64,000 nucleotides of DNA from Rhodoferax sp. (GTDB taxonomy: Bacteria; Pseudomonadota; Gammaproteobacteria; Burkholderiales; Burkholderiaceae_C): contig NZ_JAQTWL010000001.1 in assembly GCF_028689295.1 (NCBI RefSeq), forward strand, positions 248,001 to 312,000. Reading direction: 5' to 3'. Made by a program: the position numbers and the translations under genes. Each line of letters starts with the position of its first letter. Positions within the stretch are counted from its first letter, which is position 1. A model generated the notes under the pieces. The model did not search any database and was not told the DNA's origin. It saw nothing but the letters and a program-made list of their open reading frames with translations. Shown here piece after piece: positions 1 to 64,000 of the stretch.

Positions 1-147
1 GTGCAGCCCACCAATCTGCACCAGCGCATTGGTTTTGTCTTCGGCTCCAAAAACGAGGTCGAGCGCATCGAGCGCTACCACCGCGAGCCGGTTCAGGTTG
101 AGCTGACCAACCCGCTGTTTGCCGAGCGCAGCCTGTTCCGGGATTGA
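1..147 (+). CDS. cbbF: Fructose-1,6-bisphosphatase, C-terminal end (partial)
   Basis: The window opens inside a reading frame of 48 codons that ends in TGA at 145-147. The visible peptide carries the segment [13 protein letters not shown], typical of the C-terminus of class I fructose-1,6-bisphosphatase, which removes the 1-phosphate of fructose bisphosphate in the Calvin cycle and gluconeogenesis. Phosphoribulokinase follows 34 bases downstream on the same strand, which supports a cbb-operon copy (cbbF) rather than a stand-alone fbp. The catalytic core lies outside the window, so activity cannot be judged here. Confidence 0.85.
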
Positions 148-181
148 TTTTTGTAAATTTCATATTTGAGGAGTTTTCACC

Positions 182-1057
182 ATGTCCATACGCCACCCCA
201 TCATTGCCATCACCGGCTCCAGCGGTGCAGGCACCACCTCGGTGACGCGCACCTTCGAGAACATTTTCCGCCGTGAGAATGTCACTGCTGCCGTGATCGA
301 AGGCGACAGCTTTCACCGCTTTGACCGCAAGGCCATGAAGATCAAGGCCGCCGAAGCCGAGGCGGCAGGCAACAAGAACTTCAGCCACTTCGGCCCCGAG
401 AACAACCTGTTTACCGAACTTGAAGCCCTGTTTCGCGACTACGCCGCCACGGGTGTCGGCAAGCGCCGCAAATACCTGCACGATGCTGAAGAAGCTGCAC
501 CTTACAAGCAGGACCCCGGCACCTTCACACCCTGGGAGGACGTGCCCGCCAAAACTGACCTGTTGTTCTACGAGGGCCTGCACGGCGCCGTGGTCACGCC
601 CGAGGTCAACATCGCCCAGCACCCTGATTTGCTGATCGGCGTGGTGCCGGTGATCAACCTGGAGTGGATCCAAAAACTCTACCGCGACAAAAAACAGCGC
701 GGTTACAGCACCGAAGCCGTCACTGACACCATCCTGCGCCGCATGCCCGACTACGTGAACTACATCTGCCCGCAGTTCATGCACACCCACGTCAACTTCC
801 AGCGTGTGCCGATGGTCGACACCAGCAACCCGTTCATCGCCCGTGAAGTACCCAGCCCGGACGAGAGCATGGTGGTGATTCGTTTCAGCAACCCCAAGGG
901 CATCGACTTCCAGTACCTGCGCAGCATGATCAACGACAGTTTCATGAGCCGCGCCAACACCATCGTGGTGCCCGGCGGCAAAATGGAACTGGCCATGCAA
1001 CTCATCTTTACGCCCTTTGTCTGGCGCATGATGGAACGGCAAAAGAAAGCAAACTAA
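182..1057 (+). CDS. cbbP: Phosphoribulokinase
   Basis: This 291-residue protein phosphorylates ribulose 5-phosphate to ribulose 1,5-bisphosphate, the CO2 acceptor of Rubisco. The nucleotide-binding P-loop GSSGAGTTS lies at residues 12-20, and the length fits the short proteobacterial (class I) enzyme of about 290 residues, not the longer plant/cyanobacterial type. The segment [10 protein letters not shown] near residue 40 is the characteristic substrate region. The ATG at 182 follows a GAGG ribosome-binding site at about 168-171. It sits between cbbF and cbbT, and its stop codon is only 2 bases before the transketolase start, so these genes are very probably co-transcribed. Confidence 0.96.
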
Positions 1058-1059
1058 TC

Positions 1060-3129
1060 ATGAATACACCCACCCCCGAATTCGCCAAACAGATGGCCAA
1101 TGCCATCCGCATGCTGGCTGTGGATGCCGTTGAAAAAGCCAAGTCCGGCCACCCCGGCGCACCCATGGGCATGGCCGACATCGCCGAAGTGCTGTGGAAC
1201 CGGCACCTGAGCCACAATCCGGCCAACCCGCAATGGGCCAACCGCGACCGTTTTGTGCTCTCCAACGGCCACGGCTCGATGCTGATCTATGCGCTGCTGC
1301 ACCTCACGGGCTATGACTTGCCAATGGAAGAACTCAAGAACTTCCGCCAGTTGCACAGCAAAACCGCCGGTCACCCTGAAGTGGGTGTCACGCCGGGCGT
1401 GGAAACCACCACCGGCCCGCTGGGCCAGGGCATCAGCAACGCGGTCGGCATGGCGCTGGCCGAGAAGCTGCTGGCGGCAGAATTCAACCAAGCCGATGCA
1501 ACAATTGTTGACCACTTCACCTATGCCTTCATGGGCGACGGCTGCCTGATGGAAGGCATCAGCCACGAGGTCTGCTCGCTGGCCGGCACCTTGCGCCTGT
1601 CCAAGCTGGTGGCGTTTTACGACGACAACGGCATCTCGATCGACGGCCATGTCGAAGGCTGGTTCACCGACGACACGCCCAAGCGCTTCGAGGCCTATGG
1701 CTGGAACGTGATTCCTGCCGTTGACGGCCACAACCCTGCGGCGCTCGACGCCGCTGTGCGCGCCGCCAAGGCGCAGGCGGTGCTGCCAACAGGCAAGCCG
1801 ACGCTGATCTGCTGCAAGACCATCATCGGCCTGGGTTCGCCCAACAAGGCCGGCACCCATGACGTGCATGGCGCGGCGCTGGGCGCGGCTGAAGTGGCCG
1901 CCACCCGTGAAGCGCTGGGATGGACCTCGGCGCCGTTTGAAATTCCGGTGGAGATTGCCACCGCCTGGAACGCCGTGGCCCGTGGTGCGGCGGCTGAGCG
2001 CAACTGGCGCACCGCTTTTGAGGCCTATCGCGCCAAGTACCCGCAACAGGCCGCCGAGTTCGAGCGCCGCATGGCCGGTGACTTGCTGCCCGCTTTCGCT
2101 GAAAAGCTGCCTGCCGTCCTTGAAACCATCGCCGCCAACACAGTAGCGTTTGCCACGCGCAAATCAAGCCAGAACGCGCTGGACGTGCTGGCGCCCTTGC
2201 TGCCTGAATTCTTTGGCGGTAGCGCCGACCTGACCGGCTCCAACCTGACCAATTTCAAGGGCTGTGTGAAGGCGGGCCGCGACAAATGGGGCAACCACAT
2301 GAGCTACGGTGTGCGTGAATTCGGCATGGCCGCCATCATGAACGGCATCGCGCTGCATGGCGGCTACATCCCCTACGGCGGCACTTTCCTGACATTCAGC
2401 GACTACAGCCGCAATGCGATCCGCATGGCCGCGCTGATGAAGATTCGTGTCATCCACGTCTTTACCCACGACAGCATTGGCCTGGGCGAAGACGGCCCCA
2501 CGCACCAGAGCGTTGAGCACATTCCCAGCCTGCGCATCATTCCCGGGCTGGACGTGTGGCGCCCGGCAGATGGCCTCGAAACCGCCGTGGCTTGGGCTTG
2601 CGCAGTGGAGCGCAAGGACGGCCCCAGCGCCTTGTGCCTGTCACGGCAAAACCTGCCGCGCCTGAGCGACATCAGTCAGGCCGACAAGATCCGCAAGGGC
2701 GGCTACATCCTGTCCGACATGGACGGCGCGCAAGCGGCTATTTTGTCCACCGGCTCGGAACTGGAACTGGCCATGAAGGCGCAAGCCGAATTGGCCACGC
2801 AGGGCATAGCGACTCGTGTGGTGTCCATGCCGTGCAGCAATGTGTTTGACCGCCAAAGCGATGCCTACCAGGAAATGGTGTTGCCGCTGAGCATGCCCGC
2901 GGTGGCCATCGAGGCCGCCCACCCTGACTTCTGGCGCAAATACGTCGGCCGCACCGGCGTGGTGATTGGCATGCCGACTTTCGGTGAGTCAGCCCCCGCT
3001 CCCAAGCTCTATGCGCACTTTGGCATCACGGCCGAACGTGTGGTGTCGGCAGTGAAGACGCTGGCCCACCGTGCCGCGCACCGCAATGCCCAGCCGCTGC
3101 CCGACACCGTGGTGCCGTCCAGTAACTAA
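1060..3129 (+). CDS. cbbT: Transketolase
   Basis: This 689-residue thiamin-diphosphate enzyme moves two-carbon units between sugar phosphates in the regenerative arm of the Calvin cycle and the pentose phosphate pathway. The N-terminal substrate loop GHPGAPMG is at residues 30-37. The ThDP-binding stretch runs from MGDGCLMEG to DDNGISIDG (about residues 160-195), and the pyrimidine-domain motif [19 protein letters not shown] is near residue 415. The length is slightly above the usual 660-680. The placement inside the cbb run argues for cbbT, although it could also be the only transketolase of the cell. Confidence 0.95.
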
Positions 3130-3143
3130 GGCTTGAGTTCATC

Positions 3144-3833
3144 ATGTCTGTGCGCGCTTTCGACCTGATCCTGTTTGACCTGGATGGCACGCTGGTGGAG
3201 ACAGCGCCTGAGATCATGGACGCGGTCAACGACACCCTGGGCCGGTTTAAATTGACCGGGGTAACGCAGCAGCAGGTGAACGACTGGATCGGCCACGGCA
3301 CGCTTGAACTGCTGGTGCAGGCTTTGGCCGACCGCAGCGGCATGACGACCGAGCAAGTGCGCAGCAGCGACCTGCTGCGCCAGATGGTGCCGGTTTATGA
3401 CGGCCATTACCAGCAGCGCTGCGGCACCCGCAGCCAGCTTTACCCGCATGTGCGCGAAACCCTGCAAGCTTTGCGCGCCCAAGGCGTCAAGCTGGCGGTG
3501 GTGACCAACAAGGAAAGGCGCTACACCCAGGTGGTGATGAACGTGCATCAGCTTGTGCCCCTTTTCGATGCCGTGGTCAGTGGCGATACCCTGGCCACCA
3601 AAAAGCCCAATCCGGCGGGCGTGCTGCACTGCCTGGCGCAGTTTGGCATGGCCAGGGAGCGCACCCTGTTTGTCGGTGACTCCAGCATCGATGCCGCCAC
3701 GGCGCGCAACGCGGGCGTGGCGGTGTGGCTGCTGCCCTATGGCTATAACATGGGTCAGCCCATCGCGTCCTGTGCGCCTGACCGGGTGATTGCGGACTTT
3801 TCATCGCTGTTGAGCCCATCGTTTCCAGATTGA
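3144..3833 (+). CDS. cbbZ: Phosphoglycolate phosphatase (HAD family)
   Basis: A 229-residue HAD-superfamily hydrolase that dephosphorylates 2-phosphoglycolate formed by the oxygenase reaction of Rubisco. Motif I is FDLDGTLV with nucleophile Asp12 and acid/base Asp14. Motif II is VVTNK near residue 117, and the [14 protein letters not shown] segment near residue 178 is motif IV. The helical cap domain after motif I is of the gph/cbbZ type. It starts 15 bases after cbbT. The stop lies 30 bases before the pgk ATG chosen here. Confidence 0.92.
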
Positions 3834-3862
3834 AAATAACCACCCAACAAGGAGTGAAAACC

Positions 3863-5056
3863 ATGAAAGTATTACGTTTTGCCGATGTGATTGCCAGCGG
3901 ATTCGCCAAGGGAAAGCGGGTGTTCATCCGCGCCGACCTCAATGTGCCGCAGGACGACGCGGGCAACATCACCGAAGACACCCGCATCCGCGCCAGTGTG
4001 CCCTGCATCCAGATGGCGCTGGACGCCGGTGCCGCCGTGATGGTCACCAGCCACCTGGGTCGCCCCACGGAGGGCGCCTTCAAACCGTCTGACTCATTGG
4101 CCCCGGTGGCCAAACGACTGAGTGAACTGCTGGGCCGCGAGGTGCCGCTGGTCGCCAACTGGGTCGATGGCGTGGATGTCAAGCCCGGCCAGATCGTGCT
4201 GCTGGAAAACTGCCGCGTGAATGTGGGCGAAAAGAAAAACGCTCCTGAACTCGCCAAAAAACTCGCCGCCCTGTGCGACGTGTTCGTGCACGATGCCTTC
4301 GGTACCGCGCACCGCGCCGAAGGCACCACCTACGGCATTGCGCAATACGCGCCCATCGCCTGTGCTGGCCCCTTGCTGGCGGCCGAGATCGATGCCATCA
4401 ACAAAGCCCTGGCCAACCCCAAACGCCCGCTGGTGGCCATCGTGGCGGGCTCGAAGGTGTCGAGCAAGCTGACCATTTTGCAGGCGCTGGCGAAAAACGT
4501 GGACCAACTCATTGTGGGCGGCGGCATTGCCAACACCTTCATGCTGGCCTCGGGTTTGAAGATTGGAAAAAGTTTGGCCGAACCTGGCTTGGTGGGTGAT
4601 GCCAAAGCCGTGATCGAGGCCATGAAGGCACGCGGCGCCGAAGTGCCGATACCCACCGATGTGGTCACCGCCAAAACCTTCGCCGCCGATGCAGTGGCCA
4701 CCGTCAAGGCCGCCACTGACGTGGCAGAAGATGATTTGATTCTGGACATCGGCCCGGTCACGGCGGCCAAACTGGCCGAACAACTCAAACAGGCTGGCAC
4801 CATCGTCTGGAACGGCCCGGTGGGCGTGTTCGAGTTTGCCGCGTTCGAGAATGGCACCAAGGTCATTGCGCACGCCATTGCCGAGTCCTCAGCCTTCAGC
4901 ATTGCCGGCGGCGGCGACACGCTGGCAGCCATTGCCAAGTACGGCATCGAAAAGGACGTGGGCTACATCAGCACTGGCGGCGGCGCCTTTCTGGAAGTGC
5001 TGGAGGGCAAAACCCTGCCCGCCTTCGAGATTCTGCAAAAGCGCGCGGCGGGCTAA
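3863..5056 (+). CDS. cbbK: Phosphoglycerate kinase
   Basis: A 397-residue kinase that converts 3-phosphoglycerate and ATP to 1,3-bisphosphoglycerate in the Calvin cycle, or the reverse in glycolysis. The N-terminal substrate signature [12 protein letters not shown] and the HLGRPTEG loop are intact, as is the C-terminal nucleotide loop [17 protein letters not shown] chose the ATG at 3863, preceded by AAGGAG at 3849-3854, over an in-frame ATG at 3830 that overlaps cbbZ and adds 11 unconserved residues. No glyceraldehyde-3-phosphate dehydrogenase gene lies between cbbZ and this gene. Confidence 0.95.
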
Positions 5057-5082
5057 TTCTTTATCACTAACAGGAGACTCTC

Positions 5083-6120
5083 ATGGCTTTCGTATCCCTT
5101 CGTCAAATGCTCGACCACGCTGCTGAACACAACTACGGTGTGCCCGCCTTCAACGTCAACAACCTGGAGCAGATCCAGGCCATCATGGAAGCCGCTGCTG
5201 CCACCGACAGCCCGGTCATCCTGCAGGCCAGTGCTGGCGCGCGCAAGTACGCCGGCGAGGCCTACCTGCGCCATATGGTGCTGGCAGCAGTGGAGTCTTT
5301 TCCAGACATTCCCGTGGTGCTGCACCAGGACCACGGCGCCACGCCTGCGGTGTGCATGCAGTCGATCCGCTCGGGGTTCACCAGCGTGATGATGGACGGC
5401 TCTTTGCGCGAAGACGCCAAAACTCCCGCCAGCTACGAATACAACGTGGATGTGACGCGCCGCGTCTGCGAAATGGCGCATGCCGTGGGCGTGTCGGTCG
5501 AGGGTGAACTGGGCTGCCTGGGCTCACTGGAAACCGGTGAAGCCGGTGAAGAAGACGGCGTCGGTGCCGAAGGCAAACTCAGCCACGACCAGATGCTGAC
5601 CGACCCGGTGCAGGCCAAGGACTTTGTTGAAAAAACCGGGGTCGATGCGCTGGCCATTGCCATTGGCACCAGCCACGGTGCCTACAAGTTCACGCGCAAG
5701 CCCACCGGCGACATTCTGGCCATCGACCGCATCGCGCAAATCCATGCGCAAATTCCCAACACCCATCTGGTGATGCACGGCTCCAGCAGCGTGCCGCAGG
5801 AGTGGCTGGCCATCATTCGCCAGTACGGCGGCGACCTCAAGGAAACCTACGGCGTGCCGGTCGAAGAAATCCAGCGTGGCATCAAGAGCGGTGTGCGCAA
5901 GGTCAACATCGACACCGACATCCGTCTGGCCATGACCGGCGCCATGCGCCAGAGCTTTGCCCAAAACCCAAGTGAGTTCGACCCGCGGAAGAGTCTGATC
6001 GCAGCGCGCAAAGCTGCCGCAGGCATCTGCAAACTGCGCTTCGAGGCCTTTGGCTGCGCCGGTCACGGGTCAAAAATCAAGCCGATCCACCTGGATGTGA
6101 TGGCTGCGCGCTACGTTTGA
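5083..6120 (+). CDS. cbbA: Fructose-bisphosphate aldolase class II, Calvin-cycle subtype
   Basis: A 345-residue zinc-dependent aldolase joining dihydroxyacetone phosphate with glyceraldehyde 3-phosphate or erythrose 4-phosphate. The segment [11 protein letters not shown] holds the catalytic Asp83 and zinc ligand His84. Further ligands lie in EGELGCLG and in [10 protein letters not shown]. The long insert with [11 protein letters not shown] is typical of the CbbA/Fba subtype of about 345 residues. AGGAGA precedes the ATG at 5083. It is the last gene of the cbb run; I see no clear rho-independent terminator just after the stop. Confidence 0.95.
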
Positions 6121-6333
6121 GTGAGTCAACCGCCTTCACTTGGAAAAGGGCATGGCGACTTGTTTTTTTACGAGTATCGGACCGGTGCGTCACTGAGTTT
6201 GTCAATGGCACTTGTTTGCCTTTTGAGACCAGCCGCCGGTGCGTTCGGTGTCTTTCCATTTAGATGGCTCCTGAAGACCCGAAGCCGACAGCCAAATTTC
6301 CAGACAGCGGTCATCCAAATCATCTGATTTGGT
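6121..6333. other. Intergenic stretch after cbbA with a small palindrome
   Basis: No convincing gene is visible. A short open frame directly after the cbbA stop has no recognisable protein features. The only structure is an 18-bp perfect palindrome at 6315-6332: the 8-base arm CCAAATCA, a TC spacer, then TGATTTGG. It could be an operator-like site or part of the neighbouring candidate attC-like element. Confidence 0.5.
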
Positions 6334-6404
6334 GCATTAACGTACCGCTTCAGCGGGCTGCGAAATGGGTAGAATTTTGACGATCCGCCGCAAGCAAGTT
6401 AAGC
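6334..6404 (-). other. Candidate degenerate attC-like site at end of the HEPN-like gene
   Basis: Read on the minus strand, the site opens with GCTTAAC (6404-6398), a perfect RYYYAAC box that overlaps the stop codon of the upstream gene. It closes with GTTAATG (6341-6335), an imperfect core. Inner boxes TGCGGCGG and CCGCTGAA pair at 6 of 8 positions, but the spacers are unequal (5 and 7). The orientation matches the stronger attC-like site at 8290-8355. The non-consensus core makes this only a candidate. Confidence 0.25.
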
Positions 6405-7154
6405 ATTTGTTCTCACGACGCCAAGTTCTTCAAGTGCTTCAAATATGTTCTTGAAAGCCACGACAAGCCTCTGGTCCAAGTTCTCTCGTTGAAGGGCAAA
6501 CATGAGTATCTGTGTTGTTGTATTGAAGCACGCCCACGCATTTGAGAACCTATATGCAGAGAATTTCCAGTCAACTGCAACTTCCAGACCGGGGTGCGAA
6601 TGCGCATTCTTGAGCTCGAGAGTCGGATGCACGGCCATGTCGCGGAACTTGATAATGTCAGTAATGGCCTTTTTAAATTCCTTAACGTGCTTTTTCTCCG
6701 GTTTCAGTACTCGCCTGACTACCTCAAAAATCTGGGCGCCACGTCCCGTTCGGTTTGCCTTCCACCGATTGATGTCATCTTCGGATAGCTTTGCGTACGG
6801 ACGCAGCATGTCATAGATCGAATCAAGAGCAATGCCGCAGGAAACGATGACTTCCATTGAGGGAGCCAATTCGGCTATGAGCAGTGCCTTTTGGTGATCG
6901 GCGTCATCATCCCAGTTCGAAGCAATATCCTCGGATGCGCGCTTGGCGTCCTTCAGTCTATCTCTGGCGATTCTCAACCAAAGCGGAATCACGTTATAGG
7001 CTGTTGAAAGGATAAGTTTGGACGCCAACTGCCCAGACTCGTCCATGGAGATGACCAAGTCGCCGGGCAGTATCCCGACGCTCATGCCCTTGAAGATCAG
7101 AACTCCCATTTCAATGATTGCTTTAAACGAGGTCGGCCTGATGTCTGAATTCAC
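6399..7154 (-). CDS. Hypothetical protein with a HEPN-like Rx4H motif
   Basis: A 251-residue, probably cytosolic and mostly helical protein of no family I can name with certainty. Near residue 173 it carries FRDMAVHP, which fits the Rx4-6H motif of HEPN domains, many of which are RNases in toxin and defence systems. The following HSHPGLEV segment and hydrophobic helices fit a helical bundle. It begins 27 bases after the YfbU-family gene, with a small hairpin (7159-7180) in the gap, so it probably belongs to the same transcript. The HEPN reading is inference from one motif and predicted helicity. Confidence 0.7.
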   Translation of the reverse strand: MNSDIRPTSFKAIIEMGVLIFKGMSVGILPGDLVISMDESGQLASKLILSTAYNVIPLWLRIARDRLKDAKRASEDIASNWDDDADHQKALLIAELAPSMEVIVSCGIALDSIYDMLRPYAKLSEDDINRWKANRTGRGAQIFEVVRRVLKPEKKHVKEFKKAITDIIKFRDMAVHPTLELKNAHSHPGLEVAVDWKFSAYRFSNAWACFNTTTQILMFALQRENLDQRLVVAFKNIFEALEELGVVRTNA

Positions 7155-7158
7155 CGGA

Positions 7159-7180
7159 CTTGCGCGGCTTTATGCGCAAG
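7159..7180. repeat. Small hairpin between the YfbU-like and HEPN-like genes
   Basis: CTTGCGC (7159-7165) pairs with GCGCAAG (7174-7180) around an 8-base loop. It fills most of the 27-base gap between two minus-strand genes, just upstream of the second start codon, where it could affect translation. There is no T-tract, so it is not a standard terminator. Confidence 0.45.
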
Positions 7181-7181
7181 A

Positions 7182-7751
7182 TCAGGTGGAATGACGGGCT
7201 TCCCTATTGCTCGGGTCGATTTGCTCATGCAGAATGGTCAGGAGTTGATCAGCTGACAACTCGGCCGAAGTGAATTTCCTGCGCAGCTGCTCGAAAGCGG
7301 AGAGCATCCGGCGGTGCATGTCAATGGAGGGATAATGACAGTTGAATCCGCGGCCTTTGAACTCCACGAAGCGCTCTAATTCATTCACCAAAAATAGCGC
7401 GGTGCCAACGTATTCACTTTCGTTGTTGCCGTCAAAGCCCTGGAAACGGGGCGAATCGCCGAGCACACCCAAGCATTGCTTGATTGACTCTTTTCCGGAG
7501 GAGTCAAGACGAGCGTAAGAGCGCTCGATGCAACTCCACATGTCCAAGATGTCAAGAACCTCTCTGACAATCTCCGGATCCTCAGCATCGGAGAACGGAA
7601 TCCCGCTGTACTTCCATCGAATGCCCCACAGCATGTCGTTGAAGATAGCTGACCTGAGGAAGTCTGGCTCCATTTCGCTATCGACCTGGAGTTTCTGGTG
7701 CAACTCCGTCAACATCAGAATGATGATCTTCTCGCCGTCTGAAAGTTTCAT
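7182..7751 (-). CDS. YfbU family protein
   Basis: This 189-residue protein matches the E. coli YfbU family over most of its length. The N-terminal KLSDGEKIIILMLTELHQ corresponds to the start of YfbU. The C-terminal half has GFDGNNESEYVGTALFLV and the GFNCHYP segment, aligning with the GFDAATEARYLGY and GFN blocks I recall from YfbU. The molecular role of YfbU is poorly defined; in E. coli it has been linked to MazF-dependent cell death. Its ribosome-binding site (GGGAGG on the minus strand) lies inside the last codons of the upstream gene, which suggests translational coupling. Confidence 0.75.
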   Translation of the reverse strand: MKLSDGEKIIILMLTELHQKLQVDSEMEPDFLRSAIFNDMLWGIRWKYSGIPFSDAEDPEIVREVLDILDMWSCIERSYARLDSSGKESIKQCLGVLGDSPRFQGFDGNNESEYVGTALFLVNELERFVEFKGRGFNCHYPSIDMHRRMLSAFEQLRRKFTSAELSADQLLTILHEQIDPSNREARHST

Positions 7752-7752
7752 C

Positions 7753-8262
7753 TTACCTCCCGTCTAGTGATTTCGGTGTTTGCTCGCGCTGGCCGTCCGC
7801 AACTTTCTTCGCAATTGGCATGAAGGCTGAAATGCTGTAGTAAATACTTTTTCCTGCAGCCTTTTTCTCCTCTGGAGTGTTCGCATCCGCAAGAGCCTCG
7901 ATGTCCGGCTTCAGTCGCTCGCAAAGAGCTCGGGCTTCATTTCCGAAGAAGTCGGAGAAATGGCCAGTCTGTTCAGATAGCAGCCGCGCGTATTCTTCAA
8001 TTTGCTTGGCAAGCTTGGCCGTGTCGACCCCGCGTAGCAGCTTGGCGTTCGTACTGGGCCCAACCTCCGAAGCAATGGCTAGGATTCTTTTGATGTCTGT
8101 ATACACTTGAGATACCTCAATCAGCCGGCGACGCTGGATGATCTCGTCTCTCATGGCTGCGGCACGCGTTGCTGCCTGCGCGGCCTTCTTGGCTTCTATG
8201 AAAGCCCAGATTGCCGCACCTATCGAGGCAACTGATCCGAGGATTGAAAGGGGGCTGTCCAT
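7753..8262 (-). CDS. Membrane-anchored hypothetical protein
   Basis: A 169-residue protein with one N-terminal hydrophobic segment (about residues 6-24, ILGSVASIGAAIWAFIEA) followed by a charged, Ala/Lys/Arg-rich helix and a soluble region. This suggests an inner-membrane anchor with a cytoplasmic coiled part. I recognise no catalytic motif or family. It is the first gene after the attC-like site (start 28 bases beyond the site) and is followed within 1 base by the YfbU-like gene. A tight C-B-A transcript with the two downstream genes is likely. Confidence 0.7.
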   Translation of the reverse strand: MDSPLSILGSVASIGAAIWAFIEAKKAAQAATRAAAMRDEIIQRRRLIEVSQVYTDIKRILAIASEVGPSTNAKLLRGVDTAKLAKQIEEYARLLSEQTGHFSDFFGNEARALCERLKPDIEALADANTPEEKKAAGKSIYYSISAFMPIAKKVADGQREQTPKSLDGR

Positions 8263-8289
8263 GGAGCGCCAAGTGGTGGTGTTTGGGAA

Positions 8290-8355
8290 GCCTAACCTGA
8301 AAGTGAGCAGCCGGCGCGGCTTGTCGCGCAGGTCCGCTCGACTGCAAGGTTATCC
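8290..8355 (-). other. Integron attC-like recombination site
   Basis: On the minus strand the order is GGATAAC (8355-8349), 5-base spacer, AGTCGAGC (8343-8336), central region, GCTCACT (8308-8302), 5-base spacer, GTTAGGC (8296-8290). The last box is a perfect GTTRRRY core, and its partner on the other strand is GCCTAAC. The inner boxes are complementary except for one extra C in the 5' box, the extrahelical base expected of attC sites. Spacing and length (66 bp) are canonical; only the outer 5' box deviates from RYYYAAC. The site overlaps the 3' end of the upstream minus-strand gene, as in integron cassettes. No integrase gene is in the window. Confidence 0.62.
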
Positions 8356-9119
8356 ATCGCTGTGGCCCCACTCTGCTGGCACTTGGCAAGCTTTAGGAGG
8401 ACCATCGTCTGATAAGCAGCATTGACCTTCTTGGGCACAACTCTGACGCCGGAATCCTTGTCCGGATATCCCACGCCAGCGATGTTGAACAAGCCCATTT
8501 CGTCGTGCCTCCAAGTGACTCCTAGGTCAACGCCGCATTGCACTTGAATGTCGTGAAGAAGACTACATAAAGAGTAAAGAATGCCGCGTAGATGTTTGCT
8601 GCGATGCTCTTCACTGTCCAGAGGACCGGGACCATATAAACACAAGTCATTCGGGTCATTCGCCGATGAGCACATGAAAAACGTCGCTGCGACGTTTGCG
8701 TGGCTCTTTGTTGACAGGACTTGATAAAGATTGTCCCGCAGCTCTTTACCATCCTGCGAAACTTCCTTCCTTATCCATGCAGGCGACCCAAAGGTATCCT
8801 TGTATCGCTTTTCTGCGACTTCCATCGACGTGTCGGACGGAACCAAGGTGAGCCATTCCCATGATTTCGTAGCACTGCGCCGCAAGACCAAAGATAGCCA
8901 GCCTGTTTCGAGCCCAACTCTCGCAGAGTTGTAGGACTCCACGAAGAAGCCACTCATGCAAAGTGATACAGCCGCAGAAAATGAATTGCACGACCGTACC
9001 AAGAGCATGTACTGCGCGGTTGCGCTTGGAGAAGCGAAAGGCTTAACAGTTGACGCGAATTGAACGTATCTTTCGATAACGGAAAGCAGCTCGACACGGA
9101 TATCGGCGTTGCTATTCAT
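8292..9119 (-). CDS. Hypothetical cassette-type protein ending inside attC-like site
   Basis: A 275-residue protein of unknown function, starting at the ATG complementary to 9117-9119; a longer in-frame start would run into the palindrome at 9163-9193. A helical region (about residues 45-80, with ESYNSARVGLETGWLS) is followed by KSHANVAATFF near residue 150, with no assignable catalytic motif. The last 20 or so residues (from DNLAVERTCATS onward) are encoded by the attC-like site itself, so the native protein may have ended earlier before cassette capture. Base composition is less GC-rich than that of the flanking core genes. Confidence 0.65.
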   Translation of the reverse strand: MNSNADIRVELLSVIERYVQFASTVKPFASPSATAQYMLLVRSCNSFSAAVSLCMSGFFVESYNSARVGLETGWLSLVLRRSATKSWEWLTLVPSDTSMEVAEKRYKDTFGSPAWIRKEVSQDGKELRDNLYQVLSTKSHANVAATFFMCSSANDPNDLCLYGPGPLDSEEHRSKHLRGILYSLCSLLHDIQVQCGVDLGVTWRHDEMGLFNIAGVGYPDKDSGVRVVPKKVNAAYQTMVLLKLAKCQQSGATAMDNLAVERTCATSRAGCSLSG

Positions 9120-9162
9120 TGGTCCAGCGATGCGCGATGAGTGATGCAACGTGATGTAGATC

Positions 9163-9193
9163 GTCGGATGTCCTGGGCCCCAGGACATCCGAC
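9163..9193. repeat. 31-bp near-perfect palindrome
   Basis: The 15-base arm GTCGGATGTCCTGGG (9163-9177) and its exact reverse complement (9179-9193) flank a single base. No T-run follows, so an intrinsic terminator is unlikely. It lies 44 bases upstream of the last gene of the accessory block, at the edge of that block. It could be an operator, a cruciform, or a relic of an insertion end. Confidence 0.7.
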
Positions 9194-9200
9194 GGGACAC

Positions 9201-9544
9201 ACCCGAATTTCACTTGCTGATGCCGAAGTCCCAACGAGTGGTAAGGCACATGCCGCCAGGGTTCGTAGTAAATTTCACAAAAAGTTGAAGTCATTTCCAT
9301 CCCTTTTAACCTTGTCGCCTATCCTGGTGAAATTTGGATAATGTCGAACTCACATCTTACGATGTTTCATCTGTTAGAACTATAGCTCAGTGGGCCACGC
9401 GCCTGAATGTCGGCTCCCGCTGCACACGAGTCGGCTTCTGGCTGGGCCTGATCTCCCGAACTGAACGATGGCTGTTGAGATTTCGGTTCGGTGAATGACT
9501 GTGGTGAAGCAGCAATGACGGGAGTGCTCAAGGCGCGTCTTGAT
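9201..9544. other. Intergenic stretch, nothing recognised
   Basis: About 340 bases between the accessory block and the NYN-domain gene. The sequence is more AT-rich than the core. I see no supported gene, RNA or terminator. A TAGCTCAGT string near 9383 resembles a tRNA D-arm but no cloverleaf can be built around it. Confidence 0.5.
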
Positions 9545-10321
9545 TCAGGCCGGCAAATAGCGCACTTGGTTCGGCTGCATCACCGGCGTCAGCTCAAACC
9601 GTCGCGAAAACTTCTTGAAGAGCTTGGTCGACGTGGCGTTTTTTCCAATCAGCTTGGCGCTGTGCAATTGTTTGACGACATCGCCCAGGGGCTGCATCTG
9701 ACCCAGGCGCAACGCGGGAGCCGCAGACAGAATTTGCTCCAGGGTGACGTCGGCCTTTGTCGTCTCGTCAGTAGCAGTCGGTGCTTTTTTCTTCACCGCA
9801 ACTTTTTTTGCAGGTACTGCGTCAAGTGCGCTTTTTGCAGCGACTTTCTTTGCGGGCGCTTTTGCTGACGGCGCGGTGGCCGACTTTTTCGCTTTTACCG
9901 CTGGCTGCGCCTTGCCCACAAAAAGCACAGAATCGTAGGCGTGCGCTGCCTCAGAGGCCATTTTGCTGGGCTCGGACACGCAGATCATGCGGATGCCGTG
10001 TTCCCTGAGCCTGACCACCAGCGGGACAAAATCGGCATCTCCTGAGCCAATTGCCATGGCGGTCGGCCTGGGTGTCTGGCAGGCCAGCGCCATGGCGTCG
10101 ACCGCAAGCGCAACGTCCGTGGTGTTTTTCGACAGCGACAGATTCACAAAGGGACGAATGGACCAGGCCAGCATGGTCTGAGCCAGCCCCTTGAGGTTTT
10201 CCGCACTACCGTAAGCCCTGCGCACCGCCATGCTTCCTTCGGCGGCTTCCAGGCTGCTGCACGCCTCCTCGATCCAGGCGGAAGACGAGAGGTTGTCGGC
10301 ATCGATGAGAAAAACGAGCAT
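9545..10321 (-). CDS. NYN-domain (LabA/DUF88-like) putative ribonuclease with C-terminal LOTUS-like region
   Basis: A 258-residue protein. The N-terminal half is a NYN/PIN-like nuclease domain: FLIDADN at residues 4-10, NTTDVALAVDAM near residue 66 and GSGDADFVPLV near residue 92 supply the acidic residues expected of the metal site. Residues of about 145-190 form a low-complexity Ala/Lys linker. The last 65 residues (QILSAAP to the C-terminus) resemble an OST-HTH/LOTUS domain, a common partner of bacterial NYN domains. The family is expected to act on RNA; the substrate is unknown. It starts at ATG 10321 and lies 8 bases downstream of a lipoprotein gene on the same strand. Confidence 0.85.
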   Translation of the reverse strand: MLVFLIDADNLSSSAWIEEACSSLEAAEGSMAVRRAYGSAENLKGLAQTMLAWSIRPFVNLSLSKNTTDVALAVDAMALACQTPRPTAMAIGSGDADFVPLVVRLREHGIRMICVSEPSKMASEAAHAYDSVLFVGKAQPAVKAKKSATAPSAKAPAKKVAAKSALDAVPAKKVAVKKKAPTATDETTKADVTLEQILSAAPALRLGQMQPLGDVVKQLHSAKLIGKNATSTKLFKKFSRRFELTPVMQPNQVRYLPA

Positions 10322-10329
10322 GGGATGAT

Positions 10330-10764
10330 TTACCTTAAAAGGTCAAAGCGCTCCGAGAACGCTGTCATGCGCGCGCGGTTCTTGCCAAAATCATAACGAC
10401 CTAACAGGGATTGCGAGCGGAAATCGATCCGGCCAGACTCGGCACCCAGCACAAAATCGACCTGGTCCCTGAAGCCCAGTGGCGTGGTGAAGATGACCTC
10501 CAGCCAGACCGGATCGCTGCGCACAATGGCCGCTTCAGGGTGGCTGGCCAGGGCGGCGCGCAGCAAGGCCATGCCCTGCGCGGTATTGCCGGCATAACGC
10601 AGCGCCGGCATGCCGCTGCCGCCCAGAGAATTCACGCAGTTGCTGCTGCGCGGGCAACTCAGGTCGGTGGGATGGACATTGGCCGCAAGCCTGATTTCCG
10701 GGCCGGCTTCCTGCGCCGCGCAACCGGCGAGCAGGAGCGCGATCAGCACGGTGGTTGTCTTCAT
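10330..10764 (-). CDS. DUF1499-family lipoprotein
   Basis: A 144-residue predicted lipoprotein. The signal peptide ends in the lipobox LLAGC near residue 14. The mature part follows the DUF1499 pattern: a CPRSSNCVNS segment, a short helix, then TTPLGFRDQVDFVLG and a RSQSLLGRYDFGKNRAR tail. Function is unknown for this family. The ATG (10764) overlaps the TGA of the upstream gene as ATGA, so translation is probably coupled. An ATG 24 bases further upstream would place the lipobox too deep. Confidence 0.8.
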   Translation of the reverse strand: MKTTTVLIALLLAGCAAQEAGPEIRLAANVHPTDLSCPRSSNCVNSLGGSGMPALRYAGNTAQGMALLRAALASHPEAAIVRSDPVWLEVIFTTPLGFRDQVDFVLGAESGRIDFRSQSLLGRYDFGKNRARMTAFSERFDLLR

Positions 10765-11153
10765 CAAGAGCTCGAACCGGCTTGGCATGGATAGGCGTGT
10801 GCCAGCGCGTTGGTCATGACCAGGGCCACCGGCATGTCGGCCTCGTAGATGCCCGCGCTACGCCGGCGCTCGGCGTCATACAAGTGCCGGGCCATGTGCG
10901 GCTCCAGGCGGCGACCTTTGAGGCAGATGACGGCTTTGGCGCCGTTGCGCACAGCCTGCAGGTGCGCCTCCAGCGCGCCTTCCATCACGCCGACCAGATA
11001 GTAGTTGGTGTAGTTTTCGCCCTGCTGGTCGGTCATACCCAGCGCCTGCAATTCGCGCAGGCTCATGGCGCTGGCCTGACTGGCCAACAAGGCGCCTGCC
11101 AGTGCAAGCGCTGCAGTTCGTGCAAAGATGCTCGGGGCGGATGTGGTTTTCAT
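10764..11153 (-). CDS. Secreted hypothetical protein, Rap1a/Tai-like
   Basis: A 129-residue protein with a Sec signal peptide (residues 1-29, cleavage likely after ASQASA). The mature part has YYLVGVMEGALEAH, a single VICLKG cysteine and a C-terminal ALAHAYPC. This layout resembles the Rap1a/Tai immunity-protein fold, in which a helical domain is closed by a disulphide between such cysteines. The match is by pattern only. Both gene ends overlap neighbours as ATGA, so this is the middle gene of a coupled three-gene operon. Confidence 0.7.
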   Translation of the reverse strand: MKTTSAPSIFARTAALALAGALLASQASAMSLRELQALGMTDQQGENYTNYYLVGVMEGALEAHLQAVRNGAKAVICLKGRRLEPHMARHLYDAERRRSAGIYEADMPVALVMTNALAHAYPCQAGSSS

Positions 11154-11521
11154 GGGTAACGTTTACGCAGGCTGCGCGAATTCAGCATCAAGCCGGCCAG
11201 CAGGGTGACCAAGGCGACGGTGCCCAGAATGAGGGTGGCCGTGGTCCATGGCCGGCCGACTTGTTGCCTCATCTGGACCAGCAGCACCACGGCCAGAATC
11301 CAATTCAACGTGGCGCCGTAGGCGGCCAGTTGCAGCAGCATCAGGCTCCACCGCCTTCTGTACAAAAACAGCAGCGGTGTTGCCAGGCTAAAAGCCATCA
11401 GGCCATAGCTTTCCGTCCTTAAAAAATGGGCAGCCGTGAGCGCGGTGGCGATAAGGAAAAGAACAATTCGCAAAGCCATCAAAGTCATCCGGAAATCAAG
11501 CAATGGCTTCCATTTTTGCAT
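11150..11521 (-). CDS. Small integral membrane protein, unknown
   Basis: About 123 residues if it starts at the ATG complementary to 11519-11521; an ATG at 11488 is also possible. Four hydrophobic stretches (ALRIVLFLIATAL, LMAFSLATPLLFLY, LQLAAYGATLNWILAVVLL, TATLILGTVALVTLLAGLML) suggest a four-helix inner-membrane protein with a basic C-terminus (SRSLRKRY). No family recognised. Its stop overlaps the next start (ATGA). A longer open frame upstream of 11521 looks unconserved and runs towards the divergent glycine-zipper gene. Confidence 0.6.
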   Translation of the reverse strand: MQKWKPLLDFRMTLMALRIVLFLIATALTAAHFLRTESYGLMAFSLATPLLFLYRRRWSLMLLQLAAYGATLNWILAVVLLVQMRQQVGRPWTTATLILGTVALVTLLAGLMLNSRSLRKRYP

Positions 11522-11605
11522 TGTTTCAACTATTTCGCTTCTGTTCAGCCTGGGTTCATGCAGGCACGCGCAAACTGCATGCCATATCAACCCAAGGAGC
11601 TTTCC

Positions 11606-12166
11606 ATGAAACGTATCGTCATCACCAGTTTGTTCGCCGCCGCCTTGTTCGGCGCCCAGGCCGCCACGTTCACCGACCACGCGTTGGTTCGCAGCGCCGA
11701 GCCACAGTATGAAAACATCAACGTGCCGCGCAACGAATGCAGTAGCCACTGGGTCAACGAAGGCCCCGACCGCGTGACTTCAGCACCTCAAAATACTCAG
11801 TCCCGCCAGTATGGCGGCGCCATTGTGGGCGGCCTGGCGGGTGGCGTTCTGGGACACCAGGTGGGTGGCGGCAGAGGTAAGGACGCAGCCACCGTCGTGG
11901 GTGCGGTGCTGGGCGCCATCGCCGGCGATCACCTTGAAAACCGCAATGCACCCGCCCAATACAACTATGGTCAGCATGACAACGGGCGTTACGAAACAGC
12001 GCAACGGGAAGTCCAGCGTTGCCGCACCGTGTATGAGGTGCAAAGTCGCATCTCCGGCTACCGCGTGATCTATGACTACCGTGGTCAGCAGTACACCACG
12101 CTCACGCGCAACAACCCTGGCAACCGCCTGCCGGTGCGTGTCAGCGTGGACCCGATTGAACAATAA
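11606..12166 (+). CDS. Glycine-zipper 2TM-domain outer-membrane-type protein
   Basis: A 186-residue exported protein with a signal peptide of about 19 residues (ends GAQAA). A glycine zipper follows at residues 75-110, with GGAIVGGLAGGVLGHQVGGG and AATVVGAVLGAIAGDH. The C-terminal part has conserved CRTVYEVQSRISGYRVIYDYRG. This is the SlyB/Rick_17kDa-like surface family, thought to sit in or at the outer membrane, with no firm function. The ATG at 11606 has an AAGGAG site at 11594-11599; a longer open frame starting at 11426 overlaps the divergent gene and is not favoured. Confidence 0.85.
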   Translation: MKRIVITSLFAAALFGAQAATFTDHALVRSAEPQYENINVPRNECSSHWVNEGPDRVTSAPQNTQSRQYGGAIVGGLAGGVLGHQVGGGRGKDAATVVGAVLGAIAGDHLENRNAPAQYNYGQHDNGRYETAQREVQRCRTVYEVQSRISGYRVIYDYRGQQYTTLTRNNPGNRLPVRVSVDPIEQ

Positions 12167-12226
12167 TCAGCTGGCCATGGACGGTAGTACCATTGCAGTC
12201 ACTGCCGCCCAAGACGACCCCAAGCC

Positions 12227-12463
12227 ATGAAGTTTTTGACTACCTTGATCACTGTCCTGATGCTCTCGCTGTCGCCGCCGGCCCAGGCCGATGTCAACCG
12301 CGATGCCGCCGCCGCCATGGTGCAGAAAGCCACCGGCGGGCGCGTGCTGGCGGTGGAGCAGGCCGAGCAGGGCGGTCGCCCGGTCTGGCGGGTCAAGGTG
12401 CTCACGCCGCAGGGGGAAGTTGTTGTGGTGCTGATCGACGCCGCCAGCGGGCGCAGGCTTTAG
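12227..12463 (+). CDS. PepSY-domain periplasmic peptide
   Basis: A 78-residue exported protein: signal peptide up to about residue 22 (PPAQA), then a single PepSY-type unit with DAAAAMVQKATGGRVLAVEQ and WRVKVLTPQGEVVVVLIDAASGR. PepSY proteins often sit next to two-component systems. Here the response-regulator gene starts 5 bases after the stop, so this peptide probably belongs to the operon and may modulate the sensor. Confidence 0.82.
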   Translation: MKFLTTLITVLMLSLSPPAQADVNRDAAAAMVQKATGGRVLAVEQAEQGGRPVWRVKVLTPQGEVVVVLIDAASGRRL

Positions 12464-12467
12464 CGGT

Positions 12468-13139
12468 ATGCGCCTGCTGCTGGTTGAAGACGATGCGGTG
12501 TTGCGGCTGGGCCTGAAGCGCCAGCTCGAAGCCGAGGGTTACCGTGTCGATATGGCCGCCGACGGCGCCGATGGCTTGTTTCAGGCCCGCGAGTACCCAC
12601 TGGACCTGGCAATAGTCGATTTGGGGCTGCCCAAGCTGAACGGACTGACGCTGGTGCAGACCCTGCGCGCCGAGGGCCGCACCCTGCCGATCCTGATTCT
12701 GACCGCGCGCGGCAGCTGGCAGGACAAGGTGCTGGGGCTGGAGGCGGGCGCCGACGACTATCTGGTCAAACCATTCGAGTACCCCGAGCTGGCGGCGCGC
12801 GTCAAGGCGCTGTTGCGGCGTGCCATCCAGGCGACCTCGGAGGTGCTTACGCTGGGTGCCCTGAGCATCGACTTTTCTGCCCAGAGCGCCCGGCTCAATG
12901 GCGCGGCGCTCGACCTGACCACGTTCGAGTACCGGCTGCTGGAATACCTGGTGCGCGAGCGCGCAAGGGTGGTGAGCAAGCAGGAACTGTCGGACTACCT
13001 GTACCCGCACGACGAAGACCGTGACAGCAATGTGTTGGAGGTGCTGATTGGCCGTTTGCGGCGCAAGCTCGATCCGGATGGCCTGCTGGCCCCCATTGAA
13101 ACGCTGCGCGGTCGCGGCTACCGCTTCGTGTTGCAGTGA
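12468..13139 (+). CDS. Two-component response regulator, OmpR/PhoP (QseB-like) family
   Basis: A 223-residue transcription regulator. The receiver domain has the acidic pair Glu7-Asp8-Asp9, phosphoacceptor Asp51 (in AIVDLGLPK) and conserved Lys near residue 101 (LVKPFEYPEL). The winged-helix DNA-binding domain (residues 125-220) carries TTFEYRLLEYLVRERARVVSKQ and the wing RGRGYRFVL. It lies between the PepSY peptide and its cognate kinase, whose GTG start overlaps its stop by 4 bases. The target genes are not evident. Confidence 0.92.
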   Translation: MRLLLVEDDAVLRLGLKRQLEAEGYRVDMAADGADGLFQAREYPLDLAIVDLGLPKLNGLTLVQTLRAEGRTLPILILTARGSWQDKVLGLEAGADDYLVKPFEYPELAARVKALLRRAIQATSEVLTLGALSIDFSAQSARLNGAALDLTTFEYRLLEYLVRERARVVSKQELSDYLYPHDEDRDSNVLEVLIGRLRRKLDPDGLLAPIETLRGRGYRFVLQ

Positions 13140-14473
13140 AGCCACCACTGTCCATTCGTGCGCGCTTGGTCTGGGCTGCTTTTGCCGTGTTGCTGGTCTT
13201 TTTGGCCGGCGCCGGTTGGGCCGTGCAGCAGGCTTACACGGACAGCGTGCGCAGCCAGCGCTTTGCCCGCCTGCAAACCACCATTTACCTGTTGATGGCC
13301 GGCGCCGAACTCAACGCTCGGGGCACGCTGGTCATGCCCGCCGCGCTGGCCGAACCCCGGCTGTCCTTGCCCGACTCGGGGCTGTACGCCAACATTGCCA
13401 ATCCGGAAAAAAATGAAGAATGGCAGTCGTCGTCCACGCTCGGCCTCGATCTCCCTTTTGTGCGCCAGTTGGCACCCGGTCAGTGGCGCTTTGAAACCGT
13501 CAGCGCAGAAAAAACAGGTCGGGCGTTTCTGGCTGCGAGCTATGCGGTCAAGTGGTCGGTGAACGACCGGGCGGCTCCGCTGGTTTTTTCGGTGCTCGAA
13601 GACATGGCCGCGTTCGACAAGGAGTTGCAAGCCTTCGAGCGCACGCTGTGGCGCTGGCTGGGTGGCGCCGGGCTGTTGTTGTTGATCACGCAAACTTTGC
13701 TGCTGCGCTGGGGGCTGGCGCCGCTGGGGCGCGTGGCGCGGGAAATCCAGCGCATTGAAAAAGGTGAGCAGGCCAGGGTGGAAGGCAGTTATCCGCGCGA
13801 GCTCGCCGGGCTCACGCACAACCTCAATGGTTTGATGGACCAGGAGCGGGCCCGGCAAACGCGCTACAAAGACGCGCTGGACGATCTGGCCCACAGCCTC
13901 AAGACGCCGCTGGCGGCCTTGCGTGCCTCACTGGATGCGCCCGGCGAACTCGCCGCCATGGTGGCGCAACAAGTGGCCCGCATGGACGACATCGTGGTGC
14001 ACCAGTTGGGTCGGGCCGGCGCCAGCGGCGCTGCGCGTTTTGCGCCGCAGCTGGCGCTGGCGCCCGTCCTGAACCGCATACGCGACACACTGGCCAAGGT
14101 CTATCTGGACAAACACCTGGTATTTGCGCTGGACTGCCCGGCTGACTTGAGCTGGCGTATCGACGAAGGCGACGCCTTCGAGATGCTGGGCAACGTGCTC
14201 GACAACGCGGCCAAGTGGGCGCGGCACACGGTGTCAGCGCGGCTCTGGGTGGACGGTAAGCGCTTGTGTATCCGCGTTTGTGATGACGGCCCGGGTTTTG
14301 CCGACCCGCAGGCGGTATTGGCCAGGCGCGTGCGGCTCGACGAGCAGGTGCCAGGTCATGGTATCGGTCTGGCCGTGGTCAAAGACCTGGTGGCCAGCCA
14401 TCAGGGCGAGTTGACTGTTTGCCGGGCTGATCTGGGCGGCGCGCAAATCGACATTGCTTTGCATGCGGCGTAA
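13136..14473 (+). CDS. Sensor histidine kinase
   Basis: A 445-residue inner-membrane kinase. The first helix lies at residues 11-31, the second near residues 175-195. Between them is a periplasmic sensor region of about 140 residues. A HAMP-like linker (RVAREIQRIEKGE) precedes the phosphoacceptor box LAHSLKTPLAAL with His253. The ATPase domain has N (NVLDNAAKWA), G1 (DDGPGF) and G2 (GHGIGLAVVKDL) boxes. The start is the GTG at 13136, overlapping the regulator stop. It resembles PhoQ/QseC-type sensors with the preceding regulator; the ligand is unknown. Confidence 0.9.
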   Translation: MKPPLSIRARLVWAAFAVLLVFLAGAGWAVQQAYTDSVRSQRFARLQTTIYLLMAGAELNARGTLVMPAALAEPRLSLPDSGLYANIANPEKNEEWQSSSTLGLDLPFVRQLAPGQWRFETVSAEKTGRAFLAASYAVKWSVNDRAAPLVFSVLEDMAAFDKELQAFERTLWRWLGGAGLLLLITQTLLLRWGLAPLGRVAREIQRIEKGEQARVEGSYPRELAGLTHNLNGLMDQERARQTRYKDALDDLAHSLKTPLAALRASLDAPGELAAMVAQQVARMDDIVVHQLGRAGASGAARFAPQLALAPVLNRIRDTLAKVYLDKHLVFALDCPADLSWRIDEGDAFEMLGNVLDNAAKWARHTVSARLWVDGKRLCIRVCDDGPGFADPQAVLARRVRLDEQVPGHGIGLAVVKDLVASHQGELTVCRADLGGAQIDIALHAA

Positions 14474-14499
14474 TCCAAACTCTTTTCATGAATAACCCT

Positions 14500-14570
14500 G
14501 TCATTGCGAACGCAGTGAAGCAATCCATGGCCCCGACTGCATGGATTGCCGCGCTTCGCTCGCAGTGACG
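14500..14570. repeat. Intergenic hairpin repeat (CATTGCGAG type), loop at the CCATG end
   Basis: The arm from GTCATTGCGAACGCAGTGAA to AATCCATG is followed, after about 10 bases, by its inverted copy CATGGATTGCCGCGCTTCGCTCGCAGTGAC. The same element recurs at 45891-45966 with the arms in the opposite order. It lies between convergent genes, where it may act as a transcript end or be a non-autonomous repeat. Confidence 0.75.
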
Positions 14571-14580
14571 AAAAGAGGCG

Positions 14581-14826
14581 TCATTGACCTTCGACCCCAG
14601 GGCGCTGCTGTTGCATTGCTGCATCGATCGACTGCTTGACCTGCTGGCCAAGTTGTTCGCTTTGCTGCCGGGGTGTCGCACCAGGTGTCGTTTGTGGGAC
14701 GGCCACCTGCAGCCCGTCCTGGGGCTGGGCTTTGATGCCGGAAACATCAGTGAGCTGTTTCTTGGCAAGAAAGCCCACCAGGGCCACCACCACCAGAAGA
14801 CCCAGGATGCTGAAAATTGCGCGCAT
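14581..14826 (-). CDS. Small membrane protein, unknown
   Basis: An 81-residue protein with one N-terminal transmembrane helix (ILGLLVVVALVGFLA, residues 7-21) and a polar, Gln- and Pro-rich tail (residues 22-81). This is typical of small membrane-anchored periplasmic proteins. No family recognised. It starts at ATG 14826, divergent from the ChaN-like gene and convergent with the sensor kinase. It is shorter than any enzyme domain; coding is supported by the signal-anchor and sensible composition. Confidence 0.6.
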   Translation of the reverse strand: MRAIFSILGLLVVVALVGFLAKKQLTDVSGIKAQPQDGLQVAVPQTTPGATPRQQSEQLGQQVKQSIDAAMQQQRPGVEGQ

Positions 14827-14926
14827 AGGCTTGTCTCATAAAAAAGTTGCAGGATGGAACTTTAACTGCAGTGCCGTTTCCTATCTTCGGTATCCTGCTT
14901 CGGCCATCACATTCAAGGCTCACCCC

Positions 14927-16210
14927 ATGACAATGAATTTACGATCTCTGTCCGCCCTGGCCGCACTGGTTATGGGTGCCGCGCTCTTGGGCGGCTGCAC
15001 CACCGCAAAAGTTCCTGCGGATGGCAACGGCCTGACGCCTTACCGGCTCAGCAAAAGCCTGAAGGCAGGCGACATCATCCACTTGCCGACCGGCACCACC
15101 ATGGACTTCGAGCAGGCCATCGGCATGATCGCCGCAGCCCGGGTCATCTACATCGGCGAGATGCACACCAACCTGCAGGCGCATGAGGCGCAGCGGCGCG
15201 TCATCGAGGCGCTGGAGCAGCGTTTTCCGGGCCAGATCGCCATCGGCATGGAGATGTTTCGGGAGCCGCAGCAGAGCGCGCTCGACCGCTGGGCGCGCGG
15301 CGAACTCGACGAACTGCAATTTCTCAAGGTGTCGAAGTGGTACGACAACTGGGGCTCTGACTTCGGCCACTACCGCGGCATTTTGAACTTTGCCCGCGAA
15401 CACCGCCAAGACGTGCTGGCGCTCAACCCCTCCAAGGAAATCCAGCAGCAGTTTGCCCAGGCCGGTGCCGGGCCGCTGCCGTCTGAACTCGCCGCCAGGG
15501 TGCCGCAGACCGACTTCTCCGATCCCTTTCAGCGTGCCTTGCTCGAAGCTGTTTTCAAGGGTCATTCGGTGGGCGGCAAACCCTCTGCCCTGAGCGCCGA
15601 GGCCACAGCCAAAATGTTCGACCGCTTCTACCGCACCCAGATCCTCTGGGAGGAGTCGATGGCCAGCCGCATTGTTGACTACCTGAACAGCCCCGCTGGC
15701 GCCGGCAAAAAGATGGTGGTCATCGCCGGCTCTTTTCACGTCCGCCATGCGCTCGGCGTGCCGCGCAAGGTCTTGCGCCGCGCCGCCTGGCCCTACGTGA
15801 TCGTGCTGCCCACGGAAATTTCGATCCCCGAGGAGCACAAGGAGGAACTGATGATGGACGTCGATACGCCTGAAATCCCGCTCATTGCCGGGGACTTCGC
15901 CTGGCTGATTCCCTACGAGAACATCAAGACCCAGAAGGCGCAATTGGGTGTGCTGATGCGGCTGGATTCAGGCACCGTGGTCATCGACAAGGTGGTGCCG
16001 GGCTCACCCGCAGCGCAGGTCGGCCTCATGCCCGGCGATATCTTCGTTTCGCTCGATAACTTTCCCGTGACTGAACAGGGCGATGTGAGCATCGTGATCG
16101 GCGGCAAGAGGCCGGGCGACGGGGTCACGGCGAAAGTGCACCGCGCCGGCCGGGAGATGGTCTTTGAGCCGCGGCTTGGCGCCCCGACAGCGCACCCGGT
16201 CAAGCCCTAG
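14927..16210 (+). CDS. ChaN-family lipoprotein with C-terminal PDZ domain
   Basis: A 427-residue predicted outer-membrane lipoprotein. The lipobox is LLGGC near residue 22. The ChaN/haem-binding-uptake domain (Tiki/EreA-like fold) spans about residues 55-300, with IYIGEMHTNLQAHEAQRRV, IAIGMEMF and VVIAGSFHVRHALGVP. Residues of about 340-410 form a PDZ domain (LDSGTVVIDKVVPGSPAAQVGLMPGDIFVSLD). ChaN of Campylobacter binds haem. The PDZ fusion is common in proteobacterial homologues and suggests peptide or partner binding. I took ATG 14927 because it gives a good signal peptide; a longer open frame upstream does not. Confidence 0.85.
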   Translation: MTMNLRSLSALAALVMGAALLGGCTTAKVPADGNGLTPYRLSKSLKAGDIIHLPTGTTMDFEQAIGMIAAARVIYIGEMHTNLQAHEAQRRVIEALEQRFPGQIAIGMEMFREPQQSALDRWARGELDELQFLKVSKWYDNWGSDFGHYRGILNFAREHRQDVLALNPSKEIQQQFAQAGAGPLPSELAARVPQTDFSDPFQRALLEAVFKGHSVGGKPSALSAEATAKMFDRFYRTQILWEESMASRIVDYLNSPAGAGKKMVVIAGSFHVRHALGVPRKVLRRAAWPYVIVLPTEISIPEEHKEELMMDVDTPEIPLIAGDFAWLIPYENIKTQKAQLGVLMRLDSGTVVIDKVVPGSPAAQVGLMPGDIFVSLDNFPVTEQGDVSIVIGGKRPGDGVTAKVHRAGREMVFEPRLGAPTAHPVKP

Positions 16211-16248
16211 TCGTCCCGTCAATCCCTGGTTGAGTGCCGCTCAGGCGC

Positions 16249-16860
16249 TCAACGGCGCACCAGACGCACCGCAAGTTCGTGTGACAGGTTGGGATGTGTC
16301 ACCTTGGCGTAGGGCGGCTTGGGCCAGACCCAGGCCTTCTTGGTGAACAAGGCGCGCATGGCATTGATGTCGCAGTGGTAGGGCGGGCCGTGGATGACAC
16401 CCTGCTCGCTGGCGGCCGGGCGCAGCATCTGCATGTAAAGCACCCACAGGCTGCCCTCGGGATTGAGCCACCGGTGCAGTTGCTGCGCGTAGTCCAGCCA
16501 GTGCTCTGGGTGAATGGCGCACAGACAGGTTTGCTCGTAAATGGCGTCGAAGGTGTGCTGCGGCTGGTAGCTCAGCACATCGGCCTGAACCACGTCCGCG
16601 ACGAGTCCCTGCGCCTGCAGCAGCGCGCGCGTTTTGGCCACTGCGGCGGCGGTGTAGTCGATGCCGGTGACGTCGAAGCCGCGCCGGGCCAGTTCCGCCA
16701 CTTCCCAGCCCGTGCCGCAACCTGGCACCGCGATGCGGCAGGGCAGCAATTCACCGCTGTCGAGCCAGGCCAGCAACTGCGGGCTGGGGCTGCCCCGGTC
16801 CCAGCCGGTTTCATTGTTGTCAAAACGCTGCTGCCAAAAATCGTTGGTCGGGCCTGCCAT
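16249..16860 (-). CDS. SAM-dependent methyltransferase, TPMT family
   Basis: A 203-residue methyltransferase of the thiopurine S-methyltransferase fold. It starts with DFWQQRFDNNETGWDRG, the hallmark of the TPMT-like family. The SAM motif VPGCGTGWEVAELARRGFDVTGID is at about residues 44-67, and FDAIYEQTCLCAIHP follows near residue 105. In bacteria such enzymes methylate thiols, selenium or tellurium compounds or chloride; the substrate cannot be told here. Upstream (plus strand) is the TPP riboswitch of the divergent receptor gene. Confidence 0.85.
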   Translation of the reverse strand: MAGPTNDFWQQRFDNNETGWDRGSPSPQLLAWLDSGELLPCRIAVPGCGTGWEVAELARRGFDVTGIDYTAAAVAKTRALLQAQGLVADVVQADVLSYQPQHTFDAIYEQTCLCAIHPEHWLDYAQQLHRWLNPEGSLWVLYMQMLRPAASEQGVIHGPPYHCDINAMRALFTKKAWVWPKPPYAKVTHPNLSHELAVRLVRR

Positions 16861-16959
16861 CGGAGTTGCTTTCTGAGGGGTGAAAAGTCAGAGTATGTCC
16901 CAAGCCATGGCGGTCGTTTACAATTTGTTCATCAGGCCGGTGCAAACCAGTCCTGTACA

Positions 16960-17043
16960 CGCTAGGGGTGCTGGTTTTCGCAAGAGGATCGGCTGAGATA
17001 ACACCCTGGAACTTGATCAAGGTAATACTTGCGCAGGGAAGCG
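16960..17043 (+). ncRNA. TPP riboswitch (THI element)
   Basis: The core THI-box elements occur in order: GGGGTG at 16965-16970, a variable P3 arm, CTGAGATAACACCC at 16993-17006, TGATCAAGGTAATACTTGCGCAGGGAAG at about 17014-17041. The GGGTG and CACCC segments form the P2-type pairing, and the final GCGCAGGGAAGC is nearly invariant in thiamin-pyrophosphate riboswitches. It ends about 70 bases before the ATG of a TonB-dependent receptor gene. When TPP binds, expression of the downstream gene normally falls. Confidence 0.93.
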
Positions 17044-17113
17044 TCGCTGAACTCAGCCTGACATTCTGTTCGGGCCGAACGTGCACTACCCTGCCGTCGA
17101 TAAAGGAAATTCG

Positions 17114-19288
17114 ATGGCATTCTGTTTGAAACTCTCCCCCCTCGCGCTGGCGCTTGCCGCAAGCGCTTCCCTCCCTGCCTTTGCCCAGACCGTGCCGCAG
17201 AACCTGCAGCCTGTCACCGTGACCGGCAAAACCGCGCCGATGCTCGATATCGAGCTCGCGGATGTCTCCGGCTTTGGCGTGCCGCTGGCCAAATCGCCCC
17301 AAAGCGTGACGGTGCTGAGTGCAGACTTGCTCACCGCCAGCGCCGCGCAAACGTTGTCACAGGTGATCAAGCTCGACGCCTCACTGGCTGACAGCTACAA
17401 CACCACCGGCTACATCGAGAGCGTGTCGATTCGCGGGTTTTTGCTTGATCAGGGCGGCAATTTCAGTCGCAATGGCCTGATCACCTCGAACGACGCACCG
17501 ATCGCGCTGGAAAACAAGGAGCGGATCGAAGTGCTCAAGGGCGTGGCCGGCCTGCAGTCGGGCGTGTCGGCGCCGGGCGGTCTGGTGAACTATGTCACCA
17601 AGGCGCCCATGAAGGACAACTTCGTCACGGCGGAGCTTTCCGCCAATGACAGCGGCGGCGCCAAACTGCAGCTCGATGTCAACCAGAAACTGGGTGCGGT
17701 CGGCGTGCGCCTTAACCTGGTCGATGAAGCCCTGCGCACGCAGTATGACCAGGCCGACGGCTCGCGCCAGTTGCTCAGCCTGGCGCTGGCCACCGAATTG
17801 AGTCCGGCCACTTCGGTGTCGGCCAATCTGGAATACCACCGCAAGCGCCAACCCTCGGTGCCCGGTCTGGGCTTGCTCGACAGCAACGTTGACGGTGTCG
17901 GTGACACGCTGCCACGCAGCATCAATCCACGCCTGAACCTGAACAACCAGACCTGGTCGCAGCCGTTCGAGGCCAGCAGCACCACGGCTGAAGTGGCGCT
18001 CAACCATTCGATAGATGCTAGCTGGCGCACCCGCGTTGCGTTTAACACGCAGCGCCTGGACATCGATGACCGGCTCGCATTCCCGGACGGCTGTAGCAGC
18101 GCTGCGAACTATGTTTATCCCGGCTTGTGCGCCAATGGCGATGTCGATATCTATGACTACCGCAGCGAAGGCGAGCGGCGCAAGCTGTGGAGTTGGGACG
18201 CCCGCCTGGACGGCAAGTTCAAGGCGCTCGGCCTGCAGCACGCAACCCGGCTTGGTTTGAACGGGCGCAGCGCCAGCGCCGACCTGGCGCCGATGCAGGC
18301 CTACAACTGGGTCGGCATTACCAATATTTACACGCCGGTTGCGCTGCCCGCCGATGCCACGCTGACGAGCCTCAACACCAACAGCCGTGAACGTGCGCTG
18401 GCGGGCTATGCCACACTGACGTCGGATTGGCGCCAGAACGTGCAGTCGTTCGTGGGCCTGCGCATCACCCGCGTGAAGCGCAGCAGCGAGCGCAGTGATG
18501 GCTCGCGCGCCGAGTCGTTCGAGCAGACGGTGAATACGCCGTGGGCGGGGCTCGCCTGGTCGCCCAGCGCAGCCACGATGCTGTACGCATCTTGGGGTCA
18601 GGGTGTTGAGCTTGAAGTGGTGCCCAATCGGCCGGATAGATTTGTCAACTCGGGGCAGGTGCTGCCGGCGCTCAAAAGCGAGCAAACAGAGATTGGCCTC
18701 AAGTGGCAGGCCAATCCGCGCCTGCTGCTGACGGCCGCGGCCTTCAGTGTTGACAAGCCCTATGCCGACGATGTGCCCGCAGCAGATCCGGCCAACTTGC
18801 CGACCCAGGTGGCCGGCGCCAAGACTGCGCGCCACCGTGGCTTGGAACTGGCCGCCAGCGGGCGCGTGGATGCGGCGCTGTCCTTGCAAGCGAGCCTGAT
18901 GGCGCTCAATGCCAAGTACACCCAGGCGGTTGATTCAACGCTGGTGGGGCAGCGCGTGACCAACCTGCCGCGCCTGAAGGCGTCCCTGTTTGCCGATTAC
19001 AAACTCGCGGCTCTGCCTGGTTTGTCGCTCAATGGACTGGCTACCTTTGAGAACGGCAAGACGGTGATGGCGGATGGCAGTGTGGAGTTACCCACTGCTT
19101 GGCAACTTGATGCCGGGTTAAGCTACCTGCAGCGCATTGCGGGCAAGGAAACGCTGTGGCGCTTCAACGTCGAGAACCTGACCAACCGTACCTATTGGCG
19201 CGAAGCGCCCACCACCTATTGGGGCGGTGTGTACCTGTTTGCCGCAGCGCCGCGCACACTGCGGGCCAGCGTCACGGCGGACTTCTAA
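17114..19288 (+). CDS. TonB-dependent outer-membrane receptor under TPP-riboswitch control
   Basis: A 724-residue outer-membrane receptor. The signal peptide spans residues 1-24 (ending SLPAFAQ). The plug domain (about residues 40-170) has SPQSVTVLSADLL, VSIRGFLLDQGG and KERIEVLKGVAGLQSGVSAPGG. The beta-barrel follows and ends in Phe, as required for insertion. Sequence class is siderophore-receptor-like (FhuA/FpvA type), but the riboswitch at 16960-17043 implies that the substrate is thiamin, a thiamin phosphate or a precursor. The ATG at 17114 follows AAAGGA. The gene ends at a strong terminator shared with rpmG. Confidence 0.93.
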   Translation: MAFCLKLSPLALALAASASLPAFAQTVPQNLQPVTVTGKTAPMLDIELADVSGFGVPLAKSPQSVTVLSADLLTASAAQTLSQVIKLDASLADSYNTTGYIESVSIRGFLLDQGGNFSRNGLITSNDAPIALENKERIEVLKGVAGLQSGVSAPGGLVNYVTKAPMKDNFVTAELSANDSGGAKLQLDVNQKLGAVGVRLNLVDEALRTQYDQADGSRQLLSLALATELSPATSVSANLEYHRKRQPSVPGLGLLDSNVDGVGDTLPRSINPRLNLNNQTWSQPFEASSTTAEVALNHSIDASWRTRVAFNTQRLDIDDRLAFPDGCSSAANYVYPGLCANGDVDIYDYRSEGERRKLWSWDARLDGKFKALGLQHATRLGLNGRSASADLAPMQAYNWVGITNIYTPVALPADATLTSLNTNSRERALAGYATLTSDWRQNVQSFVGLRITRVKRSSERSDGSRAESFEQTVNTPWAGLAWSPSAATMLYASWGQGVELEVVPNRPDRFVNSGQVLPALKSEQTEIGLKWQANPRLLLTAAAFSVDKPYADDVPAADPANLPTQVAGAKTARHRGLELAASGRVDAALSLQASLMALNAKYTQAVDSTLVGQRVTNLPRLKASLFADYKLAALPGLSLNGLATFENGKTVMADGSVELPTAWQLDAGLSYLQRIAGKETLWRFNVENLTNRTYWREAPTTYWGGVYLFAAAPRTLRASVTADF

Positions 19289-19314
19289 AACGTAAGTGCG
19301 ACTTTCAACGGCGT

Positions 19315-19344
19315 AAAAAAGCCCGCGTTGAGCGGGCATTTTTT
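19315..19344. terminator. Bidirectional rho-independent terminator
   Basis: The stem GCCCGC-GTTGA-GCGGGC (19321-19337) is flanked by six A on the left and six T on the right. It therefore ends both the plus-strand TonB receptor transcript and the minus-strand rpmB-rpmG transcript. Confidence 0.88.
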
Positions 19345-19359
19345 GAACTCAAAACTGAA

Positions 19360-19530
19360 TTACTTCAGTTTCATTTCCTTGTAATCCACGTGCTTGCGAG
19401 CTTTGGGATCAAATTTCTTGATCAGCAACTTCTCGGGAGTGGTCTTCTTGTTTTTGTCAGTCGTGTAGAAGTGACCGGTGCCGGCTGTCGATTCCAGCTT
19501 GATTTTTTCGCGTCCGCCTTTGCTTGCCAT
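19360..19530 (-). CDS. rpmG: 50S ribosomal protein L33
   Basis: A 56-residue ribosomal protein, too short to stand out by length alone. Translation gives [19 protein letters not shown], then [10 protein letters not shown] and the basic tail [14 protein letters not shown], the typical L33 sequence. It is of the zinc-free (C-minus) type: no cysteine pairs are present. It follows rpmB on the same strand, the usual rpmB-rpmG arrangement, and ends at the shared terminator. Confidence 0.95.
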
Positions 19531-19544
19531 GATGGTTCCTTTGT

Positions 19545-19592
19545 GCTTAATTAGTTGAGGACAGAGCTAAAGATCTGTCCCGCAAGGTTTCA
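19545..19592 (-). repeat. Stop-codon-linked hairpin repeat, copy 1
   Basis: Read on the minus strand, the element starts with the TGA stop of rpmB. It then has AACCTTGCGGGACAGA, a short loop, and CTCTGTCC followed by TCAACTAATTAAGC. The GGACAGA/TCTGTCC arms form the hairpin. Two related copies occur at 28969-29035 and 32444-32503. It lies in the rpmB-rpmG gap. Confidence 0.75.
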
Positions 19593-19823
19593 GGCTTGAC
19601 CACGGGCGCGCAAATCTGCGAGCACGGCGTCGATGCCATTTTTGTCGATCAAACGCAGACCGGCGTTGGAGATGCGCAGGCGCACCCAGCGGTTTTCTGA
19701 CTCGACCCAAAAACGGCGGTATTGCAGATTCGGCAGGAACCGGCGCTTGGTTCTGTTGTTGGCGTGGGAAACCTTGTTCCCGACCATGGGGCCTTTGCCC
19801 GTGACTTCACATACGCGTGCCAT
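19590..19823 (-). CDS. rpmB: 50S ribosomal protein L28
   Basis: A 77-residue protein with the canonical L28 start [20 protein letters not shown], then [13 protein letters not shown] and [18 protein letters not shown]. The length is standard. It precedes rpmG by about 60 bases that contain a hairpin repeat. Part of the large ribosomal subunit. Confidence 0.97.
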
Positions 19824-19983
19824 GTGGACACTCCGATACTTTTAAACGGCCCCGACTGACGCCAGGGGCCTCACCTCGCCAAGAATAGGGTGGCGGTAAC
19901 CCGATTGCCGCCAGAATCCCTCACGGGATAAGCAGCAAAGCCCGGCATTATAGCCCGGCCTTTCGGCGTGGCGCTGGCCGTGT

Positions 19984-23347
<3,364 letters not shown>

Positions 23348-23364
23348 CCGTTGGATGTATTGTC

Positions 23365-23385
23365 ATTGCGGGCCAGACCCGCAAT
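23365..23385. repeat. Small perfect hairpin between ftsK and lolA
   Basis: ATTGCGGG (23365-23372), loop CCAGA, CCCGCAAT (23378-23385). The preceding TC and the ATTGCGGG arm resemble the CATTGCGAG-type repeats at 14500 and 45891. No T-tract is present. Confidence 0.5.
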
Positions 23386-23428
23386 CAGTGCATTTGCGTT
23401 TACCTAATCAACCAGCAAAAGGTCAGCA

Positions 23429-24082
23429 TTGAAACGATTTTTATTGACAGCATTTTTAATGATGACGTGCGCTGCCGGCGCCGGCGGCTTGAGCAGCCTG
23501 GAGACTTTTGTCAGGACAGTCAAAACCGGCCAGGCAACTTTTACCCAGGTCGTGACTTCACCCGCCCGAGAAGGGCAGGCGCCACGGGTGAAAACCTCCA
23601 GCGGTCAGTTTGAATTTGCCCGGCCCAACCGGTTCCGCTTCGACTATGCCAAACCCTTCGTGCAAACCATCGTCGCCGACGGCCACACGCTGTGGTTGCA
23701 TGACGTGGACCTGAACCAGGTCACGGCGCGCAAGCAGGCTGCCGTGTTGGACTCCACGCCGGCCGCCCTGATCGCCTCGGCGGCGGACGTGCAGGCCTTG
23801 CAGGCTGATTTTGTGCTGGCGGATGCGCCCGACAAGGACGGTTTGCAATGGGTGCTGGCCACGCCCAAATCCAAGGACGGGCAACTGCAGTCGGTGCGGG
23901 TCGGTTTCAGGGCGGCTGGTGAAGTTGCCAGGCAGACGGTCATGTTGGAGGTGCTGGAAATTCTGGACAATTTTGGCCAGCGTTCGGTGCTGACCTTCAA
24001 AGGCTTCAAGGTCAACCCGTCATTGCCGGCGAGCAGTTTCCAGTTCAGTACCCCAAAGGGCGCAGACTTGATCCGGCAGTGA
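23429..24082 (+). CDS. lolA: Outer-membrane lipoprotein carrier protein LolA
   Basis: A 217-residue periplasmic chaperone that carries lipoproteins from LolCDE to LolB. A signal peptide (residues 1-18) precedes the LolA barrel: SLETFVRTVKTGQATFTQVV, then FEFARPNRFRFDYAKPFVQTIVADGHTLWLHDVDLNQVT. The conserved Arg/hydrophobic residues of the lipid pocket lie in the RFDYAKP stretch. The start is a TTG at 23429 with AAAGGT upstream; there is no ATG that keeps the signal peptide. In many relatives rarA follows directly, whereas here a stress-protein module intervenes. Confidence 0.92.
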   Translation: MKRFLLTAFLMMTCAAGAGGLSSLETFVRTVKTGQATFTQVVTSPAREGQAPRVKTSSGQFEFARPNRFRFDYAKPFVQTIVADGHTLWLHDVDLNQVTARKQAAVLDSTPAALIASAADVQALQADFVLADAPDKDGLQWVLATPKSKDGQLQSVRVGFRAAGEVARQTVMLEVLEILDNFGQRSVLTFKGFKVNPSLPASSFQFSTPKGADLIRQ

Positions 24083-24088
24083 GCCGCG

Positions 24089-24532
24089 TTAGCGGTGCAC
24101 CAGCACGGGAATTTTTGCCTGGGTGAGCACCTTTTGGGTTTCGCTGCCAAGAATGAATGCGGTCACCCCCTTCAAGCCATGTGAGGACATGAAGATCAGG
24201 TCACATTTTTGCCTGGTGGCCACCTGGAGGATGCTTTCGGCAGGGAAATCGCCCGTCAGTGTGATGCACTGGCAAGGTACGCCCTGCGCTTTGGCGACTT
24301 TCTCGATCAACCCGAGATGACGTGCCGCCGCGCGTTCGATCATGGCGGCGTGCTCTTCGGGTGGCATGTAACCGACCGGAATGATGCCCTTGTAAATGAG
24401 AGGCGTGGGCGACGGCGCCACAAACAGGCCGGTTACTTTGGCGCCGACAGATTTGGCCAGGTCAATGCCGGCCTTGATGGCGCGGGACGACAGTTTCGAG
24501 CCGTCCGTCGGGATCAGGATATTTTTGTACAT
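24089..24532 (-). CDS. Universal stress protein (UspA family)
   Basis: A 147-residue single Usp domain. It begins MYKNILIPTDGSKLSSRAIKAG and ends with the ATP-binding type signature LIFMSSHGLKGVTAFILGSETQKVLTQA; the G-2x-G-9x-G(S/T) arrangement suggests nucleotide binding. I took the internal ATG (24532) instead of the TTG five codons upstream because homologues start there. It lies 24 bases downstream of the ion-transporter gene on the same strand. Confidence 0.9.
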   Translation of the reverse strand: MYKNILIPTDGSKLSSRAIKAGIDLAKSVGAKVTGLFVAPSPTPLIYKGIIPVGYMPPEEHAAMIERAAARHLGLIEKVAKAQGVPCQCITLTGDFPAESILQVATRQKCDLIFMSSHGLKGVTAFILGSETQKVLTQAKIPVLVHR

Positions 24533-24555
24533 GGCAAATCCGATCAATCAATGCG

Positions 24556-25872
24556 TCACTTGGCAAAAGGAAGTACCCAGATCAGCATGCCGATCACGTA
24601 GCAGACCAGGGTGGAGATCAGGACAAATGGAATGCTCCAGGAAAGAAATTCGCGCAGGGAGATTTTGCGCTGTTCTTCGCCCTGGCAGATGTTCAGGGCA
24701 ACATAGAGCGCTGGTGCGCCCGCAACGGTCAGGTTGCTGCCGAGCGTGCCCGACCACAGCAGCATCCACCACAGCGGCCAGTGCGGAACCAGGTTTCCAT
24801 CCAGATCCTTGATCGTGTGCAGGAAGGTCAGGATGTAGGCGTCGTGTTCGACGATGCCGACGATCGGCACCGTGACCCAGTACAGCAGGGTGGCACCCAG
24901 CGCATAGTTTTCGACGAAGATCGGCCGGATCAAGTTTGCCAGGGACTCCAGCAGATGGGCTTTTTCCAGACTGCCGACCAGGGCAAACAGGGCGATGTAG
25001 AAGAAAACAGCACGCCAGTCGAGTTCGGCCAGAACCTCTTCAAAAGCTGGCGCCTGGGCGCGCTTGCCGAGCAGTTCGAGCAGCAGCACCAGCGAGATGG
25101 CGCCGGTCATGGCAATGAAGCCAAGCTGGACGCCCAGCATTTGCCGCATGGCCATGCCCACTACCGTGAGCAGAAACCAGACGATGACCACGGTGGCAAA
25201 CAGCGGACTGGGAATTCGGGCCTCGATGCCGAGCTGGTCGATGTCGAGTTGCTGGCGCCCACGCGACCGGAAGCCGTAGGCATACATGGCCGCCAGGGTG
25301 ATTGCAAAGGTGATGGTCAGGATGGGAAAAGAGGACGGCCGGCCGGAATGGTAGAAAAAGTCCATGAACTCGGCACCGGCCACGCTGTGCAGCATCTGCG
25401 GCGGCAAGTCGCCTAGCAGCATGGCAGAGCCCATGAAATTGGCAGAAAAACCGATCATCAGGATCAAGGGGGTGGCCGGCATCTTGAGCGCCCTGGCCAA
25501 CGGCAGCGCCACCGGTGCCAGCATCAGGATCACGACCACGTTGTCAACAAACAGGGAAATGGCGCCTGCCAGTGTGGAGAGAATCATGACCAGCAAGCCG
25601 GCGCGTCCGCCCGAAAGACGCAGTGCCTGAACGGCCAGCCAGCTGGGGATGCCGGTTTTGCCGAAGTAAGTGGCAATGATCCAGATGCTGATCAGGATCG
25701 CCATCACGTTCCAGTCGACCAATCCGAACGCTTCGGTCTCTGTCATGACGCCCATCCAGACCATGGTGACAACACCCAGCAGGGCGGCCACCGTGCTGTC
25801 GATCACATTGATGATGATCAGGAAAATGGTGACCGCAAAGACAGCGGCCGCCATCCAGCTGAGTGCGTCCAT
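24556..25872 (-). CDS. ArsB/NhaD/SLC13-type ion transporter
   Basis: A 438-residue inner-membrane protein with 11-12 predicted helices. It belongs to the ion-transporter (IT) superfamily of ArsB, NhaD and CitM-like carriers. The segments FVDNVVVILMLAPVALPLA (about residue 110) and GSNLTVAGAPALYVALNIC (about residue 385) are the two hairpin/unwound-helix motifs of this fold. The substrate (Na+/H+, arsenite, dicarboxylate) cannot be told from sequence alone. Universal stress genes flank it on both sides on the same strand. Confidence 0.8.
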   Translation of the reverse strand: MDALSWMAAAVFAVTIFLIIINVIDSTVAALLGVVTMVWMGVMTETEAFGLVDWNVMAILISIWIIATYFGKTGIPSWLAVQALRLSGGRAGLLVMILSTLAGAISLFVDNVVVILMLAPVALPLARALKMPATPLILMIGFSANFMGSAMLLGDLPPQMLHSVAGAEFMDFFYHSGRPSSFPILTITFAITLAAMYAYGFRSRGRQQLDIDQLGIEARIPSPLFATVVIVWFLLTVVGMAMRQMLGVQLGFIAMTGAISLVLLLELLGKRAQAPAFEEVLAELDWRAVFFYIALFALVGSLEKAHLLESLANLIRPIFVENYALGATLLYWVTVPIVGIVEHDAYILTFLHTIKDLDGNLVPHWPLWWMLLWSGTLGSNLTVAGAPALYVALNICQGEEQRKISLREFLSWSIPFVLISTLVCYVIGMLIWVLPFAK

Positions 25873-25896
25873 CCGGTTTGGCTTTCGGCGCCGTCT

Positions 25897-26328
25897 TTAC
25901 TTGACCAGCACGACCGGAAGTTTTGACAGATGGACGATTTTCATGGCGATCGATCCGACCAGGAATTCCTTGAGGGCGCCGCGCCCATGCGTCCCCATGA
26001 CGATCTCGTCGCAGCGCAACGCGTCGGCCAGGTCGGTGATGGTTTCCGCGACTTTGCCAACCTCAAGATGGCAGGTGTACCCGGCGCCGGCTGCATCAAG
26101 CAGTCTGCGCGCCTCCTGTAACTGCTTTTCGCTTTCCTCACGATGAAAGCGGGCGATTTGGTCCTGGCTGACAAAGTGGCTGATGTCGTGGGTGAAAGGC
26201 GCCTGGACATTGACCAGATGAATGATCAAATTGTCCGGATTCGCATAGCGGGCGCGCTTGGCGATCACCCAATTGACGCTCCGCAGCGAGCATTCCGAGC
26301 CGTCAACGGGGATGAGTATGGTTTTCAT
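25897..26328 (-). CDS. Universal stress protein (UspA family)
   Basis: A 143-residue Usp-domain protein starting MKTILIPVDGSECSLRSVNWVIA and ending with the nucleotide-binding signature EIVMGTHGRGALKEFLVGSIAMKIVHLS. It heads the usp-transporter-usp set read on the minus strand, 24 bases upstream of the transporter gene. The three genes are probably one transcript inserted between lolA and rarA. Confidence 0.9.
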   Translation of the reverse strand: MKTILIPVDGSECSLRSVNWVIAKRARYANPDNLIIHLVNVQAPFTHDISHFVSQDQIARFHREESEKQLQEARRLLDAAGAGYTCHLEVGKVAETITDLADALRCDEIVMGTHGRGALKEFLVGSIAMKIVHLSKLPVVLVK

Positions 26329-26379
26329 GTTGGGCGTTTCATGGGTGGTTTTGAGCGATTATGTTGGCTTCGTCATGCC

Positions 26380-26398
26380 GGGAACAAGTCGTGTTCCC
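26380..26398. repeat. Perfect small hairpin between usp and rarA
   Basis: GGGAACA (26380-26386), loop AGTCG, TGTTCCC (26392-26398), in the gap between divergent genes. No T-tract. Its role is unknown. Confidence 0.45.
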
Positions 26399-26543
26399 TA
26401 CAGTTTGTGTGGGAATGACTGCCTGCGTTTATAGAATGCGACATGGCCGCAGCATTACCAAACTTCCCGCAAACAAGCCTGAGTGGCATCGCCTTGTCTG
26501 CTGACCTGCCCAGGTTTGGGTTGGCGCAGGTACAGGGGATCGC

Positions 26544-27833
26544 TTGAACCCCGTGCCGTCCGGCCACCCGCCGCTGGCTGAGCGCCTGCGCCCCAAAACC
26601 CTCGACGAGGTGGTGGGGCAGCAGCATTTGTTGGGCGAGGGCATGGCGTTGCGACTGGCGTTTGAATCGGGTCAGCCGCACAGTTGTATTTTTTGGGGTC
26701 CGCCGGGCACCGGCAAGACCACCATTGCGCGGCTCATGGCCAATGCCTTCGACGCCCAGTTCATCACCATCAGCGCGGTGCTGGGCGGCGTCAAGGACAT
26801 CCGCGAAGCGGTGGAAAAAGCACAACTCGCGCAGCAGCAGGGGCGACGCACGCTGGTGTTTGTCGATGAGGTGCACCGTTTCAACAAAAGCCAGCAGGAC
26901 GCGTTTTTGCCGCATGTGGAAAGTGGTCTGTTCACCTTTATCGGGGCCACCACCGAAAACCCTTCGTTCGAGGTGAATTCGGCCCTGCTGTCGCGTGCCA
27001 CTGTCTATGTGCTGCAGCCCTTGACGCCCGAAGATTTAAGGCAGATCGTGGCTTCGGCCCAGTCCCTGCAAGCATTGCCCGCGATCGAACCCAAGGCAAT
27101 CGAACGCTTGGTGGCCTATGCCGATGGCGATGCGCGCCGCCTGCTCAACACGCTGGAAACGCTGGCGGTATCGGCACAGCAGGAAAAGCGCGCAGAGATC
27201 ACTGACGTCTGGCTGCTCAAGGTACTGGGCGAACGCATGCGCCGTTATGACAAGGGCGGCGAACAGTTTTACGACACCATTTCGGCGCTGCACAAAAGCG
27301 TGCGCGGCTCCGATCCCGACGCCGCCCTGTATTGGCTGGTGCGCATGCTCGACGGCGGTGCCGACCCGCGCTACCTGGCGCGCCGCATGATCCGCATGGC
27401 CAGTGAAGACATCGGACTGGCCGACCCGCGTGCATTGCGTCTGGCGCTCGATGCAGCGGAGGTTTATGAGCGCCTGGGAACACCGGAGGGCGAGCTCGCG
27501 CTGGCCGAGTGCGTGGTCTATCTGGCGGTGGCGCCCAAGTCCAACGCGGTGTACAAAGCGTTCAATGCAGCCAAGGCGTTTGTCAAGCAGGATGGCACGC
27601 GCCCGGTGCCCATGCACCTGCGCAATGCGCCCACCAAACTGATGAAAGAGCTGGATTACGGCAAGGACTACCGCTACGCGCATGACGAAGCCGACGCCTT
27701 TGCCGCTGGCGAGCGCTATTTGCCTGAAGGCATGGCTGCGCCGGGTTTTTACCAGCCGGTGCCGCGCGGGCTGGAGATCAAGATCGCCGACAAACTGCGT
27801 GCCCTGCAAGAGCGCAATGCGCAAGCGCGCTGA
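26544..27833 (+). CDS. rarA: Replication-associated recombination protein A (RarA/MgsA)
   Basis: A 429-residue AAA+ ATPase of the RarA/WRNIP1 family, acting at stalled replication forks with SSB and clamp-loader-like activity. Walker A is GPPGTGKT at residues 52-59 and Walker B is VFVDEVHRFNKSQQDAFLP near residue 108. Sensor-1 is IGATTENPSFEVNSALLSR. The C-terminal tetramerisation region includes MIRMASEDIGLADPRAL. The start appears to be TTG at 26544; no in-frame ATG lies near. Confidence 0.94.
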   Translation: MNPVPSGHPPLAERLRPKTLDEVVGQQHLLGEGMALRLAFESGQPHSCIFWGPPGTGKTTIARLMANAFDAQFITISAVLGGVKDIREAVEKAQLAQQQGRRTLVFVDEVHRFNKSQQDAFLPHVESGLFTFIGATTENPSFEVNSALLSRATVYVLQPLTPEDLRQIVASAQSLQALPAIEPKAIERLVAYADGDARRLLNTLETLAVSAQQEKRAEITDVWLLKVLGERMRRYDKGGEQFYDTISALHKSVRGSDPDAALYWLVRMLDGGADPRYLARRMIRMASEDIGLADPRALRLALDAAEVYERLGTPEGELALAECVVYLAVAPKSNAVYKAFNAAKAFVKQDGTRPVPMHLRNAPTKLMKELDYGKDYRYAHDEADAFAAGERYLPEGMAAPGFYQPVPRGLEIKIADKLRALQERNAQAR

Positions 27834-28041
27834 AGTGGCATCGGTCTTGCATGCAAGCTCTCTTGCAAGGGTAAACCCGGGCCAATGATGCACTATGGTG
27901 GTGAATACGCATGGCTACAATCCTGCCACTCAAACACGTCGTTGGCAGGCTGGCTGCCGACACACCGGCAAGGCTCATAAGGCTGCACAACGGGTCAGCA
28001 TAAGTGTTGACACATCAACCGGCCAAAAATCGGAGAAAAAT
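27834..28041. other. Leader region of the liv operon
   Basis: About 200 bases between rarA and the first permease gene. An open frame continues upstream of the permease ATG but has no recognisable protein content. CGGAGA at 28031-28036 is the likely ribosome-binding site. No clear promoter or hairpin could be assigned. Confidence 0.4.
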
Positions 28042-28971
28042 ATGGAAACCTTGATCCAGCAGATCATCAATGGTCTGGTGTTGGGCAGCATGTATGCCTT
28101 GGTCGCGTTGGGCTACACCATGGTGTACGGCATCATCGGCCTCATCAACTTCGCCCACGGTGAGGTACTGATGGTGGGGGCCCTGACCAGCTGGACCATC
28201 ATTGGCTGGATGCAGGAGGCCATGCCGGGCGCTCCAGGCTGGATCATTCTGCTGATCGCTCTGGTGATTGCCTGCATCGTGGCGGCCACGCTCAATTTCA
28301 CGATTGAAAAAGTGGCCTACCGGCCGTTGCGCAACAGCCCGCGGCTGGCGCCCTTGATCACCGCCATCGGCATGTCGATTTTCCTGCAAACGCTGGCCAT
28401 GATCATCTGGAAGCCCAATTACAAACCGTATCCGAACCTGATTGGCGGCACCCCGTACGAGATCGGCGGTGCGGTCATTTCGGTCACGCAGGTGCTGATT
28501 CTGGGCGTCACGGCGCTGTCGCTGGCCACGCTGATGTACCTGGTCAACTACACCAAACTGGGGCGTGCGATGCGCGCCACCGCAGAAAATCCGCGCGTGG
28601 CTGCACTCATGGGGGTCAAGCCCGACCTGGTGATTTCGGCCACCTTTGTCATTGGTGCCGTGCTGGCGGCCATTGCCGGCATCATGTGGGCCGCCAATTA
28701 CGGCACGGTGCAGCACACCATGGGCTTTTTGCCAGGCCTGAAAGCCTTTACCGCAGCCGTTTTCGGCGGCATCGGCAATCTGGCTGGCGCCGTGGTGGGC
28801 GGCATTTTGCTGGGCCTGATCGAGTCGCTCGGGGCCGGCTATATAGGCAAGCTCACGGGCGGTGTGCTGGGTAGCCACTACTCGGACATTTTTGCATTTG
28901 TGGTGCTGATCATCGTGCTCACGCTGCGGCCCTCGGGCCTGCTGGGTGAGCGGGTGGCGGATCGTGCTTGA
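28042..28971 (+). CDS. livH: Branched-chain amino-acid type ABC transporter permease (LivH-like)
   Basis: A 309-residue inner-membrane permease with about eight helices, the length usual for LivH. It begins METLIQQIINGLVLGSMYALVALGYTMVYGIIGLINFAHGE, the family hallmark, and has GLKAFTAAVFGGIGNLAGAVVGG near the C-terminus, which contacts the ATPases. ATG 28042 is preceded by CGGAGA. It forms a transporter with the following LivM, LivG and LivF; no binding protein is adjacent, so the substrate (branched-chain or other amino acid, amide or urea) is not fixed by context. Confidence 0.92.
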   Translation: METLIQQIINGLVLGSMYALVALGYTMVYGIIGLINFAHGEVLMVGALTSWTIIGWMQEAMPGAPGWIILLIALVIACIVAATLNFTIEKVAYRPLRNSPRLAPLITAIGMSIFLQTLAMIIWKPNYKPYPNLIGGTPYEIGGAVISVTQVLILGVTALSLATLMYLVNYTKLGRAMRATAENPRVAALMGVKPDLVISATFVIGAVLAAIAGIMWAANYGTVQHTMGFLPGLKAFTAAVFGGIGNLAGAVVGGILLGLIESLGAGYIGKLTGGVLGSHYSDIFAFVVLIIVLTLRPSGLLGERVADRA

Positions 28972-29035
28972 AGCCTTGTGGGAAAGACCGCAGCGACGCG
29001 ATAGCCGAGCCAGATCTGTCCCCAACTGATTAGGA
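28969..29035 (+). repeat. Stop-codon-linked hairpin repeat, copy 2
   Basis: The element begins at the livH stop codon: TGA, then AGCCTTGTGGGAAAGACC, a loop of about 20 bases, and GATCTGTCCCCAACTGATTA. The arms are partly degenerate compared with copies at 19545-19592 and 32444-32503. It occupies almost all of the livH-livM gap. Confidence 0.7.
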
Positions 29036-29042
29036 TGTATTC

Positions 29043-30128
29043 ATGACACAACAAAAAAAGATCATCGTTTTTCTGCTGGCAGCCGTGGGCTTGCTGGTGC
29101 TGCCGCTGGTGTTGCAGGGTTTTGGCAACGCCTGGGTGCGCATTGCCGACATGGCGCTGCTGTACGTGTTGTTGGCGCTCGGGCTGAACATCGTGGTGGG
29201 CTACGCGGGTTTGCTCGACCTCGGCTACGTGGCATTTTTTGCCATTGGTGCCTACATGTACGCGCTGCTGGCCTCGCCCCACCTGATCGAGACCTTTCCG
29301 GCCATTGCTGCCATGTTCCCCGATGGCCTGCATTTGCCGATCTGGCTGGTGATCCCGGTGGCGGCTGGCCTGGCAGGCCTGTTCGGGGTGTTGCTGGGGG
29401 CGCCCACCTTGCGCTTGCGGGGTGACTATCTGGCCATCGTGACGCTGGGTTTTGGTGAAATCATTCGCGTTTTCATGAATAACCTGGACCAGCCCGTCAA
29501 CATCACCAACGGCCCCAAGGGCTTGGGCCAAATTGACTCCTTGAGTTTCTTCGGTCTGAGCATGGGCAAGAAAGTGGTAGTGGCAGGTTTTGAGGTGGCC
29601 TCGGTCTCGCTTTACTACTACCTGTTTCTGGCGCTGGTGGTGTTCAGTGTGATCATTTCGCACCGCTTGCAGTTGTCACGGGTAGGCCGCGCCTGGATGG
29701 CCATTCGCGAAGACGAAATTGCCGCCAAGGCGATGGGCATCAATACCCGCAACATGAAGTTGTTGGCGTTTGGCATGGGCGCCACTTTTGGTGGTGTTTC
29801 GGGCGCCATGTTCGCGTCGTTCCAGGGCTTCATCTCGCCCGAGTCCTTCAGTTTGATGGAGTCCATCATGATTGTGGCGATGGTGGTGCTGGGCGGTATT
29901 GGCCATCTGCCGGGGGTGGTGCTGGGTGCGGTGGCGCTGTCGGCCTTGCCAGAAGTGCTGCGCTATGTGGCGGGCCCATTGCAGAACCTGACCGATGGGC
30001 GGCTCGATGCCTCCATCCTGCGTCAGTTGTTGATTGCGCTGGCCATGATCATCGTGATGTTGCTGCGTCCGCGTGGCTTGTGGCCGTCGCCTGAACACGG
30101 CAAATCCCTGCAAACGACCAAGCCCTGA
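29043..30128 (+). CDS. livM: Branched-chain amino-acid type ABC transporter permease (LivM-like)
   Basis: A 361-residue inner-membrane permease partnering LivH. The family segments VLLALGLNIVVGYAGLLDLGYVAFFAIGAY (about residues 40-70, given in outline) and MESIMIVAMVVLGGIGHLPGVVLGA (about residue 280) are intact. The GAPTLRLRGDYLAIVTLGFGEIIR block is also typical. It is separated from livH by the repeat element, and livG follows after 70 bases. Confidence 0.93.
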   Translation: MTQQKKIIVFLLAAVGLLVLPLVLQGFGNAWVRIADMALLYVLLALGLNIVVGYAGLLDLGYVAFFAIGAYMYALLASPHLIETFPAIAAMFPDGLHLPIWLVIPVAAGLAGLFGVLLGAPTLRLRGDYLAIVTLGFGEIIRVFMNNLDQPVNITNGPKGLGQIDSLSFFGLSMGKKVVVAGFEVASVSLYYYLFLALVVFSVIISHRLQLSRVGRAWMAIREDEIAAKAMGINTRNMKLLAFGMGATFGGVSGAMFASFQGFISPESFSLMESIMIVAMVVLGGIGHLPGVVLGAVALSALPEVLRYVAGPLQNLTDGRLDASILRQLLIALAMIIVMLLRPRGLWPSPEHGKSLQTTKP

Positions 30129-30198
30129 CGTGCTGCTATTACCGAACAACGCACGCCAAGGGCACGCCCGGGCGGGGCACTACTGAAGAAGGATTCAC

Positions 30199-30969
30199 AT
30201 GACAGACACCGTACTCAATGTGGCCGGCGTTTCCAAGCGCTTTGGCGGCCTGCAGGCCTTGAGCGATGTGGGTATTTTGATCAAGCGCGGCCAGGTCTAT
30301 GGCCTGATCGGTCCCAACGGCGCCGGAAAAACCACTTTTTTCAACGTGCTCACCGGCTTGTACACGCCCGATACCGGAACCTTCGAGCTGGCCGGCAAGC
30401 CCTATCGGCCCACCGCCGTGCATGAAGTGGCCAAGGCCGGCATTGCCCGCACCTTTCAGAACATCCGCCTGTTTGCCGAAATGACGGCCCTTGAGAACGT
30501 CATGGTGGGCCGCCATGTGCGCACTCACTCCGGCTTGCTGGGCGCGGTGTTTCGCACCCCCGGTTTCAAGGTAGAAGAAGCCGCCATTACCGAGCGCGCG
30601 CAAGAGCTGCTGGACTACGTCGGCATTGGCAAACTGGCCGACTTCAAAGCCCGCACCCTGAGCTATGGCGACCAGCGCCGCCTGGAGATCGCGCGCGCCC
30701 TGGCGACCGACCCGCAATTGATCGCACTCGATGAGCCCGCCGCCGGAATGAACAGCACCGAGAAGGTGATGCTGCGCGAGTTGATCGACAAAATTCGCAA
30801 CGACAACCGCACCATCCTGCTGATCGAGCACGACGTGAAACTGGTGATGGGCCTGTGCGACCGTGTCACCGTGCTCGACTACGGCAAGCAAATTGCCGAG
30901 GGTACGCCGGCCGATGTGCAGCGCAACGACAAAGTGATTGAAGCCTACCTTGGCACCGGAGGACACTGA
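30199..30969 (+). CDS. livG: ABC transporter ATP-binding protein (LivG-like)
   Basis: A 256-residue ATPase energising the LivHM permease. Walker A is GPNGAGKTTFFN near residue 43, the signature is LSYGDQRRLEIARAL near residue 156, and Walker B is LIALDEPAAGMN. The C-terminal extension ending NDKVIEAYLGTGGH is typical of LivG. GAAGGA precedes the ATG. The second ATPase gene starts 1 base after this stop. Confidence 0.95.
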   Translation: MTDTVLNVAGVSKRFGGLQALSDVGILIKRGQVYGLIGPNGAGKTTFFNVLTGLYTPDTGTFELAGKPYRPTAVHEVAKAGIARTFQNIRLFAEMTALENVMVGRHVRTHSGLLGAVFRTPGFKVEEAAITERAQELLDYVGIGKLADFKARTLSYGDQRRLEIARALATDPQLIALDEPAAGMNSTEKVMLRELIDKIRNDNRTILLIEHDVKLVMGLCDRVTVLDYGKQIAEGTPADVQRNDKVIEAYLGTGGH

Positions 30970-30970
30970 C

Positions 30971-31687
30971 ATGGCCGAAGTTTTATTGAAAGTCAAAGGC
31001 CTCAAAGTGGCCTATGGCGGCATCCAGGCCGTCAAAGGGGTCGATTTTGAGGTGCGCTCGGGGGAACTCGTGTCCTTGATCGGCTCCAATGGCGCTGGCA
31101 AAACCACCACCATGAAAGCCATTACCGGATCGCTGCCCATTAACGATGGCGACATCGAGTACCTGGGCAAGAGCATCCGTGGCCAGGGTCCCTGGGATCT
31201 GGTCAAGCAGGGCCTGGCCATGGTGCCCGAAGGCCGGGGCGTCTTCACCCGCATGACGATCATCGAAAACCTGCAGATGGGCGCTTACATTCGTAATGAC
31301 AAAGCCGAGATTTTGCAGGACGTTGACAAGGTGTTCACCATCTTCCCGCGCCTCAAGGAGCGCAAGGACCAGTTGGCCGGCACCATGAGCGGTGGCGAGC
31401 AGCAAATGCTGGCCATGGGCCGCGCCCTGATGAGTCGCCCCAAGGTGCTGCTGCTTGATGAGCCTTCCATGGGTCTGGCACCCATCATGGTGGACAAGAT
31501 TTTTGAAGTGGTGCGCGACGTCTATGCCCAAGGGGTCACCATTTTGCTGGTGGAGCAAAACGCCAGCCGCGCGCTGGCCATTGCCGACCGCGGTTACGTC
31601 ATGGACTCGGGCCTGATCACCATGACCGGTGACGCCAAAACCATGCTTCATGACCCCAAGGTTCGGGCGGCTTACCTGGGTGAGTGA
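30971..31687 (+). CDS. livF: ABC transporter ATP-binding protein (LivF-like)
   Basis: A 238-residue ATPase, partner of LivG. Walker A is GSNGAGKTTTMK near residue 40, the signature MSGGEQQMLAMGRAL near residue 140, and the C-terminus HDPKVRAAYLGE is the LivF hallmark. The ATG at 30971, with GGAGG just upstream, is preferred to an ATG 33 bases earlier that lies inside livG. Confidence 0.95.
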   Translation: MAEVLLKVKGLKVAYGGIQAVKGVDFEVRSGELVSLIGSNGAGKTTTMKAITGSLPINDGDIEYLGKSIRGQGPWDLVKQGLAMVPEGRGVFTRMTIIENLQMGAYIRNDKAEILQDVDKVFTIFPRLKERKDQLAGTMSGGEQQMLAMGRALMSRPKVLLLDEPSMGLAPIMVDKIFEVVRDVYAQGVTILLVEQNASRALAIADRGYVMDSGLITMTGDAKTMLHDPKVRAAYLGE

Positions 31688-31816
31688 GTCTGACGATGAG
31701 TCATTGAGGTTTTGTTGTGTCATGTCAGGATCACGAAACCGGCTGTCGGCAGGTTTTTTCATATTAGTTGATATTGCTCAAGCTTTGGAGGGGTCAGTCG
31801 CTGCAAAGTAGCGGTC

Positions 31817-32446
31817 ATGTTTACCGTCAACACCATTGATCCCAGCGCTCAGCCTCTCAATATTGCGCGCGGGCAGCGCCTGCTGCAGCGTGGTGTCGAA
31901 CCCGTCCAGGTCAGTTACATTGAAAACGGGCGTGTTGCGCTGGGCGTCCTGGAAAATGGCGTGATGGAACATCAGATAGGCGTGCTTGAAGGTCCCTGCT
32001 GGCTCGATACCAGTTCAGCTGTGCTTAACTTGCCCCATTTGGTGGATGCTGTGGCTGATACCCCGGTTGACATGCGCCAGGTCAACATGGCGGCTTTTCG
32101 TAAAGCCATTGCCCATTTGTCTGAATCGGCTCAAGCGGTGTTGACCGATGTGGCCATGGCGCACCGCCGCCAAACCGAATTTGCCGTGAGCCGACTGGCC
32201 AAGGATGCCGAGGCGCGTTGCGCCGAATGGCTGCTGAGCCACGCCCAGTCCGGCGCCCAAGGCCAGATGGCGGTTGAATTGCACCAGCGCAAGCGCAGCA
32301 TTGCGGTGCAACTGGGCATCGCCCCCGAGACTTTCTCGCGCGTGCTGCGCCATTTGCGCGAGCAAAGCCTGATCAGCGGCTCGGGTCGGGTGCTCAACCT
32401 GGTGAACCCCAACGCACTGCGCTCACTCGCTGGCGTTCAAGTTTGA
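31817..32446 (+). CDS. Crp/Fnr-family transcription regulator
   Basis: A 209-residue regulator. The N-terminal part (residues 10-120) is a short cyclic-nucleotide-binding-like beta-roll, with LNIARGQRLLQRGVEPVQVSYIENG, but it lacks the cAMP-binding Arg-Ser-Ala motif and the FNR cysteines. The C-terminal helix-turn-helix (residues 140-200) has KRSIAVQLGIAPETFSRVLRHLREQSLI, typical of Crp/Fnr proteins. The effector is unknown. It lies 130 bases after livF on the same strand and may regulate the transporter or the convergent xanthine dehydrogenase genes. Confidence 0.88.
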   Translation: MFTVNTIDPSAQPLNIARGQRLLQRGVEPVQVSYIENGRVALGVLENGVMEHQIGVLEGPCWLDTSSAVLNLPHLVDAVADTPVDMRQVNMAAFRKAIAHLSESAQAVLTDVAMAHRRQTEFAVSRLAKDAEARCAEWLLSHAQSGAQGQMAVELHQRKRSIAVQLGIAPETFSRVLRHLREQSLISGSGRVLNLVNPNALRSLAGVQV

Positions 32447-32503
32447 GACCTTGCGGGTCAGACCACTCGCGCCGCGACGTGCTCTGACCCCAACTGATTA
32501 AGC
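32444..32503 (+). repeat. Stop-codon-linked hairpin repeat, copy 3
   Basis: The element starts at the TGA of the Crp/Fnr gene. The arms GGGTCAGACCAC (32455-32466) and GTGCTCTGACCC (32479-32490) pair at 11 of 12 positions, and CAACTGATTAAGC follows. It fills the gap between the convergent regulator and xdhB genes, where it may also end transcription. Related copies are at 19545-19592 and 28969-29035. Confidence 0.75.
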
Positions 32504-34807
32504 TTGCAGCGCCCACAACACCCGCTCGGCCGTGGCGGGTGCATGCAGTCGAACCGTTTTCCCGTCACCACACCCCTGAGCAACAGCCTCTCGCAGCGCC
32601 TCGAACACGCTGATGGCGAGCATGAAAGGCGGTTCGCCCACCGCCTTGGAGCCGAACACGTTGTCCTCGGGGTTGGGCTCGGGCCATAAATCGACCTTGA
32701 AATGCGCTGGCACATCGCCGGCCGTGGGTATCTTGTAGGTGCTGGGCGCATGTGTGGTGAGCAAACCCTGGTCGTTCCACACCAGTTCTTCCGACGTGAG
32801 CCAGCCCATGCCCTGCACAAAACCGCCTTCGATCTGACCAATGTCGATAGCCGGATTGATGGAGCGGCCGACATCGTGCAGGATGTCCACTTTCAACACA
32901 CGGCTCTCGCCGGTCAAGGTGTCGATGGCCACCTCTGAACACGCCGCGCCATAGGCAAAGTAATAAAACGGCCTCCCGCTCAGGGTGGTTTTGTCGTAAT
33001 GGATTTTGGGCGTGCGGTAAAAACCGTCACTCCATAGCTGGATGCGGTTGGCGTAAGCCAATGCCACCACGTCCTTGAAACTGCGCGTGGTTTTGGGCGT
33101 AATGACCTGGCTTGCGGCAAATTGCACCGCGCCGGCGCCCACGCCGTCGAGGCCGCTCACAAACGCCGCCAGGTTGTCGCGCACATGGCGCGCGGCAAAC
33201 TGGGCCGCGCGGCCGTTGAGGTCGGTGCCGGCCGAGGCGGCGGTGGCCGACGCGTTGGGGACCTTGCTGGTGTCGCTGGCGCTGCCCCGCACGCTTGAGA
33301 GCAATACGCCCAACTCGTCGGCCACGAGTTGGGCCACTTTGGTGTGCAGACCTTGCCCCATTTCGGTGCCGCCATGGTTGACCAAGACGCTGCCGTCCAG
33401 ATAGACATGCACCAAAGCCCCGGCCTGGTTGAACAACGTGGCGGTGAAGCTGATGCCAAATTTGACCGGTGTCAGGGCGATGCCGCGCTTGATCACCGCG
33501 CTGTTCTGGTTCCAGCTGGCAATGGCTTCGCGGCGCTGCTTGTAGTTAGCGGTCAGCGCGAGTTGTGAGATCAGGGGTTGCAGGATGTTGCCTTCGACCG
33601 TCATGCCGTAGTGGGTGGTGTTGCGTTTTGCCTCATCGCTGTACAAGTTGCGTTGCCGCACGGCGAGCGGATCCAACCCCAGATGGCGCGCGATGTCGCC
33701 CAAAATAGCCTCGGTCACGATCATGCCCTGCGGTCCGCCAAAGCCGCGGAAGGCTGTGTGGCTCTGGGTGTTGAGCTTGCAGCGGTACGAAGTGATCTCG
33801 ACGTCCTGCAAAAAGTAGGCGTTGTCGGCATGAAAAATGGCGCGGTCCGCCACCGGCCCCGACAAATCGGCGCTGAAGCCGCAGTGCGCCAGCATCTTCA
33901 GTTGCAAGCCGCACAGCCTGCCACTGTCGTCAAACCCCACGCGGTAGTCGTAGCTGAACGGATGGCGCTTGCCGGTGATGAGAAAGTCATCATCGCGGTC
34001 GAGCCGCAGCTTCACGGGGCGCTGCAACTTGTGCGCTGCCAGCGCCGCCCACACGGCCAGATGCCCCGCCTGTGTTTCCTTGCCGCCAAAGCCGCCGCCC
34101 ATGCGCCGGCACTGCACCGTGACCGCGTGGTTGTCGATGCCAAGGGCATGGGCCACCCAGTGCTGCACCTCGCCGGGGTGTTGGGTGCTGCTGTGAATCA
34201 GCCACTGGTTTTGTTCCTGCGGCAACGCATAAGCCACCTGGCCTTCCAGGTAAAAGTGCTCCTGGCCGCCAACTTCCAGCGTGCCCTGCAGGGTGTGTGG
34301 TGCGCATGCCAGGGCCTTGTCCGCATCGCCCCGGCGCACGGTCACCGGTGGCAGCACAAAACTTTGCGCCTTGAGCGCTGCGCGCACGTCCACGATCGCG
34401 GGCAGCGGCTCAATCTGCGGCACCACCAGACGCGCCGCACGGCGTGCCAGCATCACGCTTTCGGCCACCACCAGGCCAATCACCTGGCCGACGTGCTGTA
34501 CCGTGTCCTGCGCAAACACCGGTTCATCGCCGGCAAGGGCGGCCAGCACCTTGCTGCCCGGCACATCTGCGGCGAGCAGCACGGCGTGCACACCGGTCAG
34601 GGTCAGCGCGGCCTGCGTGTTCACACCGAGCAAGTGGCCGTGGGCCACCCTGGACAGCACGGGTGCGGCGTACAGCGTGCCGCGCAGTTCCGGGATGTCG
34701 TCGATGTAGGTCGCGGCACCGGCAATTTGTGCCGCTGCGCTCTCGTGCGGATGCGGCTGGCCACTGGCCATAGGCGATTCTGCGTTCTGGGGCAGGGCGG
34801 TGTTCAT
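32498..34807 (-). CDS. xdhB: Xanthine dehydrogenase, molybdopterin-binding subunit
   Basis: A 769-residue large subunit holding the Mo cofactor; it oxidises hypoxanthine and xanthine to urate. The family segments GAATYIDDIPE, VQCRRMGGGFGGKETQAGH and AFRGFGGPQGMIVTEAI are present. The Mo/substrate-site loop near residue 500 (NHGGTEMGQGLHTKVAQL) and EGGFVQGMGWLTSEELVW follow. ATG 34807 overlaps the xdhA stop as ATGA. A longer open frame upstream overlaps xdhA and is not used. No xdhC, usual for Mo-cofactor insertion, lies next to it. Confidence 0.95.
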   Translation of the reverse strand: MNTALPQNAESPMASGQPHPHESAAAQIAGAATYIDDIPELRGTLYAAPVLSRVAHGHLLGVNTQAALTLTGVHAVLLAADVPGSKVLAALAGDEPVFAQDTVQHVGQVIGLVVAESVMLARRAARLVVPQIEPLPAIVDVRAALKAQSFVLPPVTVRRGDADKALACAPHTLQGTLEVGGQEHFYLEGQVAYALPQEQNQWLIHSSTQHPGEVQHWVAHALGIDNHAVTVQCRRMGGGFGGKETQAGHLAVWAALAAHKLQRPVKLRLDRDDDFLITGKRHPFSYDYRVGFDDSGRLCGLQLKMLAHCGFSADLSGPVADRAIFHADNAYFLQDVEITSYRCKLNTQSHTAFRGFGGPQGMIVTEAILGDIARHLGLDPLAVRQRNLYSDEAKRNTTHYGMTVEGNILQPLISQLALTANYKQRREAIASWNQNSAVIKRGIALTPVKFGISFTATLFNQAGALVHVYLDGSVLVNHGGTEMGQGLHTKVAQLVADELGVLLSSVRGSASDTSKVPNASATAASAGTDLNGRAAQFAARHVRDNLAAFVSGLDGVGAGAVQFAASQVITPKTTRSFKDVVALAYANRIQLWSDGFYRTPKIHYDKTTLSGRPFYYFAYGAACSEVAIDTLTGESRVLKVDILHDVGRSINPAIDIGQIEGGFVQGMGWLTSEELVWNDQGLLTTHAPSTYKIPTAGDVPAHFKVDLWPEPNPEDNVFGSKAVGEPPFMLAISVFEALREAVAQGCGDGKTVRLHAPATAERVLWALQA

Positions 34808-36270
34808 GCATTTTCCCCTGCCAATGTCAGGGCAGCCAGGCTGACCTCTGCCGCCCCCTGGTTCTCCAACCAGAAACGCTGCAGCAGGTTGCCCAGCACT
34901 TGCGTGCGGTAGGCGGCGCTGGCGCGCATGTCCGAGATCGGCTGAAACTCGCTGCGCAGACAAGCTTTTGCCTCATTGACGACGTCTTGTGTCCAGGCCT
35001 GACCCGTCAGCGCAGCCTCGGTTTGCCGTGCGCGCACCGGGGTGGCCGCCACACCACCGACGCCGATCGAAGCCTGTGTGACGCGGCCGTCATGCACTTG
35101 CAGCTTGATCGCCAGACAGACGGCGGAAATGTCGTCTTCGGTGCGTTTGGAAACCTTGTACGCCCCCAGCCATTCATCAGTCTGTGGCAGCGGCACGCGA
35201 ACAAAGGCCAGCACCTCGTCGGCCGCCATGACGTTTTTGCGGTAACCGGTGTAGAGGGCCTCCAGCGGCAACTCACGCTGGCCGCGCAGACTCATCAGCA
35301 CCACGCTGGCGCGCAGCGCGATCAGCAGCGGCATGCTGTCGCCAATCGGCGAGCCGTTGGCAATATTGCCGCCCAGGGTGCCGGCGTTGCGCACCGGCAG
35401 GCCGGCAAAGCGACTGAAAAAGGCGTGCAGTTGCGGCCGATCCAATTCGAGCGCGGCGAAGGCGTCGTTCAGGCTGACCGCAGTGCCGATAACGGTGTGG
35501 CCGTCTTGCACCGTGATGGTCTTGAGTTCCGCCACCCGCGTCAGATCGAGCACCTGCGCAAACTCCATGTGCAGCTTGTTGACCCACAGACCCACATCGG
35601 TGCAACCTGCCACCAGTTGTGCCTGCGGCCGGGCGGCCCGGGCAGCCAGCAGCGCATCCAGACGGGTTGGCGCGTCGTAAGAACAGGCGGCTTCCCAACT
35701 TCGGTTCGCTGGCGCGATGGACGCCAACTGCCGGCGCAAGCGAGTCTCGTCCAGGTACACGCGGGGCAGGGCGCCCATCTGCTCGGCGGCATCGAGAATG
35801 GGCCGGTAACCGGTGCAGCGGCACAGGTTGCCCGACAGCGCCTCCTGCGCCTCGGTGCGGCTCACGGGTTGGTCCTGCAAAACCCGGTTCTGGTACAGGC
35901 CAAACAGGCTCATGGCAAAGCCCGGGGTGCAAAAGCCGCATTGGCTGGCGTGGCACTGGTGCAGTGCCTGCTGCACCGGGTGCGCCGTGCCGTCCACGGC
36001 GGCCAGTTCGGCAGCGGTCCAGAGTGCCATGCCGTTGATGGCGTGCGCCATTTTGATGCAACTGTTGACAGCGCGGTAGCTGATCTGATCGTCCTGCAAG
36101 TCCGCCAGCACCACGGTGCAGGCACCACAGTCGCCTTCGTTGCAGCCTTCCTTGGTGGCGCTGTGCGCCAGGTCTTCGCGCAGTAGTTGCAGCAGCGTGC
36201 GGGTGGGCGCGATGTTGTGCATCGTGACGATCTCGCCGCGCCAGACAAATTGCAGGATGGGTGGGTTCAT
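34804..36270 (-). CDS. xdhA: Xanthine dehydrogenase, FeS/FAD subunit
   Basis: A 488-residue small subunit carrying electrons from the Mo site to NAD. The plant-type 2Fe-2S cluster is bound by Cys43, Cys48 and Cys51 (GCNEGDCGACTVV). The second cluster lies in CGFCTPGF and CRCTGYRPI near residues 110-150. The FAD domain (residues 190-480) has AGCTDVGLWVNK and RNAGTLGGNIANGSPIGDS. It is transcribed away from the ABC transporter operon and towards xdhB. Confidence 0.95.
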   Translation of the reverse strand: MNPPILQFVWRGEIVTMHNIAPTRTLLQLLREDLAHSATKEGCNEGDCGACTVVLADLQDDQISYRAVNSCIKMAHAINGMALWTAAELAAVDGTAHPVQQALHQCHASQCGFCTPGFAMSLFGLYQNRVLQDQPVSRTEAQEALSGNLCRCTGYRPILDAAEQMGALPRVYLDETRLRRQLASIAPANRSWEAACSYDAPTRLDALLAARAARPQAQLVAGCTDVGLWVNKLHMEFAQVLDLTRVAELKTITVQDGHTVIGTAVSLNDAFAALELDRPQLHAFFSRFAGLPVRNAGTLGGNIANGSPIGDSMPLLIALRASVVLMSLRGQRELPLEALYTGYRKNVMAADEVLAFVRVPLPQTDEWLGAYKVSKRTEDDISAVCLAIKLQVHDGRVTQASIGVGGVAATPVRARQTEAALTGQAWTQDVVNEAKACLRSEFQPISDMRASAAYRTQVLGNLLQRFWLENQGAAEVSLAALTLAGENA

Positions 36271-36484
36271 TTAGGCACTCGCAGGCTAGGGTGGATGGTG
36301 ATCCGTGGCACCACGGTCATAAGCATAGAGCAAATGTCGTACCCGATCACCATGCCGTGGCAGCGATGTGGCATTGATCTTGCGAGTTTTTTCTGACTTC
36401 ATTGCGACCCGCCAAGACCGAAATCCAGATTCCATTGCATTTTGCTGGTAAAAACAGCACCTGACTCAACTGACCCATTTGTTC
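36271..36484. other. Divergent control region xdhAB / BMP transporter
   Basis: About 210 bases between divergent xdhA and the ABC ATPase gene, so promoters for both must lie here. I cannot assign -35/-10 boxes with confidence, and I see no strong palindrome. Two purine-linked operons sharing it suggests common regulation. Confidence 0.4.
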
Positions 36485-38077
36485 ATGACCACGCCCCGTC
36501 TTCAACTCACCGGCATCACCAAGCGCTACCCAGGCGTGGTGGCCAACAGCGACGTGAGCCTGACGGTGATGCCCGGGGAAACCCATGCGGTGCTGGGTGA
36601 AAACGGCGCTGGCAAATCGACCCTGATGAAAATCATCTTCGGCGCGGTCAAGCCCGATGCCGGTGAGGTCAGGATCAACGGCCAGCTCATGCAGATCCGC
36701 AACCCCAAGGACGCGCGAGCCAACGGCATCAGCATGGTGTTTCAGCATTTCAATTTGTTCGACACCCTGACCGTGGCCGAAAACGTCTGGCTCGGCCTGG
36801 CGCGCAGTTCGCTGGATCAGGTCACCGCCAGCATCGTGGCCAAGGCCACCGAGTACGGCCTCGACATCGACCCGGCGCGCCCGGTGCACACCCTGAGCGT
36901 GGGCGAGATGCAGCGCGTTGAAATCATCCGTGCCCTGCTGACGCGCCCGGAGTTGCTCATTCTGGACGAGCCCACGTCGGTGCTGACGCCGCAGGCGGTC
37001 GAAAAGCTCTTCGTGGTACTGAAAAAGCTGGCCAGCGAGGGCTGCAGCATTTTGTATATCAGCCACAAACTGCATGAAATCCGCGAGCTGTGTAATGCCT
37101 GCACCGTGTTGCGCGCCGGCAAGGTCACCGGTGTCTGCGATCCATCGCAGGAGTCCAATGCGTCCTTGTCACGCATGATGATCGGTGCCGAACCGCCGCA
37201 ACTGCAGCATCGCCCGCAAAAGGCTGGTACCGTGGTGCTGGACGTGAAAGGACTCAGCCTGTCGCGTGAGGACCAGTTTGGCGTTGAACTCGAGGGTATT
37301 GACCTGCAGGTGTGCGCCGGTGAAGTGGTGGGCATTGCCGGTGTCTCCGGCAATGGTCAAAAAGAGTTGATGGTCGCCTTGTCGGGCGAAGACTGCCGCG
37401 CCCCCAAGGGCAGCATTCATATGGGCGAGACCGATGTGTCGACCCTGCACCCGGGTGAGCGCCGCAAGCTGGGCCTGCACTTTGTGCCCGAAGAGCGGCT
37501 CGGACGCGGTGCCGTGCCTACCCTGAGCCTGGCGCACAACCTGCTGTTGACGCGCACCGAAGCCATCTCCTTGCCAAAATTTGCCGGCGGCTGGATCAAG
37601 GTACGCGCGCTGGAGCAACATGCTGCGCAAATCATCAGTGATTTCAACGTCAAGGCCGGTGGCCCGCGCGCGCTGGCACGCTCGCTGTCGGGTGGCAACC
37701 TGCAAAAGTTCATTGTCGGCCGGGAGATCGATGCTCAGCCCAAACTGTTCATCGTGTCGCAGCCGACCTGGGGTGTCGATGTGGGGGCGTCAGCGCAAAT
37801 CCGGGCTGCCATTCTGGCGCTACGCGATGCTGGCTGCGCGGTGCTGGTGGTGAGCGAGGAACTCGACGAGTTGTTCGAGGTGAGCGACCGGCTGCACGTG
37901 ATTGCCAAGGGCAGCTTGTCGCCATCGGTGCCGGTGGCCGAGGCCACAGTCGAAAAAATAGGCGAATGGATGAGCGGCCTGTGGGACTTTGATGTGCAAC
38001 AGCATCTGGCCGCGCTCGAAGCGTTTGTCGCCAATGCTGCGGCCAGCCAGCCGGGAGCGATGCATGCTCAAGCTTGA
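36485..38077 (+). CDS. BMP-type (purine/nucleoside) ABC transporter, duplicated ATPase
   Basis: A 530-residue protein with two ABC domains, as in YufO/NupO- and Mgl/Rbs-type ATPases. The first Walker A is GENGAGKSTLMK near residue 40 and the first signature LSVGEMQRVEIIRALL. The second half has GVSGNGQKELMVAL in the Walker A position and LSGGNLQKFIVGREI as signature; its P-loop is degenerate (no GKS/T), so only the first site is likely to hydrolyse ATP, as is common in this family. ATG 36485 was chosen over TTG 36479. It overlaps the first permease by 14 bases. Confidence 0.92.
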   Translation: MTTPRLQLTGITKRYPGVVANSDVSLTVMPGETHAVLGENGAGKSTLMKIIFGAVKPDAGEVRINGQLMQIRNPKDARANGISMVFQHFNLFDTLTVAENVWLGLARSSLDQVTASIVAKATEYGLDIDPARPVHTLSVGEMQRVEIIRALLTRPELLILDEPTSVLTPQAVEKLFVVLKKLASEGCSILYISHKLHEIRELCNACTVLRAGKVTGVCDPSQESNASLSRMMIGAEPPQLQHRPQKAGTVVLDVKGLSLSREDQFGVELEGIDLQVCAGEVVGIAGVSGNGQKELMVALSGEDCRAPKGSIHMGETDVSTLHPGERRKLGLHFVPEERLGRGAVPTLSLAHNLLLTRTEAISLPKFAGGWIKVRALEQHAAQIISDFNVKAGGPRALARSLSGGNLQKFIVGREIDAQPKLFIVSQPTWGVDVGASAQIRAAILALRDAGCAVLVVSEELDELFEVSDRLHVIAKGSLSPSVPVAEATVEKIGEWMSGLWDFDVQQHLAALEAFVANAAASQPGAMHAQA

Positions 38078-39119
38078 AGCACGCGCCGAACCTTCCAGGG
38101 TCTGGACCTATGGCGCGCCACTGCTGGCGCTGCTGATCACGGTGCTGATCGGCGCGCTGATGTTCGCCGCGCTGGGCAAGGACCCGCTCAAGGGCCTGGA
38201 GATGTTTTTCTGGCTGCCCATTCACAACGCCTACGCGGTCGGTGAACTGATGGTCAAGGCAACGCCTTTGCTGATCATTGCGCTGGGTCTGGCCGTGTGT
38301 TTCAGATCAAATGTGTGGAACATTGGCGCCGAGGGCCAGTACATCATCGGCGCCATCTTTGCCGGCGGCATCGCGCTGCTGGCCAACGCTGACAGCAGCC
38401 GCTGGATCGTGCTGCCCATTTTGCTGGCGGGTGTGCTGGGTGGCATGTTGTGGGCCAGCCTCACGGCACTGCTGCGCGACCGCTTTCATGCCAACGAAAT
38501 TCTGGTGAGCCTGATGCTGGTCTATGTGGCGGTGCAGGTGCTGAGTTATCTGGTGGGTGGTCCCTGGAAAGACCCGATGGGTTTCAACTTTCCGCAAAGC
38601 AAGACCTTTGAGGCCGTGACCCGCATTCCGCGCCTGCTCGACGGCTCGCGGGTGAGTATCGGCGCGCTGCTGGCGCTGCTCAGCGTGGCCGGGCTTTGGG
38701 TGTTTTTGTTTCGCACGCGCGCCGGTCTGGCCTTGCAGGTGGGCGGGCTGGCACCGGCGGCGGCGCGCTACGCCGGGTTTTCTTCGCGCAAGGCGCTTTG
38801 GACGGCATTGCTGATGTCGGGTGGCGCGGCCGGCCTGGCTGGTGCACTGGAGGTGGCCGGTCCCATCGGCCAGCTCACCCCTTATGTGCCGGCGGGCTAC
38901 GGCTTTGCTGCCATCATCGTGGCTTTTGTGGGTCGTTTGCACCCGGTCGGCATGGTGTTTTCGGCCCTGCTGATGAGCATGTTCTACATCGGCGGCGAAC
39001 TGGCGCAGTCGCGCCTGGGGCTCACCAAATCGCTCACCGGGGTGTTTCAGGGCTTGCTGCTGTTCAGCCTGCTGGCCTGCGACACGCTGGTCAATTACCG
39101 CCTGAAGTGGAGCAAGTGA
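38064..39119 (+). CDS. BMP-type ABC transporter permease 1
   Basis: A 351-residue inner-membrane permease of the BPD_transp_2 group with about nine helices. Family segments include NAYAVGELMVKATPLLIIALGLAVCFRSNVWNIGAEGQYIIGAIF (in outline) and RDRFHANEILVSLMLVYVAV. The ATG at 38064 lies inside the end of the ATPase gene; its stop overlaps the start of permease 2 (TGATG). Together these encode a purine or nucleoside importer, judged by neighbouring xanthine dehydrogenase and deaminase genes. Confidence 0.92.
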   Translation: MLKLEARAEPSRVWTYGAPLLALLITVLIGALMFAALGKDPLKGLEMFFWLPIHNAYAVGELMVKATPLLIIALGLAVCFRSNVWNIGAEGQYIIGAIFAGGIALLANADSSRWIVLPILLAGVLGGMLWASLTALLRDRFHANEILVSLMLVYVAVQVLSYLVGGPWKDPMGFNFPQSKTFEAVTRIPRLLDGSRVSIGALLALLSVAGLWVFLFRTRAGLALQVGGLAPAAARYAGFSSRKALWTALLMSGGAAGLAGALEVAGPIGQLTPYVPAGYGFAAIIVAFVGRLHPVGMVFSALLMSMFYIGGELAQSRLGLTKSLTGVFQGLLLFSLLACDTLVNYRLKWSK

Positions 39120-40039
39120 TGGAATCCTACGCCTTGCTGCTGGCCGCCACGCTCAACGCGGGCACGGTGCTGGCGATCGCCTCGCTGGGTCTGCTGATCA
39201 ATGAAAAAGTGGGCATCGTCAACCTGGGCGCCGAGGGCATGATGCTGTGCGCGGCCATCGCCGGTTTTGCCACCGTGGTCACCACCGGCTCCGACATGAT
39301 GGGTTTTGCCGCTGGCATGGCCGTGGGCGCGGGTCTTGCTGCCGTGTTTGGCGTGCTGGTGATCTGGCTCAACACCAACCAGTACGCCACCGGGCTGGCG
39401 CTCACGCTGTTTGGCACCGGCTTTTCAGCCTTTGTCGGCACGGGCTTTGTGCAGGCCAAAATTCCTGAACGCGCCAGTTTTTCCATCCCTTATCTGTCGG
39501 ACATCCCCTGGTTTGGACCGGCCCTGTTTCGCCACCATCCGCTGGTGTACCTCACGGTGTTGCTGGCACTGGCGATGATCTGGTTCATGTACCGCACCCG
39601 CAGCGGTCTGGTGCTGCGCAGCGTGGGTGAAAGCCCGGAGTCGGCCCATGCGCTGGGTTACCCGGTGCGCCTGATCCGGCTGCTGGCGGTGGTGGCCGGT
39701 GGCGCGCTGTGCGGCTTGGCCGGGGCTTACCTGGCCGTTGTTTACACGCCCTTGTGGGTCGAGGGCATGGTCGCCGGCAAGGGCTGGATTGCGCTGGCGC
39801 TCACCACCTTTGCCACCTGGCGTCCGGCCCGCGTGCTGCTGGGTGCCTATCTGTTTGGTGGCGTCACCATGCTGCAGTTTCACCTGCAGGGCATCGGCGT
39901 CGATGTGCCGCCGCAGTTTTTGAGCATGTTGCCCTATGTGGCCACCATTCTTGTGCTGGCGCTGATCTCGCGCAACCCGCAGTGGATCCGCATCAACATG
40001 CCCGCCAGCCTGGGCAGGCCGTTCTACCCTGGCGCATGA
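39119..40039 (+). CDS. BMP-type ABC transporter permease 2
   Basis: A 306-residue permease, second half of the membrane channel. It has LLAATLNAGTVLAIASLGLLINEKVGIVNLGAEGMM at the N-terminus (in outline) and LVLRSVGESPESAHALGYPV near residue 165, both typical of the NupQ/YufQ type. It starts at the ATG overlapping the permease 1 stop. A longer upstream in-frame opening lies within permease 1 and is not used. Confidence 0.92.
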   Translation: MESYALLLAATLNAGTVLAIASLGLLINEKVGIVNLGAEGMMLCAAIAGFATVVTTGSDMMGFAAGMAVGAGLAAVFGVLVIWLNTNQYATGLALTLFGTGFSAFVGTGFVQAKIPERASFSIPYLSDIPWFGPALFRHHPLVYLTVLLALAMIWFMYRTRSGLVLRSVGESPESAHALGYPVRLIRLLAVVAGGALCGLAGAYLAVVYTPLWVEGMVAGKGWIALALTTFATWRPARVLLGAYLFGGVTMLQFHLQGIGVDVPPQFLSMLPYVATILVLALISRNPQWIRINMPASLGRPFYPGA

Positions 40040-40101
40040 GCGTTCCGGTTCATAATTCCATTTTTCTCGCTGTCCAACCCATCCCTTGATAAGGAAAACT
40101 C

Positions 40102-41259
40102 ATGACTGATCTGCAAAAACGTTCGCTGCTCAAAGCAGCTGCTCTTACCGCGGTGGCCGCTGCCGCGCTGGTGGGCTGTGGCAAAAAGGAAGAGCCCGCT
40201 CCGGCACCCGCGCCGGTGGCCGCCGCGCCAGCGCCCAAGCCTGAGCCCCTCAAGATTGCCTTTGCCTACGTTGGCCCGGTCGGCGACGGTGGCTGGACCT
40301 TTGCCCATGACAATGGCCGCAAGGCGTTGGAAAAGGAATTTGGCGACAAGATTGCCACCTCCTTTGTCGAAAACGTGCCCGAATCGGCCGATGCCGAGCG
40401 TGTGCTGCGCGACATGGCGGGGCAGGGCAACAAGCTGATTTTCGGCACCACCTTTGGCTACATGGAGCCCATGCTCAAGGTGGCCGCTGACAACACGGGC
40501 GTCAAGTTCGAGCACGCCACCGGCTACAAACAAGCGGACAACATGCGCACCTACGACAGCCGCACCTATGAAGGCGCGTACATGGCCGGCGTGATCGCCG
40601 GCAAGATGACCAAGACCAACACGCTGGGGGTAGTGGGGTCGATCCCGATCCCTGAAGTGGTTCGCAACATCAACGCCTTCACGCTCGGCGCGCAAAGCAG
40701 CAACCCCAAGGTCAAGACCAAGGTGGTGTGGGTGAACGGCTGGTTCGACCCACCCAAAGAAACCGAAGCCGCCACCAGCCTGATCAACGGCGGCGCTGAC
40801 GTGCTGTTCCAGAACACCGATTCTCCCGCAGTGCTCAAGACCGCTGAAGCCAAGGGCAAGCGCGCCTTCGGCTGGGACTCCGACATGACCTCCTATGGTC
40901 CCAAAGCCCATCTGGCATCCGCCGTCATCAACTGGGGTCCGTACTACATCAAGGCCACCAAAGAAGCGCTGGACGGCAGTTGGAAAGCTGGCGCGGGAGC
41001 TCACTCCTGGTGGGGCGTGAAAGAGGGCGCCATTGACATCGTGTCGATCGCCGAAGACGTGCCCGCCGAGACCAAGGCCAAAGTGGAAGAGGTCAAAAAA
41101 GGCCTGGCAGACGGCAGCTTTGCCATCTGGAAAGGCCCCATTACCGACAACACCGGCAAGGTGCAGGTGGCCAAGGACAGCGTGGCTGACGACAAGTTCC
41201 TGGGCGGCCTGAACTTCTTCGTCAAGGGTGTCGAAGGCAAGGTGCCGGGCGCCAAGTAA
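40102..41259 (+). CDS. BMP-family substrate-binding lipoprotein
   Basis: A 385-residue periplasmic binding lipoprotein. The lipobox ALVGC puts the lipidated Cys at residue 26, followed by a Pro/Ala-rich linker (residues 30-48). The BMP domain has AFAYVGPVGDGGWTFAHDNGRK, then ENVPESADAERVLRDMAGQGNKLIFGTTFGY and AGVIAGKMTKTNTLGVVG. Members bind nucleosides or purine bases; here the genomic context favours purines. AAGGAAA precedes the ATG. A strong terminator follows. Confidence 0.93.
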   Translation: MTDLQKRSLLKAAALTAVAAAALVGCGKKEEPAPAPAPVAAAPAPKPEPLKIAFAYVGPVGDGGWTFAHDNGRKALEKEFGDKIATSFVENVPESADAERVLRDMAGQGNKLIFGTTFGYMEPMLKVAADNTGVKFEHATGYKQADNMRTYDSRTYEGAYMAGVIAGKMTKTNTLGVVGSIPIPEVVRNINAFTLGAQSSNPKVKTKVVWVNGWFDPPKETEAATSLINGGADVLFQNTDSPAVLKTAEAKGKRAFGWDSDMTSYGPKAHLASAVINWGPYYIKATKEALDGSWKAGAGAHSWWGVKEGAIDIVSIAEDVPAETKAKVEEVKKGLADGSFAIWKGPITDNTGKVQVAKDSVADDKFLGGLNFFVKGVEGKVPGAK

Positions 41260-41280
41260 AGCGGGTTTAAACCCCGAAGC

Positions 41281-41305
41281 AAGCCGCCTTCGGGCGGCTT
41301 TTTTT
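41281..41305 (+). terminator. Rho-independent terminator of the BMP operon
   Basis: AAGCCGCC-TTCG-GGCGGCTT (41281-41300) followed by T-run to 41305. An 8-bp stem with a stable TTCG tetraloop 21 bases after the binding-protein stop. Confidence 0.9.
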
Positions 41306-41328
41306 GCGGACTGCGTACGAGGCGGATC

Positions 41329-41409
41329 GGCGGGGATGGGGCAGACGCCGGGCGCTCAGCGTCCTTCGGACTTTTTAATGTCGCGCCCAACATCTGCCCC
41401 ATCCCCGCC
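41329..41409. repeat. Long imperfect inverted repeat with inner mini-terminator
   Basis: Arms of 27 bases (41329-41355 and 41383-41409) match at 24 positions. The loop contains GTCC-TTC-GGAC followed by five T (about 41361-41375), itself a small terminator-like hairpin. It lies at the edge of the debris block that separates the purine transporter from the deaminase gene. Confidence 0.7.
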
Positions 41410-41552
41410 AAGCGTTGCTGACTGATCAGGTCTGGGTCATTGGGACAGTGGTGCCAACTACTGTTTCAGAGCCGTTGCTGCCGCTCACGGGGACATCTCG
41501 TAAATCAAGTACGCGGTACCTGACACTCAGGAATACCCGCTTTAGGGAAGTC
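41410..41552. other. Short unassigned stretch before the IS91 remnant
   Basis: No gene or RNA recognised. An open frame crossing it on the plus strand is the shadow of the transposase remnant on the other strand. Confidence 0.4.
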
Positions 41553-42027
41553 CAGTATTCACGTTCATGTCCCCAAAGAAGTTGCGCAGCCGTTTGGGCA
41601 CGGACAGCACCCACTGGCGCACCGGCAGCCGGGGGAAGACGTGGTCCGTCAGGTGTGCCGCTGTCTCCACCATGCGCCGTGTGTTGCACGAGGGGCAGAC
41701 GCCACGGCCCTTACAGGAGAAGGCTACGAAGTAGGCGTGCCCGCAATCACCACAGCGGGCGCGGGCAAAACCGTGGGCAAAGATGCCGCATTCGAGGTAT
41801 TTACGAAAGGCCTGGCGCACAAAGGGCTATGGCGTGTGGTGGTCGCCCTAGCCGTCGAACTGACCCGCACTGGCCATCGCGTGCCAGGTCTCGAAGTGTT
41901 CGGCAATGGTTTGGTAAAGCAGCGTGCGCTCAGGATGGCGCGGGTTGTAGAGTTTGAGTTTGCCTCGCGCTGGCCCACCCGCGTGCGGATGCAAATGCGA
42001 TTGCGCTGGACGGTCGACGGTGGGCAT
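41545..42027 (-). pseudogene. IS91-family transposase remnant
   Basis: On the minus strand a start codon at 42027 begins MPTVDRPAQSH. The frame continues NPRHPERTLLYQTIAEHFETWHAMASAGQFDG before a TAG. A second TAG follows 8 codons later. The same frame then resumes with RQAFRKYLECGIFAHGFARARCGDCGH, AFSCKGRGVCPSCNTRRM and VRQWVLSVPKRLR. This is the N-terminal zinc-binding region of IS91-type (Y2, rolling-circle-like) transposases. The catalytic tyrosine domain is absent, since homology ends at about 41560. With two in-frame stops and a truncation, it is inactive. Confidence 0.85.
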
Positions 42028-42242
42028 GGGGCAGTGCCAGCGGGGGCTGGGTGCCTGATGATACTTGGGTTATATCCAGCATTGTGCATTCTCTGCTGTC
42101 AGCGGGTGGCTCAATCACTCCTGAATTAATAGCTTCTTGCGAACATTCCACGAGGGCTTGAGGCCAAAAATACAAGAACACCCGCAGTCTGCACACAGCC
42201 CGCTTCAGACTGCACCCCAGCACGGCTGCAAGCCACGTCCCC

Positions 42243-42568
42243 TCACCTCTCCACGCCATGCAGAATCCGCCACTGTTTGACCAGTGCATAGATCGCCGGG
42301 ATCACCGCTAGCGTCAGCACCGTGCTGGAGATCATGCCACCTACCATCGGTGCGGCGATGCGGCTCATCACTTCAGAACCCGTGCCCGTGCCCACAAAAT
42401 CGGCAGCAGACCCGCCATGATGGCCACCACCGTCATCATCTTGGGGCGCACGCGTTCCACCGCACCTTCCATCACGGCGGCGTAGAGGTCGGCCACCGTT
42501 GGGACACGTTTTTCTTCCTGGCATTTTTCTTTAGCTTCCTTCCACGCATGATCCAGATAAATCGGCAT
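42243..42568 (-). pseudogene. CusA/CzcA-type RND heavy-metal pump, C-terminal remnant
   Basis: The frame from 42568 reads [20 protein letters not shown], then [20 protein letters not shown], matching the last transmembrane region of CusA-type RND pumps. It shifts frame near 42391-42394. The neighbouring frame continues [20 protein letters not shown] and [13 protein letters not shown] to a stop at 42243. One missing G in the TGTGGG run explains the shift. The other 900 or so residues of the pump are absent. It is a fossil of a metal-resistance gene; homology seems to begin a little before 42568. Confidence 0.85.
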
Positions 42569-42695
42569 GAACGCAATGACGGCGAGAACTTGTCACGGTC
42601 CAGTAAATTAAGCTAACATGACAAATGGGTCAGACACTATATTTTCAAAATTGCACTTCAACCTTGAATCTGCTTGAGTTAAATAGGGGAAATTT

Positions 42696-43811
42696 ATGAA
42701 ATTAATAAGGTATATCTCCGTAGCGATTGCGGCGCTCGCTTTGATGTTTTCGGGTGCGAGCCAGGCGGCATCGTCCTACAATTTCACCACCTGCGGTGCC
42801 ACCGGCCCGACCGGGCCCTCGCAGGGTAACTGCGACGCGGCTTACAGCGGCACCACTCTCGCTGGCGCAGTCACGATGAGCGGCGGCATCCAGACCTGGA
42901 CCGTACCCACCACCGGCACCTACCGCATCGAGGTCTCCGGCGCGAAAGGTGGCGACTCCATCGCCGGCGACAACGGCACCTTCATCGGTGGCAGCGGTGC
43001 GACCATCGGGGGCGACTTCCATCTCACCGCAGGTGAACAGATCAACATCCTGATCGGCCAGGAAGCCCCGACGGTGCCGACCGCCCCCAGCGATAGCCCA
43101 CTCTCGGGCGGCGGTGGCGGCAGCTTCGTCTGGCAGGTGACGGGAAATACGCTGCTGATTGCAGCCGGCGGCGGCGGCGGCGCCGGCGATGGCTACAACA
43201 GCATTGGCGGTAACGGAGCGGACGGCGTCGCCACGGGCGCTGGTTCCCTGCCTGCCGGCGTTGATGTCTGCGCTTCGCTTGCCGCGCCTGGTGGGGGATG
43301 GACGACTACCTACTACACCTGCGGCGATTTCCACGCTGGCGGGGGCGCCGGCTGGAACTCGAATGGCGTGATCAACGCCGATTCCTGCTCTAACGGCACA
43401 GGCACAGACGCTCTCAGTCCGCTGAACGGCGGCACTGGCGGCGAGGGTAACGATGACCTCGAGCCCGAAACCGGGCCCGGTGGCTTCGGCGGCGGCGGCG
43501 GCTCCGCGACCCAGTGCGGCTCCACCGGTGGCGGTGGCGGTGGCGGCTACACCGGCGGCGCCGGCCTGGGCTGCTCCGCAACCGACGGATGCGGCCCCGG
43601 CGGGGGTGGCGGTGGTTCCTTCAACTCGGGCGCCAACCCGACAGCCCTCAACGGCGCGAATGCCGGCGACGGGGTAGTGACAATTACCGCTGTCAGCGCA
43701 GCCCCCGTCGCGGCAATCCCCACCCTTTCCCAATGGGCGCTGCTGATGCTGGCGCTGATGATCGTCGGTGCGGCCGGACTGTACACCAGGGTGTCCAGAC
43801 CACAGGCCTGA
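42696..43811 (+). CDS. Exported ALK/LTK-like glycine-rich protein with IPTL-CTERM tail
   Basis: A 371-residue protein. The signal peptide (residues 1-24) ends SGASQA. Residues 28-310 resemble the glycine-rich domain of ALK/LTK receptors: YNFTTCGATGPTGPSQGNC, GIQTWTVPTTGTYRIEVSGAKGG, INILIGQ, LLIAAGGGGG and a FGGGGG...GGGGGGGYTGG block. The C-terminus is an IPTL-CTERM sorting signal: AIPTLSQWALLML, a hydrophobic helix, and basic TRVSRPQA. Such tails are processed by exosortase H-type enzymes. It is probably a surface or exported protein. AGGGGA precedes the ATG. The paralogue at 47508-48380 shares the layout. Confidence 0.88.
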   Translation: MKLIRYISVAIAALALMFSGASQAASSYNFTTCGATGPTGPSQGNCDAAYSGTTLAGAVTMSGGIQTWTVPTTGTYRIEVSGAKGGDSIAGDNGTFIGGSGATIGGDFHLTAGEQINILIGQEAPTVPTAPSDSPLSGGGGGSFVWQVTGNTLLIAAGGGGGAGDGYNSIGGNGADGVATGAGSLPAGVDVCASLAAPGGGWTTTYYTCGDFHAGGGAGWNSNGVINADSCSNGTGTDALSPLNGGTGGEGNDDLEPETGPGGFGGGGGSATQCGSTGGGGGGGYTGGAGLGCSATDGCGPGGGGGGSFNSGANPTALNGANAGDGVVTITAVSAAPVAAIPTLSQWALLMLALMIVGAAGLYTRVSRPQA

Positions 43812-45301
<1,490 letters not shown>

Positions 45302-45302
45302 C

Positions 45303-45851
45303 TCAGGGGCGCACCGGCACCCAGAGTTGAAGGTGCGGCAGCATGACGCGGTAGGGAGCCAGCAGCACGGCGGCCATCAGCCATTTGATGCCCAGGTCGC
45401 CAGCGGCCAGCGTCAGCCAGTTCATGTCGGACCCTGCAAACGCCAAGAAGAAAAAGATGCCGGTATCGACCACCGAAGCCACGAGGGACCCGATCAGCGG
45501 CGCTTTCCACCACGACATGGCGCGCAGTTTGTTGAACGCCACAATGTCAAGCATCTGGCCGACGATGAATGCCACACCGGAGGCCACGGCGATGCGCCAG
45601 GGCGCCAGCGCCAGCGACACCAGCACGGCAATTGCAAAACCGGTCCACGCCACGCGCCGCGCCGCCTGGGCGCCGACCGCGCGGTTGGTCAGGTCGGTCA
45701 CCAAAAACGCCACCGGGAAGGTAAAGGCACCCCAGGTCAGCCAGTCGTTGATGGGAAACTGCACCAGGTAATTGGACGCAACGATGACGACCAGCATGGC
45801 CAGAATGGGTCGCCAGAGCTTCAAAAGAGGGATTTGCGGGGTATTTTTCAT
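45303..45851 (-). CDS. VUT-family transporter (queuosine-precursor/YhhQ-like)
   Basis: A 182-residue inner-membrane protein with six or so helices, of the VUT/YhhQ family. It carries AFTFPVAFLVTDLTNRAVG near residue 45, with the conserved DLTN motif, and AVASGVAFIVGQMLDIVAFNKLR. YhhQ imports 7-cyano-7-deazaguanine or 7-aminomethyl-7-deazaguanine for queuosine formation. ATG 45851 was chosen; a longer frame extends into a repeat. Its stop is adjacent to the end of the convergent deaminase gene (1-base gap). Confidence 0.82.
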   Translation of the reverse strand: MKNTPQIPLLKLWRPILAMLVVIVASNYLVQFPINDWLTWGAFTFPVAFLVTDLTNRAVGAQAARRVAWTGFAIAVLVSLALAPWRIAVASGVAFIVGQMLDIVAFNKLRAMSWWKAPLIGSLVASVVDTGIFFFLAFAGSDMNWLTLAAGDLGIKWLMAAVLLAPYRVMLPHLQLWVPVRP

Positions 45852-45890
45852 GCAGCGATTATCGCAGCAGAGCAGGCAATCCCGGACATC

Positions 45891-45966
45891 ATGGATTGCC
45901 ACGTCGCTGCGCGCCTCGCAATGACGATTTATAGCTGTCATTGCGAGCGAAGCGCGGCAATCCATG
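45891..45966. repeat. Intergenic hairpin repeat (CATTGCGAG type), loop at the TGACG end
   Basis: ATGGATTGCCACGTCGCTGC...CGCAATGACG (45891-45926) and GTCATTGCGAGCGAAGCGCG...AATCCATG (45936-45966) form inverted arms around about 9 bases. This is the same repeat as at 14500-14570 with arms in the reverse order. It lies between divergent VUT and guaD genes. Confidence 0.75.
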
Positions 45967-46014
45967 CAGTCCATGCGGATGTGGAATTCGAAAACTAGGT
46001 AAGCTCTACAGCCT

Positions 46015-47349
46015 ATGAAAGCCTACCGCGCCGCCGTCCTCCGCTTTGCCACTGATCGCGAACCCCGCCATGCCGCCCTGTATGAGGACGACGGCCTGCT
46101 GGTGGTCGGCGCCAACGCGCAGGGCACGCAAGTGGTGCAGGCCGTGGGACCCTACAACGAGGTTCGCCCGCGCTATCCTGATCTGGCTGTGACGCATTGG
46201 CCTGACCGCATCATCGCCCCCGGTTTTGTCGATCTGCACAGCCACTACCCGCAAACCAACGTGATCGGCTCGCCGGCCGAGGGCTTGTTGCCCTGGCTGG
46301 AAAATTACACCTTTCCGGAAGAAAGGCGCTTTGCTTCACCCGGTTACAGCACCGAAGCCGCGCAATTCTTCATCGCAGAACTGCTGCGCCATGGCGTCAC
46401 CACCGCGCTCACCTTTGCCACCTCGCACCCGGCATCGGTGCACGCCATTTTTACCGAGGCACAAAGGCAGCGCCTGCGCCTGATCACCGGCCTGTGTTTG
46501 ATGGACCGCCACGCGCCGGCTGATGTGCTGAACCAGGCATCGGCCGACGGCACGCTTGACGCTACCGAGCAAAGTTTGCTGGACTCCGAGGCGCTGATAC
46601 AGCAGTGGCATGGCGTCGATCGGCTGGGCTACGCCATCACGCCGCGTTTTGCGCCCGCCAGCACCGAGGCCCAATTGCGCGGCGCGGGCGAGCTGGCGGC
46701 CAAATACCCGCAGGTGTGGATTCAGTCGCATGTGGCCGAAAACAAGGCCGAGATTGCCTGGGCGCGAGACCTGTTTCCTGCGTCACGCAGCTACCTGGCC
46801 ACTTATGCCGACTTCGGCCTGCTGCGCCAGCGCGCCATCTACGCCCACTGCATCCATGTTGATGATCAAGACCGCGCCCTGATGCGCGACACCGGCGCCG
46901 CCGCTGCGGTGTGCCCGACCAGCAACCTGTTTCTGGGCAGTGGTTTTTTTGACTACGCCGGGGCTGACCGGGTCGGTTTTCAGTATGGCCTGGCCAGCGA
47001 CGTCGGCGGCGGCACCAGTTTCAGCCCGTTTCACACCATGCTGGCGGCTTACTACGTGGCGCGCGAGGGTCAGACCAAGACCGGGCTGTCGTTGTCGCCG
47101 CAACAACTGTGGTGGCAGCACACCGCAGGCGCCGCGCAGGCGCTCGGCTTGGCAGACGTGGTAGGCAATTTGCAACCGGGCTGCGAGGCCGACTTTGTGG
47201 TGCTGGACCCGCAAGCCACGCCACTGCTGGCGCGCAAGACGGCGCTGGCCGGCAGTCTGGACGAACTGCTGTTTTCGATGATCGTGCTGGGCGACGACCG
47301 GCTGGTGGCGCAAACGGTGATTTCTCAAGCTATGGAAGCCTTTGGATGA
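46015..47349 (+). CDS. guaD: Guanine deaminase
   Basis: A 444-residue zinc amidohydrolase that converts guanine to xanthine. The first metal motif is APGFVDLHSHYPQ near residue 72, followed by GLLPWLENYTFPEE, the guanine-deaminase hallmark. Further ligands are in AHCIHVDDQD and SDVGGGTSFSP. Product xanthine feeds xanthine dehydrogenase encoded at 32498-36270. The ATG follows AAGCTC, a weak ribosome-binding site. Confidence 0.94.
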   Translation: MKAYRAAVLRFATDREPRHAALYEDDGLLVVGANAQGTQVVQAVGPYNEVRPRYPDLAVTHWPDRIIAPGFVDLHSHYPQTNVIGSPAEGLLPWLENYTFPEERRFASPGYSTEAAQFFIAELLRHGVTTALTFATSHPASVHAIFTEAQRQRLRLITGLCLMDRHAPADVLNQASADGTLDATEQSLLDSEALIQQWHGVDRLGYAITPRFAPASTEAQLRGAGELAAKYPQVWIQSHVAENKAEIAWARDLFPASRSYLATYADFGLLRQRAIYAHCIHVDDQDRALMRDTGAAAAVCPTSNLFLGSGFFDYAGADRVGFQYGLASDVGGGTSFSPFHTMLAAYYVAREGQTKTGLSLSPQQLWWQHTAGAAQALGLADVVGNLQPGCEADFVVLDPQATPLLARKTALAGSLDELLFSMIVLGDDRLVAQTVISQAMEAFG

Positions 47350-47507
47350 ACCCGCGCAAAGGCTGTCACAACACCCGTAGTGCTGAACTTGCCATGCATC
47401 TTCTTATAGGAGAGAATGCCCGCCAGATATCGGCATCGGTATCTTCAAGCTTGCACATTGCCATATGAATGCTTGTGCTCATCTTCCATACACAATTAAG
47501 GCCGCTT

Positions 47508-48380
47508 ATGAAACACACAAAGATAGCCCTCACAACGGTAATGTTCGCATTCTGCATGGCGGCAGCGAATGCCGCAACTGCGACCTTTAACTTCACTGGC
47601 GCGGAACAGCAGTGGGTCGTGCCGACTGGCGTTACCCAAGTGGGCATTGACGCTTCGGGCGCAAGCGGCTGGTCGGGTGAGAATGCTGGCGGACGCGGGG
47701 CCAATGCCACCGGCTCGCTGAATGTCACGCCTGGCGAAACGATCTACATCTATGTCGGAGGACAGGGTACTGTGGCGACGGTCCTCAACACCCCGATGGG
47801 CGGCGGCTTCAACGGCGGTGGACATGGCCAATCCAACTACACTGACCCCGTCAATTCAGTGGGCGGCGGCGGGGGTGCATCCGATGTGCGCCAGGGCGGC
47901 AATGGCCTGGCCAATCGTCGTCTCGTCGCAGCTGGCGGGGGCGGGTCCACTGACAATACCGGGACCTGTGGCGGTGACGGCGGCGGCTTGACCGGTTTGG
48001 ACGCCTGTGTTCTTGACTCTTACCATAATGGCAAGGGCGCTACCCAGTCAGCTGGGGGAGATGCGGGAGGCGCCCTTGGTCAGGGTGGCAATGCGGATAA
48101 CACCATGACTCCGTGGAACGGCGGCGGCGGCGGTGGATATTACGGTGGTGGCGTATCCACCGAACATTCCGGCGGCGGCGGCGGCTCTTCGTACATCGGG
48201 GGGGTGACTGGTGGTGCGATGCTCGCCGGGCAAGTTACAGGTGATGGACAGATTGTGTTGACCTACTCTATCAACGCAGCAGTTCAGGCGATCCCCACTC
48301 TCTCTGAATGGGGCATGATCATCCTGTCTGGATTGATGGTATTGGGTACCTTTTTGGTACTGCGCCGCAGGCAGATGTAA
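47508..48380 (+). CDS. Exported glycine-rich protein with IPTL-CTERM tail (second copy)
   Basis: A 290-residue protein. The signal peptide ends AAANA (about residue 22). Residues 24-255 form a glycine-rich domain (FNFTGAEQQWVVPTGVTQVGID, IYIYVGGQG, GGGGGASDVRQGG, RRLVAAGGGGS, GGGGGGYYGGG, GGGGGSSYIGG), as in bacterial proteins of the Gly_rich/PF12810 type. The C-terminus AIPTLSEWGMIILSGLM, hydrophobic helix and LRRRQM is a textbook IPTL-CTERM signal. It lacks the FTTCGA block of the first copy. AAGG precedes ATG 47508. A terminator follows at 48401-48424. Confidence 0.88.
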   Translation: MKHTKIALTTVMFAFCMAAANAATATFNFTGAEQQWVVPTGVTQVGIDASGASGWSGENAGGRGANATGSLNVTPGETIYIYVGGQGTVATVLNTPMGGGFNGGGHGQSNYTDPVNSVGGGGGASDVRQGGNGLANRRLVAAGGGGSTDNTGTCGGDGGGLTGLDACVLDSYHNGKGATQSAGGDAGGALGQGGNADNTMTPWNGGGGGGYYGGGVSTEHSGGGGGSSYIGGVTGGAMLAGQVTGDGQIVLTYSINAAVQAIPTLSEWGMIILSGLMVLGTFLVLRRRQM

Positions 48381-48400
48381 TTCAACCCCATCGTAAAAAA

Positions 48401-48424
48401 TGCCCGCTTCGGTGGGCATTTTTG
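48401..48424 (+). terminator. Rho-independent terminator after second glycine-rich gene
   Basis: TGCCCGC-TTCG-GTGGGCA followed by a T-run, preceded by six A. One G-T wobble in the stem. Confidence 0.85.
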
Positions 48425-49780
<1,356 letters not shown>

Positions 49781-50002
49781 GTCGGTCCATCACCGAACGC
49801 ACGCGCAATGCAGTTCCCGCATGGATGCCATACTGCCTGGCTTTTGAACCCGTCATACGGCTTTCCCAGCGCCACGCAGCCCGGCGCAGGCAACTGCTTG
49901 GTCCCTGCCAACACCTCAGCCATTCGCCAGCAAGCAACGGGTTAAGGCGTTTTTCTGCGCACCTTTTGGCGTATGCTCGTGTTTCACCCCGCGCAAGACG
50001 TG

Positions 50003-50740
50003 ATGAACATTCCAACTACTGAACCCCAACTGGTTTTCATGGCCCGTGGTTTGACCAAGGTCTATGGCGCCGGCGACACCGCGGTGCACGCCCTGCGCGG
50101 CGTGGACCTGGACATTGCGCGCGGCGAATTTGTGGTGCTGCTCGGTGCGTCGGGCAGCGGCAAATCGACGCTGCTGAACATTCTGGGTGGTCTGGACTCG
50201 GCCACCAGCGGCTCGGCGCGCTGGAACTATGCCGGGCACACCCATGAGCTCATTGGCGCCGACGATGCCGAGCTGACGAGTTACCGGCGCGAGCATGTGG
50301 GATTTGTGTTCCAGTTCTACAACCTGATCCCGAGCCTGACCGCGCGTGAAAACGTGGCGCTGGTGACCGACCTGGCCCAGGACCCGATGAAACCCGAGGA
50401 CGCGCTGGCGCTGGTGGGGCTGGGTGAGCGCATGAACCATTTTGTGTCGCAGCTTTCGGGCGGTGAGCAGCAGCGCGTGGCGATTGCGCGGGCCATTTCC
50501 AAGCAGCCCGAGGTGCTGCTGTGCGACGAGCCCACCGGTGCGCTCGACTGCGCCACCGGCATCATGGTGTTGCAGGCCATCGAGCATGTCAATCGCACGC
50601 TCGGCACCACCACCATCGTCATCACCCATAACGCACCGATTGCCGACATGGCCGACCGCGTGCTGCGCCTGGCTGATGGGCGCATCGTCGAGACCCGCGT
50701 CAACACGCACAAGGTGGCGGCGTCCAGCCTGAAGTGGTGA
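50003..50740 (+). CDS. ABC transporter ATP-binding protein (MacB/LolD-like)
   Basis: A 245-residue ATPase of the type-VII (MacB/LolD) group. Walker A is [12 protein letters not shown] near residue 39, the signature [15 protein letters not shown] near residue 145, and Walker [14 protein letters not shown] use the ATG at 50003; one at 49973 is also in frame. It is followed by an FtsX-type permease and an HlyD-like adaptor, so it belongs to a tripartite exporter (DevA-like role). Confidence 0.9.
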
Positions 50741-50747
50741 GCGCTCG

Positions 50748-53117
50748 ATGAAAGCCATCCACATCAAGCTCTGGCGCGACCTCACGCGGCTGCGCGCCCA
50801 GGTGATCACGATTGCGATGGTGGTGGCGATTGGCGTGGCCGGTTTCGTGGGCATGTTTTCGGTGCACGAATCGCTCAAGGGTTCGCGTGACGCGTTCTAC
50901 CGCGACAACCGGCTGGCCGACGTGTTTGCCAACGTCAAGCGCGCGCCGGTGCACTTGCGCGAAAGACTGGCCGCGCTCGACGGTGTGGCCGAGGTCAAGC
51001 TCGACGTGGTGTTCGATGCGCAGGTGGACCTGCCAGGTGTCGAGCCGCCGGTGACCGGCCGCTTCATCGGTGTGGAGCTGGCGCGCTTGCACTCAGGGAC
51101 CCAGGGCCTGAACGCGCTCACGCTCAAGCGCGGGCGCTGGCCCGAGCGCAATAATGTGCTGGAGGCGCTGGTCAGCGACCGTTTTGCCGTGGCGTGCAGC
51201 CTGAACCCCGGCGACACGGTGCACGCCATCTTCAACGGCAAACGCGAGCGCGTGTTTCTGGTGGGCACAGTGGCCTCGCCCGAGTACGTGTTTGCCTCGC
51301 AAGGCGGTGCGCCTGACGACCAGTCGTTTGGCATCTGGTGGATCGACGCTGCCCGCATGACCGATGCCTTTGACATGCAGGGCGCGTTCAACCAGGTGGC
51401 GCTGCGGCTTGACGCGGGCAAGCCGGAGGCACCGGTGCTCGAGGGGGTTGACCGCTTGCTGGCGCCCTATGGTGCCATCGGTGCGGTGGGGCGCGACAAA
51501 CTGCTGTCGGCCAAGATTGTGGCCGACGAGCTGTCGCAACTCAAGGTGATGGGCACCGTGCTGCCTTCGATCTTTCTGGCGGTGGCCATGTTCATCCTCA
51601 ACGTGGTGCTGAGCCGCCAGGTGGCCACCCAGCGCAGCCAGATCGCCGCGCTCAAGGCGCTGGGCTACAGCGACGGCGCCATTGCCTGGCACTACATCCA
51701 GTTGGCGCTGGTCATCGCCGGGTTGGGTGCGCTGGTGGGGATGGGCCTGAGCGTGCTGATCGGGCGCGGCATGCTGGGCTTGTACGACGAGGTGTTTCGT
51801 TTCAACACGCTGGCCTACGTGACCGAGCCCTGGCTGATCTTGACTTCCCTGCTGATCGCAGTCACCGCCGCTGCTTTAGGCACCTGGACGGCCATTCAGG
51901 CGGTGGTCAGCCTGACCCCGGCGCAAGCCATGCAGCCGCCGACACCGCCCACCTTCAAGCCCACGCTGATCGAGCGTCTGGGCCTGGGCCACTGGGTGAG
52001 CACTGGCGTGCTGATGGTGATCCGCAATTTCGAGCGTCGCCCGCTGCGTGCCGCCTTGACCGTGACCGGCATTGCGCTGGCGGTGGCGCTGCAGATTTCG
52101 GGCGCGTTCTGGCTCGATGCCATTGCGCACATCGTGGACGTGCAGTTTCGCCAGGTGCAGCAGGGCGATGTGCTGGTCAATTTCCAGCGCCCGGTGCCGC
52201 TGGGCGTGGTGCAAGACCTGAATCGCATGCCCGGTGTGATGGCCGCCGAACCCTACCGCAGCGAGCCCGTGCGGCTGCGTTTGCGGGGCCGCAGCGAAGA
52301 CACCGTGCTTACCGGTTACCGCCCCGATGCCAAGCTGATGCGCGTGGTGGACGAGCAGCGCGGCGCGGTGGCCATGCCGGCGCACGGTGTGGTGCTGTCT
52401 GCGCTGCTGGCGAACGCGCTGGACGCGCGGGTGGGTGACCATATTGCGCTGGAGTTCAGGCTATGGAACCAGGTGCACACCGAGGTCGAGGTGGTTGACA
52501 TTGTGCACACCATGTTTGGCAAACTGCTATACATGAACTTGGACGCGATGAACACATTAGCCCGCGACGGCGAGGGTGTGGCCAATGCCGTGCTGCAGGT
52601 GGAGCCGCAGTCCATGGGCGCTTTCTGGGCGGCGGTGAAGGCGGCGCCGGTGATCAACGCGGTGTTTGACAAGGCCGGTTCGATGGCCAACTTCAACAAG
52701 ACCACCTCGCGCAACATGGGGGTGTTCAGCGGCATCCTCACGCTCTTTGCGGTGGCGATGGCCGTGGGTATCATTTACAACGCCGCGCGCATCTCGCTGT
52801 CAGAGCGTGCCTGGGAACTGGCCAGCCTGCGCGTGCTGGGCATGACGCGGGCCGAAGTGTCGGTGCTGTTGCTGGCCGAGCTGGGGGCTGAGTTGCTGCT
52901 GGCTTTGCCCATCGGGGCGGCCACGGGCCTGGGCTTGGCCACGTTGATGATGCAGTTGATGTCCTCCGACAGCATCGATTTTGCGGTGGTGATCGAGCCG
53001 TCCACCTATGCCTCGGCGGCGCTGATCGTGCTGGCCGCCGGTGTGGCCAGCGCGCTGCTGGTGCGCCGGCAGATCGACCATCTTGACCTGGTTTCTGTAT
53101 TGAAAGTACGCGAATGA
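50748..53117 (+). CDS. FtsX-family ABC transporter permease
   Basis: A 789-residue permease with two FtsX modules. Each has an initial helix (residues 16-38 and about 440-460), a large periplasmic MacB-type domain and three more helices (about 260-380 and 660-780). The segment [18 protein letters not shown] marks the second module. Such permeases drive mechanotransmission of periplasmic substrates rather than transport across the inner membrane. It starts 7 bases after the ATPase stop and overlaps the adaptor gene by 4 bases. Confidence 0.88.
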
Positions 53118-54349
53118 ATGACAAGAATAGCTGGAAAAAATACCAACGCTGGCTCATTGGCGCACTGTTGCTGGCCGCTGCGGCCGCGCTGATCTATGCG
53201 GTGTACCGGCCGCGCCCGCTCATTGTGGAGGTGGCCACGGTCAGCACCGGCACTTTTGAGCAGACCATCGAGGAAGACGGCCGCTTGCGCCCGAAGAGCC
53301 GCTATGTGATCACCGCGCCCACTCAGGCAGCCTTGCTGCGCCCGACGCTCAAGGTGGGTGACACGGTGCGCTCGGGTGACGTGGTGGCCATACTGGAGCC
53401 GGTGGCGCCGCAGATGATCGATGCGCGCACCCGCACGGTGCTGCAACAGCGTGTCGGCAGCTTCGAGGCCGCGCGCCGTACCGTCACTGCGCAGGTGCAG
53501 CAGGCGCAGACCGCGCTGGCGCAGGCCGCGTTGGAGGCGGAGCGGGCGGGCAAACTCGCGCAGGACAACTTCATCTCGGCGTCGGCGCGCGACCAGGCCG
53601 TGCTGACGCGCCAGGCCGCCCAGCAGGCGCTCGAAGCAGCCCGGGCCGAGCAGGGCAGGGCCGATTTTGCGCTGGCCGAAGCCCGCGCCGCGCTGGCGCG
53701 CGCCGAACCGGCAGCGACTGGGCAAAACATGGGCCGCTGGGATTTGAAGAGCCCGGTCGATGGCCAGGTGCTCAAGTTGCACCAGGACAGCGCGGTCGCC
53801 GTAAGCGCCGGCCAGCCGCTGCTCGACATTGGCGATACGGCGGCAATGGAAGCGGTCATCGACGTGCTGTCGGGCGAGGTGCGGCAGATTCAGCCCGGCG
53901 CGCTGGTGCAACTGTCGCTGGGCAGCGGCGCACCAGCGCTCACCGGGCGGGTCACACGCATCGAGCCGGTGGCGTTCACCAAGGTGTCGGCGCTGGGCAT
54001 TGAGGAGCAGCGCGTGAATGTGATCGTGAGCCTGGAGCCGGTCGCAACTGAGGCACAGCGCCTGGGCGATGGTTTTCGCGTCGATGCGCGCATCACCGTG
54101 TTCAAGCAGGCCAGTGCCCTGCTGGTGCCCACCGCCGCGCTGGTGCGCGACGGCGCGCAATGGCGCGTGTTCGTGGTCGAAGCCGGCCGCGCCCGCGCCC
54201 GAGCGGTGCAGCTCAATGACCGCAATGCCGACGCGGCCTGGCTTAAAGAGGGTCTGCGCGAGGGCGAAACCGTGCTGCTCTACCCCGGCAGCATGATTGC
54301 CGACGGGCAGCCGGTGCGCTTGCGCAACGGGCCGAAAGCACCGGGTTAA
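53114..54349 (+). CDS. HlyD/RND-type periplasmic adaptor subunit
   Basis: A 411-residue membrane-fusion protein. The N-terminal anchor helix (residues 13-32, WLIGALLLAAAAALIYAVY) is followed by a lipoyl half (TFEQTIEEDGRLRPKSRYVITAP), a long coiled-coil hairpin (about residues 105-195, Ala/Gln/Arg-rich) and beta-barrel domains (VDGQVLKLHQDSAVAVSAGQPLLDIGD). It joins the ABC pump to an outer-membrane channel. No outer-membrane factor gene is adjacent. Confidence 0.88.
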   Translation: MNDKNSWKKYQRWLIGALLLAAAAALIYAVYRPRPLIVEVATVSTGTFEQTIEEDGRLRPKSRYVITAPTQAALLRPTLKVGDTVRSGDVVAILEPVAPQMIDARTRTVLQQRVGSFEAARRTVTAQVQQAQTALAQAALEAERAGKLAQDNFISASARDQAVLTRQAAQQALEAARAEQGRADFALAEARAALARAEPAATGQNMGRWDLKSPVDGQVLKLHQDSAVAVSAGQPLLDIGDTAAMEAVIDVLSGEVRQIQPGALVQLSLGSGAPALTGRVTRIEPVAFTKVSALGIEEQRVNVIVSLEPVATEAQRLGDGFRVDARITVFKQASALLVPTAALVRDGAQWRVFVVEAGRARARAVQLNDRNADAAWLKEGLREGETVLLYPGSMIADGQPVRLRNGPKAPG

Positions 54350-54466
54350 ACCCAAACATTGACGCAGACGAAGCTGTAAGCTTATTGAGTTACATTCAAC
54401 AAGAGGGATTTATTGGGGATAAATTCCGGTGTTTAGAAGTCTGCGATAAAAACAAACGACAGAGAC

Positions 54467-54799
54467 ATGAAAACCACTCAGCCACAAAATTCGAGCGGCG
54501 CTGGCAGATACCAAAGAGCCACTGACCGGTTCATTTCTGAGCTACCGATGGAGATCAACGGATCACCAGGTGTCACCAGAAATATCAGCGCAACGGGCGT
54601 CTATTTCGAAACCAGCGAAGAGCCAGCGTCCGGCGCCAAGGTCAGCTTTACGATCGATGTGCTCGTCAACGGTGAATCCTTGAAAATGGTCTGCTCGGGG
54701 GAGGTGGTCCGGGTGGATCACAAAGAAGGAGCAGTCGGTATCGCCGTGAAATTAGACAATTCAGTTTTTGCTGGCGCTCGCACTGAAGCGCGTTCATGA
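54467..54799 (+). CDS. PilZ-domain protein
   Basis: A 110-residue cytosolic single-domain PilZ protein. The c-di-GMP pocket is visible as Arg17-xxx-Arg21 (RATDR) and the NxSxxG motif in NISATGVYF near residue 39. Both motifs are intact, so cyclic-di-GMP binding is likely. No adjacent partner gene hints at its target. It lies alone between the exporter operon and dcd. Confidence 0.85.
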   Translation: MKTTQPQNSSGAGRYQRATDRFISELPMEINGSPGVTRNISATGVYFETSEEPASGAKVSFTIDVLVNGESLKMVCSGEVVRVDHKEGAVGIAVKLDNSVFAGARTEARS

Positions 54800-54907
54800 C
54801 CGGTATCAGGTCACAGCCCTGAAAATCCTGCTCGGTGACTTGCCTGGAGTCTCCACTTTCCCTGAACCCGCTGCTTACAATCGCGCCAACCCCAGGAGTT
54901 GAACCCG

Positions 54908-55477
54908 ATGACGATCAAAAGCGATAAATGGATCCGCCGCATGGCCGAGCAGCACGGCATGATCGAGCCCTTCGAGCCCGGCCAGATCCGCCAGGATGCA
55001 GTTGGCAACAAAATTGTCAGCTATGGCACCAGCAGTTATGGCTACGACATCCGCTGCGCGCCCGAGTTCAAGGTCTTCACCAACATCCACAGCACGGTGG
55101 TGGACCCCAAGAATTTCGACGAAAAGAGCTTTGTCGATTTCAACGAGGACGTCTGCATCATCCCGCCCAACAGCTTTGCGCTGGCGCGCACCGTGGAGTA
55201 CTTTCGCATCCCGCGCAACGTGCTCACCATCTGCCTGGGCAAAAGCACCTACGCGCGCTGCGGCATCATCGTCAACGTGACCCCGTTCGAACCCGAGTGG
55301 GAGGGGTATGTGACGCTTGAGTTCAGCAACACGACGCCGCTGCCGGCCAAGATTTACGCGGGCGAGGGCTGCGCCCAAGTGCTGTTTTTCGAGAGCGATG
55401 AAGTCTGCGAGACCAGCTACAAGGACCGCGGCGGCAAGTACCAGGGCCAGCGCGGCGTGACACTGCCCAAAGCCTGA
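54908..55477 (+). CDS. dcd: dCTP deaminase
   Basis: A 189-residue trimeric enzyme that deaminates dCTP to dUTP for thymidylate synthesis. Conserved blocks [64 protein letters not shown] (in outline) and the C-terminal ISNT-like [23 protein letters not shown] are intact. ATG 54908 follows AGGAG at 54892-54896; the TTG at 54899 is too near that site. Confidence 0.95.
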
Positions 55478-55497
55478 GTGTCAACAGGACAAACACC

Positions 55498-56358
55498 ATG
55501 AAATGGGAAGGCAACCGTCAGTCCGACAACGTCGAGGATCGCCGCAGCGGCAGTGGCGGACTGGGTGGTCGTGGCATCGGCATCGGCTCGGTGGCCATCG
55601 CGCTGGTGGTGTCCTATTTTCTTGGGATCAGCCCGTTGACGGTGCTCAATCTGCTCAGCGGTGGCGGCCTTGACGGACAAACCCAGTCGGCACCAGCCCA
55701 GAAACCCCCCGCCGATGACCGCATGGCGGCGTTTGTTTCCACTGTGCTGGCTGACACCGAAGATGTCTGGAAAGAGGTGTTCGTTCAGGGCGGGGCGACT
55801 TACCAGGAACCCAAGCTGGTGCTGTTTCGCGGCACGACGTCCACCGCCTGCGGGCAGGGGCAGGCCGCGATGGGGCCGTTTTACTGCCCTTCAGACCAGA
55901 ATGTTTACATCGACCTGGATTTTTACGAGACCCTGAAGAACCAGCTGGGCGCGCCCGGCGATTTTGCCCAGGCCTACGTGATTGCCCACGAGGTGGGTCA
56001 CCATGTGCAAAACCTGATGGGTATCACCACCAAAATGGAGCAGATGCGCGGCCGTGTCAACCAGACCGAGTACAACGCCCTGAGCGTGCGTCTGGAGTTA
56101 CAGGCTGATTGTTTTTCCGGAGTCTGGGCCAACCACGCTCAGGCGGCACGGCAGTTGCTGGAACAGGGCGACGTCGAAGAAGCCATGAACGCCGCCGCGC
56201 GGATTGGCGACGACGCCCTGCAGCGCGCCGGTAAGGGCCAGGTGGTGCCCGACAGCTTTACCCACGGCACCAGCGCCCAACGCCAGCGCTGGTTCGAGAC
56301 GGGCTTGAAAAACGGCAATGTCAAGGGCTGCGACACCTTCTCGACGCGCGCCTTGTGA
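55498..56358 (+). CDS. Neutral zinc metallopeptidase (YpfJ family)
   Basis: A 286-residue protein. Residues 25-45 form one membrane helix. The peptidase domain has QNVYIDLDFYETL and the zinc motif HEVGHHVQ, with ligands His164 and His168 and catalytic Glu165. LQADCFSGVWANHA supplies the third-ligand region. YpfJ members are of unknown substrate. It begins 20 bases after dcd. Confidence 0.9.
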   Translation: MKWEGNRQSDNVEDRRSGSGGLGGRGIGIGSVAIALVVSYFLGISPLTVLNLLSGGGLDGQTQSAPAQKPPADDRMAAFVSTVLADTEDVWKEVFVQGGATYQEPKLVLFRGTTSTACGQGQAAMGPFYCPSDQNVYIDLDFYETLKNQLGAPGDFAQAYVIAHEVGHHVQNLMGITTKMEQMRGRVNQTEYNALSVRLELQADCFSGVWANHAQAARQLLEQGDVEEAMNAAARIGDDALQRAGKGQVVPDSFTHGTSAQRQRWFETGLKNGNVKGCDTFSTRAL

Positions 56359-56406
56359 GCGTTGTAGGATAATGGTGCATTGATAGCATCTGAAACCTGG
56401 CATTGA

Positions 56407-57888
<1,482 letters not shown>

Positions 57889-57898
57889 TCGCAGGGGC

Positions 57899-58744
57899 TT
57901 ATTCGCCCGGCCTTTGCGCCTGCTCGCACTTCACCTGAATCAATTCGTGCTCTTGCGCGCTGCCACCGAGCTTCAGCGCGCTCAAGTGGCCGCCCCAGAC
58001 ACAGCCAGAATCCAGCGCCAGCACATCGTCGCGGCCCAGCCAGCCCAGCGTGGACCAGTGACCAAACGCCACCGTGACATCGACGGTCTTGCGTCCGGGC
58101 ACCTCAAACCAGGGCAGGTAGCCCGGCGGTGCCGCATGGGCGCCGTCGCTGGTCTGGAACTCCATCACGCCGTCAGATGTGCAAAAGCGCAGCCGCGTCA
58201 GGGCGTTCACAATCACTCGCAAGCGCTCCGCTCCAGTCAGGCTGTCGTCCCAGCGGTTGGCCGTATTGCCATACATCTGATGCAAAAAGTCGATCAGGTC
58301 GGGGCCGCGCAATACCGTTTCAAATTCTTTTGCCAGCGCCATGGTCTGCGTGGCGCTCCAGCCTGGCAGCACGCCGGCGTGCACCATAAGGTACGCATGT
58401 GCCTGGTGTTGCAACAAAAAAGCCATGTGCTGCTGGCGCAGCCAGGCCAGCATCGCCTCGCGGTCGGGTGCTTGCAGCACGTTGTCTAACGTGTCCTTGC
58501 GGCTGGGCCGGCGCGCCCCCACGGCTGCCGCCAGCAAATGCAGGTCGTGGTTGCCAAGCAAACATTGCGCGGCATCCCCATAACTCATCAGGCGGCGCAG
58601 CACGCCGGCCGAGTCGGGACCGCGGTTGACCAGGTCGCCCAAGAAGTAGAGCGTATCCGTGCTGGGTGAGAAGGAAATGGTGTCCAGCAAATGTTGCAAA
58701 GCGCTGTCGCAGCCCTGCACGTCGCCAATCAGGTAAAGTGCCAT
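57899..58744 (-). CDS. apaH: Bis(5'-nucleosyl)-tetraphosphatase, symmetrical
   Basis: A 281-residue metallophosphoesterase that splits Ap4A into two ADP and removes Np4A RNA caps. Motifs LIGDVQGCDSAL (residue 5 on), FLGDLVNRGPDS and CLLGNHDLHLLA are the metal-binding signature. ATG 58744 is used; an earlier start overlaps the divergent CNNM gene. The gene ends 11 bases from the convergent helicase gene. Confidence 0.94.
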   Translation of the reverse strand: MALYLIGDVQGCDSALQHLLDTISFSPSTDTLYFLGDLVNRGPDSAGVLRRLMSYGDAAQCLLGNHDLHLLAAAVGARRPSRKDTLDNVLQAPDREAMLAWLRQQHMAFLLQHQAHAYLMVHAGVLPGWSATQTMALAKEFETVLRGPDLIDFLHQMYGNTANRWDDSLTGAERLRVIVNALTRLRFCTSDGVMEFQTSDGAHAAPPGYLPWFEVPGRKTVDVTVAFGHWSTLGWLGRDDVLALDSGCVWGGHLSALKLGGSAQEHELIQVKCEQAQRPGE

Positions 58745-58768
58745 GGTGTTTATTGTCCTTTGAGATGC

Positions 58769-60076
58769 ATGGAATTTCTGCTGATTGTCTTTTTGACCCT
58801 GCTTAATGGTGTTTTTGCCATGTCGGAGCTGGCGCTGGCCGCCAGTCGCAAGTCGCGTCTCAGCGCCATGACCGAAGCGGGCGACAAGGGCGCCCAAGCG
58901 GCGCTCACGCTGCTGGAAAACCCCAACCAGTTTTTATCGACGGTGCAGGTCGGTATTACCTCGATCGGCGTGCTCAACGGTATTGTGGGCGAGGCTGCGT
59001 TCAGCGCCGGGCTGGCCCACTGGCTGCAGGGTTGGGGCATGGCCGAGAAGGGCGCGGCCCTCGCCGCCACGGCGCTGGTGGTAACCATCATCACCTATAC
59101 CACCATCATTTTTGGCGAACTGGTGCCCAAGCGAATCGGCCAGTTGTATCCGGAACAGGTGTCGCGCTGGGTGTCGCGCCCCATGCTGTGGATGGCCCGG
59201 GCGGCGGGGCCGTTTGTGAAATTGCTGTCGGGCTCCACTGCCGCCATGCTCAGGCTGTTGCGGATCGACACCAGCGCGGTGCGCGCCATGACCGAAGAAG
59301 AAATTTCTGCCAGTCTGGTCGAGGGCGTCGATGCCGGTGTGATCGAGGAGCACGAGCACCAGATGGTGCAAAACGTGTTTGGCCTCGATGACCGGCAGCT
59401 GACCTCGCTGATGGTGCCGCGCGCCGAGGTCGATTGGCTTGATGCCGACATCAGCGTGGCGCAGGCGCTGCAAAAAGTGGGCACTGATGGCGCCCTGCGC
59501 GCGCATTCGTGGTACCCGGTGTGCCGTGGCTCCCTCGACGATGTGGTCGGCAAGATCAGTGTGGCCCACATGCTCGAACTGGGGGCGGGCGCGCCGGGCA
59601 CGCTGGAAGACTATGCGAGTCCGGCTGTCTTCGTCCCCGAAACCCTCAGCGCCATGACCTTGCTGGAGCAGTTTCGCGCCAAGGTGGGGCGCCTGGTGTT
59701 GGTGGTGGACGAATACGGCGTGGTGCAGGGCCTGCTCACGCCGCATGATCTGCTGGAAGCCATCACCGGCGAGCTGCAGCCCAGTGCCAAAACCGAAGCC
59801 TGGGCGGTGCAGCGCGACGATGGCAGCTGGCTGCTCGACGGCATGATGCCGGTGAGCGAGCTCAAGGCCCGCCTAGACATGGATGATCTGCCCCTGGAGG
59901 AGCGCGGCCGCTATAACACCCTGGCCGGTTTGTTGATGGCGGTGAGCGGCCACATGCCGGTGACCGGCGAGAAAATTGAATGTGAAGGCTGGTTGTTCGA
60001 GGTGGTGGACCTCGACGGCAAGCGCGTGGACAAGGTGCTGGCCAGCCTGATGCCTGTCAAAGCAGATACGGAATGA
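58769..60076 (+). CDS. CNNM/CorC (hemolysin-type) transporter protein
   Basis: A 435-residue protein. The DUF21 membrane domain (residues 1-200) starts MEFLLIVFLTLLNGVFAMSELALAASRKSRL. Two CBS domains follow (residues 215-340, with MVPRAEVDWLD), then a CorC/HlyC domain (residues 350-430, with DDGSWLLDGMMPVSELKARL). The family moves or controls Mg2+/Co2+, or affects haemolysis-type phenotypes; the activity here is not known. ATG 58769 gives the standard N-terminus. The 3' end overlaps the convergent ICMT-like gene by 20 bases. Confidence 0.9.
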   Translation: MEFLLIVFLTLLNGVFAMSELALAASRKSRLSAMTEAGDKGAQAALTLLENPNQFLSTVQVGITSIGVLNGIVGEAAFSAGLAHWLQGWGMAEKGAALAATALVVTIITYTTIIFGELVPKRIGQLYPEQVSRWVSRPMLWMARAAGPFVKLLSGSTAAMLRLLRIDTSAVRAMTEEEISASLVEGVDAGVIEEHEHQMVQNVFGLDDRQLTSLMVPRAEVDWLDADISVAQALQKVGTDGALRAHSWYPVCRGSLDDVVGKISVAHMLELGAGAPGTLEDYASPAVFVPETLSAMTLLEQFRAKVGRLVLVVDEYGVVQGLLTPHDLLEAITGELQPSAKTEAWAVQRDDGSWLLDGMMPVSELKARLDMDDLPLEERGRYNTLAGLLMAVSGHMPVTGEKIECEGWLFEVVDLDGKRVDKVLASLMPVKADTE

Positions 60077-60509
60077 ACCAGCGCGTGCGCGACTGGTAGT
60101 GCGCATAGGCCGGATGCAGCGCCGCCATCCAGCGTTCTTCAAGCACGGCCTTGGACAGCAGCATCAGGCACAACACACCCCAGAGCAACCAGGCCAGGAC
60201 ATCAGCGCGCGTCAGGACGCAGGCCAGGCCGAACAACATCACCGCGGTGTACATGGGGTGGCGAATCCAGCGGTAGGGGCCGTGCGCCACCAGTTTGCCA
60301 TCAGCACGCGGGGTGGGATGAATGTTGAAATTGCCGGGCCGGTTGGCCGTCAGTGCCCACAAGCCGACCAGCCCGCTCAAGCCCAGGGCCAGCCAGGCCA
60401 GTGCTGGCACGGAGTGCTGCATGAAACGGGGCGCTGCCAGCACGATCAATGCGCCCAGGCTGCCGAACTGGCCAAGCACCAGCAGTTTGCCAAGGGTGTG
60501 TGGATTCAT
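60057..60509 (-). CDS. Isoprenylcysteine carboxyl methyltransferase-like membrane protein
   Basis: A 150-residue inner-membrane protein with about four helices. The motif HGPYRWIRHPMYT near residue 75 and the C-terminal LEERWMAALHPAYAHYQSRTRWFIPYL fit the ICMT/PEMT-like methyltransferase group. Bacterial members methylate unknown lipids or are of unknown role. ATG 60509 was chosen; the longer in-frame opening up to 60581 has no family match. Confidence 0.82.
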   Translation of the reverse strand: MNPHTLGKLLVLGQFGSLGALIVLAAPRFMQHSVPALAWLALGLSGLVGLWALTANRPGNFNIHPTPRADGKLVAHGPYRWIRHPMYTAVMLFGLACVLTRADVLAWLLWGVLCLMLLSKAVLEERWMAALHPAYAHYQSRTRWFIPYLL

Positions 60510-60573
60510 GCGCGAGTGCCTGTTCGAGTGGGTGTTGACTGAAGGGTGATTGCTGCTACTGTAATGTCTTTGC

Positions 60574-61131
60574 ATGATCAAATCTCAACGAAACGCAAGC
60601 ATGGATACTGGTCAACGATACGCACAGTCAAACCAGCGCCTCTTTCTGGCGCTTTGGCCCGACGACCGCGTGCGACGGCAACTGGCCGCCCATGCCGATC
60701 AATGGCTGTGGCCAGAGGGCTGTGTGCGCTACGCGCCAGAGGACTGGCATGTCACGCTGCATTTCATGGGTGATGTTGCAAGCGAAAAAGTGCAGGCGAT
60801 TGCCGCCGCTGCTGCGCTGCCGTTCCAGCCTTTCGATCTGGTATTCGACCAACCCCGGCTCTGGCCCCGCGGCCTGGCCGTGGTGTGTGCCTCGGAACTG
60901 TCCGCGGCGCTGAAAAGTCTGCACGAGGCGCTCGGGCAAGCGCTGTGCGCGCTTGATGTTGCGCTGGACAAGCGACCCTACGTGCCCCACGTCACGCTGG
61001 CGCGCCATGCCGAGGCTGCAGTTCCACCGGCCGCTTGCGAACCTGTGCGTTGGCCAATGCGGGGTTTTGCGCTCGTGGTTTCCACCGGGCTCAAGGCGCC
61101 TCGTTACCGGGTGCTTCGCCAGTACCTTTGA
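60574..61131 (+). CDS. thpR: RNA 2',3'-cyclic phosphodiesterase (ThpR/LigT)
   Basis: A 185-residue 2H-phosphoesterase. The paired HxTx motifs HVTLHF (about residue 65) and HVTLAR (about residue 140) are the two catalytic histidine sites. The enzyme opens 2',3'-cyclic phosphates on RNA. ATG 60574 or 60601 may be used; the shorter form has 176 residues. It starts divergently from the ICMT-like gene. Confidence 0.88.
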   Translation: MIKSQRNASMDTGQRYAQSNQRLFLALWPDDRVRRQLAAHADQWLWPEGCVRYAPEDWHVTLHFMGDVASEKVQAIAAAAALPFQPFDLVFDQPRLWPRGLAVVCASELSAALKSLHEALGQALCALDVALDKRPYVPHVTLARHAEAAVPPAACEPVRWPMRGFALVVSTGLKAPRYRVLRQYL

Positions 61132-61147
61132 CATCGGCGTCGCGCCA

Positions 61148-62365
61148 TCAGTAATACATGTAGGCACGTGACCAGGGTGTCGGGTTCAGGTCTTCGCGGT
61201 TGCCGGCCTTGCACGCCAGCACCTGGTACAGCGACACCCAGTTCTGCGCAAACGCATGCGCGCAGCCGGCCAGGTAGATGCGCCATACGCGGTAGGTGGT
61301 CTCGCTGACCAGCGCGCGAATGGCCTCGCCGTGCTGCTCGTAGTTTCCCGACCAGCAGGCCAGCGTGCGGGCGTAATGGCGGCGCAGGCATTCCACGTCG
61401 AGCGCTTCCAGCCCGGCGCCCTGCATGGCCTTGAGCGCCAGGCTGATGTGCGGCAGCTCGCCATTCGGAAAGACATATTTTTCTATGAAACCCGCCGCCC
61501 CCAGGGGCGTCACGCCGCTGCCCGGGTCGGTGGAGGTGATGCCGTGGTTCAGCGCCAGGCCGCCGTCCCTGAGCAGGGCGTTGATCTTGCCGAAATAGGC
61601 CTCCAGGTGGTTCAGCCCCACGTGCTCGAACATGCCGATCGAGGTGATCTTGTCAAACTGACCGTCGCGCGCACTCATATCGCGGTAGTCCTGCAGGCGG
61701 ATCTCGACCTGCTTGCCCAGGCCGGCCTGCGCCACGCGCTCGCACGCCAGCGCATGCTGGTTTTTCGACAGGGTGATGCCGACCACCCGAGCGCCGTATT
61801 TTTGCGCCGCGCGAAGCGTCAGCCCGCCCCAGCCGCAGCCGATGTCGAGCAGGCGCTCGCCCGGCTTGAGCATGAGCTTGTTCAGGATGTGATCGTGCTT
61901 GGCGATTTGCGCGGCTGCCAGTGACTCGGTTTGGTTGGGAAAGTAGGCGCAGGAATAGACCATGGCGTCATCGAGCCACAGGCGGTAGAAGTCGTTGGAG
62001 ACATCGTAATGGTGCGCGATGGCGTGCGCGTCCCTGGCCCGGTCATGGCTCAGGGCGCTGAACAGACGGCCGAACCGGCCCCGCATGGGAACGCCCACCT
62101 GGGCCAGGCAGGTTGCGGCGGCAACAATGTCGGCCGCCAGCCCATCCACGTCGAAGTGGCCGTTGACGTAACCCTCGGCCAGGTTGTCGAGGCTGGGCGG
62201 CACAAAATAGCGCAGCGCAGCCGGGCTCGGGACGTTGACCGTGACTCTGGGTTGCGGCCCCAGATCATGCTGCATGCCGTTCCAGAGCTGAAGGCGCAAC
62301 GGAATGGCTGTTTCGGGTTGCAAGCCGGTCAGGAAACGGGACACCGGGCTGTGCATGACGTCCAT
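61148..62365 (-). CDS. cfa: Cyclopropane-fatty-acyl-phospholipid synthase-like
   Basis: A 405-residue SAM-dependent enzyme that adds a methylene bridge to unsaturated membrane acyl chains. The SAM motif LDIGCGWGGLTLRAAQ lies near residue 175, with VVGITLSKNQ after it. QDYRD, TSIGMFEHVGLNHLEAYF and GGLALNHGIT are conserved blocks. The ATG (62365) overlaps the stop of the upstream small gene (TGATG). A TTG one codon earlier is also possible. Confidence 0.92.
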   Translation of the reverse strand: MDVMHSPVSRFLTGLQPETAIPLRLQLWNGMQHDLGPQPRVTVNVPSPAALRYFVPPSLDNLAEGYVNGHFDVDGLAADIVAAATCLAQVGVPMRGRFGRLFSALSHDRARDAHAIAHHYDVSNDFYRLWLDDAMVYSCAYFPNQTESLAAAQIAKHDHILNKLMLKPGERLLDIGCGWGGLTLRAAQKYGARVVGITLSKNQHALACERVAQAGLGKQVEIRLQDYRDMSARDGQFDKITSIGMFEHVGLNHLEAYFGKINALLRDGGLALNHGITSTDPGSGVTPLGAAGFIEKYVFPNGELPHISLALKAMQGAGLEALDVECLRRHYARTLACWSGNYEQHGEAIRALVSETTYRVWRIYLAGCAHAFAQNWVSLYQVLACKAGNREDLNPTPWSRAYMYY

Positions 62366-62523
62366 CAACCCGGTTCCACGACTTCAGACTGAAAGCCTTG
62401 CAGCACGCCAGAGGGCGAGGCTGGTTCTGGTGCGGGCGTTGAAAAGAGGGTGTAGGCGGCGGTAGAGGCCGCCGCGACCAGGGCCGCCGCGATCAACGCA
62501 TAAACTAGCTTGTGTCGATTCAT
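62365..62523 (-). CDS. Small single-helix membrane protein upstream of cfa
   Basis: A 52-residue protein with a positively charged start (MNRHKL), one helix (VYALIAAALVAAASTAAYTLF) and a polar tail. AGGAGAA lies just before its ATG, on the minus strand. The stop overlaps the cfa start, so translation is coupled. No family known. Confidence 0.62.
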   Translation of the reverse strand: MNRHKLVYALIAAALVAAASTAAYTLFSTPAPEPASPSGVLQGFQSEVVEPG

Positions 62524-62675
62524 GTTTTCTCCTGCGAAAGGGCATGGCGTGTTATTGCTGCCATGGGTCAGGATGCTAGGGCGCCCACTTTCGCACCGAT
62601 TGCGAATTGTCATTCGGCCCGCAACTGGCGCGTGTAATCTTGCACGCTTGGACGGTGCCGTTTGAAGGGCGCAAA

Positions 62676-64000
62676 TTGAACAAGAAACAAACCTGGAATG
62701 TGGGCTACTGGCTGTTGGCAGCCATGCTGTTGTTGTGGCTGCAGGGCATCTGGCAAAACGCCAGCCAGTCCGAGGTGGTGCCCTACAGCGCGTTCGAGCA
62801 GGCGCTCAGCGAGGGCCGCATTGTCGATGTCACGGTGACCGACCTCACCATGACCGGCCGCCTGAAAGCCACCGAGGAGCAAAAAAACACTCTGGTGACC
62901 GCGCGCATCGAGCCCGACCTGGCGGCGCGCCTGGACAAGTACAACGTGCCCTATACGCGCGTGGTCGAGAGCACCTGGCTGAAAAACCTGGCGTCGTGGA
63001 TCGTGCCGTCGCTGGTGTTCTTCGGGCTCTGGTTTTTCCTGTTTCGCAGTTTTGCCGACAAGCAGGGCCTGGGCGGTTTCATGTCGGTTGGCAAAAGCCG
63101 CGCCAAGATTTATGTCCAGACCAATACCGGCGTCACCTTTTCCGATGTGGCTGGTGTCGATGAGGCCCGCCACGAGCTCGAAGAGGTGGTGGACTTCCTC
63201 AAGCATCCGCAAGAGTATGGCCGCCTCGGCGCGCATATTCCCAAAGGCGTGTTGCTGGTGGGACCGCCCGGCACCGGCAAGACGCTGCTGGCCAAGGCCG
63301 TGGCAGGTGAAGCCGGCGTGCCGTTCTTTTCGATCTCGGGCAGCGAGTTTGTCGAGATGTTCGTGGGCGTGGGCGCAGCCCGGGTGCGCGACCTGTTCGA
63401 GCAGGCGCGAAAAATGGCCCCGGCCATCATCTTCATCGACGAGCTCGACGCGCTGGGCCGCGCCCGTGGCGCTTTTCCGGGTCTGGGCGGGCATGACGAA
63501 AAAGAGCAGACGCTGAACCAACTGCTGTCTGAAATGGACGGTTTCGATGCGTCGGTCGGGCTGATCATTTTGTCGGCCACCAACCGTCCCGAAATCCTCG
63601 ACCCCGCGCTGTTGCGCGCCGGGCGCTTCGACCGCCAGGTGCTGGTGGACCGGCCCGACCGCAAGGGCCGCATCGACATCCTCAGGGTCCATGTGCGCAA
63701 GGTCAAGCTCGATACGGCGCTGAAGCTCGAAGACGTCGCTGCGCTCACCCCCGGCTTCAGCGGCGCCGACCTGGCCAATCTGGTCAACGAGGCCACGCTG
63801 GTGGCCACCCGGCGCAAGGCCGACCAGGTCACGCTGCCCGACTTCACGGCCGCGGTGGAGCGCATCGTGGCCGGCCTGGAGCGCCGCAACCGGGTGCTCA
63901 ACCCCAAAGAGCGCGAGGCCGTGGCGTTTCACGAGATGGGTCACGCGCTGGTGGCGCTGGCCCAGCCGGGCACCGACCCGGTGCACAAGGTGTCGATCAT
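62676..64000 (+). CDS. ftsH: FtsH-like AAA+ zinc protease (partial, 3' end beyond window)
   Basis: At least 441 residues of a membrane-anchored AAA+ protease are visible. There are two N-terminal helices (residues 9-24 and about 105-125). The AAA domain has Walker A GPPGTGKT near residue 196, Walker [12 protein letters not shown] and arginine-finger region [20 protein letters not shown]. The zinc motif is HEMGH near residue 419, with Met where FtsH usually has Ala. The start is probably TTG 62676 with GAAGGG upstream; GTG 62655 is in frame. It may be a second FtsH-type copy. Confidence 0.9.

Follow-up and report, generated by a model that had tools for sequence, protein, structure and literature searches.

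Genes and features of the GRD1 locus

A 64,000-nucleotide stretch of a Rhodoferax sp. contig (NZ_JAQTWL010000001.1), referred to as the window, was analyzed in this study. It contains an open reading frame with an ATG start, here named GRD1, that encodes a glycine-rich protein of 371 residues, and a second glycine-rich gene, GRD2, 3.7 kb further downstream (Table 1). The motifs FTTCGA (residues 30–35), GIQTWTVP (64–71), LIGQ (119–122) and LLIAAGGGGG (153–162) and the glycine runs, five of which have a length of at least four, were all identified in the order given in a preliminary description of this DNA, and IPTLSQW occupies residues 341–347. Glycine accounts for 28% of residues 26–338 and for 19% of residues 26–136. 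GRD1 has eight cysteines, two of which (Cys33 and Cys46) are matched in the phmmer alignment by the cysteines of FTTCGA..C in ALK.

Table 1. Features of the GRD1 locus, in window coordinates.
Feature	Position	Strand	Basis
GRD1, ALK-type TG-domain protein with export-type start and IPTL-CTERM	42696..43811	+	ORF, homology, predicted fold
Signal-peptide-like start (MKLIRYISVAIAALALMFSGASQAA), residues 1–25	42696..42770	+	sequence reading; helix 2–18 in predicted model
TG domain (TNF-like beta-sandwich plus glycine-rich insertion), residues 26–335	42771..43700	+	
N-terminal ALK-type block (FTTCGATGPTGPSQGNC, GIQTWTVP, LIGQ), residues 26–136	42771..43103	+	ALK E 7.8e-16 for block alone
Glycine-rich insertion (conserved Gly runs, length-variable loops between), residues 137–312	43104..43631	+	
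IPTL-CTERM sorting signal and C-terminal helix, residues 339–366	43710..43793	+	PF18203, TIGR04174; helix 346–366 in predicted model
GRD2, PF12810-type protein, also glycine-rich and with IPTL-CTERM; ALK-type N-terminal block absent	47469..48380	+	
Insertion of ~2.9 kb between Bmp and adenosine deaminase genes	41306..44245	.	missing at same junction in four relatives
IS91/ISPps1-like transposase remnant, N-terminal part (residues 3–134 of 520)	41575..41970	-	PF14319
RND efflux pump gene fragment (C-terminal end)	42243..42524	-	PF00873 E 7.8e-8
IS91/ISPps1-like transposase remnant, C-terminal part (residues 473–519, in two frames)	43996..44129	-	

Insertion and IS91 remnants

Among 20 Bmp loci compared, the adenosine deaminase gene adjoins the Bmp gene after 67–219 bp in four (L028, L029, L036 and L040); at the others it lies outside the fetched stretch, which for GRD1's own genome ends before that gene. 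The left and right flanking matches are 11 bp apart in L029 and 1 bp apart in L028, and the L028 spacing places the bounds of the insertion at about 41306–44245. The transposase remnants are ordered as in two broken IS91 copies with a passenger between them, rather than as in a single copy that was interrupted. A plasmid search with positions 41000–44300 returned 20 listed matches beside 3224 further records; 16 of the 20 were named IS91/ISPps1 transposase, one was a putative transposase, and three had no annotated gene. IS91 elements may, judging from the remnants, have had a part in the arrival of GRD1.

A 27-nt inverted repeat (89%; 41329–41355 and 41383–41409) is present just within the insertion, at its left end. 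Segments of this region are also found on contigs C43 and C69, and it is perhaps a dispersed palindromic element. A second stretch elsewhere in the genome (G000:C21:34124-34428) matches the RND-pump fragment with 80% identity, so the fragment in the insertion was not copied from it recently.

It appears very improbable that GRD1 has no function and is simply carried along in an IS91-flanked insertion that is decaying. Such a reading would suit the broken transposase pieces and pump fragment that flank the gene, and the occurrence of a whole GRD1 match in only one of 60 genus and order genomes (some of them incomplete), namely its own; however, the open frame, signal peptide, cysteine pair, family-invariant residues and C-terminal signal are all intact, the GC3 of GRD1 (0.77) falls inside the range of five neighbouring host genes (0.75–0.79), and an XrtH gene is present in the genome. 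The GC3 of GRD2 is 0.64.

Homology to the ALK/LTK glycine-rich domain

Searches with phmmer against PDB sequences matched whole GRD1 to LTK (3.8e-13) and ALK (6.9e-10), and residues 26–136 alone to ALK (7.8e-16). The glycine-rich remainder (residues 137–337, 201 aa) gave no match at E<=1 in a single-sequence search and so provides no independent evidence of that kind, whereas a profile of 51 bacterial relatives matched ALK at 3.7e-36 over profile positions 27–321. Taken together, these results indicate that, at the level of single sequences, the evidence comes from the N-terminal part, and that the family profile extends this evidence across the domain. The phmmer and profile matches agree with the homology proposed in the preliminary description, which had named motif matches explained by composition alone as a ground for rejecting it. 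This artefact was ruled out: the low-glycine block (19% Gly) matches ALK, and one segment-wise shuffle of residues 26–338 gave no matches at E<=1. The ALK-type TG domain of this bacterial protein is real and strong, and corresponds to the TG ligand-binding domain of ALK/LTK receptors.

The predicted structure also superposes on ALK structures, with 253 residues aligned over GRD1 residues 25–335 and ALK 680–986 covered, a model-based match over the domain that would assign GRD1 to the TG fold. Polyglycine II (PPII-like) helices form a bundle of 14 segments between residues 740 and 956 of ALK (PMC13243192). Similar polyglycine helices may occur in GRD1, for which the superposition over ALK 680–986 is indirect support; the ten-residue blocks 191–280 of the model, including several glycine runs, have pLDDT values of 50–77, which counts against the explanation preferred below. 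A predicted structure lacking the helix bundle, the other ground for rejection named in the preliminary description, was not borne out as far as the superposition reaches. Few solved structures related to this fold were found in the structure search.

In GRD1 itself, Pfam and NCBIfam gave C-terminal sorting-signal models only. No signalling domain, EGF-like, kinase or other, was among the matches, and nothing follows the IPTL helix at the end of the protein, so that the EGF-like domain and tyrosine kinase of ALK/LTK are missing. In ALK, the loop Y966–V972 overlaps the ALKAL site (PMC12354906). This loop aligns to PTALNGA in GRD1 with one of seven residues identical in a hand-read profile alignment that is uncertain at the loop, and the ALKAL-binding loop (ALK 966–972) is thus not preserved in GRD1. 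A receptor-like sensor for a secreted helical peptide, comparable to ALK with its ligand ALKAL, would be in keeping with homology spanning the ligand-binding region, but the loop comparison and the lack of signalling domains make it extremely unlikely, and a role as surface binder is the more probable one for GRD1.

Some bacterial and phage proteins with this domain (P0166, P0230 and BFVD rows) are annotated as 'receptor protein-tyrosine kinase'. No kinase is among the precomputed Pfam domains of P0166 and P0230, and the label looks like a transfer from ALK.

A separate ALK-type subfamily

The preliminary description had called GRD1 'PF12810-type', a label that does not hold: the Pfam model PF12810 (ALK_LTK_GRD) gave no match to GRD1 at E<=1, and membership was ruled out since the curated cut-off of 24.5 bits was not reached. 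The neighbouring GRD2 does match, and PF12810 matches were found in 21 of the 51 members of set A1 (E<=0.01). Pfam's ALK/LTK model thus passes over GRD1, which is nearer to ALK than is GRD2, the protein that the model detects.

A tree of 85 rows and 135 columns, which gives the side but not the position of ALK/LTK within the ALK-type side and in which long branches were flagged, placed ALK/LTK on the ALK-type side, with a 100/100 branch splitting off 12 GRD2-type rows. This split arises partly by construction because the GRD2 rows lack the first block. Judged from these sequence comparisons, GRD1 is a member of a separate "ALK-type" subfamily nearer to animal ALK than the PF12810-type bacterial proteins.

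That bacterial proteins share homology with the glycine-rich domain of ALK already follows from the existence of the Pfam family; what is added here is the separate ALK-type subfamily, the match in predicted fold, and the setting of GRD1 with respect to exosortase and insertion. No description of an ALK-type bacterial subfamily was found in open-licence literature, and the available portions of PMC13243192, PMC10605310, PMC6851490 and PMC4658194 do not mention a bacterial ALK-type domain.

Distribution of relatives

Relatives of GRD1 in metagenomes are numerous but scattered (1366 of 7984 scored candidates at E<=1e-3), and named hosts include Cocleimonas, Bacillus, Halioglobus and Bacteroidia. 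The nearest are 50–55% identical, no closer. By a hand count of a precomputed column over 120 listed relatives out of the 1366, IPTL-CTERM occurs in 24, the T9SS signal PF18962 in 17, PEP-CTERM in one, PKD-type domains in six and PF12810 in 27. The relatives P0006 and P0010 each carry two copies of the N-terminal block.

Within the 60 genus and order genomes, partial stretches of GRD1 were matched in three (G001, G021 and G025). Across 369 genomes of the class, with at most five candidates scored per genome, a whole match was again found in GRD1's own genome alone, and one other match corresponds to the tail. A contig scan gave at least 591 pattern matches, four of them confirmed, and says little on spread. 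An ALK-type protein on a Nanohalarchaeota MAG contig (L021:3185-4420) has an end strand EGHGTV, resembling EGHGEV of ALK.

Sorting signal and exosortase XrtH

The preliminary description had GRD1 exported and fixed by an IPTL-CTERM anchor. An export-type start is indeed recognizable, suggesting that the protein is exported, and the IPTL-CTERM models score above their cut-offs (PF18203, 25.0 bits against 20.8; TIGR04174, 24.8 against 20.5), a modest score (25 bits) that counts against the explanation preferred below. In exosortase systems, IPTL-CTERM is more aptly regarded as a sorting signal that is processed than as a permanent anchor. The genome carrying this tail also encodes XrtH (C55:80702-81172; 197.1 bits, cut-off 86), and export of GRD1 followed by processing by XrtH is probable. 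XrtH was above cut-off in five of 60 relatives and in four of 36 within the genus, own genome counted. The genome has ten IPTL-CTERM matches, and seven of these are located on the 87-kb contig of XrtH (G000:C55:28300-34175, 80702-86894). The literature search found no paper treating IPTL-CTERM together with an exosortase.

Proposed role of GRD1

The reading that we favour, with slightly better than even confidence, is that GRD1 is a horizontally acquired ALK/LTK-family domain protein sorted by XrtH to act as a surface or matrix binder. The homology, predicted fold, sorting signal, XrtH gene and insertion were computed; from these we infer export, XrtH processing, a surface or matrix location, polyglycine helices, binding by loops, and the part of IS91. 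GRD1 belongs, on the side of the bacteria, to the domain family behind the ALK/LTK ligand-binding region, and its gene would have come by horizontal transfer in an insertion with IS91 remnants at both sides. It would be made with a signal peptide and cross the inner membrane (Sec export), where the C-terminal IPTL helix would hold it until recognized by XrtH, encoded elsewhere in the genome; its destination would be the cell surface or extracellular matrix. There, a rigid glycine-helix scaffold would most likely display variable loops to a surface or matrix partner such as a glycan, EPS or another cell. The 'adhesive or ligand-binding' role named in the preliminary description is plausible.

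Glycine-run blocks are conserved in the family (six ten-residue blocks with mean entropies of 0.45–1.0 bits per column), whereas several intervening loops lie above 2 bits and differ in length (46–58, 17–37 and 4–21 residues). This variability could also reflect relaxed constraint, a point against the preferred explanation. The conserved scaffold with variable loops would also suit a structural matrix or surface-coat protein, in which the glycine-helix bundle provides stiffness and stability and has no specific partner; PEP-CTERM proteins may be EPS components (PMC9850573). That the papers cited on this deal with PEP-CTERM rather than IPTL-CTERM proteins counts against the binder explanation as well. 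We consider this coat function unlikely, and prefer the surface or matrix binder.

The same arrangement, conserved glycine-rich motifs with variable segments between them, recalls the phage adhesin gp38, whose variable loops are tied to host range (PMC6851490). A phage tail adhesin domain adopted by the host or carried as mobile-element cargo, still a binder but of phage origin, seems quite improbable. A viral predicted structure (BFVD A0A0P0YMU3) matches the GRD1 model about as well as ALK does (E 1.9e-18, TM 0.63 by query, 36% identity), a model comparison that counts against our preferred explanation. Phage records gave two matches to GRD1, both from one Synechococcus phage at 20% coverage, none of nine pattern matches in IMG/VR viral DNA was confirmed, and gp38 is absent among the 50 structure matches listed for the GRD1 model.

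GRD1 bears on the origin of the animal ALK/LTK domain. It is conceivable, though we hold it doubtful, that the ALK/LTK ligand-binding domain derives from, or has a direct common source with, a microbial (bacterial, archaeal or phage) surface-recognition domain, with the ALK-type TG proteins of bacteria and of one archaeal MAG contig as close kin that are still sortable surface binders spread by mobile elements. If true, animal ALK, a cancer-drug target, would have arisen by capture of a microbial adhesin domain and its fusion to a kinase. With a soluble version from a bacterium, free of receptor and hormone, the glycine-helix scaffold and loop-based binding could be studied in isolation.

Comparison with known systems

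Different from animal ALK/LTK, GRD1 lacks the EGF-like domain, MAM domains and kinase, and carries an IPTL-CTERM sorting signal. With bacterial PF12810 proteins such as GRD2 it has in common the glycine-rich character and IPTL-CTERM, and the GRD1-type and GRD2-type family profiles align with an hhalign probability of 99.8 over 234 columns, the common C-terminal signal included. GRD1 resembles exosortase substrates (IPTL-CTERM/XrtH and PEP-CTERM) in its C-terminal signal and the cognate XrtH in the genome; its passenger is an ALK-type TG domain, and its processing is predicted from sequence. Among viral and phage glycine-rich proteins (the Pam3 fibre 7ypx, the Bxb1 tail tip 9d93, phrog_22713 and S16 gp38), those with solved structures form part of virions, and their match to GRD1 is far weaker than that of ALK.
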